Of a DNA stretch of 64,000 nt, positions 1 to 64,000 are shown piece by piece. A model generated the notes under the pieces. The model did not search any database, was not told where the DNA came from, and saw only the letters and a list, made by a program, of their open reading frames with translations. The translations under genes and the position numbers were made by a program. The DNA comes from Rosellinia necatrix (Eukaryota > Ascomycota > Sordariomycetes > Xylariales > Xylariaceae): positions 992,001 to 1,056,000 of the forward strand of contig JAGYVD010000005.1 of the NCBI GenBank assembly GCA_021209875.1. Reading direction: 5' to 3'. Numbering within the stretch: the stretch's first letter is position 1; each line of letters opens with the position of its first letter.

Positions 1-1418
1 CCTCGCCAAGAAGGTGAATACCATCAAAAAGAAGCGATTTTGGGTGACGGCTGGTGGACTTGTCCGGGGTGCGATTACCATAGGATTACATCAGGATCCC
101 GATACCCTCTCGCCCGATCTCAGTCCCTATAATAAGGAGATGAGAAGGCGAATATGGTCGACGATAGTTGAATTTGATTTACAAGCAGCATTTGACCTTG
201 GCGTTCCAACGTTGATTAGCCAGGTTCACCTCGATGTGGACCCCCCTAGGAACATCGATGATGATAGTTTCGATCCGAACTCAACGGAGATTCCCATATC
301 GAGACCGCGATCGGAGTACACCTTCTCATCGTATGCTCACTTTAGTCGCCAAAGCCTTCCGGCCCGGCTTGAGTTATATAAGATCTTAACCGGCCCTCCT
401 ATCGACCTAGACTGGGAGCAAATCCTTCAGTATACTGACATGATCACCCACGAAATCGATTCATTGCCTGCCTGGGACCTTGAGTGCGACCAAAGCCCAG
501 GCGTTTCCCACAAGCCATCTCTTGCTCATGCTCTATTGCACATTCAACTCAGGCAATTCCTCATGCCACTACACCAACCGTTCTTAAAATTACGAAAAAC
601 TCACTCCAGGTATCAGACGTCGGAGTTCATTTATTATACCGCCGCTCGAGATTTAGTGTTGATACATGATCGGCTGTTCCAAAAAGGAATTCGCACCCTA
701 TATTTTCTCCGCGAGGATTCCATCAGCGCGGCGATGAATCTTTGTCATATTTCGCTCCTTCAACCTCGGGGTGCGTATACAAGGCTCCCGATTCCTTTTA
801 ACCATATTCCTTTTGGCCCATAATTGACCATGCCACAGGCTCGACATCGCTCATTAACTCTAATAACAGGGAGACTCTCCAACTTGTCGAAAAATGCATT
901 GCCTTGAAGGAAGACCGCGTATTGAGATGCGGTAATAACGATCCTTGGGGCTACTCAAGCATGTGTGCCGCCTACGGGCTCATAGAAACTCATTTGGGTC
1001 TTAAGGCGCCCGAGGCGGCGAAAGCTCAGGCAGCGGAGCGGTTTATTGGCCTCCATTATAAGCTCCTCTCATATCAAGAAGGGGCGCAGCCTGATGGCAT
1101 CACACAACAACCGACGTCAGCCCCTAGCGAGCCCCTTGTACGTTTCCTCCTCCAACTTCACATAAATATGAAGTTAAACAGGGATGCTAACTCGTCACCC
1201 AGCCTGGGAGCACCTACCCACCAAACACATCGATGCCTCCGGCGCATGTTGGACCTACATTGCTTCATCGCGACGGCTTGCCCCTCTCTATACCTTGGTC
1301 AATGGCACCGATAGATCCCAGTCAGCTACTTGTACCGAATCCCGAGTTCAACTTCGAACTCTTAGGTTCGGATCTGAATGATCTGTGGGGAGACTGGAGT
1401 GGGACGGATTTCGTGTAA
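1..1418 (+). CDS. Fungal-specific transcription factor, C-terminal part (5' truncated by window)
   Basis: The reading frame is open from base 2, so the N-terminus, including any zinc cluster, lies outside the window. The visible part has the central regulatory domain of fungal zinc-cluster regulators (Fungal_trans, PF04082 type): a GLHQDPD motif followed by RRRIWSTIVEFDLQAAF, the usual 'RRR(I/L)W..I...D' signature. Two introns restore one frame: 771-838 (GTGCGT...ACAG) and 1138-1202 (GTACGT, TGCTAAC branch, CCAG). The last exon ends in an acidic/aromatic stretch (DLNDLWGDWSGTDFV), as many of these proteins do. Probably a nuclear DNA-binding regulator; target genes are unknown. A frameshift instead of the second intron would also explain the frame change, but the splice signals are complete. 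Confidence 0.8.
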
Positions 1419-2098
1419 TAAAAGTGGCCTTGCAAATTGGCTGTATGAGCTCGTTTAGTTTGGCGTTGCTCGGCGTGTGCATCAAAAAGGCATCCCTTCT
1501 CACTCCGAGAGCCAATTATTGTATTATGATACCCCATCCCCTCGATTATCTGTTCCGCCTCCCGTGCAATGGACATGCAACTACGTAGATTGACGCAGAA
1601 TTTACCTAGTGCGTAAAAATCTTCATTGCTAATCAGAACAGGTCCAGCACCTACTCGGTCTAAGGAAAGGGGGGAGGGGAAGCGCGGGTAAACATCGTAA
1701 CGCGCTTGACGTCGGCCTCCCCTCCACTGCCATCGTTTTCGCCATAACAGAGAATTAGTCATCCGGCAGCGTAGCGCATCAAGAAACTACAGCCATTGAA
1801 TTACGTGTACAGTAATGGGCTTTTCAGAATTGGAATTCAGGGAGATGGTAGCGCAAACAATTGCCCCTGGGCCGAGGTTAGTGGGCTGATGGCCTGGGCC
1901 TAGCCTACTAGTACCACGACTATGGCTGCGTACCAGTCAAACGTCATTTAAGAGCCTATAACCCCATTAGCGCGAACCATCCAGTGAACTGGCGAAAGCT
2001 TTCGTCCCCCATCATCCCTCCATAACACATCTCGTTTCCCTTTCCTACGCGAGGCTCATACAACTATCACCCGCCAGCGAACATATCCGGTAATCAAG
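1419..2098. other. Intergenic, no gene seen
   Basis: Holds the 3' flank of the transcription factor and the promoter and 5' leader of the MAPEG gene. No frame with coding character is seen; the longest open frame, on the minus strand at 1322-1762, overlaps the last exon of the upstream gene and lacks family features. Confidence 0.5.
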
Positions 2099-2865
2099 AT
2101 GGCGTCTCTATTATCCTTCCTCGACGAGAAGAACATTTCTTACTTCACCGTGAGTGGCAGCGCACAGGGCTCCAACACTGATTGCTCGGAAATACTGACT
2201 GGCCGTGTGCAAATGGTAGATCCCGGTGGCCGTCTTCGCTGTATGTGACGTAGACTCATGTCCCTCATTTCGAGCGCCCCTGACGGCGACCCTCCCATGC
2301 AACAACATATGCGGGGGCCGCTCGCCCTCCCAAGACACGTTGCCAGAAAACAAAGGTTACTGACATGAGTTGAATTCGCTATCAGGCCCTGTGGCCCCGA
2401 AGTTATTCCGCCTTCCAGGGTCCCGGCCAGAAGTACTTCGACCCGACCAACCCGAGGACCTTCGCTACTCGACTGGAGAAGTCGGACCTTGACAAGGAGG
2501 TGAGTGCCGCCCCTTACCACGGTCGAGCAACCGTTTCGTTTTTCCCTCCGGTCCGGATTGCTGACGGCTTCCTGGCGAGTCAGACCGTCGCCCGGATCCT
2601 CCGCGCCGAGGCGGCCAGCTCCAACGGCTTCGAGGGCCTGCCGCTGTTCGCCGCGGCCATCGTGGCGGGCAACAGCGCCGGCCTCAGCAACAAGGCGCTC
2701 AACTCGCTGTCCATCGCGTACATCCTCAGCCGCGTCGTCTACAACTGGGTGTACATCTTCCTCGGCGGCAACCGCAAGCTCTCCGGCCTCCGGACCCCGG
2801 TCTGGTTCGCCGGCCTCGGGTCCGCCTTGGCCCTGTTCGTCAAGGCCGGCCTTGCCAAGATGTAA
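2099..2865 (+). CDS. MAPEG-family membrane protein
   Basis: Three exons (2099-2149, 2386-2499, 2584-2865) encode 148 residues, the usual size for the MAPEG superfamily (membrane-associated proteins in eicosanoid and glutathione metabolism). Intron 1 is 2150-2385 (GTGAGT...TCAG) and intron 2 is 2500-2583 (GTGAGT...TCAG, GCTGACG branch region). The C-terminal exon has the typical four-helix MAPEG pattern: an 'RAEAA..N.FEGLP.F.AA' segment, then hydrophobic spans including 'AYILSRVVYNWVYI' and a last helix ending in GLAKM. Fungal members are integral membrane proteins whose reaction is usually not established; glutathione transferase or peroxidase activity is possible by family. The gene is GC-rich towards its 3' end. 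Confidence 0.85.
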
Positions 2866-3579
2866 AATGGGCCAGCCGGCCGGCTCGTGTATATGTATAT
2901 ATGTATGATGCGATGCTGTATGATTGAGAGGGAGGGATGTCCGACCTGTGTAGAATTGCCATGGGCTTAGGACCAGTTCTCTTACGCTTAATACAAGACA
3001 TTTTATTGTATTGTGCTGCGAGTCATGCATATTGCCGCGCGCTTGAATGGGCTGTATATGTGTAAGCGAGAGGCGCAGAGGCGTCTTTGCAAGTGATGCC
3101 TGCTGGCTGGCATGCATGTCTGCTTCCTAGTGGGGGGAGGGGGTTTTTTACGAATCCCCGTGGCACAGCCATCGTTTGAGCCCCTCTCGCACGGCCGTGC
3201 TGCCTGCATCGCGGAGTTAAGTGTAAAAAGTGCAGATGATGACATCGGCACCGCCACCGTTGATTGAACCCTCCGTTACAGGAAACCTCGTAACCCCCGT
3301 GAAACACTCAAGGCCACTATGGTGGGCGCGCATATAAGATCCTCATTACAAACCCTCCTAACGGCTCAAGATATTATCCTCCCGATGTAGCATGAGCCAA
3401 CATAGCCAGATGGGCCCCCAGTGGCCGCCATGATAACCTTGGGGGCCATAAGCCCATATTATCCCAATTCGGGTTCTTGGGAGTAAAGGCTACAAAAGTC
3501 GCTCCATTTGCCTCATCTCATCTCACATCTCTATCTGACTAAAACATCAAACAACAAATAACCTTAATAAGAGTCCAGT
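2866..3579. other. Intergenic
   Basis: 3' flank of the MAPEG gene and promoter of the HET gene. A short pyrimidine/CA-rich leader (about 3500-3579) precedes the HET start codon. No coding frame is supported. Confidence 0.5.
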
Positions 3580-6500
3580 ATGCGGCTGCTAAGTACGGAA
3601 AACCCCGACAGGCCAGAACTAGTAGAGGTTGCTGAAGAGGCCGCACCGACATATGCGATCTTGTCTCACACCTGGGGCGCGGAGGAAGTGACATTTCAGG
3701 ACATCCAGAATCTTAGTCGCCGACAATGGTCTTTACCGGTGTCCAAAACCGTTTCCACAATCCAGGCTAAGAAAGGTTTCATTAAGATACAGAAAGCCGC
3801 AGCCCTAGCGGCTGAGCACGGATATTCGTTCATCTGGGTTGATACGTGCTGCATCGACAAGACTAGCAGTGCTGAACTGTCCGAGGCGATCAACTCAATG
3901 TTCCGATGGTATCAGAAGGCGTCAATATGTTACGCCTACATGGAAGATGTCAAGCATGGTTACCACGAGGATAGAGCCGACGTATTCTTATGGCTATGCC
4001 AACATAGTCGTTGGTTCACACGAGGGTGGACTTTACAAGAACTAATTGCCCCCGAAGATGTCATATTCTACGGGCAAGATTGGGGCTATCTTGGCAGCAA
4101 GGCATATCATGAAAATGTGCGTATTTCGCTAGCTGATATCACTGGGATCGATATCAGGGTCCTTGAAGGCATTGTTCAGCCAGGGGAAATTAGCATTGCC
4201 GGACGGATGAAATGGGCATCACGACGGGAAACGACTCGAATTGAGGATGCGGCCTACTGTCTCATGGGCTTATTTGACGTCAACATGCCTTTACTATACG
4301 GGGAGGGCACAAAGGCGTTTTTACGATTACAAGAAGAAATTCTGAAGGATTCGAATGACCACTCCATATTCGCATGGACGTCACTAGAGGATGGCTCCAA
4401 TCAAGGTCTCTCTGGACTTCTTGCTGAATCACCTCAGCACTTTGCCGATGCCGAAAATTACCGACCAATGCCCCCATTGTTTTCCAGGGGAAGCACCACT
4501 TGGAGCATGACAAACCAGGGCCTGCGACTATCGCTTTTCCTAATCCCGCTTCAAAGCCTGAACAGCCGTAATGCCCAGGATGAGTACGACGCCGTTTTGG
4601 AGTGCGCAATACGGCATGGTGATGAGGCATACCGGAGTCCGGCAATACGGATGAGACGGCTGTACGGTGACCAGTTTGCTCGAGTTGACCCTCAACGTGT
4701 CAAAAGCGTGGCGACCCCTTCCTTCGAGCCTGGCAGTGCTAGCGGCCGGTATGAGGTTGTATTCGTGAAGCAGAAGCCTGTTCACGCGGCCCCCGATTTC
4801 ATGTTATCTTACAGCAACATTATTGTACCTCCTAGGTCACAGGGCCCCGACCCTCCTTGCTACATTATTGGAGTTTGGCCGGAACAGTGCTGGGACAAAG
4901 AGGCAGCCGTCCTTCGTACCACACGGTCTAATTCGAATCGAATCGCCGGTCTGTTCAGGTTTTTTTGTCCTGCGAATTCGACTACCGTAGACCTAGCCGT
5001 TGGTTCCAGGCCCAAGGCCGGGGTAACTTGGACCGTATGGCACTTGCAACGACTGTGGACGGGAGAAGCTCTTCATCAGGCAGCATCATCGGTGAACGAT
5101 TACCTAGCTACGACAAATCTAGATTCGCAGAAACCCGTCAAACCGGTAGACTGGCTTATACACCCATGGGAAGAGGGATTGGATACCCCGCGTATTAGGT
5201 TTCAAATTGAAGAGATCAAGATCCATGGAAGACTCTATCATTTCATTAAGGCGTCGTCAGCTTTTGAATTAATAGGCGACAAGCCTAAGTCACCCCCGTC
5301 TAATTTGTCCGACTTAGACAAGCATCCAACAGAGGACACGACAACGCCAATACAAAAGCCGGTGGATTTGGATAATCTGTTTGGGGATATGACCATCGAA
5401 AACTCGCTTGACCACTATCTTCATCTTCGAAGCCCAACATCGATGAGTGTGGCGTCATCAAAGATACGCACTACTTGGGCTCAATCCCCAACCGAGGATC
5501 TCGAGAACCTAGAAATACAGTGGGTCGAGGGCGAGAAAACAGACCTTTTGGATGCCTGCAGATACGGGTTGGTACAAATGGTTCCGGGACTCATCCACCG
5601 TGGCGTTGAAAGTACCGCCTTATTTCATCCCGAGCCCTTCTCAGCTATCCCACTGACCTTTAACGGGTTCCGGCCGATCCACTGGGCGGTGTTCGGCGGG
5701 CATATCAACGTCATCACTCTTCTTCTGAACAATAGTGCGAAATTTTACTCGAAGACAATCCAAGGATGGTCTCCAATCCATCTTGCGGCTCTATTCGGCC
5801 GCTTCGTAACCATGAAGTGGTTAATCGAATATGCCATCGACAATTATTCGGTTGCATACGATGAAGAATTTTATATGGGTGATAGGAAAAACATCCTGGG
5901 GGAAACCCCCCTTCACTTAGCAGTCTCTCATATCACTTGCGCGGTGGGTCGTGAGCATCGTGCTCTTATGGATATTCTAAACAATATCGGTGATTCGAAA
6001 CTTTGGATCTCCCCTAACCATGCTGGTGAAACACCGCTACATCGGTTGGCCGCCAGCTCCTCGGTTATTCCTGCGCCAATCATGGACAGGTTTGTGTCGA
6101 ACGCAAGTCAATTGTGGTTTCCCAGCGAATACGTTGACGGGCACGGCCGCACAGTGCTCTGGCATGCGGTATGCGCCGGGTCAGTCTCTATAGTCGAGCA
6201 CCTCATAAAAGACGGTGTCGTAGACTTGTCGATGAGGGACAAGGACGGCTTCGCCCCTTTACACGTAGCATGCCGCCTGGGACACGCAGATGTTGTAAGG
6301 ACGCTACTGGTAGCTGGGGCGGACCCGAACGTCGCGACATCCACGCTCGCACTCACGGGGGCTCACTACGCCGCCCTCTATGGCCATATTTCCTGTTTGA
6401 GGCTACTAATCGATCATGGGGCAGACGTTCACAAACCGAGTGAATGGAGGGGAATGTCGTTCCGACCTATCCACCTCGCGATACCAAACAAGCGCTGGGA

Positions 6501-6660
6501 AGCCGTATCGATGCTCCAAGATGCTGGCGCTGATATGGACTGGAGATGCACTCATTTTATTTATATCTCCTCTAGAAGTAACGGCATTTCTCCTATGTTT
6601 CATCTAGTGCCATGTACTACGAATGCTGGCGCGATGGAATCGGAATTGAGACCTACGTAA
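3580..6660 (+). CDS. HET-domain protein with C-terminal ankyrin repeats
   Basis: A single exon of 1026 residues. The N-terminal third is a heterokaryon-incompatibility (HET) domain: AILSHTWG at residues 26-33, YSFIWVDTCCID at 82-93, YAYMEDV at 118-124 and RWFTRGWTLQELIAP at 144-158, the conserved blocks of PF06985 in order. A middle region of about 450 residues has no recognised domain. From about residue 690 to 990 there are ankyrin-type repeats (for example 'RPIHWAVFGGHINVITLLL', 'ETPLHLAVSH', 'FAPLHVACRLGHADVVRTLL', 'HYAALYGHISCLRLLIDHGADV'). HET proteins trigger cell death on non-self recognition or act in related signalling; ankyrin repeats would be the sensing or interaction part. The exact partner cannot be read from sequence. 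It is convergent with the F-box gene 151 bp downstream. Confidence 0.92.
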   Translation: MRLLSTENPDRPELVEVAEEAAPTYAILSHTWGAEEVTFQDIQNLSRRQWSLPVSKTVSTIQAKKGFIKIQKAAALAAEHGYSFIWVDTCCIDKTSSAELSEAINSMFRWYQKASICYAYMEDVKHGYHEDRADVFLWLCQHSRWFTRGWTLQELIAPEDVIFYGQDWGYLGSKAYHENVRISLADITGIDIRVLEGIVQPGEISIAGRMKWASRRETTRIEDAAYCLMGLFDVNMPLLYGEGTKAFLRLQEEILKDSNDHSIFAWTSLEDGSNQGLSGLLAESPQHFADAENYRPMPPLFSRGSTTWSMTNQGLRLSLFLIPLQSLNSRNAQDEYDAVLECAIRHGDEAYRSPAIRMRRLYGDQFARVDPQRVKSVATPSFEPGSASGRYEVVFVKQKPVHAAPDFMLSYSNIIVPPRSQGPDPPCYIIGVWPEQCWDKEAAVLRTTRSNSNRIAGLFRFFCPANSTTVDLAVGSRPKAGVTWTVWHLQRLWTGEALHQAASSVNDYLATTNLDSQKPVKPVDWLIHPWEEGLDTPRIRFQIEEIKIHGRLYHFIKASSAFELIGDKPKSPPSNLSDLDKHPTEDTTTPIQKPVDLDNLFGDMTIENSLDHYLHLRSPTSMSVASSKIRTTWAQSPTEDLENLEIQWVEGEKTDLLDACRYGLVQMVPGLIHRGVESTALFHPEPFSAIPLTFNGFRPIHWAVFGGHINVITLLLNNSAKFYSKTIQGWSPIHLAALFGRFVTMKWLIEYAIDNYSVAYDEEFYMGDRKNILGETPLHLAVSHITCAVGREHRALMDILNNIGDSKLWISPNHAGETPLHRLAASSSVIPAPIMDRFVSNASQLWFPSEYVDGHGRTVLWHAVCAGSVSIVEHLIKDGVVDLSMRDKDGFAPLHVACRLGHADVVRTLLVAGADPNVATSTLALTGAHYAALYGHISCLRLLIDHGADVHKPSEWRGMSFRPIHLAIPNKRWEAVSMLQDAGADMDWRCTHFIYISSRSNGISPMFHLVPCTTNAGAMESELRPT

Positions 6661-6811
6661 GTGTTCAAACCGCCTCCTAGCACTCGAAATCAATATTAAC
6701 AACACCAAAAAGGAAAAAATAATTAGGCATATACCTTGGCCGGCGCAACCAAAAAGCACTCCTACCATAAGGTGTGGCGTCGCACATCATGTATAGTATA
6801 GCAATATCCCT

Positions 6812-8327
6812 TCAACAAAGGCAAAATTCATCACACGTGGGCTTGTAAGAGGGAGGGATTCCGTAAGCAGGTTCCCTGCCAACAATACAACCTAGAGGCT
6901 CTTGTTTCGGCAACCTGGACCGAACCACCACGTACCCTTTTGACCTGAATTCGACCTGAAAGTCGAGGTCGGTTCCCCCCAGCGTCTCAGAGCTAAATAT
7001 ATACTTCAAGCGGGTCGTTCTATCCCAATACCGCCACTTCTTTTTGTTAGGGGTGATAAATTTTCCTTGAATTTTGTTGAAAACTCCAAATGATACTGCA
7101 GAAGCAATGTACTCCCGGTCCGCGCGACCAAAAAATATACAGCTATGATCAGACTCGTATGCTGTTGCGTAAAGGAGTGGTGGATTTTTCGCACCACTCC
7201 GAGGGGTTTTTTGGGGAAACGCATAAGTACCTTGTTTTGTCAAGTACGATGAAGTTACGTAGTTTCTACCTGAAAATTCGTGAACTGCGAGATGAATCAG
7301 GAGTATCGAATCCTTACAGAGTGGGCGGAATGAAGCCAAAAACAAAGTATTCCTGTCACGAGGACCAAAGAATACTCTCTGTGATGGATTCGGGGTTGTG
7401 GCCGTAGCGGTCCCGATAAACTTTTCGGGGGTTACAGGTAAGGCGTTAAGGTCGAGCTGTAGTGCTGCATGGCCAGGGGTCCAGATGACTATATCTCCAC
7501 TCTGTAGAATTACGGCGACTCTATCGTCCTGGGTCGTACATTCGACACTTGGGCAGGGTAGTAGCTTCTCGGACGCTCGATTATCCGTATGATCCCAAGC
7601 GACCCTGGAAATTGTCCGTTAATAAAGCTATTCTGGCATGAGTGGGCTGAACATACAACAACCGGTTTATCGTCCCAACGACCAGCTTAGAGCCGAGCGC
7701 TCGCAGCTCCAGCACCCTTCCATGTGTTAAACCGCTCGGCGGGGTGAAGAGTTTCCGTGTCTTTTCTCGCAGATCGTCGACAGCCACGATACAACCTAGT
7801 GGGTGCCATGCTACTTTTCCGGAGGTATAAAGGGCGATAAATTCGCCCCTAGCGCCCAAAGACCCGGAGAATTGTTTGTAGACTTGAATGATCCTGTCCG
7901 TCGGGTTGTGAAATACCGGATCGAATCGGTAACCGGCCGTGATGTCCCATGAGACCAAGTCGGGTTTGGGACGCGACTTGGAAGCGTGGCCGTAGAATGC
8001 CCATACATCCTTGGCGAGAGTGCTCAGAAATGTGGCTTGGTCTACTGTGCCATCGATAATGGCCGGCCAAAAGTCTCTCGCGTATGCTGTGATGACCGGG
8101 TCTGACAGAAACCGCCGCCTCCAGGCTTTAGATACACGCAGGCAGCTGGCAAATTCTTCTGGTTCCAGCTCTACAGCGATCGACACAACGAGCTCGAGAG
8201 GTAGCTCGCCAATGAGGTCTGTATGAACATTGGAGAGCAGTAACACCTTTAAGTATCTGAGTTCCTCTCGCGTGCAGCCACTTTCGATGAATTGCCGGAA
8301 TTCGGCGAACCTGGTATTGTCGCTCAT
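6812..8327 (-). CDS. F-box protein
   Basis: Two exons (8327-7657 and 7604-6812) encode 487 residues. The 52-nt intron (7605-7656) has GTATGT at the donor, an ATTAAC branch region and CCAG at the acceptor; without it the frame stops early. An F-box-like segment lies near residues 35-80 ('DLIGELPLELVVSIAVELEPEEFASCLRVS' region, followed by the usual W-containing end). The remainder, with repeated beta-like segments such as 'DDRVAVILQSGDIVIWTPG', fits the variable C-terminal half of fungal F-box proteins. Such proteins recruit substrates to SCF ubiquitin ligases; the substrate is unknown. The frame is open 19 codons upstream to 8384, but that extension is low-complexity (Thr/Ile-rich), so I start at the internal ATG at 8327. 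Confidence 0.75.
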
Positions 8328-9126
8328 GTTGATGGTTGGTGTAATAGTTGTAATAGTTGTATGACTGATAATCGATTTGACCAATCAAGGAAGAGAAAAT
8401 ACATACCCGGGTAGTAGGTATTACTTACATCCTATTACATATATCACTCGGGTAAGTATATAAGTACCATGCATCTGTCCACCTCGTCTCATCACTTCGC
8501 ATAGCTGGTGACTTGGCTAAAGACAAGATGGTTGAGTATCACCCGGGTTGGTGTTATTTGAGCCTAAAGCCTAAACCGAGCGTATGCATTTAAATTCTAC
8601 CCAGTACTTACATAACTGCCCCCCTGCGTACCAGATAGACAAATAACTCGACACCGTGCCGCGATGAGCCGAATATGTCCAGTGGACGGTTGACCAATAG
8701 GTAAACAAGTTGGCGGTTGACTAATAGCTGGTTTGCATTTTATTTACTTAAGCATTTTAAATTATCGGTATTTGCGGATATAAACGTTAAAAACGAGCTT
8801 CAATGCCTATGATTAGGTTAGGTACCGTCAACGGTAGCTATGATCAGGTTAGCGTCAACGGCCATTTTTAAAGTTGTTGGACGTTTATTAAGCCCCTGCT
8901 GACGTTCATGCAGTCGCCAACGCTTTCTTCGTCAATGCTTGTTTAACAGTTTAGAAATTCCCAATCGGAAAAAAAGAAAAAAAAAATTAGGTCTCGAAGC
9001 TCAAACTATTAACTTTACCAAATAATGTCAAGTCTTCATATTCATCAACGCATGAGAACTTGTAAGCGACCAATTACACTAACAGCCAATTCGCCATGGA
9101 CCGGACACAGTAAGGTTGGCACGCAT

Positions 9127-9184
9127 AGTAGTTAGTAGTAGTTAGTAGTAGTAGTGGTAGTAGTAGTAGTAGTAGTAGTAGTAG
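9127..9184. repeat. GTA/TAG trinucleotide microsatellite
   Basis: Nearly uninterrupted run of 'gta' units with occasional 'gtta' and 'gtg' variants. Confidence 0.9.
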
Positions 9185-9327
9185 TTTATTAACGTCTAGT
9201 CTAGGTTAGTAGTAGTTTATTAACGTCTAGTCTAGGCTATAGTGGGTTAGAGTGGAGCTTCAGTCTAGGTTAGTAGGTAGGTCGTACCTAGGTAACCTAG
9301 TAGTAGTATTAACGTCTAATCTAGGTG
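9181..9327. repeat. 31-bp direct repeat, two close copies and one diverged partial copy
   Basis: The unit 'gtagtttattaacgtctag' plus 'tctagg' starts at 9181 and again at 9212 (period 31). A shorter diverged copy (attaacgtctaatctaggt) lies at about 9309-9327. Follows directly from the GTA microsatellite. Confidence 0.8.
9285..9294. promoter_or_regulatory. Palindromic decamer TACCTAGGTA, copy 1
   Basis: Exact palindrome upstream of the MCH1-like gene; one of seven exact copies in the window, all intergenic. A second copy is at 9350-9359. Function is not known. Confidence 0.4.
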
Positions 9328-9349
9328 TCTGACAGTGCTAGTTACATTT

Positions 9350-9359
9350 TACCTAGGTA
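9350..9359. promoter_or_regulatory. Palindromic decamer TACCTAGGTA, copy 2
   Basis: Exact copy, 65 bp from copy 1, in the same promoter region. Confidence 0.4.
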
Positions 9360-9789
9360 ACTTAGGTGCTTGGATAGTGGCTGGGTAGGCACCTACGTAG
9401 CCGTCAGAACCGAGACCCTTTCCCTTTCAAGCTTTCCGCCTGACCAGATCAGTGGATAACCCTCTCCTTCTGACACTTCCAGCCCAGTCAATAACCTAAC
9501 CCATTGACATGAGGCCCTGAGGTCTCCGAATATCGCATGAATGTGCACGCCCATCTATTGCTCCTCTCTACCCAGAATGCCATAGAGCTTTTAGTTGCCT
9601 CTTCTCCCTTTTAGAATACCATATCCTCGCCTTTCTCCTTACCGCCGTATCTATATGACCTCCCGATAGTATAATATACATAGCTACTCTCCCGAGGTAA
9701 ATGACGGGCCTGGATCACTAGCGTAGCCTCCTGTCGCCCGCCTCCCGCGAACCCGAGAAGCCGATCGACGAGCGAGAGCCGTCGTGGCC

Positions 9790-11550
9790 ATGGCTAACAA
9801 CTCGGCCGATGCATCGGGCGCACCCCTCCTGCGGACCCTCTCGTCCTCGACCCCATCCCTCTCCAGCTCGGCGAGCCCGAGAAGCTCGAGAAGCTCGATA
9901 AGCGATGCGAGTCCGACGTCCAATCTCCGCCGCAGGGCCGTCGCCCTACGCTCCATCGCCTTCGCGTCCGCCATCGTCGGCGCGCTCGGCGCCGGCTCCG
10001 CCACCGTCTTTTCGCTCTACGGGCACCTCTTCCAGTCGCGCCTGCACTACAGCCAGTTCCAGATAAATGGGATCGCGAGCGCCATGAACATCGCCATGTA
10101 CATGCCCGTGCCCGTGATCGGGTACATATGCGATCGCTTTGGGCCGGGCATCCTGTCCCTGATGGCCACGGTGCTGCTCGGTGGCGGGTATGGGCTGGCC
10201 GCGGCCTTGTACCAAAGGGGCGTGCAGGAGGTGGAAGACCACGCAGGCGGCAATAAGGCGACCTTTGCGCCTATGCTGGTTGCCTTTGTGGCCATCGGCA
10301 TGGGCACTGCCTGCTTGTATCTGGGTTCTGTCACAACTTGCGCCAAAAACTTCGGCAAAGGGAAATACAGAGGGCTGATGCTGGTTGCTCCCATCGCGGC
10401 GTTTGGCCTAAGTGGTATGCTCATAAGCCAGGGCGCAAGCCGCTTGCTCTACGAAGTCCGACCAGATGGGACGAGGGGTGACGTCAACGTATTCCACTTT
10501 TTCCTGTTCCTTGCCGTTCTGCTCGCTGTTATCGGAGCTGTGGGTTCGTTCTCTCTACGGATTGTAGACGAGGAGAATCTTATCGACGAGGCCGTGGAAG
10601 AGCTCGAGAGAAGCGGGCTTCTCGAGAACAGTGAGGTCTTCCGTCGAAGGGCAGATCGAAGCTACGGCACCGTCACACAGTCTGCCAGCTTCCATGAGGA
10701 CGACGACGATGCCGCTATCTTTGAACCATCAAAGGATGACAGAGACGATATGTACGCGAGGCTGAAGAAAGCTTGGCTTCTTAATGCGGAGACAAAGGCC
10801 TTTTTGGCCGACCATACCATGTGGCTTTTTGCACTGAGTTTTTGGCTCATTATTGGACCCGGGGAATCATTCATCAACAACCTTGGGACCATTATCGGGA
10901 CCCTGACCTCACCGGACACTTATTCTGAACCTCCCGTGGCCGCTACTCACGTCTCCATCATGGCGACTATAAGTACAGTAGCACGATTAGTGGTTGCTTC
11001 GCTCAGCGACCTCTTATCGCCAACCCCAGAGAGTCAGCATATCCAAACCGGGATGTCACATGCATCACCGATTCCACGACGGAGGCTACAGGTCTCACGC
11101 GTGGTTCTATATGTCATATCAACTCTCTGTTTTTCAATTGGGTCCCTAGTGTTGGCCTCGGGTGCGGTTCAAGAGCATGCCGGCCGTTTTTGGATCGTAT
11201 CTGGTTTCATTGGTGCCGGTTACGGCGCCGTTTTTAGTCTCTCCCCGATAATTATCACTATGATTTGGGGCGTTGAGAACTTCGGCACGAATTTTGGCAT
11301 TATTGCCGTGACACCAGCTTTTGGCTCGCTAATGTGGGGATTCATTTACTCGGCAGTCTATCAAGCTGGTGCTCGCAACTCAATCCTAAGCGAAGGCGGT
11401 AGGATGGCCGACGATGTATTCTGTTATGGGAAGCAATGTTACGCCTCGACATTCTGGGCGATGACGGCATCCGCTTGGCTCGGTGCATTGATGATTGTTT
11501 GGGCCTGGAAGGGCAAGAACGGATGGTCATCTAGAGGCATCGTGATCTAG
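9790..11550 (+). CDS. mch1: MCH1-like major facilitator superfamily transporter
   Basis: A single exon of 586 residues. The frame also has a GTG two codons earlier, but the ATG at 9790 is the first ATG. A Ser/Pro-rich cytosolic N-terminus of about 50 residues is followed by about 12 hydrophobic spans, with a long hydrophilic central loop (about residues 265-340) between the two six-helix halves. The order and wording of the helices (for example 'GSATVFSLYGHLF', 'GYICDRFGPG', 'YLGSVTTCAKNFGKGKYRG' and a second half starting 'MWLFALSFWLIIGPGESFINN') match the fungal Mch1/nodulin-like branch of the MFS. Yeast Mch1 is a vacuolar-membrane protein named for resemblance to monocarboxylate transporters; its substrate is not established. 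Confidence 0.85.
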   Translation: MANNSADASGAPLLRTLSSSTPSLSSSASPRSSRSSISDASPTSNLRRRAVALRSIAFASAIVGALGAGSATVFSLYGHLFQSRLHYSQFQINGIASAMNIAMYMPVPVIGYICDRFGPGILSLMATVLLGGGYGLAAALYQRGVQEVEDHAGGNKATFAPMLVAFVAIGMGTACLYLGSVTTCAKNFGKGKYRGLMLVAPIAAFGLSGMLISQGASRLLYEVRPDGTRGDVNVFHFFLFLAVLLAVIGAVGSFSLRIVDEENLIDEAVEELERSGLLENSEVFRRRADRSYGTVTQSASFHEDDDDAAIFEPSKDDRDDMYARLKKAWLLNAETKAFLADHTMWLFALSFWLIIGPGESFINNLGTIIGTLTSPDTYSEPPVAATHVSIMATISTVARLVVASLSDLLSPTPESQHIQTGMSHASPIPRRRLQVSRVVLYVISTLCFSIGSLVLASGAVQEHAGRFWIVSGFIGAGYGAVFSLSPIIITMIWGVENFGTNFGIIAVTPAFGSLMWGFIYSAVYQAGARNSILSEGGRMADDVFCYGKQCYASTFWAMTASAWLGALMIVWAWKGKNGWSSRGIVI

Positions 11551-12714
11551 GTTAGGGGTTCATACAGGACCATACACGCAGAAATGCGATGTATATAGAA
11601 TAGACGTCGTTTGGTTGGATTTATTCACTTAGCAGGACGCCGAATCGGATCAGCGTTGAAATAGCGTTGAAATACACTCTGGGGGTTAGACGTCATAATA
11701 GCACGGAGGGGATAGACTATACTACCGCAATCTAACCTCACCCGTCCGACTCTGTTAGGCACCTACCTGATGCGGCGTCGCAGTCACTGACAGACCAACT
11801 CACCGCCCGCCCACCGTTGCACTTGTGACGTTACAAACCGTATTCCAATTACACCCGACAGCTGTCAAAGCGTGGTCTGCAGCAGCAAAGGCCTCGGCCA
11901 GGTACCGTATGGCCGCGCTTGCGCGCTTCGATCCTCTTTTCAAGACTAACAAGATCGAGGCCGTTGCCGGTGCGGAGAACATGGCATTCTCATGCAAGTG
12001 CCAGAGGCAATACGAGACCTTGGCGCTGTCGATCCCGCCCACCACGCGCGCGTTTGAAAAACCCGCCCCCAACCGAATCGGAAGGTCCGGGTAAAATCCC
12101 CAGACCACTGAACACCACTTCTCCCGAACCTGGATTTCAGGGTTCATCTTGACGTCGCAGCGCGCCCCGACTGGAACGCCGGCTCTCAGCGCGGCCCTCC
12201 CCCCATCGGCCCTAGTGTCAGGTGGTGACGAGATGCGCCGATACGAGGTGGTTGGGCGCTGGACAGTCAAGAGACCTAACCTATATTAGCAGATTGGTGT
12301 TGTATGCCTGACCTCATCGGCATGCGCACGGCACAGAGTCAACGATGCGGAGTCTTGCGTCCTTGTCAGTTCGGCGCTGTATAGCACCGCGGGGGTATCG
12401 GGAGGTTGGGTCCTTACTTACTCCTTTCAGGTTGCGAACGGGTGTATATAAGACGAGACATCGCCGTTCACGTCTGGTCTTACCCTCCCCCTTTTATTTG
12501 CAGCACCACCATCACCATTCCTAGCATCACGGTCTCGGGAGACAAAGGACTCGGATAGAACACTACTCGCAAAAGTATTATATAACAAGTTCAACTCGAA
12601 TCACATCAGTCTCAGCAAAAATACCCACATACACATACACATACACATACACATTCCCTCTCAACCAACCGACAAAAACAAAACAACAAAAAAAAAAAAA
12701 GAAGCGCATTAAAG
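11551..12714. other. Intergenic with long 5' region of the secreted-protein gene
   Basis: No supported gene. A TATA-like element (gtatataag) near 12443 and a long A/C-rich leader up to 12714 look like the promoter and 5' UTR of the small secreted protein gene. Short open frames at 11800-12270 (both strands) show no family features. Confidence 0.5.
12627..12653. repeat. ACATAC tandem repeat in 5' leader
   Basis: Repeated 'acatac' hexamers about 60 bp before the start codon of the secreted-protein gene, followed by an oligo-A tract near 12690. Confidence 0.85.
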
Positions 12715-13149
12715 ATGCAGATCACAAGCGCCCTCCTCGCCCTCTTCTCCACATCCGCACTCGCGACGACGGTGTCGACGTTCGCGGCGACGGAGTGGAC
12801 GATCGACTCGCTGTCGCGGGTGTGCAACGCGGCGGACACGTCGTGCACGTGGAAGTTCGGGGTGGACACGAACGAGGCCGGGGTCAAGGCGACGGCGTGC
12901 ACGTACGTGGTGAAGGCGACGAAGACGGCGCCGGCGAGCCAGGCGAACGGCGGGCCGGTCAAGTGCGGCGCCTTCAACGTCACGAGCGGCTGGAGCGGCC
13001 AGTTCGGCGCCGACCAGGGCTTCACCGTCGTCTCCGTCGTCGACTACGCCAAGAAGCTCATCGTCTACGCCGGCTACACCGACGGCATGGTCAAGAACGG
13101 CACCGTCGTCGACCCCGACCTGAGCTTCCCCGTCCAGACCCTGCCCTAG
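12715..13149 (+). CDS. Small secreted four-cysteine protein
   Basis: A single exon of 144 residues. Residues 1-18 form a signal peptide ending in 'SALA', with cleavage expected just after. The mature part has four cysteines (C37, C44, C62, C84), enough for two disulfides, and N-glycosylation sequons at NVT (88-90) and NGT (128-130). It contains many short alternating hydrophobic/polar stretches, so a beta-rich fold is likely. Size, cysteine number and early tryptophan resemble fungal Alt a 1-like or Hrip1-like secreted proteins, but I cannot confirm membership by eye. The coding part is very GC-rich in third positions, unlike its A-rich leader. Likely extracellular; role unknown. Confidence 0.75.
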   Translation: MQITSALLALFSTSALATTVSTFAATEWTIDSLSRVCNAADTSCTWKFGVDTNEAGVKATACTYVVKATKTAPASQANGGPVKCGAFNVTSGWSGQFGADQGFTVVSVVDYAKKLIVYAGYTDGMVKNGTVVDPDLSFPVQTLP

Positions 13150-13181
13150 AAAACTAGGCCGTATCGGGGAAAGGGCAGGCA

Positions 13182-13207
13182 AGAGAGAGAGAGAGAGAGA
13201 GAGAGAG
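13182..13207. repeat. GA dinucleotide microsatellite
   Basis: About 13 'ag' units shortly after the stop codon of the secreted-protein gene, on the transcribed strand. Confidence 0.9.
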
Positions 13208-13602
13208 CCGCCAGAGCCGTTTAATGGGATTTGGGGGGTTCAGTAGGGAGGAGAGACGAGGACGAACCCTATTTTTTTTTTTTTTTTGAGACGAGATAAT
13301 GATCGACTTTAAAACTGAAATTGTCTTGGACCACGACATTCGGCATTATTCCACCCCCGTTGCCCCCAATAATAAGGGATGGGTTCGGATGGCGGTGGTG
13401 GCGGGTCGATTTGGTTGTATGCCGCGGGTAATCGGAATAATCACGTTAGAAAATTAATAATACCGAGTGTTTGGCACGCGGGACAGAGTTTTATGACGAG
13501 GCACGTCGAGTGGTATATTTGACGAGATCCCGGGTGAATGTGCAATTGATGGCGATCAGTAGAGGCGGCTTTCTTAAAGAAGCTACTATAAGTGATATCT
13601 CG

Positions 13603-13657
13603 GGTGTAATGCTCGCATGGTTTCACTCGGGTACGGCCGCGAGTGAAACATTACACC
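13603..13657. repeat. Imperfect inverted repeat (hairpin) with an 8-nt bulge
   Basis: The left arm is ggtgtaatg (13603-13611) plus gtttcactcg (13620-13629), separated by ctcgcatg. The right arm cgagtgaaacattacacc (13640-13657) is its reverse complement across the bulge. The loop is 10 nt. Confidence 0.75.
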
Positions 13658-14626
13658 TGTTAATTTGGGTCTACTCTTATCATTGTCACGTATATGCTAG
13701 CGTTTTAATGAAGCCCGAATGGGGTTATATACCTTTTCCTACACTACCTCGTCTTGATATTTCGGCCGAAACATGGGGCGGCTGTCAAGCCCGATATAGA
13801 AAACCGGCTATAAGGGCCCAACATTAGGATGTTTGCGTCTTGCGCCAATCACTTTTCTTCTTGGAACATACAGAATAGTGTTGAGGAATCACATCTTCAG
13901 ACAAGAGAGGGAGGGCTCATATTAAGGCAAGCAGGAACGCAAGACATTTTTCAAGCTGAATATGTAGACGTGAACTACACAGCCACTGCCAACTTGGGGG
14001 TTTGAATAGGGGTTGGGGGCTACTGATTGGCTGGGCGATTGTCTAAAATAGAGCCTCACGTAACATTGGGGGTTGTGACTGAGCTGGCCGCATAAGGACG
14101 GTCGGATGAGGTATGGTCCAATCATATATGCGAACCCCGTCGCACGTGCAACTCAGTGTGTATTTCCTGGCGTTTGCAGCATGGAAGAATGGCTACAGCG
14201 CAGTCCGTTACTAGTAGCTACACAGAGTATTTGGGGGCATATGGAAGTTTGGACTCCTTTCCCAAGCTTTCGGCTCAGGATGATGAGGTGATTATGTGGT
14301 AATATATCTCATGATAAGACACATCTTATGGTAGAGATTCATTAGCACCATATCGATTCTAATCTCACTGCATATCCTGAAACGAAAATTACCGTAGAGA
14401 GAAGATCCTGAGGCTCGAGTGTTGGCTTGGACCCCCCCGATGCCAGCGCGGAGCTCTGGTAACTTGATATACAGGCCTGAGGAACAACAAGGTAGCTCAC
14501 CCTGCTGCACCGCTGTGTCGTAAGGGTATTTGAGTGATTGAAACGCAAAACATGTAAAAGAATGCTTGCCTACGTTTAGATGTAGCTACTTGGTTCACCT
14601 CGTTCAAAGAACGACTCAGTCCCAAA

Positions 14627-15946
14627 ATGACCGGCAGCGTTGTCTCGATGCCTGCTTTGACGATCACCTCTACCGAACCTCTAGGCTCCATCCTCATTGC
14701 GGCTGTCCCTATGACAGATCTACCCTCGACCCTTGCCATTGCAGATGCTCCTTGTTCGGATATAAGCCTGGGAGCCTGTAGGGGATCGCCAGTTTGCACC
14801 ATCCAAGTGCTCCCATCGGCCCTTTGCTGGGATTATAAACATGCAATATGGACAGTCCGAAGTTCGCCTTCTTGCATCGTAACAAGTCGCCTCCTGGCCG
14901 TCCCCACGGCGACAAGCCGTGAGACCGATTTTCCGTCAGGAATGACTACAGCAAAAAGCTGTGCGCCGTCAGAGGGCGGTTGGTGCTGTCCACAGTGAGT
15001 GGAAGCCTCTTAATCCGCGGAACTGCAGCGCTAATATATGTGTAGGGACTTCATGTGGTATTCCGACTATCTGTGCCAAAGTATTTTAGCACCAGACCTG
15101 TCCCAATCGATCTCAAGAGCGTGTGCGCAAGAAGGTACCTACGATTTCACTGCTGTAATAAAAAATCCCGGATACAGAAGGCTGGCGTGGCGCGCTGCAG
15201 TTGATAATATCATCCATACTACTCCTTTCGTTGAAGACACCTGCACCACGGGCAGCCCGCCCGTTATGAAGACGGCATTTGCCGACGCAATTTATCTGGT
15301 TGCAAATACTTTCTCCCCAAATGCAATCACTCGCACCGAACCCCATACCAATCAAACACTAATGCCATCCGAGTCAGCGTTAATACTAGAAAACACTACT
15401 TCTGGACTATCATCGTCAATGTCGACGTCTTCTATACCAGGGGACATCAATGGAGGGTCAGACAGTCAAGATACCCTAACACAGCCATTAAAATTCGCTA
15501 TTGGTTTTGGCAGCACAATAGCAGGCTTGCTTCTTCTCGTGCTCGGGGCTCTTCTCATCCAATTGTATAGACGTTGTAAACTGGAGAAGGTACGGCAAGC
15601 GAAGGCGACGGCGATTGCGGTCGATGGAGACTACGCCGGAGGAAAGTTGGAGCCCGACGAGGTCGAGGATACGAATGCGGCTGAGACCAATGCCGCAGAA
15701 GCGATTTCTGAGCCCTGGGGAACCTCTCCCGGAGAGGTTCTTGACAGTTCCGACACACAAGAGGCGGGATTAGACGCTGCCATGACGCCACCTACGACAT
15801 GTACCTCGGTCAACGAATCCGACCCCGTCGAATTGGACGCGACGACAGCTTCATCACGGAAGGCCTCTGCCGCGCGAGTGAGTAGCCAGGTACTACCTTG
15901 GCAAACGGGAATATATTTGACTCCCGATCAGTTGGACCGCATGTGA
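14627..15946 (+). CDS. Single-pass membrane protein with Cys-containing ectodomain
   Basis: Two exons (14627-14994 and 15046-15946) encode 422 residues; the 51-nt intron 14995-15045 is GTGAGT...GTAG. The outer part contains scattered cysteines including a CCPQ motif at the exon junction, as in fungal surface proteins with a 'CCP.G' motif, followed by a Ser/Thr-rich stalk. One strong transmembrane helix lies near residues 273-297 (IGFGSTIAGLLLLVLGALLI), followed by a basic stop-transfer (RRCKLEKVRQ) and an acidic cytosolic tail of about 120 residues. No clear signal peptide is seen at this start, so an upstream exon may be missing. The layout is that of fungal wall-sensor-like proteins, but no named family is recognised. 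Confidence 0.7.
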
Positions 15947-17885
15947 GCTGATCCGACGAGTATGTACGGATGGTATATACGAGTTATTACCAAGTTTGAA
16001 TTCACCAGAATTCGCTTGAAGTCGAAAGGCGGGAATGTGTCTATCCTGTGTCATTTGGTATTCTCCAAATTTCGCTTCTTCTGTGCGATATTGCGGGTAT
16101 CTTTGCTACGTGTACCTGTACACAGGCCAGGATGATTTGGGTATAATACCTTCGGTATTCCTTTCTGAGTATCTAGAATAGGGTAGTAATTTTTGTGAAA
16201 GCTCGCCTGATTAGACTAGGGCACTTTGAGTAAGGTGGGTGAATTCATACTCAACCCCACGTGAAAGGATCGATCTGAACTTACAATCGTGCAACTTAGT
16301 GAACCCGATCACATGTGAAGATGGTAGATTTTCGGCCAACATTTATAATCGTACCAACAGAGTATTCCGGGGGGATCACAAGGAATTTGTGCCGCCGAGG
16401 TTGTGGTGTGTTGTGCCGCCTGAGAGGGTGATGGATGTATGGCTTCCTTATTCGTGGGATGTCGAAAGAACCCATGGGAGGAAGCACCTCGACCAGGATG
16501 AATGTCAGATCGCGTATTTCCACTACCACGATATTCTTCATGCTATTATACATCGGCGGGGAATAGCGTAATAGAGAAGTAGGTGCCCGGGTCCATCGCC
16601 GAGAAATCGAATCACGGGGCTCGATGAACTCCGCTAAGGGTCGTGCTCGTTCACGAACGTCCGGATGTAAGACTGATAATGAATCTAGCTCGCCAAGCGT
16701 TATCACGGTACCATGTAGTGCGTTCCCCCGCAAATGTGGACATGTTCCACATAGATCGACCAACCTTGAAGAAGCGGGAGCGCTGCCAAGCTACCTGACC
16801 GGAAGGGAGAAGAAGTCGGCATGCGTGGCATCCGATCGTCTCTCTTGGTTCTTGGTGAAGTCCAGTCCATTAGGGCCGAACCGGGTTGAATATGTTCTTA
16901 TGGGTGAAGAGAGATCAGTGAAGGAGATGCACCGATGGCGGGACGCCGGTACGGGAAGAAAGCAAAGCCGACCGACTACTATTGGTGAACTAGCGATTCT
17001 CTCACTAGTGTACCGTGAGCGGCTTCGAATGGCTCCTTCGGATCTTGGTAAGGCGGCGGCTTAGGGCAGTGTGGTTCGCAGCTGGACATGACCAAATGAA
17101 TGGGTCAATGCTCGTGGGGGAAACGTGGCACGCTGGCGTGTCTTACACAGATGAACCATAGGACCCTAAAATCAGGTGTCAATTGGATCTGAAGAGAGAT
17201 CCGACCCGAGATAGAGGATAAGCCCCGATTCTATTGGGGCGTAGATACCGAGGAAGCTGGCTGATGCAAAGAGGCCATATACTCGCCGCAGCGGGATAAT
17301 GCAGTCTGGCTTCGTCTGCGTGTCCCCATGGGGAACCCTGTAATAGCTCAGGGGTTATCGGGTAGGGGCTCAGGGGCCAGGGGGGGTCGAGGGACCGTGT
17401 TCAGGGGGATTTGCGGATAGCGTGCCTGGAGCAGACTTCGCTTTTAGGAAAGTCTTACGCACCATCCTCAACCCATGGCGGCTTGGTCTCAGCAAACACA
17501 TCCACCGACACGGAATATACCCCTGCTTTGGGCCGTTCGTCAATCCACCGCACTACTGACACATAGTGCAAGCCACGATTCGGATCGACGGGAGGATGGG
17601 TGCTTCGGCGGCGCCTCGAGCAGCTGAGGTTGGTAGGGATAGGGACACGATATGGCTTGATGGCCTGTATATAGGGACCGACCGATCGCCCCTTGGGAGC
17701 GACTGGAATGCTGGCAAAACTGGACTGGGCAGGCTCGCCATCTTCCTCCAACTCCCGTCGGTTTCAACGCGCGCGGTCGACGAAGGTTCGCCAAAGTCTT
17801 CGGACCTTGCCTACTTCTGGTTTTTCGCCATCTTCTGGCATCCGGCATCTGGCATCGAGCCCCAGGCATCATTTTCCGCGTCAAC
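15947..17885. other. Long intergenic region
   Basis: No gene I can support in almost 2 kb. Open frames of 110-155 codons occur on both strands at 16239-17064, but they lack intron-consistent extensions and recognisable motifs, and the one at 16239 starts with GTG. The last 200 bp are the probable promoter/leader of the lipase gene. Confidence 0.4.
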
Positions 17886-19580
17886 ATGAGGGGTTCCCTT
17901 GTTTCCCTCGCCCTCTGCGGTCTCGCCGCCGCGGTGCCGATGGCTTCGGCCCCCCTCGAGGAACGCGCCACCGCGTCGGTTGTCACGTCCCAAGGGACAG
18001 TCGTCGGCACCTCTCTTCTGGGTGTCGAGAACTTCGCCGGCATCCCCTTCGCCGATCCGCCGGTAGGAGACCTCCGCCTCCGCCCGCCACAGAGACGCAC
18101 GAAGTCTCTCGGCACATTCGATGCCTCCGGCGCTGGGCCTTCCTGCCCGCAGATGTTCTTCTCTACCCAGGGGAGCCTTCTCACCTCGGTGCTTGGTAAC
18201 CTGACCAACAATCCCTTCTTCCAGGTCGTAACCGGCCAGACCGAGGATTGCCTGACGATGAGGGTGCAGCGGCCGGCCGGGACCAAGGCCGATGCCAAGC
18301 TGCCCGTCCTTTTCTGGATCTTCGGTGGTGGTTTTGAGCTCGGCAGCCCGCAGATGTACGATGGCAGTGGTCTGCTTCTGAACGGCGTTGCCCAGAACAA
18401 GCCGTTCATCTTCGTCTCTGTCAATTATCGAGTGGGTGGTTTCGGATTCTTGCCGGGCAAGGAGGTTCTGGCGGACGGTGCGGCGAACCTGGGACTATTG
18501 GATCAGCGTATGGGTCTTGAATGGGTACAAGACAACATTGCCGCCTTCGGAGGCGACCCCTCCAAGGTAACTATCTGGGGCGAATCGGCCGGTGCCATCT
18601 CCGTCTACAACCAGATGGCGCTCTACGGCGGCGACAACACCTACAAGGGCAACAAGCTCTTCCGTGCCGGTATCATGAACAGCGGCAGTCTTGTGCCCGC
18701 CGACAGCGTTGATTGTGAGCGCTGCCAAGACATCTACGACCAGGTCGTCAAGTCGGCCGGCTGCTCAAGTGCTGCGGATACTCTCAAGTGTCTCCGTGCT
18801 GCCGACTACGACACTTTCCTCAGCGCGGCAAACAGCGTTCCGGGTATTCTGAGCTACAGCTCGGTCGCGTTGTCGTATGTCCCTCGGCCCGATGGCAACT
18901 CCCTACCTGATAGCCCCGATAAATTGGCGAGGGCCGGCCGATACGCAGCCGTGCCTATGATCATTGGCGACCAAGAGGACGAGGGAACCCTCTTCTCGCT
19001 CTTCCAATCGAACTTGACGACCGAGGCGCATCTCATCGATTATCTCTCCAACGTCTTCTTCCAGAAGGCCACGAGAAGTCAGATAGCCGAACTCGTGGGA
19101 ACCTACAGCCCCCTGCTCTCGTCAGGGAGCCCCTTCAGGACCGGCATCTTCAACAGCCCGTATCCCCAGTTCAAGCGCCTCGCGGCTATTCTCGGCGACC
19201 TTGTGTTTACCCTTACGCGGAGGCTGTTCCTTCAGCTCGCCACTGAAGTGAACCCCGACGTCCCGTCCTGGTCTTACTTGGCCTCGTACGACTACGGAAC
19301 GCCGATTCTGGGGACGTTCCACGGGTCCGATATCCTCCAGGTGTTCTACGGGATCCTCCCCAACTATGCGAGCAGATCCATCCAGAGCTACTACCTCTCG
19401 TTCCTGTACACCATGGACCCCAACAACGGCACGTCCTCGCAGTATGCCAAGTGGCCGCAATGGAAGGAGGGCAAGCAGCTCATGAACTTCTTCAGCCTAT
19501 CCAGTACCCTCTTGAAGGATGACTTCAGGTCGGCAAGTTCGGATTGGATCAACAAGAACGCAGATTCTCTTCACATTTAA
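17886..19580 (+). CDS. Secreted carboxylesterase/lipase, Candida rugosa lipase type
   Basis: A single exon of 564 residues, the usual length for type-B carboxylesterases. A signal peptide covers about residues 1-22. Catalytic residues are all present: the oxyanion-hole GGGF block at 147-150; nucleophile Ser234 in GESAG; Glu366 in GDQEDEGTLF; and His479 in GTFHGSD. The EDCL motif at 120-123 and the 'FAGIPFADPPVGDLRLRPP' N-terminal block are hallmarks of the family. The wording around Glu and His is closest to Candida rugosa-like lipases/sterol esterases. Predicted to hydrolyse acylglycerols or steryl esters outside the cell. N-glycosylation sequons are present (for example NLT, NGT). No defects seen. 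Confidence 0.93.
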   Translation: MRGSLVSLALCGLAAAVPMASAPLEERATASVVTSQGTVVGTSLLGVENFAGIPFADPPVGDLRLRPPQRRTKSLGTFDASGAGPSCPQMFFSTQGSLLTSVLGNLTNNPFFQVVTGQTEDCLTMRVQRPAGTKADAKLPVLFWIFGGGFELGSPQMYDGSGLLLNGVAQNKPFIFVSVNYRVGGFGFLPGKEVLADGAANLGLLDQRMGLEWVQDNIAAFGGDPSKVTIWGESAGAISVYNQMALYGGDNTYKGNKLFRAGIMNSGSLVPADSVDCERCQDIYDQVVKSAGCSSAADTLKCLRAADYDTFLSAANSVPGILSYSSVALSYVPRPDGNSLPDSPDKLARAGRYAAVPMIIGDQEDEGTLFSLFQSNLTTEAHLIDYLSNVFFQKATRSQIAELVGTYSPLLSSGSPFRTGIFNSPYPQFKRLAAILGDLVFTLTRRLFLQLATEVNPDVPSWSYLASYDYGTPILGTFHGSDILQVFYGILPNYASRSIQSYYLSFLYTMDPNNGTSSQYAKWPQWKEGKQLMNFFSLSSTLLKDDFRSASSDWINKNADSLHI

Positions 19581-20832
19581 CGATGAGGAAATCCGGCGTT
19601 GCTATATCGAGAAGATGACTAAGACGGTTAGGAAGACGAAGGTTACGTGGAGGATTAATAGGTAGATGGGTTAAACCTTGCATATGATCCCTCCCTTGCG
19701 CTGATGCTTGGCATCATATTACCGTTGCGGGAGTGCACCATGCGGGCATGTGTAATGAGATTCGGCCGGGTATAGGCCCTAGCAATTGAATTAAAGCCAC
19801 ATAGGGGCCGTCAAATCTCCTATTGCCATCTATCAAGAAACCATACGCCTGTATGCTGGCCGTGACCTAGGCTTGACCCGATTTGCCCCGGATTTGACTT
19901 CCGCGCCGGCTCTCTCTTCCCTGAAACCAGCTCTTAGGCTCCCCTTCGTTGGTCCACGAGAGCGCTTCGGTATATTCCGCGGTAATTATCGCTTGACGAA
20001 AGCCCATCGCTGAGCATGAGTAGACTGCGCAGGACTAGAAGGCATAGGACCCGGTCACCGAGAGAATTATGATCACATCACCCTTAATCGACCGCATTAT
20101 CGGCCCATGGTTAGGCTTAGGAAACAATACCAGGCCTCCCCAAAAGCTATTGCGGATGTAAACGCAGATATTTAGGTCAAGCTTTATGACACACGTCCCC
20201 TTTATATGGAATCGACAGCTATACATTTAGGCTTTTTAACGTCTTTGCTTGGTCTTCCCTTATCTCTTTCCCTTCTCGCCCGCCCTCTTACCAACCTGAT
20301 ACAGCCACTAAGACCGGTGGCGATGGTTGTGATACCATCAATGTTATAGGTGCTTCGATTGCTATAGTATGTATTAGGGTGCGATCCCATCCTTGCAAGC
20401 GACATACAATAGTATAGTCGAGGAGCGCTACCTCGCTCGGCCGACGACGGCGTCATGGCATAGCGCCGCAGTCCAACCCCCTGCAACACTATCGATGGTG
20501 TTTATTTCATACATGCCATCCAGATGACCTTGGAAGAATCTAACCTCGCCAAGATGTAATATCACTAACGCCTGCGATGCGAGGCAGTGCAAACTTTGGT
20601 ATGTGGATATGTTATACATTATACACGCTACCTACTTACCTGCCTCGAGACGGATTGTGCCTGGGCCTATAAGTAGTACCGAGGTAGGTATGCACTGCCT
20701 TCATTTTTATCAGGTAACATCCAAACTATCATCACGACAAATCACCAATTATCTAGGTACGCTGCTGTTAGCGCCAAACTCGTTTTTTTGCCACTCTACT
20801 GGTATTCTCCCAGAAGTTCCATCGCGGGACTA
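19581..20832. other. Intergenic
   Basis: 3' flank of the lipase gene and promoter of the F-box-like gene. Nothing else is recognised; open frames are short and lack motifs. Confidence 0.5.
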
Positions 20833-21570
20833 ATGAAGATCGCGTTATACTCGACCACAATGAATGTTCAAAATGCTCCCATAGCGTACATCGATCGACT
20901 GCCAGACGAGCTTTTGCTCAACATCCTAGAATTAGCCGTCACGCGCAGTGCCCCATTCTATCCTGAATATTGCATCAAAGCCCTTCGCAGCAGACACGGA
21001 GGAGAAGACAAACCGGGCATGTCCTTGGATACCACGCCGCGGGGACTTCTCAATGCGGCGCGTGGTTATCAATTGTTGAGACAACTCGTCCATCTGAACG
21101 ACTGGCGCGCCCTCAACGGCACGAACCGCCGGTTCCGGCGCATGGCGGTCGAGGCATTCTTCGGCGCCAAAACGATCATGATAACTTTCTTGTTCCCGCA
21201 GATGGTCCGCGGGGGGGAGCTCCCGGGGGTAGGGCCCGCGTTGAATCGGGGACTGGTGCTCAAATACATCCGATCCGTGGCCCTGGTGCACCGGCGCCCG
21301 GGCTTGGATCTGGATCCGGCGTTCTTCGAAGCCGTACCGGCCCTCCTACGCTCGTTCCCAAGGTTGAAGGACAGCATGATAGTGCTTGGAGAGAGTCACG
21401 TTTTCCCGATGCCTTCGAGAATGTGGTTTCTGGATCTTCAGATGGATTCAGAAGGGAATGTCAAGGCGGGCGGCGAAGCGAGGCTCGCGTCTACTCGGGT
21501 TCACCCTGAGTACCCTTTGTGTGGTAATCGTGCAGACCTCAAAATGGCAATTGATGATTTTCTTAGTTAA
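20833..21570 (+). CDS. F-box-like protein
   Basis: A single exon of 245 residues from the first ATG in frame (20833); a second ATG at 20860 (MNVQNAPIAYIDRLP) is equally likely as the start. An F-box-like opening, 'YIDRLPDELLLNILELAV', lies within the first 35 residues, followed by 'LNDWRALNGTNRRFRRMAVEAFF', a common continuation in short fungal F-box proteins. The C-terminal half is unassigned. Predicted role is substrate recruitment to an SCF ligase, by family only. The frame may continue in an unrecognised exon, but the stop is followed by a CA-rich repeat, so I end it here. Confidence 0.6.
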   Translation: MKIALYSTTMNVQNAPIAYIDRLPDELLLNILELAVTRSAPFYPEYCIKALRSRHGGEDKPGMSLDTTPRGLLNAARGYQLLRQLVHLNDWRALNGTNRRFRRMAVEAFFGAKTIMITFLFPQMVRGGELPGVGPALNRGLVLKYIRSVALVHRRPGLDLDPAFFEAVPALLRSFPRLKDSMIVLGESHVFPMPSRMWFLDLQMDSEGNVKAGGEARLASTRVHPEYPLCGNRADLKMAIDDFLS

Positions 21571-21595
21571 GCTGTGAACCCCTCCGAGACCCGAT

Positions 21596-21658
21596 ACACA
21601 CACACACACATACACATACACACATACACACATACACACATACACACACACACACACA
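21596..21658. repeat. CA/ACAT microsatellite
   Basis: Alternating 'ca' and 'tacaca' units just downstream of the F-box-like gene. Confidence 0.9.
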
Positions 21659-22041
21659 CGGAAGAAAGGATCACCACGTTGCGTACCAAGTAACACGTGC
21701 CGCCTATTACGGAGGCGGGCTGTTTTATGACACATCTCAGAGACGTAGAACAAAGGACGGGAAACGACAAACGGGAAGAGCCAAGCGACGGGGTACACTA
21801 CCTACCAAGAACTTAGAAGTACAGTAGGTACTTACTGGATTTTCAGTCGCTACTAAAGAGGGCCAACACAATAGTGCCTACCTGTGCACTAAGTTAGGTA
21901 GATTGGGTACCTAAAGTACCGACCGGGTAGAGCACTAAGCGGCGGAGCAGTATGTATGTATGCTGCACCTGGTGATGAAGCCAAGATGATGACGTCAGAT
22001 CACCACGGCATTTGAGCTACCTGGCTCCACTAGGATCGCCC

Positions 22042-22051
22042 TACCTAGGTA
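22042..22051. promoter_or_regulatory. Palindromic decamer TACCTAGGTA, copy 3
   Basis: Exact copy about 800 bp upstream of the helicase start codon. Confidence 0.4.
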
Positions 22052-22756
22052 ACTACACAGCTCCTTTATCTCTGATTTGAAGTACATAGGTAAACCACCT
22101 GGGCACATATGCGCTTATATCACACATACATGGTGTAACTTACGATATGGATGCCTATTTTACCATCTGCCTACCTCCCACCCTATCTATTGACCTAGTT
22201 AGTATCTTCAACATGGCTCTCCAACCGAACTATACGGGCGGACAACCCCTGACGTCGCATTCCAAGACCAGTCTTGACGGTGCCCAGTGTGATATATCGA
22301 ATCCCTACGTAACTGTGAGGCTTCCAAGGGCCCATTGCCCCAGGATCTCGTGTGTGTCGGCGTGCGCGTGTGTTTGTGTGATGCCCGAAGCAGGTAGGCA
22401 GCCGATGTCTTTCGTCAGCCACCTGCACTGATACTATTTTCTTTTCGCTTTTCTTCCCGCCTGTTACGAGACATAGGACATGAAACACAAGCAGCAAAAG
22501 CAGCAAAGGCGAGAACGGCAAGCTGCACTGCACTGCGTCAAGGAAGCAAGAGTAGCAAACGAAAAACCTCGCAACAACAACCAGCATAGGAGGCGGGGTA
22601 TCATTAAATTCTGATTTGTTGTTTTCCACTGGCCAACCTCTGCCTGATACCCGGTACGCCTCTCCAGATTGCCCAACTCTGGTCGGGCTACTGGGCTATC
22701 TGGGTGCTCCTTTACTTAATCGTTTCCCCCGCCCACCACATACCAGCCTGTTCACA

Positions 22757-22789
22757 GACTGCCCACGGACTGCCCACGGACTGCCCACC
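22757..22789. repeat. 11-bp tandem repeat, three copies
   Basis: Unit gactgcccacg, starting at 22757, 22768 and 22779 (last copy with one change). In the presumed 5' leader of the helicase gene. Confidence 0.85.
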
Positions 22790-22852
22790 GCCTCCCCAGG
22801 TTTTATTAAATCTTCACCAGCGAGAGTCGTCCCAATACCCCAAAGTTCAGTC

Positions 22853-25800
22853 ATGTCGAATGCAAATCCTGAGGCCCATGCGATGCCCGCAAAATGGTAC
22901 TCGACTACTTACCCGCGCAAGGTCGATATCGTCGGCGATTTTGGCGGGAAACAGCTTTTCCTAGTCGATGGCGACTCATTGTTGCTTTATAGTATCACTA
23001 CCTCGGCAGTCGACTACGATGGTAAGATCGATCCTAGGCTCTCACGCCGGCACCCCCTCTCGCTTAGTGTACCTACCCAGGTAGATAGCGGTATTCCAGG
23101 GCTGATATGTCTCTGGCATAGTTGGCTTCCAACTTTTGCATGCCATATTCGCCGTAGAATCCTTCCTCCAGAACCTCTACGTACGAGGCTGTAACTTTCA
23201 TGTAGTGTTCTTCGATGACCAAGCCGATTTATGTGTCCCCTCCACGACAACAAAAAGCACGAGATACAAATACCAGACGACAAGAACTATCTTGATGCAT
23301 CATCTCCAACAACCTACCAACGGCAGCGGTAGCAATAATAATGCTGCCAAAGTCTTCTCATTCCCCTCCATCACTAGTCATCACTTCCATCAACACCTCA
23401 TTCGCTACCCAGCGGCTTTCTTGCTCTGTCACGACGGCGGGAATGCCCTGGGGCAGCGCTTACCCCATCAGGCGGGATTTCAAAACATGATATACCAGTT
23501 CCTCAGACTCAGGCACAGCGTGGCGCTGATTGCCAGCACAGAATTCAAAAGTTCTAGAGTATGTGCCAAAACTAATACTCTTCCCACTTGCCAAATGGCC
23601 CGTCCAGGTTGAACTAACAAGTAGCTTAGGTCATCATGTCTATGATAACGACTGCTCACAACAAAAGGCCCCCAGCACTTCAGCAAAGCCCTTTGCAAGT
23701 TACAGAGCAACAAAAACCGGAAGTCCCTCTACAGCTTGACTGGAATCTACATAAAGGAAGAAGCTATAGGGAATTGCTTACTATAATCGCCCTTGGCAAA
23801 GTTCTACGAGATAACGACACCAAAGAGTGCAAGAATATGACAGTTGCTATGATCCTGCACACCATGATCATTAGCCATACGCGCCTAGCAGAGAGGTCAT
23901 TAGCACTAGTTGGGGCGTCACAGAACGATGGCACCATTGAAGATATTAACGCCTTCCTAAACTGCTTTTGCGATCAAGTAGTCAGTGTCATCACATCGGA
24001 CTTTGGTAACCTGTTGGCAAATGGAATGGACTGGGATACTTTCGACATCATTGATGGACGACTCTTCTTGTCAATTCACGATATTCTTTCCAAAGGGACC
24101 TCTATTCCTACCACATTGATTGACATGGCGGAACCGCTAATCAGTAGTCTTGAGATGTGGAGCGGAGTTTCGCTAAAAGGCTGCAACTGGTTGCAGGTTG
24201 CACCGAACTCGGACACGGAGGCATTGCAAGTCAAGTCGGTAGCCCCTTGCTACGATCCATTACAAGCAGAAATTTTACCCTTCAGCCACAGGCTACTGGA
24301 TGAATTCTTGGCGCCCATAAAGCTCCGGACGGGTCAGCTTCGGGACGAGGTGGATGAACGCAAAGTTTTCCAAGAGCTCACACATTGGCACAACGCCAAA
24401 CGCGCTATCGACCCGAAAAGACCGCATAAGAAGCTAGGGTTCTTTGCGCGTCGGAGAATGCAAGGGTTCATGGCTGATACCTTGATATACTCAGCTAGCC
24501 TTACGAACGCAACGGGGAAGTTGATCGAGCCCAAAACCATTGTGGCAACCCCCGTCCGCCCTCTAAAGAAAACAGTACCTAGCCGCGCAGCCGAGGGCCC
24601 ATCCAAAGAGACTACTACTAACCATAGGTCAAGGAAAAAGGCGACAGGAAGCTCCGGGAAGGATAGTGCCCACGAGGCCGCTATGTTGATGCAAGCTCGG
24701 AAACTAAATAAAAAGAATAGCTTCACGTTTCATCATTGGTGTAAAATGGCCCAGGAATTTAGCAAAGAGAAGTTGCTCACAAAACGCTTTCAAAGGGTCA
24801 CCAAGTACTTTCTAGACTTATCTAAGCAAGAGGGCATCGCTATCGGAGCAGAGGTATCGCTATACCTCTGCGATACGCTTTACCGTGCTTGGGAAAAGCA
24901 ATCTGCCTTGACTAGTGGCAAACAGGGTATGTTTTGGTTCAACCACCATGTTTCATATTCATATAATAATCTTCCACAGCTGTAGGAATCGCGGCGTTGT
25001 TATTTTGCCAAATCATGCAGACAGCGGTCCAGCCGATCTCAACCGATGAAGCAGCCCGAGCTCTTCACATCTTCGACTCTATCGTTGGTATTCCTAGCAG
25101 AGAGTTTCTGAATCAAGAAACAATCTCACGCCAATTAAGTTTTCAGCCACGGGTTTACGAAACCGAGGATCGTGTTTTACTGCCTCTAAGCAATCTAGAG
25201 TTCCAGCTAAGGCATTGCGGTCCTTTCTTAGAGAGAACATTCGATTCTCGCAAGGATTCCCGAGTACCATTCGAGCCTGATGCATGGCAGCGCTCAGTCC
25301 TGGACGGTATAGATGCGGACAACAGCCTTCTCATCGTAGCTCCCACCTCGTCTGGGAAAACCTTTATCTCTTTCTACGCTATGGAGAAGATTCTTCGGGC
25401 CAACGATGACGACGTTTTGGTCTACGTCGCCCCTACAAAGGCCTTAGTCAATCAAATCGCGGCCGAGATTCAAGCTCGATTTCGCAAAGCATACGTTCAT
25501 GAAGGGAGATGTGTTTGGGCTATACAGTACGCATCACAGAGTCCCCTATCTCCAGATCTAAAAAATTGTTCTCTCCTATGTGCTTCCGAACCCTCCCTGA
25601 ATCAATTAATCCTATTATGTTAGCAGGAATGTCTAACGCCCCAATTATTATAGTACACGCGACTACCGAGTAAACAGTCCAACTGGTTGCCAGGTATTGG
25701 TCACAGTTCCTCACGTCTTGCAGATAATGCTGCTTTCACCCTCAAATCTTAGTTGGGCAAAGCGAGTTAAACGCATTATATTTGACGAAGTCCATTGCAT

Positions 25801-28659
25801 CGGCCAAGCTGATGACGGCATTATATGGGAACAACTCCTTCTCATGACCCCATGCCCTATCATTGCGCTCTCTGCCACTGTTGGGAATCCCGAGGAATTC
25901 TGTGAATGGCTCCGGTTATCACAAACATCCAAAGGCTTCGAGTTTAAGATGATACGACACAATATTAGATATTCCGATCTTCGGGCATTTCAGTACCTGC
26001 CCCCCAATGGTTTTGAATTTGAAGGTTTAAGCTGCGCCGACCACTTCCCGATTCCAGGTCTGGATCGTCCAAATCGATCAACCACCAGTTTCCGTTTTAT
26101 CCACCCAGTCGCCGCATTATTTGATAAGTTAGTCAGAGAACCATTACCGTGCAAATCCCGCAACGTTGAAATTAGATGTAGTTACTTACCAGTTGTCTTT
26201 ACAGAACCAGTGTGGACCTCGAAGAGCTGAGCCTCGAGCCACGTGATGCGTTGACCCTATGGGAATGTATGCATGAGTTGCAGACCGAAAGGTTCCCAAT
26301 AGATCATTCGCTTAGCCCACCTCGGGCTTTTTCAGGTGTCCCGAGGAAGTCCGACGTTCTCGCGTGGACAAAAAAGCTCAAGGAGGTACTCACAATTTGG
26401 ATGCAGGATGCCGCCTCTCCTTTTGATAAAGTTCGCGAGAAGTTGTACCACGGCGAACAATCCGGTCATAATCTAAACGACCATAGAGACTATGATATCC
26501 CGAAGCCACGCAACAGTACCAATCAATCAGGTCTACGGAACGAGGGGTTGTCAGTCTTTGCATTATTATGTGACTTGCGAAAGGAGGATTGTCTTCCAGC
26601 AATTTTATTTAACTATGATCGCGTCGATTGTGAACGTACACTTGAAGTGGTGCTACAACAACTAGAGTTAGCTGAACAAAAATGGAAGACATCGAGCCGC
26701 GATTGGCAGACGAAAATTAAGAAATACAATTTGTGGAAAACCGACCAAGATAGAAGAAACGCGAAAAAGCCCCCAAAGAAGACCACGCGGGGGGCCGCGG
26801 AGCAGACAGAAGAAAAAAGCACCAGAGATGATAGAATGCGCGAAGAGGCGGATGTTGATATTAGTCGATGGGAAAGCTTCGACCCGGAAAGGCCGCTAGA
26901 TGAATTCAGTTTCGCAAACAGTACCCGCCTTAGTCAGACTGAACTTGAGAAGTTTTCCAAGTCGTTAGGGGGCGAAAACATCCGGCCACACTTGTTCCAG
27001 GCCCTGGAGAGAGGTATTGCTGTTCATCACGCAGGTATGAACAGAAGGTACCGGCAGGTAGTTGAAATCCTTTTCCGCAAGGGATACTTGACCGCGGTGA
27101 TCGCGACCGGCACTCTTGCTCTGGGTATCAATATGCCCTGTAAAACAGTGGCCTTTATCGGCGATTCTGCGTACTTAACTACGTTGAATTACAGGCAAGG
27201 GGCTGGACGAGCAGGTCGCAGAGGCTTTGATCTTCTCGGCAATGTAGTCTTCAACAACATCAGCTCGATGAGAGCACATGAGCTTATGTCATCGCGGCTA
27301 CCGGACCTCAAAGGGCATTTCCCTTTGACTACTACGCTGGTCCTACGGATTTTAGGGTTCATTGATGCCGCAGGACCGTCCGCCTTCGCGGAAGGTATTG
27401 TCAAATCTCTCTTGACACAGAACAGATTATATCTCGGAGGGGAAGAAGCAGGGAAGGCGATACAACATCATCTGAGGTTCTCTATTGAATATCTACAACG
27501 ACAGCGCCTCTTATCGGGAGATGGCAAACCGATAAACTTTGCTGGCCTCGTCGGGCACCTTTATTTTACGGAAAACGCCGTCTTCGCATTTCATTCACTT
27601 TTGAAAGGCGGGTATTTCCATCGCCTGTGTGTGGATATTAGTCATAACACGACTGAAAAGTTGAGAGTGCTCGGTTTAGTCATGGCGCACCTGTTCAATC
27701 GCATCAAAACAACCAGCTTGGGTCACAAAGCGTCCGAGAGAACATACGCCGACGCGGGTTTCTTATGCCTCCCTCGGCTCCCAAAGGAGGCGGAGAACCT
27801 CCTCATACGTCACAATAACGAGACACTGGAGATCTTCAAGGCGTACGCAGGTACCTTCATCGACCAATACCTCAACGACGCTCCCGACAGGCACTTGCCT
27901 TTCACCGGAATCGCGGTCGGGGGCGACAAGCCGCGCCTTCTACACCTCCCCGGTGATCAGCTGCCCACCAAATTACGATCGCCGTTTTCCGCTCTCTCGG
28001 GGCACTCGGACAACTTCAAAGGGATCCACGAGTTTTGCACCAACATCCGGAGCGGCGTGTTCCTCGAGGAATCGGCAGTGCCCTATATCCCGATCTGGCC
28101 TCACGACCTGTCCACCCCGCTGAACTCGTACATCTACGACTTCCTCAAACACGGCGACTACCCCGCCCTCACGCGGGATAACAAAATCAAGGAGGGCGAG
28201 GTCTGGTTCCTGCTGAGAGACTTCTCTCTCGTCCTCGCCACTATCATCGCCAGCATCACGAACTACATCAAAGCCGACGTCGACACAGATGACGTCGAGA
28301 TGGTCGATCTGGAAGACGTGCCGGAGACGCGCGATGAAGCCGCCGCAGCCGCTGCAGCCGAGGCGGCTGAGACCACAGAAACCAAAAAACGGCCCGCCGC
28401 GACCGCCCCTACTCTTAAACCAACGAAGCAGAAAGTCGCCGAATCGTGGGATGACTCGGACGGCGATTCGGACGACTACCTGAACGGGGATGGCGATGCG
28501 TCCTTCGAGTCCGCGGCGCATGGAGCTGCCGCGCCCGGCGCTGCCAGGCCGCCTGCACAGGAAGACGACGAGGACGGGAGGGGGCTAGTGAATGTCCTGA
28601 CAGCCTTCACCTTGCTGAAGCAAGATTTCGATGATAAATTCCACAAGGTTTGGGCTTGA
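22853..28659 (+). CDS. DDX60-like SKI2-family RNA helicase
   Basis: Six exons (22853-23021, 23122-23558, 23630-24926, 24980-25526, 25654-26127, 26205-28659) join in frame to 1792 residues, near the length of animal DDX60. The N-terminal quarter has the DDX60-type opening ('KVDIVGDFGGKQLFLVDGDSL', then 'GFQLLHAIFAVESFL' and 'GCNFHVVFF'). Helicase core: APTSSGKT (motif I) near residue 750, 'FDEVHCIGQ' (motif II, DEVH) near 860, SAT (motif III) near 888, 'GIAVHHAGMNRRYRQVVE' and 'IATGTLALGINMPCKTVAF' in the second RecA domain, and QGAGRAGRRG (motif VI) near 1305. The C-terminal tail is acidic and Ala-rich. Introns carry GTAAGA, GTATGT, GTATGT, GTACGC and GTTAGT donors. Animal DDX60 binds RNA and acts in antiviral sensing; the fungal function is unknown. 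Confidence 0.9.
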
Positions 28660-29464
28660 TGATGCTACCTATGGGTACTAGCAACTTCGCCTCGGGCTTT
28701 TCGTGGGGGGAGGAGGTGATGTGCTGCTGAACCAGGCAAGGGGGAGGGGTTGTTCTTCTGATGGCCGACGGTTTAGAGCTTGTGAGACGTGCACATCTGC
28801 ACAATTTTCAGAACAATGTATTACGGATGCATCTGATCTATCCCATCATTGCATGCTTTAGGATCTAGCTACAAAATTGTCGCGCTAGTCTGTTCAGGTT
28901 CTCAGCACTTTGGTTAATCTATCGCAAATAGATCAGTACAGCTTTGATATGCACGAAATTCTAGCAATAACGCCTTGGTGAGGATCATGATTCACTCAGC
29001 TCCAGGCAGGAACATCAGGTATGCACCGTCTCTCGCGGCCAGCTCGGTGAACAAAATATGCCCTGTCGAGCGGAAACCCGTCTGTTTTTTTTTTTTTGGG
29101 TCATGGTGATATAAATAATCCTCCTCACATAACTACTTAATCCGTACTAAGAAAGGGGCAGCTGCCGCAGATAGGCGTAGCTATCACTTACATCTTATAC
29201 CTATCGCTAGTGTTTGTTATCTAAAGGTTATTCGATTGACGATATCTAGGTAGGGTGTAAACGCCGTTTAACTATTACATTATATCGACGCTACTGCAGA
29301 TGAGGCAAGCGATTGCTGTCGATGGCGAAGGACGCATCGATCACGATGCAGTGCAAATCTTAGTAAGGCCAAGAAACCATTCTTAGTGACCTACCGAGCT
29401 AATTCACCGCATAATATATCTCCCAACCTAAAGCGCCTTTATCAAGCTCTAGGCAAGTAAAACT
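28660..29464. other. Intergenic between convergent genes
   Basis: 3' flanks of the helicase and SEC18 genes, with an oligo-T tract near 29083-29097. Nothing else recognised. Confidence 0.5.
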
Positions 29465-31953
29465 CTAAGCCTGCAATTCCCGGATTTTTTCGACTAGAAG
29501 CTCTGAAAACGTCCTCAGGATCTCAGAGCCGGGTCCACCGCCGGCCCGCGCCTCAAAAATGCAATCCAGCACAGTCTTGATACCTACGCCTACTCTATCC
29601 GATCCCGCACTCTGACGAACTAGTTCAACTGCCTCATTTATATCTTCCGGGTTGAAGACTCTAGACTCGCGCAGTACCATCTTGAGCCCCTGTAGATCGG
29701 TGACAGCTGGAACCGCGACCTTCTTCGCGAAGTCCATGTCGATCTCAAGCATTTTGAGCATAGTAGGCCTGGATGTGGTGACGAAAACGAGTAAACGATG
29801 GTTCTATACAAATATGGGCGTTAGATTCATTCGAGATGAGACATAGTAGCTGCTAGGGGTACTTACCTTGGGAGGTCTGGAGACGATAAGCGTTGTGAGC
29901 GCTTGGAGCATGGTCTCCGAACATCGCATTCCAATCGGGTTCCATCCGATTAGCCGTTCGAAATCATCGAGAATCAGTATGCTTGCCGGGGATTTATAGG
30001 CGTCCGCGAAAGCCTTGTGAACGTAGTCTTTCTTGGCGAAGTCATCACGATAACCCACCAAGTCGGCCGGCGTGATCATCTTGACAAACGGGAACCCGGA
30101 CTGCGTAGCAATGTGTGCTGCCAGTGCCGTCTTGCCTGATGCCTTCGGCCCCTGGAAAAGCACCGATGTGCTAAACTTATTCGGGTCGTCCTTGATCATA
30201 CCAACAACGCGCATCATCTCTTCAATTGTGCTATCGATATGAGGACTGTAACGGATTATGCCCAACCTGACAGCCTCCTCTAATTCTGCCTCAGATACAC
30301 CGTAGGCAGGACGGACCTCCGTGAGGGCATTCATAAAGTCACCGCGGTTGATCTTCATATTCGCGACATCTTGTTTGACAGCGGCCAGTTGTCCAACCTC
30401 AGTGTGTCGCGAGAAAGCAAATGAAGCGGCGGCTTTGACAAGGCCATTGATCTCGGCGCCCGAGAAATTCTTCGTAACCCCTGCCAGCTCTTCTAAATTG
30501 ACATCGGGGTTTAACAGGCCATTTGTTTTCATTTTTGAGGTGTGAATCTTGAGAATCTCCAAACGGCCAGGCTCGTCCGGCAGTGAAATCTCCAGGTGAA
30601 CTTCAAGACGGCCGGGCCGAAGGAGGGCGTCATCAATCATATCTTTGCGATTTGTCATTCCGATAAGTAGGATATTGTTGAGCTGGTCGACGCCGTCAAG
30701 CTTGGATAGCAACTGGTTGACGACGCTATCACCGACACCCGTACCGCCGCCAGCCCCTGATCCTCGCTGTTTACAAACAGCGTCTAGCTCATCGAATATA
30801 ATTATATGGAGACTGCTTTCGTCTCCCTTCTCTTTGTACTCCGCCTCTGCATCGGCAAAGAGTTTGCGAATGTTCTCTTCGGACTGGCCAACGAATTTAT
30901 TGAGGACTTCGGGGCCGTTTATTACCTTGGGAGGACGAGCATTCAACATCTTTCCGATCTGTCTAGCAATCAGGGTCTTGCCGGTTCCTGGAGGTCCATA
31001 AAGCAGCATTCCCTTAACATGGGGAATGCCGATTCTCGCGACCAGTCCCGGAGGAAACACACGAGACGCGAAGGCTCGACGAAAGATGGTCGAAAACTCA
31101 TTTCCCAAGCCACCAATACCCATATCCTCGAACTTGAAGTCGGGGCTTAGGATAGCATTCGAGTTCGGTTTGGACATCGAAGGCTTCAGTTTAAAATCGC
31201 CCTTGCTATCTCGGTGGAATAGGACCCGGGTCTGGCTTGTTAGTATGCCCCTCGCCGATCCTTCCCGGGATACTTGTTTACTGGACTCGTCAGAGGCCAT
31301 GGCCAGATCGACAAGCCCTACCGTCTTGACATCAATCGCAAGGGGGATATTCCGAACATTCATTAGGATCCGCTGGCCGGGAGTAAGCACCTGATTTTGG
31401 AAGGTGTCGAGAAAGATCTGGGACAGTTCATCCTCGTCATACGGTGTGTCGACTCTCTTCTTGATTAAAGCAAATCCAATCTCCACATCTAACGAGCCGA
31501 GATATGCCTTGCCGCTCGACGCAAACGGATCATACAATTCACCAGTGAATGTGTCTCTCATAGTGATGCCGCACCAAGAACGCTGGGGGTCTGACAAGCT
31601 TATGCATCCTTGGGGATAGCCTGGTATCGCCTTTGCGGTTATCACGTACTCGCCAGCGGGCTGGCCGCCCCGGACGAGGATATATAGGTAAGAATCATCG
31701 CGGGAGGGAGGAAAGTCGTCGGGAGAAACGGCACAGCTATATCACGACCGGTCAGCCCAGGAACCACCAGAGCAACAAAGCGATGGCGCATGGTAGTCCG
31801 GTGTTGCTCACAGGTTCGAGTAAATCAGTCTGTCTGAGAGGGACTTATCCGCGACCTTCTCGACTCTTAACGAGACCTGTCTAGCAGAACCTCGCGCCGG
31901 GCCGCCCATTTGGCCCTGTCGAGGCATTCCCGGCGACCGAGCGGGATCGTATC

Positions 31954-31996
<43 letters not shown>

Positions 31997-32161
31997 TTGG
32001 GGCGCTACACGCGGATCTCTATCTCGATATCCTTGGTTCGAGGCATACGGGTCAGCCCTGCCGTAGGGGGCGCCTGGGCTGTCGGGATACTGCTTCTCTC
32101 GTGGAGGCGCTCGGGGGTTGGACCCAGGCAGCCCCATGCCGCCGAAGGGCATCCGGGACAT
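29465..32161 (-). CDS. sec18: Vesicular-fusion ATPase Sec18/NSF
   Basis: Three exons (32161-31812, 31736-29867, 29803-29465) encode 852 residues. Introns are 31737-31811 (GTGAGC...ATAG, GCTGAC branch) and 29804-29866 (GTAAGT...ATAG). The order is N domain, then D1 AAA ATPase with GPPGTGKT (about residues 364-371), IIIFDELDAV (428-437) and the second region of homology 'GMTNRKDMIDDALLRPGRLE', then D2 with GPKASGKT (about 646-653) and ILILDDFERLIGWNPIG. It disassembles SNARE complexes with alpha-SNAP to recycle them for membrane fusion. The N-terminus has an unusual Gly-rich stretch (residues 56 to about 71), encoded by a (GCC/GGC)-rich tract. Shares a divergent promoter with the thiolase gene. 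Confidence 0.96.
31945..31998. repeat. GCC/GCCTCC-rich codon repeat inside SEC18
   Basis: Plus-strand 'ccgccgcct' units that encode the poly-glycine run of the Sec18 N-terminus on the minus strand. Confidence 0.85.
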
Positions 32162-32474
32162 GGTAGCAGGCTGAAGCTGGTATTTTAGGGAGTCCTTATC
32201 CAATTGTCAGGTTAATGTTGGGGGAAGCAAGTGTCGTGGGTTCGAAAATATCTAGAAAAGAGGTGAATCTCGACGCTGAAGGAGGCAAAGGCCACGCATG
32301 TTAAAGCTGGGTTAATGGATGCTGACGATCTGACGAGGGGTCTCGCTTCTGTTTCGTCACTGTACCTGGATCGGGCTAAGAGGGGAGGCATGTGCCGCTA
32401 TCCAGCGCCTCCTTATTCGTTCTAAAAATTACCTATCCTGGCCTAGACTAGGCACCTACATGCAGAACTTCAAG

Positions 32475-32484
32475 TACCTAGGTA
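32475..32484. promoter_or_regulatory. Palindromic decamer TACCTAGGTA, copy 4
   Basis: Exact copy, between the divergent SEC18 and thiolase genes. Confidence 0.4.
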
Positions 32485-32604
32485 TTCGAGGCCCAGGTAG
32501 AGACTGGCTGATACACAGGTACACGTTACAGCGCACTTAGGTAGCTAGGGTCTGTCAGAGCTCTCTGCCTAGTTTCACAACGCTACCTATCGATAAAGGA
32601 ATGA

Positions 32605-32616
32605 TTTATCGATAAA
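32605..32616. promoter_or_regulatory. Palindrome tttatcgataaa with a second atcgat site nearby
   Basis: Perfect 12-bp palindrome, 8 bp after a second tatcgata. Contains GATA cores on both strands, so a GATA-factor site is possible; not tested. Confidence 0.3.
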
Positions 32617-33032
32617 CCTGTCCCCATCACCTCCATCTTGCATCGAGCGCTAATCCCCTTCCAGATATACCTCGGCAATATCCCCTACCTCGTCTTCCCC
32701 CGCAGGTGTGGGGAAGGGCTTCCCGAAAGGGGTTCCACTTCGCCGGTTAGCATGGTAGCCGGGGTGGCCCTCCATGTGGTCGGCCGCTAAACCTTCTAGG
32801 TATTCACATAACTAGCTGCACTCAACTCGACATTAGAGCTTCCCTTGAAAGACAACTTCCACTCTTCAACGAGGTCAATCTGTACCGGACATTGTTTTCG
32901 CGTGGATTTAAAAAAGAAAAAAAAAAAGAAAAAAACCCTTTGAGCTCTTGCTACATTATTTCTCTTCCCATTGTGTAATCTTAGCCTCTCTAATTATCCC
33001 TCCCTTATTTTATTGCAAGAACACTCGCCACA

Positions 33033-34468
33033 ATGCCTGCCAAACAAAAGCAGCCGGTCTACGTGCTCGGCGTGGGCATGACCAAGTTCATCAAGCCCCG
33101 CGGCAAGGTGGATTACACGGAGCTCGGTTTCGAGGCCGGTGTGAAGGCTATGCTCGATGCACAAATCAACTATGACGATGTAGAACAGGGCATCGCCTGC
33201 TACTGCTACGGTGACTCGACATGCGGTCAGCGTGTCTTTTACCAGTTCGGCATGACGCAGATCCCCATCGTCAATGTCAACAACAACTGCTCGACCGGAT
33301 CGACCGGTCTTGCCATGGCCCGAAGCACCATCGCCTACGGCGGAGCCGACTGTATTCTGGTCGTCGGTTTCGAGAAGATGATGCCGGGTAGTCTCCAGAG
33401 CTTCTTCAACGACCGCGAAAACCCTACCGGGACGACGGCCATGATGATGGCCGAGACTCGGGGCGTCACCAATGCGCCTGGCGCTGCTCAGATGTTCGGA
33501 AACGCCGGCAGAGAATACATGGAGAAGTAAGTCTCCCCGATTTCGTTCTCTACCCCCGCACAGTGATGCTTATAATAGCCCTCAGGTACGGTGCCAAGAT
33601 GGAGGACTTCGCGGAAATTGGTCGCATCAACCATGAGCACTCAACCCGCAATCCTTACTCCCAGTTTCAAGATGTTTATACTCTAGAACAGATCATGAAG
33701 GCCCCTATGATTCACGAGCCCCTGACCAAGCTGCAGTGTTGTCCCACGTCAGACGGCGGTGCCGCTGCCGTTCTAGTATCGCAGGACTTCCTTGATGCAC
33801 GACCGCACCTCAAGGACCAGGCCATCCTCATTGCTGGTCAGTGCCTCGCGACCGATGCCCCCAGTCTGTTCTCCAAGAGCGCCATTGACTTGATGGGCAT
33901 CGATATGACCAAGCATGCCACAAAGGTCGCCATGGGGGAGGCAAAGATTACAGCAAACGATGTCCAGGTATGCGAGTTGCATGACTGCTTCTCGGCCAAC
34001 GAGATGATCGTCATCGATGCCCTCGGTTTGTCCGAGCCCGGGAAGGCACACGAGCTAGTACGCAGCGGCGGCATCACGTACGGCGGCAAAGTCGTCGTCA
34101 ACCCCTCGGGCGGCCTGATCTCCAAGGGTCACCCCCTTGGTGCCACTGGTATCGCTCAGTGCGCCGAGCTGGTCTGGCATCTGCGAGGCTGGGCAAACAA
34201 CCGCAACGTGCCAAATACCAAGTATGCGCTGCAGCACAACCTAGGCCTCGGTGGCGCTGTCGTCGTTACGGTATACTCCCGTCCCGATCGCAGCGTGGCC
34301 CCCAAAGTGGACAACGCCACCGTCGGAAAGAAAAACAAGCTTGGCTACAACCCCGCAGTCGAGGCCAAGGGCTTCACGGCAGAGCAGTGCAAGTCGGTCC
34401 TCAGCAAGACAAAGACAAGCGCTTGGGCATTACAAGATACGGAAAAGAAGGTTGAGGCCCGATTCTGA
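33033..34468 (+). CDS. SCP-X-type peroxisomal 3-ketoacyl-CoA thiolase
   Basis: Two exons (33033-33526 and 33586-34468) encode 458 residues; the 59-nt intron is GTAAGT...TCAG. Thiolase fold with nucleophile Cys86 in NNNCSTGSTG, a C-terminal 'CELHDCFSANE' block and GHPLGATG with the catalytic histidine. The sequence matches the thiolase domain of sterol carrier protein X rather than the classical thiolases; no SCP2 domain follows, and the remaining 60 residues are a short extension. The C-terminus ARF resembles a type 1 peroxisomal signal of the (S/A)(K/R)(L/M/F) kind. Predicted role is thiolytic cleavage of 3-ketoacyl-CoA, probably branched or sterol side-chain substrates. Divergent from SEC18. 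Confidence 0.92.
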
Positions 34469-37400
34469 GCGTAGTAATACCCGGCAGAGCCCTCAACCGG
34501 CTTAGTGGTGGTGAAGGGGAGGACAGTGGCGAATATATTAATGCATCAATTCACTCACGGTCGCTATTATAAATTAAAACTGAATGAATCAAAGCCTGGT
34601 TGTGCTACACGTCACACCTATATTCCACTCTTATGCTTGTTCGATCAGCTTTCTGTTGCCCTTAGGCTCACCCAATCACTAATCTGGCAAACGCTCCTGA
34701 CCTACATATTCCGTGGCCCAGCGTAGAAGAGATCAAATCACAGTCTCGGCCATGATCGATCCGCTTTCCGTTTTGCCCTAGGCAGATGCGCTACTTGGTC
34801 CCGTCAACGATTTCGCAAAACCAAAACGAACAGGGCCTGTAGGTGAATGCCGGTGATTGCATAAAGAGAACCTGCGAGTCTTCTTTTTGATATACATTAT
34901 TAGTTATACTAAACACATCTCCGGTCATCATCAATATGGATGCGCTAAATGAATGTTCTAAACAAATGCTGCTCGATTGGTTTCCGAAGCTGAGGTTACA
35001 ACTCATTTCCAACGACAAACAACCTCAGAAGTTGCACCGTCCCGATAAAAGTAGACTCTAAGCAAATCAGGGTGTCTAAAATGGCTTTGGACTTTCTGTG
35101 ACGGAAAAACGGAACCGTTAATCCACTTGCAATTATGTTTGTATATATACGCGTACTACTCTGTGACACTTTCTTTAAGCTGTAACTTTCATTTTAAACC
35201 AACAAATTGTATTGGCATACGACCGCTACCTAGCAAGGTCACTTTACCTCTCATTGATGCCAAACATATAAACCTTAGGGGGCGCGGAGACATATACGAG
35301 ATGAAGATACACCCTGGGTATCATACATTCGAGCCAGGAGAGCGTGGAAGTAAAGGTGTGTGAGACTACTTTGCCTCGAGGTGCCGCTAGAGTCCGACCA
35401 CCACAACAATGAAACCGAGTGCCCACGGAACACCAGGGCAACGCTATACGACGACGCTACCAAAAGTAGAACGTTATCAAGCCGAGCACTTATCAGTTTG
35501 CACTCATTTATATACTGTACCGTGACACAGAGTCCATCACGTGGTCCCCCTCCCCAGGAGGCGGACGCTTGCCACGAAATCCAGACAACTCAGACATCGG
35601 AACAGTGAGATGACGAGTCCAGCTGATTCATTCTACGAGCTTATTGATGAACGGTGCCGCAATACCGAGTTTTCGTACACTAGAATTAAGTCTGCGCATC
35701 TTGTCCCTTTAAGAAGATTTAGTTATAACTAATATTAGATAAGTATTTCAAAAAACCTCCTAAAGATGTCGGCACATTGTGATTCCCTCCGGCATTTCCC
35801 GGCAATTATTCAGGAATAGATGCTCATTATCGAGTCGCTTGAGCCTAGGAAGGCGAATGATCGCTGCATTATTCATCTTGTGCCGGGTTCTCTGGGCAAA
35901 TATATGAACGAAGATCTTGGCGGCTTGCAGGCCGAATAATCTGCATGGAACTAAGCCACACAAGAGAATGAAATCTAGTGCAACGCGTTGTATAGACTTG
36001 ATACTAACTAAGCTAATTCATTCCCAACATTCTAACGCGGAAACGTGGCGATTAAATCCGTTTATAGCTTTGATGAGTCAAGCCGTATGTATAACCTTTG
36101 GGGTACAGCACAGCCATCGATCTTCAGACTCGGTCATTAGCTGAGCAAACACATCTAAGGCGGGGGTCGTCATATAATAATAAAATAGAGTGAATTTGTC
36201 CCGTTTCAGATTCGAGACAGGTATGAATAAAATAAAGGGTTAGTTAGTTAGCTATCCCCGGGTAATATAAGCGATACTCGACACGTGCGGCGAGTTCAAA
36301 GCTATAAATAAATAAACGATATTATATCATGGAATTTCAGGGTCGGAAGAGTGCATTGAATGAACAACACCGAGAACGAGACGCGGCATGGTAATCTTCC
36401 GGTCCGTCTCATGAATCCTCCGAGCCGCGCCCATTGACAGCTCGCATGAATGCCGATCAGGGCGGTTGAGGCGCAAGATGCGCTGCCACCCGCCACCATT
36501 TTACACGTCGCATTTTACCGCGCTTTGTTGTCCGTCGATCGTAGTTTAGGTGTGCCACGCGACGACGACGAGGGACACGGGTCCCGCTTCTCGCTCCTCG
36601 AGCCGTTTTTGAAGACGGCCAATCCTACTGCTATATCCACCGGTGGTCATTCATCAGGAGGGGATAGAGAATCAAATTATACCACCTCATCAAATAGCCC
36701 CCGAACTCTCCATACCATGGTCAACGATGGCCACGGGAGGTCTTCCGTACGAATTAGCCTGAATGAGCACCGCGTTTCCGCCGCGCACATCTCAACCACG
36801 CGCAGTCCGCACGTATCAACTCCCCCACCACCACCACCCATCCCCGTCTCATTCGAAGTCCGTACAATGGATGGCGCATCGCATCGCATCGCATCGCCGG
36901 CGGGTGCGTAGCATTCGCCAATGGCCAAAGGATGGGGGGCGGCAGCGGGCACACAGCGACAAATTCCATCCCCATCCCCATCCCTGGAGATCACCCAGCC
37001 TGTCTCAAAGATCGGGATAAACGTCGAACGTCGCGCATCCCGAGAATGAGCAGAGCACGCGCGCGGGACGCTTCCGAACCGGGAGAAGAACAGCAAACTT
37101 CCCCTCTCTTTCTCTCTCCCCCCCTCTCTCTCTCTCTCAAAGTATATCATCATCGATCGCGACCCACCCAGACGCCTATTCCTCCGAGTTTTCCCATTCC
37201 TAACCCGACCCTGAAAATTTTTGACTCTCTCTTTTGCACGCGCGCGCGCGCGTGTATCTCCAAAGAGGGACGTTCCCACGTGGCGCTTTACGAAACCCTC
37301 ATAAAATACCCTAAGTAAAAACGGGAAAAAGACCCCGATCTCGAAGCGACTGCTCTGGGCAGGAGCTTAGCTTCTTTCTCCCCCCGGGTGGGGAGCAAAG

Positions 37401-37503
37401 TTTTTTTTTTTTTGCGACCGATATCTGCCTGGCCTTGGGGAGGGGGAAGGGGGACGGGGGGCTATTATTAGATCAGAGAGGACGTGGATCGGAGAAGAAA
37501 GAC
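34469..37503. other. 3-kb region without a supported gene
   Basis: AT-rich in its first half, GC- and repeat-rich in its last kilobase (CT tract near 37100-37140, alternating GC run near 37239-37253, C/G homopolymers near 37380-37450). A minus-strand fragment at 35760-35963 (with LPRLKRLDNEHLFLNN) reads like the end of a protein with leucine-rich spacing, but has no start and no continuation, so it may be a gene relic. No transposon ends seen. Confidence 0.45.
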
Positions 37504-38990
37504 ATGGACGCGGCGCTCGCGGCGCCCGACTCGCGCGGGGCCGCCCTGCTGGCCGTCTCCGTCACGACGGTGGTCATCGCGCTGTGCACGTGTGTCCTGC
37601 GATACTGGGTGCGGTCGCGGATCAGCCGGACGATAGGGTGGGAGGACTATTTCGTCGGCGGCGCCATGGTTCGTAGTTATTTTTTTTATTACGCCTATAC
37701 AAACTACCCCTTTCCTCCCCTTATCCATCTTTACCGTTCCTCTCTTTCCAGAGAGGGAACAAAAAAAAAAAAGTACTAAGAAGGGAAGTACGAACCAGTT
37801 ACTGGGCGTGATAGGCGTGAGTTTCGCCATCGTCGAGGGCGCGAGCCAGGACGGCGGCGACCTGCAGAGCGCGCGGCAGTTCGACTACCTGGCGCAGCCG
37901 TGGCTCGGCATGGGCTCGACGCTGAGCAAGGTGTCGGTCTGCCTCCTCGTGCGCCGGCTCGTGGCCCGCGTGCGGCCCTGGCGGGCGGCCCTGGCCGTCC
38001 AGGTCCTCCTCCTGCTCGTCGTCAACCTCGCCTACGCCGTCGCCACGCTGCTGCAGTGCCGCCCGCTGGAGAAGCTGTGGAAGCCCGACGTCCCCGGCAC
38101 CTGCTGGGGCTTGGGCGTTCGGCAGGGCATAGGCTATTTCCCAAGGTGGTATGTCAAAAAAAAAGTTTTTTTTTTTTTTTTTCCAAAAAGGGGGGGATGG
38201 CGGTGTTTTGTGGTTGGTGTCAATTGCTGATTCACGAGACGGGCTAGCTTTCGATGTCTTTACGCAGTTATTCGTCACGATGTTCCCCATAATGATCATC
38301 CAGGACTTAGGCATCCCGCGAAACGTGCGGTGGCCGTTCTATTTACTTTCAATTACGAGCGTCGTGTGAGTCTTCAGGAGAACAAAGGAGCGAAACTGCA
38401 GCGAGACTAACCAAGCCCCACAGTATTGCCATGCTGTGTGTCTTGAGGACGTACAACATTTCCCTGATACGGCTAAACGAGGGACGCATGTTCGAGATTA
38501 TAACGACAATCCTAGCTGTGTGAGGGTTTGCCCTTTCTCTGCGAATTCGCGTTACTCCTACTAATGACGGACCTCACAATCCAGGCTTGAGCAGAATCTG
38601 AACATCATAGCCGCAAACATTCTCCCAATATCGTCATTATGCTCGAGGAATATCCGCCCCATAAGCCAGGCGCTTGATGAAGCGACGAGTGTGAGAGAGA
38701 TTGATACGGCGTCGATAATATCGAAGAGATCCAGATCCCAGAGGAGCAGAGCCGAAGGACGACGGAGTGATGGATCGAACACAACGGCGGAGGGGATGCG
38801 GGGGCCAAGCTTCGAGAGCGCGTCGTCCGTACGTGAAGTCCCTACTTCTGCGGGCGCGTGGCCCCTAGGGATCATCAAAACCGTGAGCGTTGAGATCGTC
38901 GAAGAGGACGCTACCGATGTTGCACGAAACCCAAACGGGGGCGGTCGTAGTGCAAGCGCACAGGAAAATTGGGACAGTCAGCATCCGTGA
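37504..38990 (+). CDS. Fungal rhodopsin-like integral membrane protein, frame conflict at one junction
   Basis: Five exons: 37504-37668, 37799 to about 38145, about 38248-38365, 38424-38519, 38585-38990. Introns at 37669-37798, 38366-38423 (GACTAAC branch) and 38520-38584 splice in frame. Seven-helix layout of the fungal 'rhodopsin domain' family: 'TIGWEDYFV' after helix 1, 'GMGSTLSKVSVCLLVRRL' in the middle, a conserved 'C..LE.LW.PDVPGTC' loop and 'MFPIMIIQDLGIPR' near helix 6, then a basic Ser-rich cytosolic tail. At the second junction both good donors (38146, 38149) leave phase 2, while the acceptor at 38247 needs phase 1, so one base does not fit. Either a one-base change/sequence error near 38250 or an unrecognised splice site. 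Role unknown. Confidence 0.7.
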
Positions 38991-39390
38991 GGTGTTGGCT
39001 ATCGGGATGGATGGGGGGTTTTTGGTACTGTTAAAAGTTATAGGTTGTATTAGGTATAGCCAGGCGAAGCGGCGTGTTATTGATTCTGAGCCCCCATGTC
39101 TGTCCTCCATCGTTAATATAACCTGGTCAAGGCTTTGGCCTCGGTTTGTAGAGTATCAGCAGGCGATGTTATTATACGAAAGGGGGGCGCAATAGCTCTT
39201 GGCTCAGACGCGGAGATTCATCGGGTTTGTAGGGCATAATAATATTCATCACATCTCCCTCCGAAAAGATAAACTTCCTAAAACGAGTTTCATATTAGTA
39301 GTCATCCACAGCATCTTCCGGTCCTAACATACCACATCAATAGGTAGTGTAAAAATACCAAGTGTATTATTGAGCCTAAAGAATTGCTAC
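38991..39390. other. Intergenic between convergent genes
   Basis: 3' flanks of the rhodopsin-like and arrestin-like genes. No further feature. Confidence 0.5.
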
Positions 39391-40683
39391 TTAAGGCTTT
39401 TTTGGCGTTTCTTCGTACGGAGGTAGAAACTCGTACGGCGGTAGCTTAGATTCCTTAGTTTCTCCACCAGAGACCTGTGAAGACGGCCCTGCTGCAGCAG
39501 GTGCTGATAGGTCCCCAGTTTCAAGCGGCGGGTGGACCATGACTCTATTCTCTCTGTCAATATGCTTGACCTTATCCGTGATCTCAAACGCAAATAAAAT
39601 CTTGAGGGTATAGGCCTGTGATATATTGTATGTCGCAAAGGATGAGGATAATGTGCCTATCTTCTCACTCCCAAGAGCTTCCGTGTTGATAAATTTAGTA
39701 TTATCGTTGGCTTTAGAGAAGGGGTCGTTATTGTCTATGACACCAACCGTGGCGTGGACCGTGTAATTTCCCTCGGATTCTGGACACCTGAAGATTGATC
39801 TTCGTGCCCGAACTTGTGTGTGAGCTTTGATTTCTACGCGGAAATTCTTCAGGCGGATTTCGGGAACTAGTGTCGCCGTACACTCGCGTTCACGGGGTTT
39901 GATATGAACTTCAAAGCATGCGGGCTGCCCGAGATAGATATCCTGAGGCACGAAGCAGACCCAGTCAAAGGCATATGCAGGAAAGTTTGTTGCGCCGAAG
40001 AGGGCTTTGGTCTTTTCTTTAAATCCAGACGGGCGGTCTGACTCTGGCAAGAGTAGCTCGTTTCTCACCGAAATGTAGCCACGCCAATCGTGGGGTCTGC
40101 TGTCCGCCATCTGAGTCGTCTTTGGGCGCTCGTAGTGAACCACGGGTTCCAGATACTTGGTTGGCTTATTCACGTGCACCTGTATTTGAGGCATGACAAC
40201 GTCAACGCCAACACGGTACTCGACAAAGGCTTCATATCTGTGGGCAAAGCCGTGATAGGAGTTTTGAAAGCTCGGAGGCAGCGGCTGGTTCCGACGGCAT
40301 ATGTATTTGGAGTCCTGGTCGATGAATTCATCAACGGCCGTAGCATCGGTGAACTCGGGGAAGGTGAGACTGAAGGGGAGGATGGCGGCGTCCCTCGGCT
40401 GCGCCCTGAAGGAGTCATCGTACACGAGAACCCTGCGAGAAAATAGGGGCGCCCGTCCGCGGTAAATGCTGGTGGATTGGCCATTGCTTTTCCAGATTTT
40501 TGTCTTCGCGCGTCCGTGAAGGGTGACGAAGACGCTGAGGTGTCCGAAAAGCTCAGCGCCCGCATTCCCCTGGCCGGGGGAGTAAGTGATGTTGACATGC
40601 CCCCGGACCGGATCGCGGTTACCGCAGTGGATCTTCCCGGGCTCGTCGAGGACGACCTTTGTATGAAGCGTGCCGACCGACAT
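39391..40683 (-). CDS. Arrestin-like (alpha-arrestin) adaptor
   Basis: A single exon of 430 residues from the first ATG at 40683; the frame is open nine codons further but without ATG. N-terminal arrestin fold: 'GTLHTKVVLDEPGKIHCGNRDPVRGHVNI' strand pattern, 'LFGHLSVFVTLHGRAKTKIW' and 'LPFSLTFPEF', which match Arrestin_N (PF00339) proteins of fungi. A C-terminal arrestin-like half follows. The last 20 residues hold two LPPY motifs (KLPPYEFLPPYEE), variants of the PY motif bound by WW domains of Nedd4/Rsp5-type ubiquitin ligases. Predicted to recruit a ubiquitin ligase to plasma-membrane transporters for endocytosis; the cargo is unknown. Confidence 0.85.
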   Translation of the reverse strand: MSVGTLHTKVVLDEPGKIHCGNRDPVRGHVNITYSPGQGNAGAELFGHLSVFVTLHGRAKTKIWKSNGQSTSIYRGRAPLFSRRVLVYDDSFRAQPRDAAILPFSLTFPEFTDATAVDEFIDQDSKYICRRNQPLPPSFQNSYHGFAHRYEAFVEYRVGVDVVMPQIQVHVNKPTKYLEPVVHYERPKTTQMADSRPHDWRGYISVRNELLLPESDRPSGFKEKTKALFGATNFPAYAFDWVCFVPQDIYLGQPACFEVHIKPRERECTATLVPEIRLKNFRVEIKAHTQVRARRSIFRCPESEGNYTVHATVGVIDNNDPFSKANDNTKFINTEALGSEKIGTLSSSFATYNISQAYTLKILFAFEITDKVKHIDRENRVMVHPPLETGDLSAPAAAGPSSQVSGGETKESKLPPYEFLPPYEETPKKP

Positions 40684-41353
40684 TACTAGGATGGATTCTT
40701 CAGGCGCCACGCCAGCTAGCTAGCCAGTAGGGAGTTTGAACTGACAGAGAGTGTGAACTGCTCGATGGACGAGTATGACTTGTACGCACTGGTGTGTTGA
40801 TGTTGTAGGCAGGGGGCAGGGGGGGGGGGGATGTCACTTCGTGCTATCTGGAATCCTCAATGTATATAAATGCTTCCCATTAGGCGCGTCATATGGCCCC
40901 CTTGGCTCACAGCCCTGACTTACAGCCCAGTGACGATCCTTCTGTACCTGTGGCGTGGCTGAGGCTGTGTAAAAGGGCAGATTGGTTGTGCGAGCATTTA
41001 GCTGCTCGGATAGTAAAGTACCTGAAGCTACAAACAAAACAAAATGAGTCGTATTAAATTCCGAATAGGAGCGTAGGGGAAAGAAGACGTTAACGGTTAA
41101 CGGCCTGGCGAGAATCGTCGTTTCACTGTGTACCATGTAGTTAGTGGTTACCTATGGGTACATAGTAGAAAGCGCTAGTGCTTGGGTTACAGTGACGCTC
41201 TTGGTCTAGATTTTAATGGTTTGATACAGGCCGATGCGGACTGACGTAATTAAGCATCGAGCGAGCAGGGTGTAATAATTTACAAACTGCGTAGAGGTAG
41301 GCCAAGTAACACCCTCTATACCCTCCAGATACCTTTAGGTACCGATGTTATGT

Positions 41354-41363
41354 TACCTAGGTA
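41354..41363. promoter_or_regulatory. Palindromic decamer TACCTAGGTA, copy 5
   Basis: Exact copy about 180 bp from the 3' end of the tRNA gene. Confidence 0.4.
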
Positions 41364-41527
41364 TGTTACCTATTTTCACGGAATGACCTCTCCGCAGCAG
41401 TGCCGCCCCCATCCTACATCGAACCACCCCCAGCGCCCTTGTCTGTTAGTTAAGTAACTAACTACTTACTTACCCAATACCCAATTAAACTCATTGAACC
41501 CTATCGGCCTGGCTCTTTGCTTGCTGC

Positions 41528-41533
41528 AAAAAA
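41528..41533 (-). terminator. Pol III T6 terminator of tRNA-Phe
   Basis: Six consecutive T on the minus strand, 7 nt after the discriminator base. Confidence 0.8.
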
Positions 41534-41540
41534 GAAGTGA

Positions 41541-41685
41541 TGCGGTGAGTGCGGATTGAACGCACGACCTACAGATTAATGATGAAGTTTCGCTTCAGTC
41601 TTGAGGACGAGTTAGTCAAGTGCGCTTGCTGACGAGTGGAGATGGGACAAATTACCTGTCGCTCTCCCAACTGAGCTATCCCCGC
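41541..41685 (-). tRNA. tRNA-Phe(GAA) with canonical 16-nt intron plus an extra 56-nt intron-like insertion
   Basis: Removing two segments leaves a 73-nt tRNA: acceptor GCGGGGA/TCACCGC (one G5-A68 mismatch), D arm GCTC/GAGC, anticodon stem ACAGA/TCTGT, loop CTGAAGA (anticodon GAA), variable AGGTC, T arm GTGCG-TTCAATC-CGCAC, discriminator A. Segment 1 (41577-41592, 16 nt) sits between positions 37 and 38, the canonical tRNA intron site, and contains CTTCA, able to pair with the anticodon. Segment 2 (41600-41655, 56 nt) splits the anticodon stem between positions 30 and 31, a non-canonical place. It starts GTAATT, ends CAAG and has GACTAAC 12 nt before its end, like the spliceosomal introns of this genome. 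A box and B box are intact and a T6 terminator follows. It could also be a disrupted pseudogene. Confidence 0.8.
41600..41655 (-). other. Spliceosomal-type intron-like insertion in the tRNA anticodon stem
   Basis: 56 nt, GT...AG ends, branch motif CTAAC at plus-strand 41611-41615. Its removal restores a perfect five-pair anticodon stem and a standard seven-nt loop. Boundaries are ambiguous by one G. Confidence 0.7.
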
Positions 41686-42267
41686 TGGTGGCCGGAGACC
41701 AAACTAAAGCTGTTCATGGCCGGCGGCCGGACCGGATGGGTCATCACTCATCTCCCCGGCGTTAGATACGTAGATCTACGGTCCAGACCCGACCCGAGCG
41801 GGAGGAAACACCCAACAATGTCCAACCACTCACCAGACGAGAGGTGATTTATTGAAGCGTAATAGTAGTTACTCGGTAAGTAACTCTCTCACCCTGGTCA
41901 CCTCGACATGCAGCCTAATCAGCGGTGATCTCCCTTCCCCCCCCCCCCCTGCCCCCCAAACTCCTCCTTCCCCTCACCGCGTCCCATTAGCCTATGAGAG
42001 CAGCCCTTGCCTCTGCAGACAACGGGACACGCACCGCACGACTATGCAGGTGACCAGTAGGCACGCATCGTGCGACAGATAACGAAAGAGACCGACCGTA
42101 TAAGATGACCCCTCGGTTCCCGTCCGGGTACGGGACCTTTTCCACCGCCCCCCGAGAGCTTCACTACCGGCACAGAGGGTGTCGTCGGTGCTGATGCACA
42201 TCAGTCTACATCACGGACAACCTCGAGCGGTTCAAGTGCGGCAACGGCAACAGCAACGGCAACGGCA
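41686..42267. other. Intergenic, promoter of sugar transporter
   Basis: 582 bp upstream of the transporter start, with a C-rich tract near 41938-41955 and short CAACGG repeats just before the start codon. No gene seen. Confidence 0.5.
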
Positions 42268-44061
42268 ATGGTGAAGAAGCAGGATCTCGGCAAGGCGTCG
42301 GTGGACGCCGAGCGGCCGGACTCCCAGGCGCTCGGCGAGGCCGTCGAGCGGGAACGCTCCCTGGCGTTCTGGGACGCCGTCAAGCTGTACCCGGCGGCGG
42401 TGGGCTGGTCGGCCTTCGTGTCGATCGGCGTCATCATGCTGGCCTTCGACCCGCAGATCGTCGGGAACATGTTCGCCATCCCGCAGTTCAAGAAAGACTT
42501 CGGCGTCGAGCATCCCAACGGAGAGGTATCAATTATTTTTGAAATCATCTTGCTCTCCCTCTCCCTCTTCCCCCCAACCCCCATTCCCCATCCCCCTTGG
42601 CAAATCTCGACAACATTGACCGGGAGGCGAAAAAAAAAAAAAAAAAAATAATAATAATAAATAATAAAAAAATTCGGTACTGATTCGCAGGAACTACGCA
42701 GTTCGTCATCCCGGCGAGGTGGCAGACCGGTCTGTCGCTGGGGAACCCCCTCGGGCAGGTGGTGGGCGCGCTGTTCTCGGCGTACCCGATGGAGCGGTTC
42801 GGGCGGAGGTGGACCTTCTTCGCGTGCGTCGCCCTCACGGCCGGGCTCGTGTTCGTCCAGTTCTTCGCCCGCTCGCTCGAGGCCCTGCTCGTCGGGGAGC
42901 TGCTGGGGGGCCTCGTCCTGGGCTGCTTCGTCGTCATCGGGCCGACGTACGCCTCCGAGGTCTGCCCCGTGGCCCTCCGCGGCTACCTGACCTCGTACAC
43001 GAACCTGTGCTTCGTCACCGGGCAGCTGCTCGCCAACGGCGTCACCGCCGGCACGGCGACCCTGAGGAACCACTGGGCCTACAGCGTCCCCTTTGCCCTG
43101 CAGTGGTTCTGGATCCTGGTCATCCTGCCGGGTGTCTTCTTCATCCCGGAGAGCCCGTGGTGGCTGGTGCGGAAGGGCCGGTACGAAGAAGCTCGGGATT
43201 CGCTGCGGCGGCTTGCGTCCGAGAAGGTGGACGTCGATGCGGCGCTCGCCATCATCGCCGAGACTGACCGACTTGAACTGGAGATGGAGGCGGGGAGCAC
43301 CTATTTGGATACCATCAAGGGCGTCAATCGACGCCGCACCGAGATCTCTACAGGCGTTTATACTACGCAGGTCTTGTCGGGCGTCTATCTTATCAGCTAC
43401 GGGACATACTTCTTCCAGCAGGCAGGCGTGGGTGAGCAAGATGCATTTTATCTGGGCATCGGCTTTCTCGGTGAGTCTCGGGCGGCCCCCAACTCTCCGA
43501 TGACGCTAACAAGGTATAGCTGTGGGCTGGGTTGCAACTGTCATTTCATGGTACTTGATGGGACTATTCGGGCGGCGTCGTATCTTCAACGTCGGACTCT
43601 CGGTCTGCGTGATCCTGATGTTCATCATCGGCATTTTAGATACTATTCCCGGCCGGCCATCCGGTGTTGCGTGGGCGGAGAGTTCTCTTATGTTGGTTTG
43701 GAACGGGGTTTATGATCTATCTATCGGCCCTATTACCTTCGTCGTTCTCTCTGAATGCTCTGCGACTCGTGTGCGATCGAAGACGATCGCTGTCGCGACC
43801 GCCGGACAGGCGGTAGTAGGCATAGTCATGACAGTCGCAATTCCTTATATGATCAACCCCGACGAGGCCAACTTACAAGGCAAACTCGGGTACTACTTTG
43901 GAGGGTTGGGTACGCTGTGCCTCATCTGGTCCTACTATAGAGTGCCAGAAACGAAAGGTAGGACGTATGAGGAGCTAGATATGCTCTTTGATAGAAAGGT
44001 GCCAGCGCGGCAGTTCAAGGGCTATCAACTGGAAGGCAGCCATGTGGAAACAAGAGATTGA
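42268..44061 (+). CDS. MFS sugar transporter, alpha-glucoside/maltose permease type
   Basis: Three exons (42268-42525, 42702-43470, 43520-44061) encode 522 residues. Introns are 42526-42701 (GTATCA...GCAG, with an A/T-rich tract) and 43471-43519 (GTGAGT, GCTAAC branch, ATAG). Sugar-porter signatures: 'ERFGRRWTF' after helix 2, PESPWWLVRKGR at the central loop, 'FGRRRIF' in the second half and PETKGRTYEELD after the last helix. The WQTGLSLGNPLGQ block in the first half and the double-Trp PESPWW motif point to H+-coupled alpha-glucoside (maltose-type) permeases. Predicted plasma-membrane uptake of disaccharides; substrate not proven. Confidence 0.9.
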
Positions 44062-44696
44062 TGGTATGTAGGGGGCGTAGCCACCGAAATTAAGATAGCG
44101 ACACCCCAGTTCGCCAAGTGCAAAATGCATCACATGAGGTTCCAGAACCTTGAACGTTATTGGTGATAATTGCTGCCCAATGTTCAAACAAGCTTCCTGC
44201 CCAAGATCCATCCCGTGGCGCAGTTACTTCTATGATTTGGGGTAGCTTATATCTCTAGAAATGCCTCGGTGACTTTAACATCTGAAGGACTTTTGCACGT
44301 TAGCCCCTGTCGCTCGTTGACAACAGGCGGTTTTACCCGAATAGGAGCGCTTGCTCTGGTCATTCTCGTGATGAAAACTGGATTACGATGCGGCGTAAGA
44401 TCCCCCACAACGACACAGCCTCCACGCTTGGCGATCATCTGTCCAAGTCGGGAATAAACAGGGGGGGGTTCAAATATCTTCGTTAAAAGAGCGTTGCCAA
44501 CCACCCGTTTAAACCAGGAAAAAAAAAAGTCCCCAACACTTTGAATTGTCCCACCGGCCAAGCCAGAACCAAAAAAAAAAAAGCTACAACAAGTTTTTGC
44601 TCCACTTCTAACTCCGTAAAGGAGTTTGAGATCTTTCGAGGGATGCTTCGTCTTCCTTTGGACTGCTATGAACCCCCTTAATGATGGTCACGGGCC
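44062..44696. other. Intergenic
   Basis: 3' flank of the sugar transporter and promoter of the CorA-like gene; several A homopolymers (near 44520 and 44570). No gene seen. Confidence 0.5.
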
Positions 44697-47512
44697 ATGG
44701 ATACAAACTACAACGACGATCTGGATCTCGCACTAAGCGAGGTCCGGAACCAGGCGGAGACGATGGCAACAGGCCCGTCCAATGACGGCCGGCGCACCGC
44801 TCCGAACACTCGGCGCGGGAGCTGTAAGTGGTTTCTTGATATCATTCTTTTCTCGTCCGTCCCGCTCCGGGGGTCCGAACGGTCTTCGTTGAGCGACCAA
44901 AAGATTGCGTCTCTGACCGTCTAAAAGACCCCCCCATACATGCCGCGCTTATAAAACGACGATTATTAAGATGGCAATTACTAATGCTAAGATATTTTAG
45001 TGGTCCCACCCGATACTGGGGTGAGTCTTGGCCTCGGCCGTCGAAAGGGGGGTTCACATCGTGAACGGAACTTGTTCAGTTTCGGCCTCAAGGAGCTGAG
45101 GAATGAGATTCTACTCAAGGAAGGCGAAAGCCAGGTCTCGTATCACGAGTATGCTATCTTCTCGCCACCAGACGCGGTCCCCGATGGGGAGCTCCGCTCC
45201 CCGAGTATCATGTCTGAGGGCGAAGAAGCCCTGCGTATGTCCCGGGATGCTGTGAGGAACGGACACGGGCTAGATAAAGAGGTAGGGCTGCCAGATATAT
45301 TGTTGCAGCTGAGCCAGAGACATTTTGGTCTACTAGAATACCTCGCTCTATTCTCTGCATCAGGATGATATTCACTCTTAGTCCCAGATTCACGGCTAAC
45401 TATCAATAGGGAAACTTCACTGCAAATCCCAAAGGAAAACGACAGCTTCGGGGACGTGTGAGGCAGATGTAAGTAACTACTGCATTCTAGTGCTGCCTAT
45501 TGATATCGAGTATCCCCAATAATGAATCGTTGGGGCCAGCGAATTTTCATTAACCTTCTAAACCCTTCGCTTTTTACAAGCATCTGTCTGAAATACCAAA
45601 TTTTTAATTTTATTTTCAGTATAGCTCCCCGCCGAAGGGCATCCGATCGTGTAGCAGAAGGGTTGGGAAACGTAAACGATGGGCTGAATCTCACCATTGA
45701 TGACTATGAGACCCTAGGTCTTCATCCTGCCACGCTACCCGGCCTAACGCGAGTCACAACCGAATCATCGTTCTGGGATGCGAAGAAACAGACGTTATGT
45801 AAGTTCACCCTATACTCTACTGCCCTATCAAACAAATGGCCGTAGAGATAGATATGGAGACGAACGATTGAGTTAGACTGACAAGATCCGCCAAGATCTG
45901 ATCCTCAGCTTTTCTTCAAACCCCCAGCCGCCGTATGACTTCCTTTCGATGACATACTCGCTGCACACCAAGACCACGACCGCGTTAATCCGCCGTTCCT
46001 TTGACACGAGGTGGCACGACGAGGATTCCCTGAACGAGTACGAGCAGCGGTTCGACTCGTGCCGGGCCCGGTGGGCGCATCCGCTCGTTCTCCCGATAGT
46101 GCTCCTGCAGGTCCAGATGCTCCGCACCGAGGAGGCCGTCATAGCCAACAACTGCGATGTCCTGCAATTGGAGGCGCGTGTTGACGCCATCACGGGGACC
46201 ACCGGCCAGGCCAACGCCGAGGCGTACAAACGCAACGGGCCCAAGGGCAATTCGCGGCCGCTCCACCTCCGGCCCTTGAAACGCCTGTCCTCGCTGAAGG
46301 AGTATTTCGAGGGCAAATACGGCACGCGCGACCAGAATGCCACGACGGCGAGCCCGGTAGCCAACACGCCGGCCAGCCCGGTAGCCAGCCTGTATGATCC
46401 GGAATACGTGCCCCCGCAGACCATCTATCTGATGAAGGAGGCGCATGACGTGTTGAAGGACTCGATTCAGCTCCTGGACACGCTGCGATGGACGGAGGGC
46501 GTGATCAAGCTGTTGATACAGGTCGGCGACGAACTGGAGGCGCGTGTCGACGATCTCAAGGACAAGGCGACATCAAAAGCTGGACGTAGGGCGAGCGACG
46601 ATGATGACGGGGAGGGTTTGTCTTCTGACTGGCATGAGATCCGGCAATACCTCGACTGCGTGTGGAGGCTTTGCGCATCTCTGCAAACGGATCGCAGAAT
46701 GTCAGAGCTGAAATGCCGTGCTCAGACGGATATCATTCTAAGTCTGATGGCACAAGAAGACAATAATCTCAACGCAAGGTTGGTTCTCCGTATTTTCTTA
46801 AAAACTCCTTACCAACCAGCCAGCTCAAGGCCTCGGGACCCTCGACCGGGGACCGCCAATATTGACATCAGATCGTTTGCATAGGATGGCAGTAGCGTCG
46901 ACACGCGACAGCTCGTCGATGAAAGCCCTGGCGGTGATCACCGCGATCTTCCTCCCGGGCGAGTACATCGGGACGCTGTTCGGGGTGTCGATGTTCAACT
47001 GGCAGAAGGGGACGGCGGGCGACCCGGCGGCGGGCCTGGATGCCGCCGAGGGCCTGCCCTCCCCCACGATCATGCCCTCGTTCTGGATCTACTGGGCCTT
47101 CACGATCCCGCTGACGCTGCTGATCCTGTCGGCCTGGCGCGGCTGGTGGGTGAACCAGGACCGCTACTTCCGGCGGCACCTGAGCAACGAGCTCAGCGAC
47201 GAGCGGTACTGGACCCGGGACGGCAAGCCCCGGAACCTCGAGACGACCTTCTCGCAGGATTTCTTCGCCCTGTTCAGCCTCAGCGGCGCGCGCAGCACCA
47301 CCAACCGCACCGTCCTGGGGAACCGGGACAAGCTCAGGCCGGGCGTGGACGACGCCCAGAAGCAGGGCTGCGATTTGAGTCGGACAGCCAGTATGGGGGC
47401 AGATCAGGAGTGGGCGGGCAACCACGAAGGGGGACCGGGCAGGGCGTCGAGATTCCGCCAAGTCTCGTTTGTGACAGAGCCACGCCAGAAGCATGGAGCA
47501 TCTCCTGTCTAA
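44697..47512 (+). CDS. CorA-like Mg2+ transporter-type membrane protein
   Basis: Six exons (44697-44823, 45001-45281, 45410-45468, 45620-45798, 45896-46778, 46885-47512) join in frame to 718 residues. The middle carries the fungal block 'DGLNLTIDDYETLGLHP' and 'TRVTTESSFWDA', then a long soluble domain with coiled-coil-like stretches. Near the C-terminus are two membrane helices: 'KALAVITAIFLPGEYIGTLFGVSMFNW' (about residues 522-548) and 'FWIYWAFTIPLTLLILSAW'. This helix pair after a long helical domain is the CorA (PF01544) layout; the GMN motif of bacterial CorA is replaced by a divergent GVS, as in many fungal relatives. The end of exon 2 is the least certain boundary (donor 45282; 45252 is also in phase). 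Predicted divalent-cation channel; Mg transport not proven. Confidence 0.8.
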
Positions 47513-47976
47513 CCCCATACATTCTGGCCCAGGCATTTCGGTTTGTCATCTTGAACCGTCATCTCGAATTGGCGCGCGATGCTGCCGACCCTTTTGTTTC
47601 ATTCTCCGGTTACTCTACTTTAAGCACTAGCCGCTAGTTTTATGCTTATGCGTTGAATATATATGTGTTATAGTGAGGAACACTGTCCACTAAACGCTAG
47701 GTACTAAACCTGGGTACTAAATGCTGGGCATTTGACACGAGTGACAAAAATAGAGATCTCGGGATTGATTATAAATATGGCCAATAGTATATTGTGCGGT
47801 AACTAAGGATGTTCGTGTTTACATATGGGTATATATCTAGCAGCCTAGGTCTTTTCTAATCTTCTCAATCCGGTCTTATAACCCGACATCAAATTTGCCA
47901 ATCAGTCTTCAGCTCCCCCTAGTCATCGTTTCTTCCACAACCCATTCGATATCTCATCCACACCTAGTCCAAAATT
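47513..47976. other. Intergenic, possible location of a missing first exon
   Basis: Holds the promoter of the NAD(P)-binding gene. ATG codons at about 47810 and 47825 do not splice in phase to the coding frame with a strong donor. Confidence 0.4.
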
Positions 47977-48799
47977 CAGTTGCTCGTCCTTGGAGGTAGC
48001 GGCCGAACAGGCAAGCTAATCATCGAAGAAGCAATCTCGAAAGGCCATAATGTCATAGTGCTCGTCCGATCATCTTCCTCCTTAGCCACCCACCCTGGCT
48101 TGACAGTCGTTCAGGGGACCCCAATGAAGCATAAAGATATCGCCAGAGTATTCGGAGCATTGCCAACACCGCCCGAAGCCATCCGAGCGGCTTTAAGTCT
48201 GAAGAGAACTTCGGAGTCCCCCTTCGTGCCACTCTCCCCAGATTCCCCAATTCGAACCAGTAAGTAGTTTCTAAAGTCGTTATCTTCCTGCCGTACCTAT
48301 TCCAAGAAATCGAAAACCCACTTCTGTTCTACATCATCTCTTAGGAGACTCCCAGAGTCTATCACGCTTATAAGTCGCCCTTTAGCGGTGATTACTAACC
48401 TCGGGCCTGACAGTGGAAGACTCCGTAGCCAACGCCCTTTCTGTTATGAAGGAATTTGGCACCAAGCGAATTGCCATACTCAACCAATGGGGAGCTGGCA
48501 ACAGCTTTGGCAGCATGAATCTCCTCTTTCGCGCAATGTTTAAGTACACCACCATGAAGTACGGGCTGGCTGCCCATAACGCTATCGACGAAGAAATTCG
48601 GCAGACAGACGTAGAGTTTACACTAGTACGGGCCTGCGTGTTAGCGGACGGTGATGCGGCCCCAGTCCGGTTATATCCGGACGACGGGAAAGACATTGAG
48701 TTCTTACCGAAAATTACCAGAGCGAGTGTCGCTAGATTCATGATCGGAGCATGTGAGAAGAATGACTTCGTCGGAAAGAGCCCTGTCATCCCAAACTAA
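47977..48799 (+). CDS. NAD(P)-binding Rossmann protein (NmrA/SDR-like), start codon not found
   Basis: Two exons (from about 47977 to 48259, and 48414-48799) encode about 222 residues; the intron 48260-48413 is GTAAGT, ACTAAC branch, ACAG. The N-terminus QLLVLGGSGRTGK holds a GxxGxxG dinucleotide-binding motif after the first beta strand, as in NAD(P)H-binding atypical short-chain dehydrogenases (PF13460 type). The second exon has 'VDVEFTLVRACVLADG'-like content and 'LPKITRASVARFMIGAC', common in this family. Upstream in frame the codons are TAG-TCC-AAA-ATT-CAG-TTG: no ATG lies between the stop and the conserved strand. Either an upstream exon joins at the CAG acceptor (47977-47979), or the start ATG has become ATT. 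Substrate unknown. Confidence 0.65.
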
Positions 48800-49228
48800 A
48801 ATACCTTCGAGATTACGGCGATACGTAGGGTCGATATCCAGAAGTTGACCCATTCTGCACAGAAGCCACGTCTGCGGATGATGTACAACGATATACAAAT
48901 TTAGGGCGGAGGCTAGTGGCGAGGTTTCCGGAACAAGTCACCGTTCACCTCTAGGATGTGTAGCCCATGGGTTTTTATATGTACTTTCTCCCATCATATT
49001 GGCGTCTGGTTTATTATAAAAGGATTCCAAAATTCAACGTCCCATATACCAAAATCCTCGGATAGCTGAAAGACGTTAGCATCGTATCACAAGATTAAAT
49101 TCACCAGGGTGGTTCTCACGGCATTTTGCGCGTCTGCCGTTATGTATGGCTCCGCGTTAATCATAGGACTAGGGTCGTTTCGGAAGTTCATTATCTGCAT
49201 CTGCCCTGTCGGCGGGATCACCTGCTTC
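48800..49228. other. Intergenic between convergent genes
   Basis: 3' flanks only; nothing further recognised. Confidence 0.5.
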
Positions 49229-51848
49229 TCATGTCAGCATGATCTCCAGCACGTAAGGGCTCTCACTCACTGTCAGAGACGATATATCCTCCTGATTGAT
49301 ATGAATTGACTGCAGACCGGCGTCCACAATTCGCTGCAAGGCTTGCTTAACTTCGCGTTTTGGGTCGCCCGATTCGCCTTGATATGTATAGAAAACAATT
49401 GTCAATGATACCAAGTCCTTAACATCTGTTCCAATCTCGGCGATGCGCTTGATCATGGTATCGATCACTTTTTCCACGGTCATCCTTAAGCGAGGCATAG
49501 AGAGAAGTACCGAACTCCTGGACGCAGTACTGCAAGCCGCCCCAATCGAGCCCGGAGAATAAGTAAATTCGGGGCCTTCCGACTCTCGTGGACTAACAAC
49601 CCTGGTTTGGATTTGTTTCATGTAATAACAAATGCCGAATGAAGCGTGCATAATATCTCGTCCAAGGATGAGATGATGTATGTGCCAAATGTGAGGGTAA
49701 TCGGGCCTTGATGGGTCCATCTCCTCCAGGTATGAGAGTAATATCATGCAGGACTTCAAATATCCTGTCATGATTTGTTGAGGGGCATCGGTGCTGCCTA
49801 GCGCAAAAGGGCGGTATAGCGCCAAGAGCGGTCGACGGCAGTTCATGTCCAGAATGACGCGTGTCATCCACTGCCGGTGTGCTTCATGCGGGTCGTTCAA
49901 CTGTCTTTGGGGTACCACATAGCGAATATCGTCCAAGGCTTGTTCCAGCTCGGCTCCAACGTCAATAACCTGCTGGTAACTGTGGAGAGCATCAATTCGG
50001 TTCACAAGATCGACTACCTTGAAACGGGTTATCAAGGTATTGGCGGCAAATACCTGCATACGAGAACTAGTGTCGACTTCAATGGGTTTTGATTGAGGAA
50101 GCTCAAGCATATTGGGATACAGTTCGTCATCATTGAGGTTTTTCGGAGGCTGGCAAGTGAAATCACCTTCGCGTATGCAACTAGGTAGGTTGCACTGTAT
50201 AGACATATGTATGTCGAGCTCGAGGATTGTCGTCCAAAGCTTTCGCCTCTGTTCAGCCCAGAAAGGGGGTATTTTATGAGCGAATTCGGAGGGGTCTCGG
50301 TGCAAGCCCATCGTCATTGCCATTCGTACAAGAAGGCCAAGATGCTGCCAGATTTCGTGGTTTTGTGACTTCAGCACTCGTTGGGCCATCAGGGCAAGAA
50401 CTTCGGTCTGTAATGAGCTGAATTCGACAAGTTGTTTACCTCGGAGACCATCTAACCAGGCTCTCACCAGAGCACAAGCAGTCGGCATGTGAATCCCTTC
50501 CCTGTCATTTTGAAGCTGCCCTTTTCCAGCCCCAAGAAATCGATATCCGATGCCAAGTATCGATAACAGTTGTGGTAGGAAGTAATCTGGCTGTTTGCTG
50601 CCTGCCCAGTACTGGTTATACTGAGACATGAAGGAGGGAATGTGCAGGACACGATAAAGCGTCTCAGACCCATTCATATAAATCTGAAGCAAATGGTCAC
50701 AGGCAGCCTTGCTTGGCACTATAGTGTTTGAAGTTAGCCATCACCACCGTTCCAAGAAATATCATTGAGATTTGGGAACCGCCCAAAGCTTCAAATAAAA
50801 CCATGACTTGGTAAGAAAGTCCAATTGATGTATATACCGCCAGATCACTCAAGGAAGAAATTGCTCTGAGAATTACTTACAAACATCGGCCATGCGCTTC
50901 TGAATTGGTGTCATAGAATCTACGAAAACCGGAATCGGAGATATGGCTTTTCGATGCTCCTCTTGTATAGCTTTGTAGATTTTCTGGATAACCAAAAAGG
51001 GGTGGAGAACATCATTAGAGTCTCCCTGTTTAAACATAAACTCTTTCGCTTCATCGAACTATGGGGGCCCAAGTCAACTTCAGAGATGCGCGAAGGGATA
51101 GATGGTGAAAAGCACGGCGTACCAGGTTCACCAAAACTCGCACGCTGCTTGGCCCAAAGAAGCGTGTTCGAGAACCACCTTTGACAGTGAGCCCTGTCAT
51201 AGGCAAAGCCGATGCTAGAGGTCGCTGGGACCGACCGCTTGCTTCCGAGGGCGGCGAGTATTTGTCCAGTAGCATCCGCTCAAGCCTGTCGATTCTAGCA
51301 TCATAGTCTGCTAGCGAGGCCGTGCTCGTCTGGGGTTGCGAATGAGAGCGAGAACTGCGATGGCTGCCATCGTGGCCCGGCGGAGGGTAATTGCGCTTCG
51401 ATGCCCGGTCAGGGGTTTCAGCGTCAGAAGCGTCCGACGCGCTACCAGCTTCGCCATCCGCAACATAGCGACACGAGCGCTGGGATCTTTGGCACTGGGT
51501 GCATGGCAGGAGGCGATCGCATTTCAGTTTCCTCCTCCGACATCTTGGTTAAACTCATTAGCACAAGGACTACCCGTTATTAGTTACCCGTAGGCGATTT
51601 ATTTGTGGAACCGAAGGGCCATGGCCGGATCGGTGTTCTTGACACCAAGAAGCGACCAAGAAGGAACCAAGAAGAGACCAAGAAGGGACCAAGAAGCGAC
51701 CAGGAAGCGACCAGGAAGGGCGGATGCATAGGCCCGATATGGGAAGCGGAAGGGAGTCCACTCACTCTAGGCAGCTCTTGACCGGGCGCGGCCGCTTTAC
51801 GACACGGTGCTGGGCCGGAACACCCTCGCTCGGTGTATTCTCAGCCAT
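49229..51848 (-). CDS. Zn2Cys6 fungal transcription factor
   Basis: Four exons (51848-51766, 51543-51123, 51058-50881, 50718-49229) encode 723 residues. The zinc cluster has six cysteines at 26, 29, 36, 42, 45 and 52 with the canonical spacing C-x2-C-x6-C-x5-C-x2-C-x6-C and basic residues between C29 and C36. A central Fungal_trans domain runs from about residue 230, with 'MTMGLHRDPSEF' and 'EQRRKLWTTILELD'. Intron 1 (51544-51765, GTGAGT...CAAG) interrupts codon 28, between the first two cysteines, and contains an 11-bp tandem repeat. The other introns are 51059-51122 (GTACGC...ATAG) and 50719-50880 (GTAAGT...ATAG). Nuclear regulator; its targets cannot be read, though the neighbouring NAD(P)-binding gene is a candidate. 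Confidence 0.9.
51650..51722. repeat. 11-bp tandem repeat inside an intron
   Basis: About six to seven copies of a(a/g)gaag(c/g/a)(g/a)acc units, for example aagaagcgacc, within intron 1 of the Zn2Cys6 gene. Confidence 0.85.
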
Positions 51849-52234
51849 CGCAAATAGACGCCGGCACTAGCACACTCGCTCACTCAACCAAGCAGTGGCC
51901 ACTTCGAGGGCTGCTCTGGCGCACACTTATATCAGCAACAGACGGCCGACTTCCCCTCTCAAAACTGGTAACGCGGCAGGCTGGATTGCGTAACAACGGG
52001 CATATCGTGAGTCTACTAGCAGGACAGAGGCGAGCATGCAAAAACGGTGAACGACCAGCGCCAAGACGCCATCCCATCGAATACCCAGACTAAGACACGA
52101 GTGTATGCTCCATGCAGAGATGCCGAGATGGACGAGTGGAGTCCGAGCTGAGAGCGAGGCTTGCCTTCGTTTGCCTTTCTCGGCAACTGGCAAAATAATT
52201 ACGCGGAAACGCGAAAACGCGTGGACACACTAGG

Positions 52235-52244
52235 TACCTAGGTA
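52235..52244. promoter_or_regulatory. Palindromic decamer TACCTAGGTA, copy 6
   Basis: Exact copy about 390 bp upstream of the Zn2Cys6 regulator start. Confidence 0.4.
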
Positions 52245-52593
52245 TGGTGAGGTGTAAGAGGGTATGTGTAAGAGGGTCAGTGACCAGGGCAACGACTGCC
52301 TCATTACATACAACGAGCATCCTGTAAGTTGCATAATGCTACCTAAACTAGCGGCCAAAGACGCCCGTCGGGTCCAACCAGTCTGGGGTCTATCAGCACG
52401 TGACACAGCTCGAAGGTTCAACCTTGCAATCATTCAACCCGGCGTGTGCATAATCGGACTCCATATTTGCCTAATAGGGCAGTTTCCCTGCAGCAGGCGA
52501 CGCACTTCTAGCCCGTGTCCAAGTCGGCTCTTGAATACACAAGCCGTAAGTCACCTTTCATAGGCACTTACATATCACACCCAACCCCAAAAT

Positions 52594-52652
52594 GCCCTGC
52601 ATAATACCCTGCATAATAACCCTGCATAATAACCCTGCATAATGGGAATAAC
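52594..52652. repeat. Tandem repeat of ccctgcataat(aa/a) units
   Basis: Four imperfect copies, 13-15 bp each. Confidence 0.85.
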
Positions 52653-54514
52653 GACCTAGTGTACCAACCATCCACATAGTGTACTACCTACCCGAACGTG
52701 GCCCACACCGCCTAACCTAACCCAGCCCTTCACCATACATGCATCCATCATATACCATACTGGATTAGTCTATGTCCCGAGGGGACGGAAACGCGTATTC
52801 TCGTTCCGCCCTCGTTTAATCTCGATGCCGTGCCAAGGAAGCTATAGGGTAGATCAATATCCTAAACACGGAATAGTGATGACGACAATAGTGCACGTCT
52901 AAGGATTTACACAGATGTGATTCACACTCTCACACCGATTTAATCCCGCACGGATCTTGCCAAGAGGAATTAACAGCGAATGTGGGAAGAGTCGCCTGAG
53001 AACAGATCACAGCACCATCCTCGGCGTTCCAGAAATGATGGAGCCGAACTCAGTTCTCATGATGAGTTGGCCACGCAAGTGAGTGCACCTCATTGGAGCA
53101 GTCCAAGCACTGGTCACGTTCAATAGAAGCCATAATATGGAGGGGTGATCACATACCAACGCCGAAGTTCACCGAATGGTTGTCAAGTCTGGCTCCGAAA
53201 ATCAGCGCATTCCAACTTATGCCTCTGCTGTTATTTCGTAAGTTCTCGACAAGATATCAATCCCGATGATCGGATGAGGGAGCAAATACAGCCAAGACAA
53301 TATGTTCGCATTCGCCTCGTCACGAGGTGTCGAGGCGTCGTCAGCGACTTGATATTCCGAGCGGTTCTCAGGTGATGCTGAATTCCCTGTTTAGAACCCA
53401 ATACATACGCATAATATCATACGGCTATTATTCCTGTGCCCCATATATGCTTACAAGGTAAGTTTACACGACACCTCGCTTGTTGATCTATTCACCGCGC
53501 TGCTATGAGAGTTGAAGTAGGAGAGAACTCTTCAGGCACATAAACAATCCAGGTAGCTTATGTTCGTCGTTACCATGATTCACAAAGGCTAGAAATCGGG
53601 GCTAATACTTAGAATAGAATGCGTTTTGATATATCATTTGAGTGAACGAGGTCCCTTTCCGTTACGGAAGTAGGCACCAAATCAGCGTATAAGGAACATG
53701 GGCAGGCCACACTCAAGAGTACACCAAGAGTAATACATATACCCAGAATAACTATTCTGAATTCAAAACAATAGGCAAGGAAAATGAATTTCCGGTTAGT
53801 TATTGTGCGACATGCCAAAACCAACAACGCGCATCGGGTTCTCCCTGTGCTGCCGTTACTATATAGTGTATGTGAGGGGCTCAAGGAAGGCCTATACAAA
53901 CCCGCGTTGGCCATACTACCAATCGTCTAGCCATGAGGCAGATGACTGCAATCGATGTTTCAACTCGGGAGTCGCAGAGTGGGCCAGCAATTTGAATTCA
54001 ACGGCACGTATGCCCATTTAAGAGTTACATCAACTCTCTTGTGCCAGGCTACGCAGCTTTCCATGATAACTCTACTTCTATTTCCCGCCCCCGGGTGGGA
54101 GCTCTGAGCACGGTGAAACGCAAACAAAAGCGCGACCACGAATCCCCCGAGAGTCCAAAACATGAGGCCAGACGGCAGAGCAGAAGGGGGCAGTCATCTC
54201 GGCGTACAGAAGCAGTCACGCAATAACATCCCGTGCAAAGAAAACATCCGACCGGCGCACAAGAAAAGCCACACACGCCGAAACACCTCTCATGGACGGC
54301 GTCAAGTCGATCTATAAAGCAGCCCGCTACGCACGCGAGGGTAATGCAGAACCAACCCCCCGCCTCTATTCACGACAAAGCCATCGCCCCGAACGCAACA
54401 CAACATCAATATAAAAACAAACCAAAAATCCTAAAAGATCTCCAGAAATAAAAGCTTTAGAAAGAAAGAAAAAAAAAAAAAAAGGGAACCCTACAACCCC
54501 GCCCCCGATCCACC

Positions 54515-55066
54515 ATGCCCCCCAACAGCACGTCCCCCCAACCCCCGGCGCTCGTGGCGAGCATGCAGGAGCTGCAGGAGTGGGCGCTGCGGACGGCGGA
54601 CGGCCGCGGGTTCCGGGCGTGGCGGGACGGGGCGCTCGCGCCGGGGGAGGGCCGGGCGGTGGTGCGGACGTGTGGCGGAGTGCAGCTCGTCGCGCGGCGG
54701 CTCCCCGAGCAGTCGACCGCCACCACCGCCGTCGCCGCCGCCACCACCACCCGGCCGGAGGAAAGGGAGCCGTCGCCTTTTTGGCTGTCGCCTAGCATCG
54801 AGGCGGAGGCGACGGAGGAGACGACGACGACGAGAACGATGACGACGGGGACGGGGATGGGGGACGCCATCGTCGAGGCCCGCACGCGCGACGATTTCGT
54901 CGCCGCCCTCCGCCGCGCCTGCCGCCCCTGGTCCAGCGGCAGCGCCTGGCACGCCCGTTCCGACCCGGACGCCCGCGCCCGGATCCGCTACCGCGGCGTC
55001 GTCTGGCAGCTCGCCGCCGCCGAGCGCGCCGCCACACCCCGGCCGAACCGCAATTCCCGTCGATAA
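54515..55066 (+). CDS. Hypothetical GC-rich protein
   Basis: A single exon of 183 residues starting in a strong context (CACCATG). Composition is unlike neighbouring genes: very GC-rich, Ala/Arg/Thr-rich, with a low-complexity centre (residues about 68-120, runs of Ala, Thr and Glu). The ends look more ordinary: 'MQELQEWALRTADGRGFRAW' near the N-terminus and 'DDFVAALRRACRPW' towards the C-terminus. No domain is recognised. A longer open frame lies on the opposite strand (54491-55114), which is common in GC-rich coding DNA; the plus strand is preferred for its start context and A-rich leader. Moderately uncertain that it is a gene at all. Confidence 0.45.
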   Translation: MPPNSTSPQPPALVASMQELQEWALRTADGRGFRAWRDGALAPGEGRAVVRTCGGVQLVARRLPEQSTATTAVAAATTTRPEEREPSPFWLSPSIEAEATEETTTTRTMTTGTGMGDAIVEARTRDDFVAALRRACRPWSSGSAWHARSDPDARARIRYRGVVWQLAAAERAATPRPNRNSRR

Positions 55067-55753
55067 AGGAGGGGAAAAAAAAAAAAAAATTAGGTGTGTG
55101 AAAGAGTATGACAACGACTCTTTTTATATATATATATATCGGGTGTAAGGTTCCGGCGGCAATAACTTAACTTAGTGGCGTTAGCGCGAGATAACTTAGC
55201 TGTTAGAATTAGAAAAGGAGGGATGGGGGGTAATTGCTAGGGATTTTTGTAGGGTTTACTATACGTCTTGGTTAGTTAGGATCTGTATTAAGGCCTGCTC
55301 TTCCTCGGGCCCCGTTCTCCCCTGATGTGAGACGCCCATACGGTACAATCACAACCAATACGAGCGAGGTCTGCAAACGTAAAGGCGTACTCAACCGAAA
55401 GCAGTCATCGATATAACCGTTCCCCTCGTTTACGGAGATACGGGACTGGACGGCGCCCATTTTTCCAAGGACCAGATATTGCACTATTCGCATGCTATCT
55501 AATGGCCGGTTGCGATTTATCCCATCATTGATTCAGCAGTGCCAGAATCTCCCAACTCCGAGCTGTCTTCAAACAAGCAATCAGCCCACCTGCCGACGAA
55601 CCAGTTAAGCCGGTCCGACTCCCCGGGTTCTCTAATACAACACGAGCATCCTCCAACAATAGCATACACTTAACATCTCGCGGTATTGGGCACACACCAA
55701 GCATCTATGCCGCTCGACCCCTCCCGTACCGTTCGGACGCGGGGAGGCGACGC
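55067..55753. other. Intergenic
   Basis: 3' flanks of the orphan and ATX1 genes; an oligo-A tract near 55076-55089 and a TA repeat near 55125-55138. No gene seen. Confidence 0.5.
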
Positions 55754-56225
55754 TTACTCGGGCAGCTCAATGCTCTTGGACTCGCCGTCGGCCTCGCCCG
55801 AGTTGACCTTCTTGCCGGTCTTCTTGATCGTCTTGAGGACGGTTTCGTAGTCGAGGCCGGAGGACGCGACGACGACGGCTTCCTGCTTCTCGAGGGATAC
55901 GTCGTAGCTCTGGACGCCTGTGCATTTTCGAAGGGAAGCCGTCAGTCCTCTAGTATTGGGCCCACGAATTGCCGTGCCAAGAAGGGAGAGGATTGGGGGG
56001 AGAGGGGGGGGTTGGGTAGGCGGGATACGGAAGATGATGAAAAGAATGAGGATTTCAAGTAGTATCAATCATCAAAAATAAAAGGGGAGGGGAGGGAAGG
56101 GAAGGAAAGGAAAGGAAAGGGAGAATAAACGCACCTTCCAGCTTGCCTAGGACGCGGTTGATGGCGCCAGAGCAGCCACCGCAGCTCATTGTGACGTTGA
56201 ACTTGTATGTGTGTGCGTCCGCCAT
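55754..56225 (-). CDS. atx1: Copper chaperone Atx1
   Basis: Two exons (56225-56135 and 55917-55754) encode 84 residues; the 217-nt intron 55918-56134 is GTGCGT...ACAG and contains a long purine-rich (GGGAA) tract. The metal site MSCGGC (an MxCxxC motif) lies at residues 13-18, followed by the ferredoxin-like beta-alpha-beta fold typical of heavy-metal-associated domains. Conserved lysines follow in 'TIKKTGKKV'. Atx1 carries Cu(I) from the cytosol to the Ccc2-type copper ATPase in the Golgi. The C-terminus is slightly longer than in yeast Atx1 (73 residues). Confidence 0.95.
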
Positions 56226-57358
56226 TGTGTGGAGAGTAGGAGACGGTCCCCGTTATTATCTGCAGATATTCGAGATCACGATCTACGTGAGCAGCGGGAG
56301 CTTGTGAGAGAAAGACTGGCGTTGCGAGAGTGTGTGTGTGTGGTGCGATTAATACCGCAGATGAATTATAGGAGAAGGAGAAAAGGCCACGACAGTTCTG
56401 GTAGTTGGATGCGATCTTGCGTTACAGTGGAAATAGATAGGCAAGTCCCGACGTCGCCAGTCCAGTATTAATAATGCGGTCGGCCGGCTTTGACTTTCGG
56501 CGCCCTGAAACCCCGTATTGATACCTAGGTAGAGGGAAGCTAGAAGGAGAGGGGAGGGGAAGGGGGCTGCTCGGAACCCCTCCATTAGCGTACCTACCTT
56601 TTAGTACATTTGTACTTGACAGTGTGGCGCATTCTAATCGACGCCACCACAGGCAAAGACATACACACACACACGATGTACCTGAGCAACTATATCACGT
56701 ACCGACAATGCCTGCAGATGGCCTAATAGGTACACGAGCCGCTCAGGGTCTCCCGCTAGTCATACCGTACACATAATATAGGGCACTGTAGTATACGTGG
56801 TAGATACCTCTGACGACTTTAGCTCCCACTCTCGCGTGCGTCCGCCGTCACGGGGCTGGAACAGAACAAAGATGCATTCTAACCCGAAGTGAAACTTGAG
56901 CAAGTTTCCACGCGTGCTTCGTCAATCCCAGATGAAACTAAATATTTGCTCTCTGAAAGTTCACCAATTACCCGGAACGCCGGGTTGCAGCATGTCTAGA
57001 TTCATCTCGCTTTTTGTAACCGTCCGATCACCTATGGCCTGAAGCATTAACTCAAATCTAAGTTAATGGCCAGATAACTATGTGCATTTGAATGGCAATG
57101 CATAATAACTACTATCTGCCCTCCCCCTGGTATTCCTGGTTTGCGCATAGTTGATTGACCCTGCGCCTCGGGCAGTCTGCCGCCTTGGCGCATTTGCCCT
57201 AGTCCCGACGCCGTCAACCTGGCGCCCAGTGTAGTGTCGGTCGGTGCTGTAGGTCTATCATCGTCGCGTAGTCTATCTAGTGTCCCGCTATACCCTCCAT
57301 CTTTCAATCCCAGGAGGTAGCTATCGTGTGTAAGAGGCGCACCACGTATAACAGGTGT
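56226..57358. other. Intergenic
   Basis: Upstream of ATX1, with TACCTAGGTA at 56522-56531, a short CA run near 56665 and no coding frame I can support. Confidence 0.5.
56522..56531. promoter_or_regulatory. Palindromic decamer TACCTAGGTA, copy 7
   Basis: Exact copy about 300 bp upstream of the ATX1 start codon. Confidence 0.4.
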
Positions 57359-59459
57359 TCAAGGGGCCGGTTCTAGACCAGGCCGCACGTCATCGGCCGC
57401 GTCTCCCGTTGCATTGTTTTCGTTGCTTGGAATCAGCTCCGGCATCTCCTCCTCTGAGTCGTCCCACGCTCCCGGCATCCTGTTCCGAGTATCGGAATAG
57501 GCCAAGCCGAGGCGATCGTCAAGACGTTCACGATCATCCTCATCTCCACCCTGGCCACCAACAAGGAATAAATCCATCAGAGTCTGGTAGAGCCCAGTTC
57601 TACCAGTTCTAGGCCGGTTACCCTCGGGGTCGGCTACTTCATCTACCTCTTCATCTTCTATCCCGTCATCGCCACCGTCATCATCGCTATCATCCCCGTC
57701 ACCGACCCCGCCCTGATTGACTTGGGCTATTGCTTCTTGAATGGCAGCCTCAACTTCCGGCGGTGCGCCGCCTTCTCTCACTCGACGAAGGAGTTGACGC
57801 AATGCTTGTGGATCACGCGGGATATCAAACCCACGTAATCCACGCTGCGTTGACGGCATCCATGGCTGTTGCTGAGAATCGTAAGAGAAAATGTTGTCTT
57901 CTTTTAACGGGGGGACTGGGTCGAATTCCCAGTTAGGTGATGTGCTCAGCAAACCCCCTGGAACATGGCCCATCAAGGAGGGCGTGTTATCTAGATAGAC
58001 AAATCGAGCAACGTTCCGTCCAACTACCGGCGGGGACCCGAAGCCGTCAGAGTCCGGTGTCTTTGCCACACGAGCCGCCTCCTTCAGCAGGCTCGTAACC
58101 TGTGCATTGTCCCACAAGCTCTTCGTCTGGTGTACGTACAGCTCTACAAAGAGATCTTCATGGTCGTCACGCGGCTGCATACCCCAGATCGCTTTCGGTA
58201 CATCAAGGTTCAGTGCCTTATAGAGGCTACTGTAGAGCCACGGAAGCCGTTCCATACCCTCCAGTAAAAGTGCTTTGGCACCAGCCGTGTCCTTCTGTTG
58301 TAACCTTGCAAGTACCAATGTCTGCCGAATATAGTCTTGCGCCGTGTCGAAATTGTCCAGAGCTTCGGAGTCACAAAAATCAATAAACCACTTCGACTCA
58401 TATGCCCGAATAGCCATTGGGTGTATGAAGTGTATCATGCCGTAGGGGTCGGTTAAATCCATACTGAACAACAACTTAGCCCACTCCAGAGCCGTTCTGT
58501 ATGTCCCTTTCATCACCAAGTTCTTGAGGTAGTGGTAGCCTGCCAACCAAAACTGCCTGTTTTCTGGTCGGCTAAAGTCAAGCCTAGCCTTCCCTTCCTC
58601 CATTTTTTGTCGAAAACCGGAGAGGGCAACACGGCCAAAGGTGAATAAAGCTCGCTCGCAGAGGTCAGCCGAGAGAGCCGAGTTCTGGTCCTGCTTAGCC
58701 ACCTTGCTAACTTGGATGAGGCTAGAGATATGGTACGGGTGGTCGTGTACAAAATATACCAGTTGCATGGGGTCAAACTGCTGAACCAGGTCAAAGAATC
58801 GCTGCTCCAATTTATTGTAGCCCTCGTCATGAACAAATCCAAACTCGACCGTTCCGGCCACCGCCCCTGTCCCCTCTTTGGATTGTCGCATAGTGAGGCC
58901 TTCTGTAGGGGCACGTGGCCAGATATCTTTCCCCGGTAGGAATGGGTTCCTACGAAGCGTGATCTCGGGCAACGCTTTGCCCGCCGCACCCTTCAAGAAG
59001 GTTTCTAAATCAACTTGCAGAGGCATATTCCGTGGGTGTTGCAGACGCGCGCGTTCCTCGTTCTCCTCGTTCATGGCAGCGGTAATCGCCTCCCGGCCAA
59101 AGAGATTTCGCATCTCATTGACAACTCTCAAGTGGTGGGTGTTAATGCGAAGGAGTTCGCATATCCGCTCGATGGCTGTTGATCGCGTAGTATCCGCTTG
59201 GGGCTCGATAGGCGCGGCTGGATTCCTTTTAGATAGGTCCAATTCTCGAAGGGCTTCGTCAATATCGTCAATGCCTGTTCGTGTAGGCGTGTCCGTTCTC
59301 GATGCTCGTGTGGGCGAATCGTCAGGTTTTTTTCCCTTCTTTTTCTTCTTCTTCTTCTTGCTTTTCTTGGAGGGGTTGTTCGGAGGACCTGTGCGGACTG
59401 CGCTTTCGGCGGGGCGCGATGATCTCTCGGTGGGTTCGACTTCATTGTCGTTGACATCT

Positions 59460-59490
<31 letters not shown>

Positions 59491-59665
59491 CATCGCCGTC
59501 GTCTTGGCCCCCTAGAGCAGCAAAGCCCGAGAACACACTCGGCTTAGCTCTTTCGACAGGCGCATCTTCGTCGCTTTCGTCTTTGGCTTCGTCGCTGGGG
59601 CTCGGCGCTCGAAGCTGCTCCAGTTCTCGCTGCTTCTGGAGCTTGCGCAACTGCCGGCTAGACAT
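57359..59665 (-). CDS. rqc1: TCF25/Rqc1-like protein
   Basis: A single exon of 768 residues. The start MSSRQLRKLQKQ is typical of the family. Residues about 55-75 are almost all Asp/Gly, and a Lys-rich run follows near 100-115. The Tcf25 domain (PF04910) covers about residues 280-600, with 'FDPMQLVYFVHDHPYHISSLIQVS', 'WLAGYHYLKNLVMKGTYRTALEWAKLL' and 'DPYGMIHFIHPMAIRA'. Yeast Rqc1 belongs to the ribosome quality-control complex with the Ltn1 ligase on stalled 60S subunits; TCF25 in animals is the homologue. A further acidic, low-complexity C-terminal tail is present. No defects seen. Confidence 0.92.
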
Positions 59666-60282
59666 TTTAAGTGCTGATTTCCCAGTTTGTCGGAGTATAA
59701 GATGCTCATATTCATCTGTTTATGTTTATTCAACGAAGATATAGGCCCAGGCTCACCGGGGGGCACTTGCAGCGGCCTCAAGATGCGTGTGAAATGTGCG
59801 AAGTGTGTAAAGGTGGGTAAGTTGTAACTATGGAGGGGCAGATTCAAAATGATGCAACCGTAAAAGGCTCGCCGGCACATGCATGGGTCATGGTGGGGTT
59901 ATCCTCGGGGTTGTCACTGCGCTAAATACCCCGTTGCCGCTGTGTCATTCACCGGTGCTACCTACCTACCTAGTGTTAAATACATAGGTAGGTAGTTGAG
60001 TAACTAACGACCTAGGTAGGTAGGTACTCACCTCGTACCTAACCTTGGTTGTCTTGTATGCAATTTCAGAGCAACAGGAAATTCATACACCTTATATCCG
60101 TACTCTTAGGTAGTTATACTTAGTAGTAAGTTCCGAAGCTGCCAGGCCTCTCAGTGACCAGGTTTTTTTTTTTTTTTTTTTTTTAATTATTTTATGAAGC
60201 ATACACAGGTAGGCAATAATAGCAAAAAACCAACGGTGATACGATAACATGACTGCCTGGGAGAGAGCTATCGACTGGATAG
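59666..60282. other. Intergenic
   Basis: Contains 'acctacctacc'/'taggtaggtagg' clusters at about 59959-60030 and a run of 22 T at 60163-60184. No gene seen. Confidence 0.5.
60163..60184. repeat. Poly-T tract (22 nt)
   Basis: Uninterrupted T run about 100 bp downstream of the 60283-61164 gene. Confidence 0.9.
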
Positions 60283-61164
60283 CTACGTGTCAAAAACACC
60301 ACCAGCACTATTCAAAGACAGCACAACACATTCTCCCTCGCCATTTCCAACCGTGTCTTCCCTGAAGGCAGCCGGCCTCGTGTCGAGATCGTCGAGATCA
60401 GCTATCGTAAAAGGGTGGTGTTCCACTTCCACAACATCATCATCCTCATCGCTCGCATCGTCCACCCCAAGAAATGCGGCAGCCGGCCGGAATTGGCTTA
60501 TTCCTATCGTCTTGTGTCTCCCCCAGCCTTTCGGCATGATCTTGTGCAGCTGGTACGCAAACACCACGTTCTCGGCACTGAAACTGTGAGTTTTCGAGTC
60601 TCCGACCGCGACGGCTATCCCGCCACCAACCGTCGCAGCCCCCACGCCATCAGCGGGACCGGTAATGCTGACATTGCCGCCCTTCCGGGACGCGGTCTCG
60701 GAAGTCAGCCTGAAGTTCTTAGCGACCTTCACCCCAGTGATCATGTATACGGGCTTTGACAGCAGGCCCCTGTCCAGCCTCATCAGAGCGGCTACGATGG
60801 GGTCCCGTACTCGGAGTTCAATGTCCCGCGTGGCGAGTGCTTGCTCAAAATGAACCGTCTCAAGCGCGTCCGTTGTGTATTCGATCTTTGTGTTTTTGCC
60901 ATGCTCCCCGCCGAGGCTAAGTCCCACGGTCTGAAGAAAGCCGGCCCAGACACCCACCGTTACTCGCCAATTCTTGCCCACCCCCAGTCTCCAGTCCTTT
61001 TCGACGACAGTTGCCGTGGCCGGGAGCCACCCCGGATCAGCTTCACTAAGGACGATGTGAGGCTTGAACGGGTCGGCGATGATGTTGCCAAGAGCGATAG
61101 TGCCCCCTGGACGAAAAGTCCAGTTTGGGGCCAGCATATACGTTGGGTTTTGTACCGGAGCCAT
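60283..61164 (-). CDS. Unassigned cytosolic protein next to an S8 protease; gasdermin-like (RCD-1/HET-Q1) candidate
   Basis: A single exon of 293 residues from the ATG at 61164; the frame extends 42 codons upstream, but that part is Phe/Ile-rich from an A tract in the leader. No signal peptide. Residues 1-230 look like one compact alpha/beta domain ('NIIADPFKPHIVLSEADP', 'KPVYMITGVKVAKNFRL', a Gly/Ala-rich stretch at 173-187, then 'VVFAYQLHKI' at 200-209). Residues 235-293 form an acidic tail. It lies directly downstream of, and on the same strand as, a subtilisin-like protease gene. Fungal gasdermin-like proteins (about 250-300 residues, removable C-terminal tail) are often encoded beside such proteases. 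The family call is inference from size, layout and neighbour; I cannot confirm it by eye. Confidence 0.5.
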   Translation of the reverse strand: MAPVQNPTYMLAPNWTFRPGGTIALGNIIADPFKPHIVLSEADPGWLPATATVVEKDWRLGVGKNWRVTVGVWAGFLQTVGLSLGGEHGKNTKIEYTTDALETVHFEQALATRDIELRVRDPIVAALMRLDRGLLSKPVYMITGVKVAKNFRLTSETASRKGGNVSITGPADGVGAATVGGGIAVAVGDSKTHSFSAENVVFAYQLHKIMPKGWGRHKTIGISQFRPAAAFLGVDDASDEDDDVVEVEHHPFTIADLDDLDTRPAAFREDTVGNGEGECVVLSLNSAGGVFDT

Positions 61165-62013
61165 CTTTATTACCGCATGAATATTAAAAAAAAAAAAAAC
61201 GACTGCTCTCAAATATAACGAATACCGAAGAAGGATACTTGTTTCTATGTAGTAGCAAGATATATAAATAGTCATGTTGGAGCCTGGCACTGACGTGGTA
61301 TTCGCCTACGCCTAGCCTGGCGCAGCAGGTAGGCAATATAAGCCTGGTTGAAGCGGCTGTCCGATAATGATAAATGTAACCGCTTTCAGTTCGAGCGGTC
61401 GCTCACTTCGTTTTTGTTGTGCTGGAACGTGAATTATCCATCCTTACAGTCCTCCCCGCCAATCATCAATCAGTTGATTTATTTGCAATGTTAAACTCTC
61501 GAACTTTAGAGTCTGTCTCTGTTGCTTTTTAAAACAAGTTAATTAGAATATGGTAGCAAAAGACCTGATCAACGTGACCGTTCTCAAATCATCAGTACTC
61601 GAACAAGACCGGTATTTTTGGGGAATCAGCCTGCAGCTCTATGCCAGCACCTTCGTTTAAACTATTCATGTTCTGTCACTGTTTCTACATGCATATGCCC
61701 AACGTAAGATGATACACCTTAAGGATAATATCCACTCCGAAGTGTTTCAACCGAAAAATACATCTGTTTGCGTTGTGTAATATACCACGATCACGAGGGG
61801 CCGGCGTTATTATCGTACGGGCAAACAGATTTGAGTGGTATAAATGATTATATCATACAGCCTCGTTGAATCCGACTCTCGGCCGTGCTAGTGTCCTTGA
61901 AAGACCTATTTATCATTTCCTAATTTTTTAAGGACCTTTCTCATCCTTAAGATTTTTTAATGCGTATAAGTGATTATAGATCTGTGGGTGAGATTTCACT
62001 AGAAAGAGGATGG
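61165..62013. other. Intergenic between the paired genes
   Basis: 849 bp, AT-rich, between the protease stop codon and the downstream gene's start. No third gene seen. Confidence 0.5.
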
Positions 62014-64000
62014 CTACCAAGGTAGTTTACGCATAGCTACTTCTATGCGTTGTACCCAGTTCATCTCCCAGTTACTCCGCCCGTCGAAGAGGCGCAGTAG
62101 ATAAATATAATACCTATTATCTCCCCTCCTGACTGCTATGTCCGCCAGAAGCTGTTGGACCCCTTCTAGAGTTCGCAGCTTTGCCTGGCAACCCTTGTCC
62201 ATGCCATGACAGGCGGCAAGCTGGAATACCAGAGAGACCATCCCAGCCATAATTGGGGTCGCCATGGAACAACCCGACCTGACCTCTGGAGACGGCCAGC
62301 CGTATGGTACATTGAGCCCTAGGGTCCCGTAGAGTGGGCTGGAGCTGTTGCTGACTGTCGGCGGGGGGTCAAAAGCCGAGGCGAATGACCCAAAATGATC
62401 TGTGGCTCGCACGGAGATCACGGCAGGCAAATATGCCGGGAACATCTCGTCCCTGTTGGCCCCCTCATTCGCGGCAGCCGCAAAGAATATGATGGGTCGT
62501 CCTCTCACGTCCTCGGCAGCACGTATGGCCATGCGAATGGGTTCGTGACTAGTTGCAAATCCGAAGGACATGGTGACGATATCAACGTCCCATTCTCTTG
62601 CGGCGTACTCTATCGCCTACCGCGCCTATCAGTGTAATGTTCTCGTAATTGCGGAAGCTAGTGCATAGATTTCCTACCTCGGCGATTTTGTCACCCGCGA
62701 GGTGAAGATCTTGGGCACTCTTCGCGATACGGCCAACGAACACATCGGCGCACCGCGCCGTTCTGAGTAGCAAGCTGACCACACTTGTACCATGACCCTG
62801 TTGGTCGTCATCTACGGGCTGCTTAGCCGTACCTACAAAGTCACGCCAGTTGCCGTTGCCAACACGCTCTGTCTGTTCCGGTTTGGCTTTAAACCAATGT
62901 GCTCTTGGGCTTTTCGGATCACAGCCGGTGTCTAGTACAGCAATCCTGACTTTTCGCTCGGCGTCGTACTCCGTGATTTCGTCATTTATGCGGTCAATCC
63001 AGCCGAGCCAGCTCTCGGGGCTTGATCTACAGAGACAGTCAGTATACACTAAGATAGTAGCTTTCGTCGCTACTCACTCTTTTGACGCCAAAACCACATC
63101 GCCAATGCCGCTTCTGCTATTGTTGGTGGTATCTTGAGTAGCCATGTCAAAATCCGAAACTACATCATTACCGCCAGGATCTTGAGCATGATCCAGATAT
63201 AGGCCTTGGGCCGTCAGAGTTTCTTGATCTGCTTTATCATTATCCCATCTTGCCCGCTTCGTACAGCTTCCTAAGGAGTTCACAGGTACGGGCTCAGTCT
63301 TTTCAGTTGCCAGGGCGAAAAAGTTGTCCCCCTCAGTTTCCGGTTTGTTCGCCGGTCTCTTCCGATTATTGTTAACCGCGCTGAGCAATCTAACATCGTG
63401 GCTCAGCAGTTTGCTCAAAACCTTCTGGCGAATAAGTCGTCTTGTGATCACAAAGCCATCTTCATGTCTGCCAGCTGCATTGCGTATTTTGTACTCATGC
63501 TTATATAATGCCTCAAAATGAAGGCACGCAGCAACAGCGTCTAGGTATTGTCGATTCCCTGGAACCCCGTACTGCTCTGCGTTACAAAGAAACTCGCGCA
63601 ATTCATTCCACCCGTCCTGGTACCGTTCGGCCAGGTTGACCTTGAATTTGGTGCCATACTCAATCTCAAGTAGGAGCCTAGCGAACGCAGTGAATATCAC
63701 GGGTCGCTCGACATATGACATATCCAGGAACTCTTTAGAATCCTGCCCAAGGAAGCAAGTGAGAAGTGCCGTCGTCTTATCGTACTTGCGATCGCCTGTC
63801 CTGAAGAATCGTATATGTTTAGAATCCCACGCCTTAAACGTATGCTTCCAGCCCACAAATGTAAGAATATTCGAGGCTAACTTCGAGGCTAACGACCTCT
63901 TCTCAGGATGATTAAACCTATATGAGTGCGACTTATAGTTTTTGGGGTGAATGGGCTTAAAGGCGCCTTTCGTAATCATTTTGTCCAGAGACCTTGTTTT
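62014..64000 (-). CDS. Subtilisin-like S8 serine protease with N-terminal helical domain (5' truncated by window)
   Basis: Three visible exons (64000-63078, 63026-62678, 62616-62014) encode 624 residues; the frame is open to the right edge, so the N-terminus is missing. Introns are 63027-63077 (GTGAGT, ACTGAC branch, GTAG) and 62617-62677 (GTAGGA...GTAG). The first 300 residues are an intracellular helical domain with 'VIFTAFARLLLEIEYGTKFKV', as in fungal proteins that carry a DUF7580-type domain before peptidase S8. The catalytic triad is complete: Asp in AVLDTGCD, His in QGHGTSV and Ser in SGCSMATP. No signal or propeptide is visible in the window. This is the architecture of HET-Q2-like and NLR-linked proteases of fungal allorecognition, which suggests an intracellular processing role, perhaps on the downstream neighbour. 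Confidence 0.85.

Follow-up and report, generated by a model that had tools for sequence, protein, structure and literature searches.

Candidate spliceosomal introns inside nuclear tRNA genes of Rosellinia necatrix

The introns of tRNA genes and those of mRNA genes are usually treated as separate classes with separate enzymes, and a 2026 review states that the spliceosome is not used in tRNA splicing (PMC13149111). A tRNA-Phe(GAA) gene in the window, the whole stretch of 64,000 nucleotides of Rosellinia necatrix DNA that we analyzed, is interrupted twice, and one of the interruptions resembles an mRNA intron. It raises the question of whether an intron of the mRNA type can reside in, and be removed from, a tRNA gene.

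The gene occupies 41541..41685 (145 nt, 73 nt once spliced), and its parts were set by comparison with the two other tRNA-Phe genes of this genome, on C10 and C4, together with ARAGORN; all features given here lie on the reverse strand. Exon 1 (nt 1-30; 41656..41685) is separated from exon 2 (nt 31-37; 41593..41599, with the anticodon GAA at 41596-41594) by an mRNA-type intron of 56 nt (41600..41655), which divides nt 30 from nt 31 and is missing from both other Phe genes. Exon 3 (nt 38-73; 41541..41576) follows a 16-nt intron at the canonical 37/38 site (41577..41592), which is also the site of the C10 and C4 introns. The A box, B box and T-run terminator are all present: we take TAGCTCAGTTGG at 41667..41678 to be the A box and GTTCAATCC at 41553..41561 to be the B box, both by the consensus, and a run of six Ts that starts 8 nt past the tRNA end (41528..41533) is a likely Pol III terminator. 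The sequence-only reading had proposed that removing 41577-41592 (16 nt) and 41600-41655 (56 nt) leaves a 73-nt tRNA-Phe(GAA). This holds, and ARAGORN agrees on the spliced form, calling Phe(GAA) only once both introns are removed. With default settings ARAGORN found no tRNA in the unspliced window, and with long introns allowed it mis-called the interrupted gene as Met; this mode is unreliable here because the two ordinary Phe genes were mis-called too. An Rfam search of the window gave no family that reached its gathering score, all matches near the locus being weak and below it. The RNAfold minimum-energy form of the spliced window tRNA-Phe is not a cloverleaf; that of the C10 tRNA-Phe is.

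Copies of tRNA-Phe were identified with a 21-nt pattern from the 5′ body, allowing up to 2 mismatches, across the whole genome (49.1 Mb in 12 contigs), and were found at three places, the window (C9), C10 and C4. All comparisons are among paralogs of this one genome. Neither the C10 nor the C4 gene has the 56-nt insert; their 37/38 introns measure 19 and 17 nt, respectively. Among the outcomes that the sequence-only reading had held to speak against its proposal was the combination of several intact tRNA-Phe copies elsewhere with no precise-excision RNA from this locus, and for the first half we find two intact genes without the insert. That reading had also taken a G5-A68 mismatch as a sign of a pseudogene. 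The mismatch itself is real; as a mark of pseudogene status we rejected it, since all three Phe genes carry it. The C9 and C10 bodies are alike at 71 of 73 positions, and both differences fall in one compensated pair, 52-62 (C-G versus U-A), which suggests that the Phe body has been under selection, before or after the insert arrived. Their 37/38 introns (12/19 alike) and their flanks have diverged, and the C4 body is more distant (66/73 positions). Both other Phe genes, and all five Ile genes described below, have an AACAA motif just upstream; the window gene is without it.

Aligned with its sister genes, the 56-nt insert can be placed in three equivalent ways, and one of these gives GT...AG. 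The ends thus follow from comparison with insert-free genes and not from hunting for GT and AG. The site between nt 30 and 31, away from the canonical 37/38 tRNA-intron site, the GT start, the AG end and the branch-like motif ACTAAC (41611..41616) had all been pointed out from the sequence and are borne out; from the putative branch A at 41612 to the last G is 12 nt. The insert ends in CAAG, whose AG is the first after that A. We drew 200,000 pieces of equal length from the window and from 88 genome loci and allowed three placements for each; GT..AG arose with a chance of 0.010, and GT..AG together with CTRAC 6-25 nt from the end with a chance of 0.0003. The 5′ splice site, GTAATT (41650..41655; CAG/GTAATT with the exon side), departs from GTRNGT, yet it fits the U1 complement at 8 of 9 positions when the exon side is included. 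The weak points of the insert are the T at +5 and the A preceding the AG. The sequence-only reading had proposed reverse splicing or intron gain as the possible origin of the insert; a search of the genome for its source found no second copy of the 56 nt.

How closely the insert resembles the mRNA introns nearby was assessed from spliced protein alignment that accepted only GT or GC donors and AG acceptors. It gave seven introns in the window, three of them placed cleanly; the set leaves out three MFS introns, which are doubtful, and a 36-nt piece in Sec18. The clean introns are 59 nt (GTAAGT), 75 nt (GTGAGC) and 63 nt (GTAAGT) long, so that the earlier match of the insert to window mRNA introns of 49-65 nt stands as a broad fit only (n=3). 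The 75-nt intron has the branch motif CTGAC, the 63-nt intron CTAAC and the 59-nt intron neither; the thiolase intron has no CTRAC close to its end. Proteins encoded in the window point to R. necatrix or something very close to it: a thiolase fragment matches an R. necatrix protein with 100% identity over 98% of the query, while the next matches, in other Xylariaceae, reach 94%. For Sec18 and a sugar transporter the best matches are from Xylaria, at 95% and 90%, with no R. necatrix protein among the 120 matches listed for each in a database clustered at 90%.

Is the window gene the only one of its kind? We searched the genome for an A box and a B box separated by 80-110 or 111-141 nt. With TAGC A boxes, the first search returned 13 places, 6 of which were tRNA inserts (reversed-pattern control, 15 places), and the second another 13 with 3 tRNA inserts (control, 8). 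TGGC A boxes gave 15 places (control, 11) and 17 (control, 12), and TAGT A boxes 7 (control, 13), with no clear tRNA insert in either set. Among the places not counted, L074, L075, L080, L087 and C3:1793465 were inspected closely and the rest judged by their first 80 letters; L080, L087 and C3:1793465 are apparently not tRNAs. L074 (C2:897618) and L075 (C2:6118156) are related and tRNA-like, with A- and B-box-like motifs, and form no obvious tRNA. Altogether we observe nine interrupted genes. Besides the window Phe gene, they comprise four for Ile(AAU), three of them on C8 and the fourth on C4, and four for Lys(CUU), with two each on C1 and C10. The patterns find only genes whose A and B boxes are intact, and they miss introns that lie outside the A-to-B-box interval or in genes with boxes of other types. 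There are therefore at least nine such genes, and the intact boxes of the class, having been demanded by the search, are not independent evidence. The earlier proposal of an mRNA-type intron within a tRNA gene thus gains support from eight more tRNA genes, belonging to two other isotypes, as well as from both U6 genes found (see below).

By body-pattern count, the insert is present in 4 of 5 Ile(AAU) genes; two extra matches to the Ile pattern (2 mismatches) are another tRNA, judging from a reading of one of them. The Lys(CUU) pattern, at up to 3 mismatches, had nine matches: four with the insert, three without, one decayed with the insert, and one non-tRNA, giving an insert share of 4/7 genes with the decayed copy left out. 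Insert-free genes exist in every isotype (Phe 2, Ile 1, Lys 3), and splicing of these tRNA genes therefore need not be essential. In Ile the insert (51-57 nt) separates nt 28 from nt 29, and all four genes have a 22-28-nt intron at 37/38 as well; in Lys the insert (59-84 nt) separates nt 52 from nt 53. The decayed Lys copy, L069 (C3:3844620), has kept an insert at the same site, starting GCAAGT. The first T run begins 8 nt after the tRNA in Phe, 9-11 nt in Ile and 38-46 nt in Lys (40-44 nt in the insert-free Lys genes). The Lys(CUU) genes, with or without insert (L041, L042, L052, L064-L066 and L068), have a conserved 3′ trailer, with the first run of at least four Ts 38-46 nt downstream.

Such genes are easily missed by ARAGORN in default mode and by an Rfam tRNA search. 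ARAGORN defaults detected 0 of the 9 as they stand; the Rfam tRNA search missed the interrupted Phe and Ile genes entirely and listed the four interrupted Lys genes, three merely as low-scoring partial matches. Two pairs of equal-scoring tRNA matches recur 114,734 bases apart on C12, which is probably mitochondrial and assembled past one circle; the D. necatrix mitochondrial genome is given as 121,350 bp in PMC11404375.

All nine tRNA inserts start with GT and end with AG, in one of 3-5 equivalent placements each, and both U6 introns (2/2) have the same ends. GTRNGT is found in 8/9 tRNA inserts, the exception being the Phe GTAATT; the Ile 5′ sites are GTATGT (three) and GTACGT (one), and the Lys sites GTGAGT (two), GTAAGT and GTATGT. 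The branch motif CTAAC occurs in six of the nine (Phe, the four Ile and one Lys), and the other three Lys inserts have TTAAC, CTAAT and TTAAT, the last of these (Lys C10a) being weak, with two candidates. The distance between branch A and last G is 12 nt in Phe, 10 nt in Ile and 12-13 nt in Lys, with no intervening AG. Including the exon side, the fit to the U1 complement is 8 of 9 positions in Phe, 7-8 in Lys, 6 in U6 and 5 in Ile, where the poor fit lies on the exon side of the 5′ sites. None of the 11 introns (nine tRNA and two U6) contains TTTT, against 2.4 expected from genomic background.

The U6 genes provide a second Pol III class in the same genome. Among the best 47 of 2321 candidates scored, two U6 matches lie above the Rfam cut-off, at 66.0 and 62.8 bits, and the third, at 15.2 bits, is far under it. 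Both U6 genes have GTGAGT..TACTAAC..CAG introns, 53 and 60 nt long, after GAGAAGAT, and the interiors of the two introns are related (2/300 shuffles). A B-box-like GTTCGA lies within both introns (L038, L039), as if the internal promoter sat there. We find no intron-free U6 among the best 47 of the 2321 candidates scored; if these two are the sole U6 genes, the organism must splice a Pol III transcript to live.

Taken together, the insert ends, the splice motifs, the further genes of the class and the conserved bodies beside diverged interiors, all read from the DNA itself, make it likely that this Pol III tRNA-Phe gene carries a spliceosomal (U2-type) intron, the 56-nt piece, one of at least nine in tRNA genes of this fungus; it would be removed by the spliceosome while Sen takes the 37/38 intron. 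We strongly infer that the Ile and Lys inserts are spliced, and splicing of the Phe insert is probable. The case for the window gene is weaker than that for Ile: it is a single copy with a weaker 5′ site, the AACAA motif is missing, and its RNAfold structure is not a cloverleaf. A set of nuclear tRNAs (Phe, Ile and Lys) likely matures via the spliceosome, which would rebuild the anticodon or T stem of a Pol III transcript; Phe and Ile would then be cut by Sen at 37/38, so that in these two isotypes a pair of unrelated splicing machines would act on one tRNA. For the window gene, Pol III would transcribe the whole unit, from the intact A and B boxes through to the T run, the spliceosome would excise the 56 nt, so that the anticodon stem is restored, and the 16-nt intron would fall to Sen endonuclease and tRNA ligase. 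We infer the order, spliceosome first and Sen second, from the way in which Sen is held to find its splice sites, by their distance from the tRNA body (PMC4090602); an insert in the anticodon stem alters this distance.

The interrupted genes could instead be dead or dying copies whose inserts are never removed, and are intron-like by chance or as landed mRNA introns. We consider this unlikely, although each isotype has its insert-free copies, L069 is a Lys copy with an insert that has plainly decayed, Lys C1b carries an extra C, and PMC4090602 takes most D- and T-arm insertions in eukaryotic tRNA genes as pseudogene marks. The eight Ile and Lys bodies are intact and 96-100% identical between paralogs: the Ile bodies are identical or differ at 3/74 positions, and the Lys bodies show 0 to 2 differences, the extra C of C1b being in the T arm. 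Dead copies would also hardly account for an insert in four of five Ile genes, or for splice motifs kept while the interiors diverged. The interiors were compared in pairs inside each of these two isotypes, and 10 of the 12 pairs match no better than shuffled sequence; a clear relationship is seen for Ile C8c and C4b (0.84; 0/300 shuffles) and a marginal one for Ile C8a and C8b (12/300 shuffles). Long upkeep of splicing predicts the same site, unrelated-looking interiors and lasting splice signals, as observed in Ile and Lys.

Ile C4b groups with C8b by body (support 93) and with C8c by intron. Gene conversion between tRNA bodies could have taken place, and would soften the argument from body conservation. 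When we asked whether the insert-free Ile gene, C4a, reflects precise loss of an mRNA-type intron, it was left unplaced in the tree (support 42); Lys tree supports are only 19-44. Over its whole length, including the shared splice motifs, the Phe insert is closer to each of the four Ile inserts than shuffled sequence is (0/200 each); with the interiors alone, the observed value is matched or exceeded by 21 to 159 of 500 shuffles.

A reading of the inserts as ectopic tRNA introns that Sen cuts at a bulge-helix-bulge, of the kind known from archaea, nucleomorphs or Cyanidioschyzon, is very improbable. Such introns are known at anticodon-stem and T-arm sites (PMC4090602), and the full 4-bp central helix can form in 2/9 inserts, Lys C1a and C1b. 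In the other seven it cannot form completely, by a minimal test on the bulge-helix-bulge geometry (the Phe insert makes 2 of 4 pairs), and the paralogs keep GTRNGT, the branch motif and AG rather than pairing. Least likely of all is that the interrupted sequences belong to Pol II transcripts with ordinary mRNA introns, for although the introns are of the mRNA type, the paralogs conserve the tRNA body while the flanks have diverged, a T run follows the tRNA at the distances given above, and the inserts are without TTTT.

If removal of the tRNA inserts by the spliceosome is confirmed, the spliceosome acts on short, structured Pol III transcripts beyond U6, intron gain reaches past Pol II genes, and the supply of tRNA-Ile(AAU), with 4/5 genes interrupted, would largely hang on the spliceosome. 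Because a single genome holds paralogs both with and without the intron, gain, loss and splicing order can be tested directly. Non-canonical tRNA introns are described from archaea, nucleomorphs and a red alga, and others in eukaryotes are rare and mostly in pseudogenes (PMC4090602); the string 'spliceosom' does not occur in the text of that review. The Guillardia theta nucleomorph and Cyanidioschyzon merolae resemble the present case in having second or third introns in the anticodon stem or T arm, tRNA-Phe included. Those of the Guillardia nucleomorph are 3-24 nt long and those of C. merolae depend on the bulge-helix-bulge (PMC4090602), both unlike the inserts here. We found no report of spliceosomal introns in tRNA genes in a literature search with most subscription journals outside its scope, which is weak evidence. 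What appears new here is an ordinary intron type in a gene class where we found none described.

The C10 and C4 genes have the same body and canonical intron and lack the second insert, and Neurospora tRNA-Phe is likewise known with a short 37/38 intron only. Small group I introns of 62-78 nt occur in fungal rRNA genes; the splice motifs of the tRNA inserts do not suggest an intron of that kind. An mRNA-type intron has reportedly been claimed for an ascomycete 18S gene. Ascomycete rRNA introns of this sort share with our inserts a spliceosomal look in a gene outside Pol II, but lie in a Pol I transcript with no tRNA fold and no Sen intron. A further parallel, which the sequence-only reading had named, is the mRNA-type introns known in fungal U6 snRNA genes, in S. 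pombe and others. These too, like those of both U6 genes found here, combine GT-AG ends with a CTAAC branch motif in a Pol III gene; the difference is that the host here is a tRNA gene, which in Phe and Ile carries a Sen-type intron as well.
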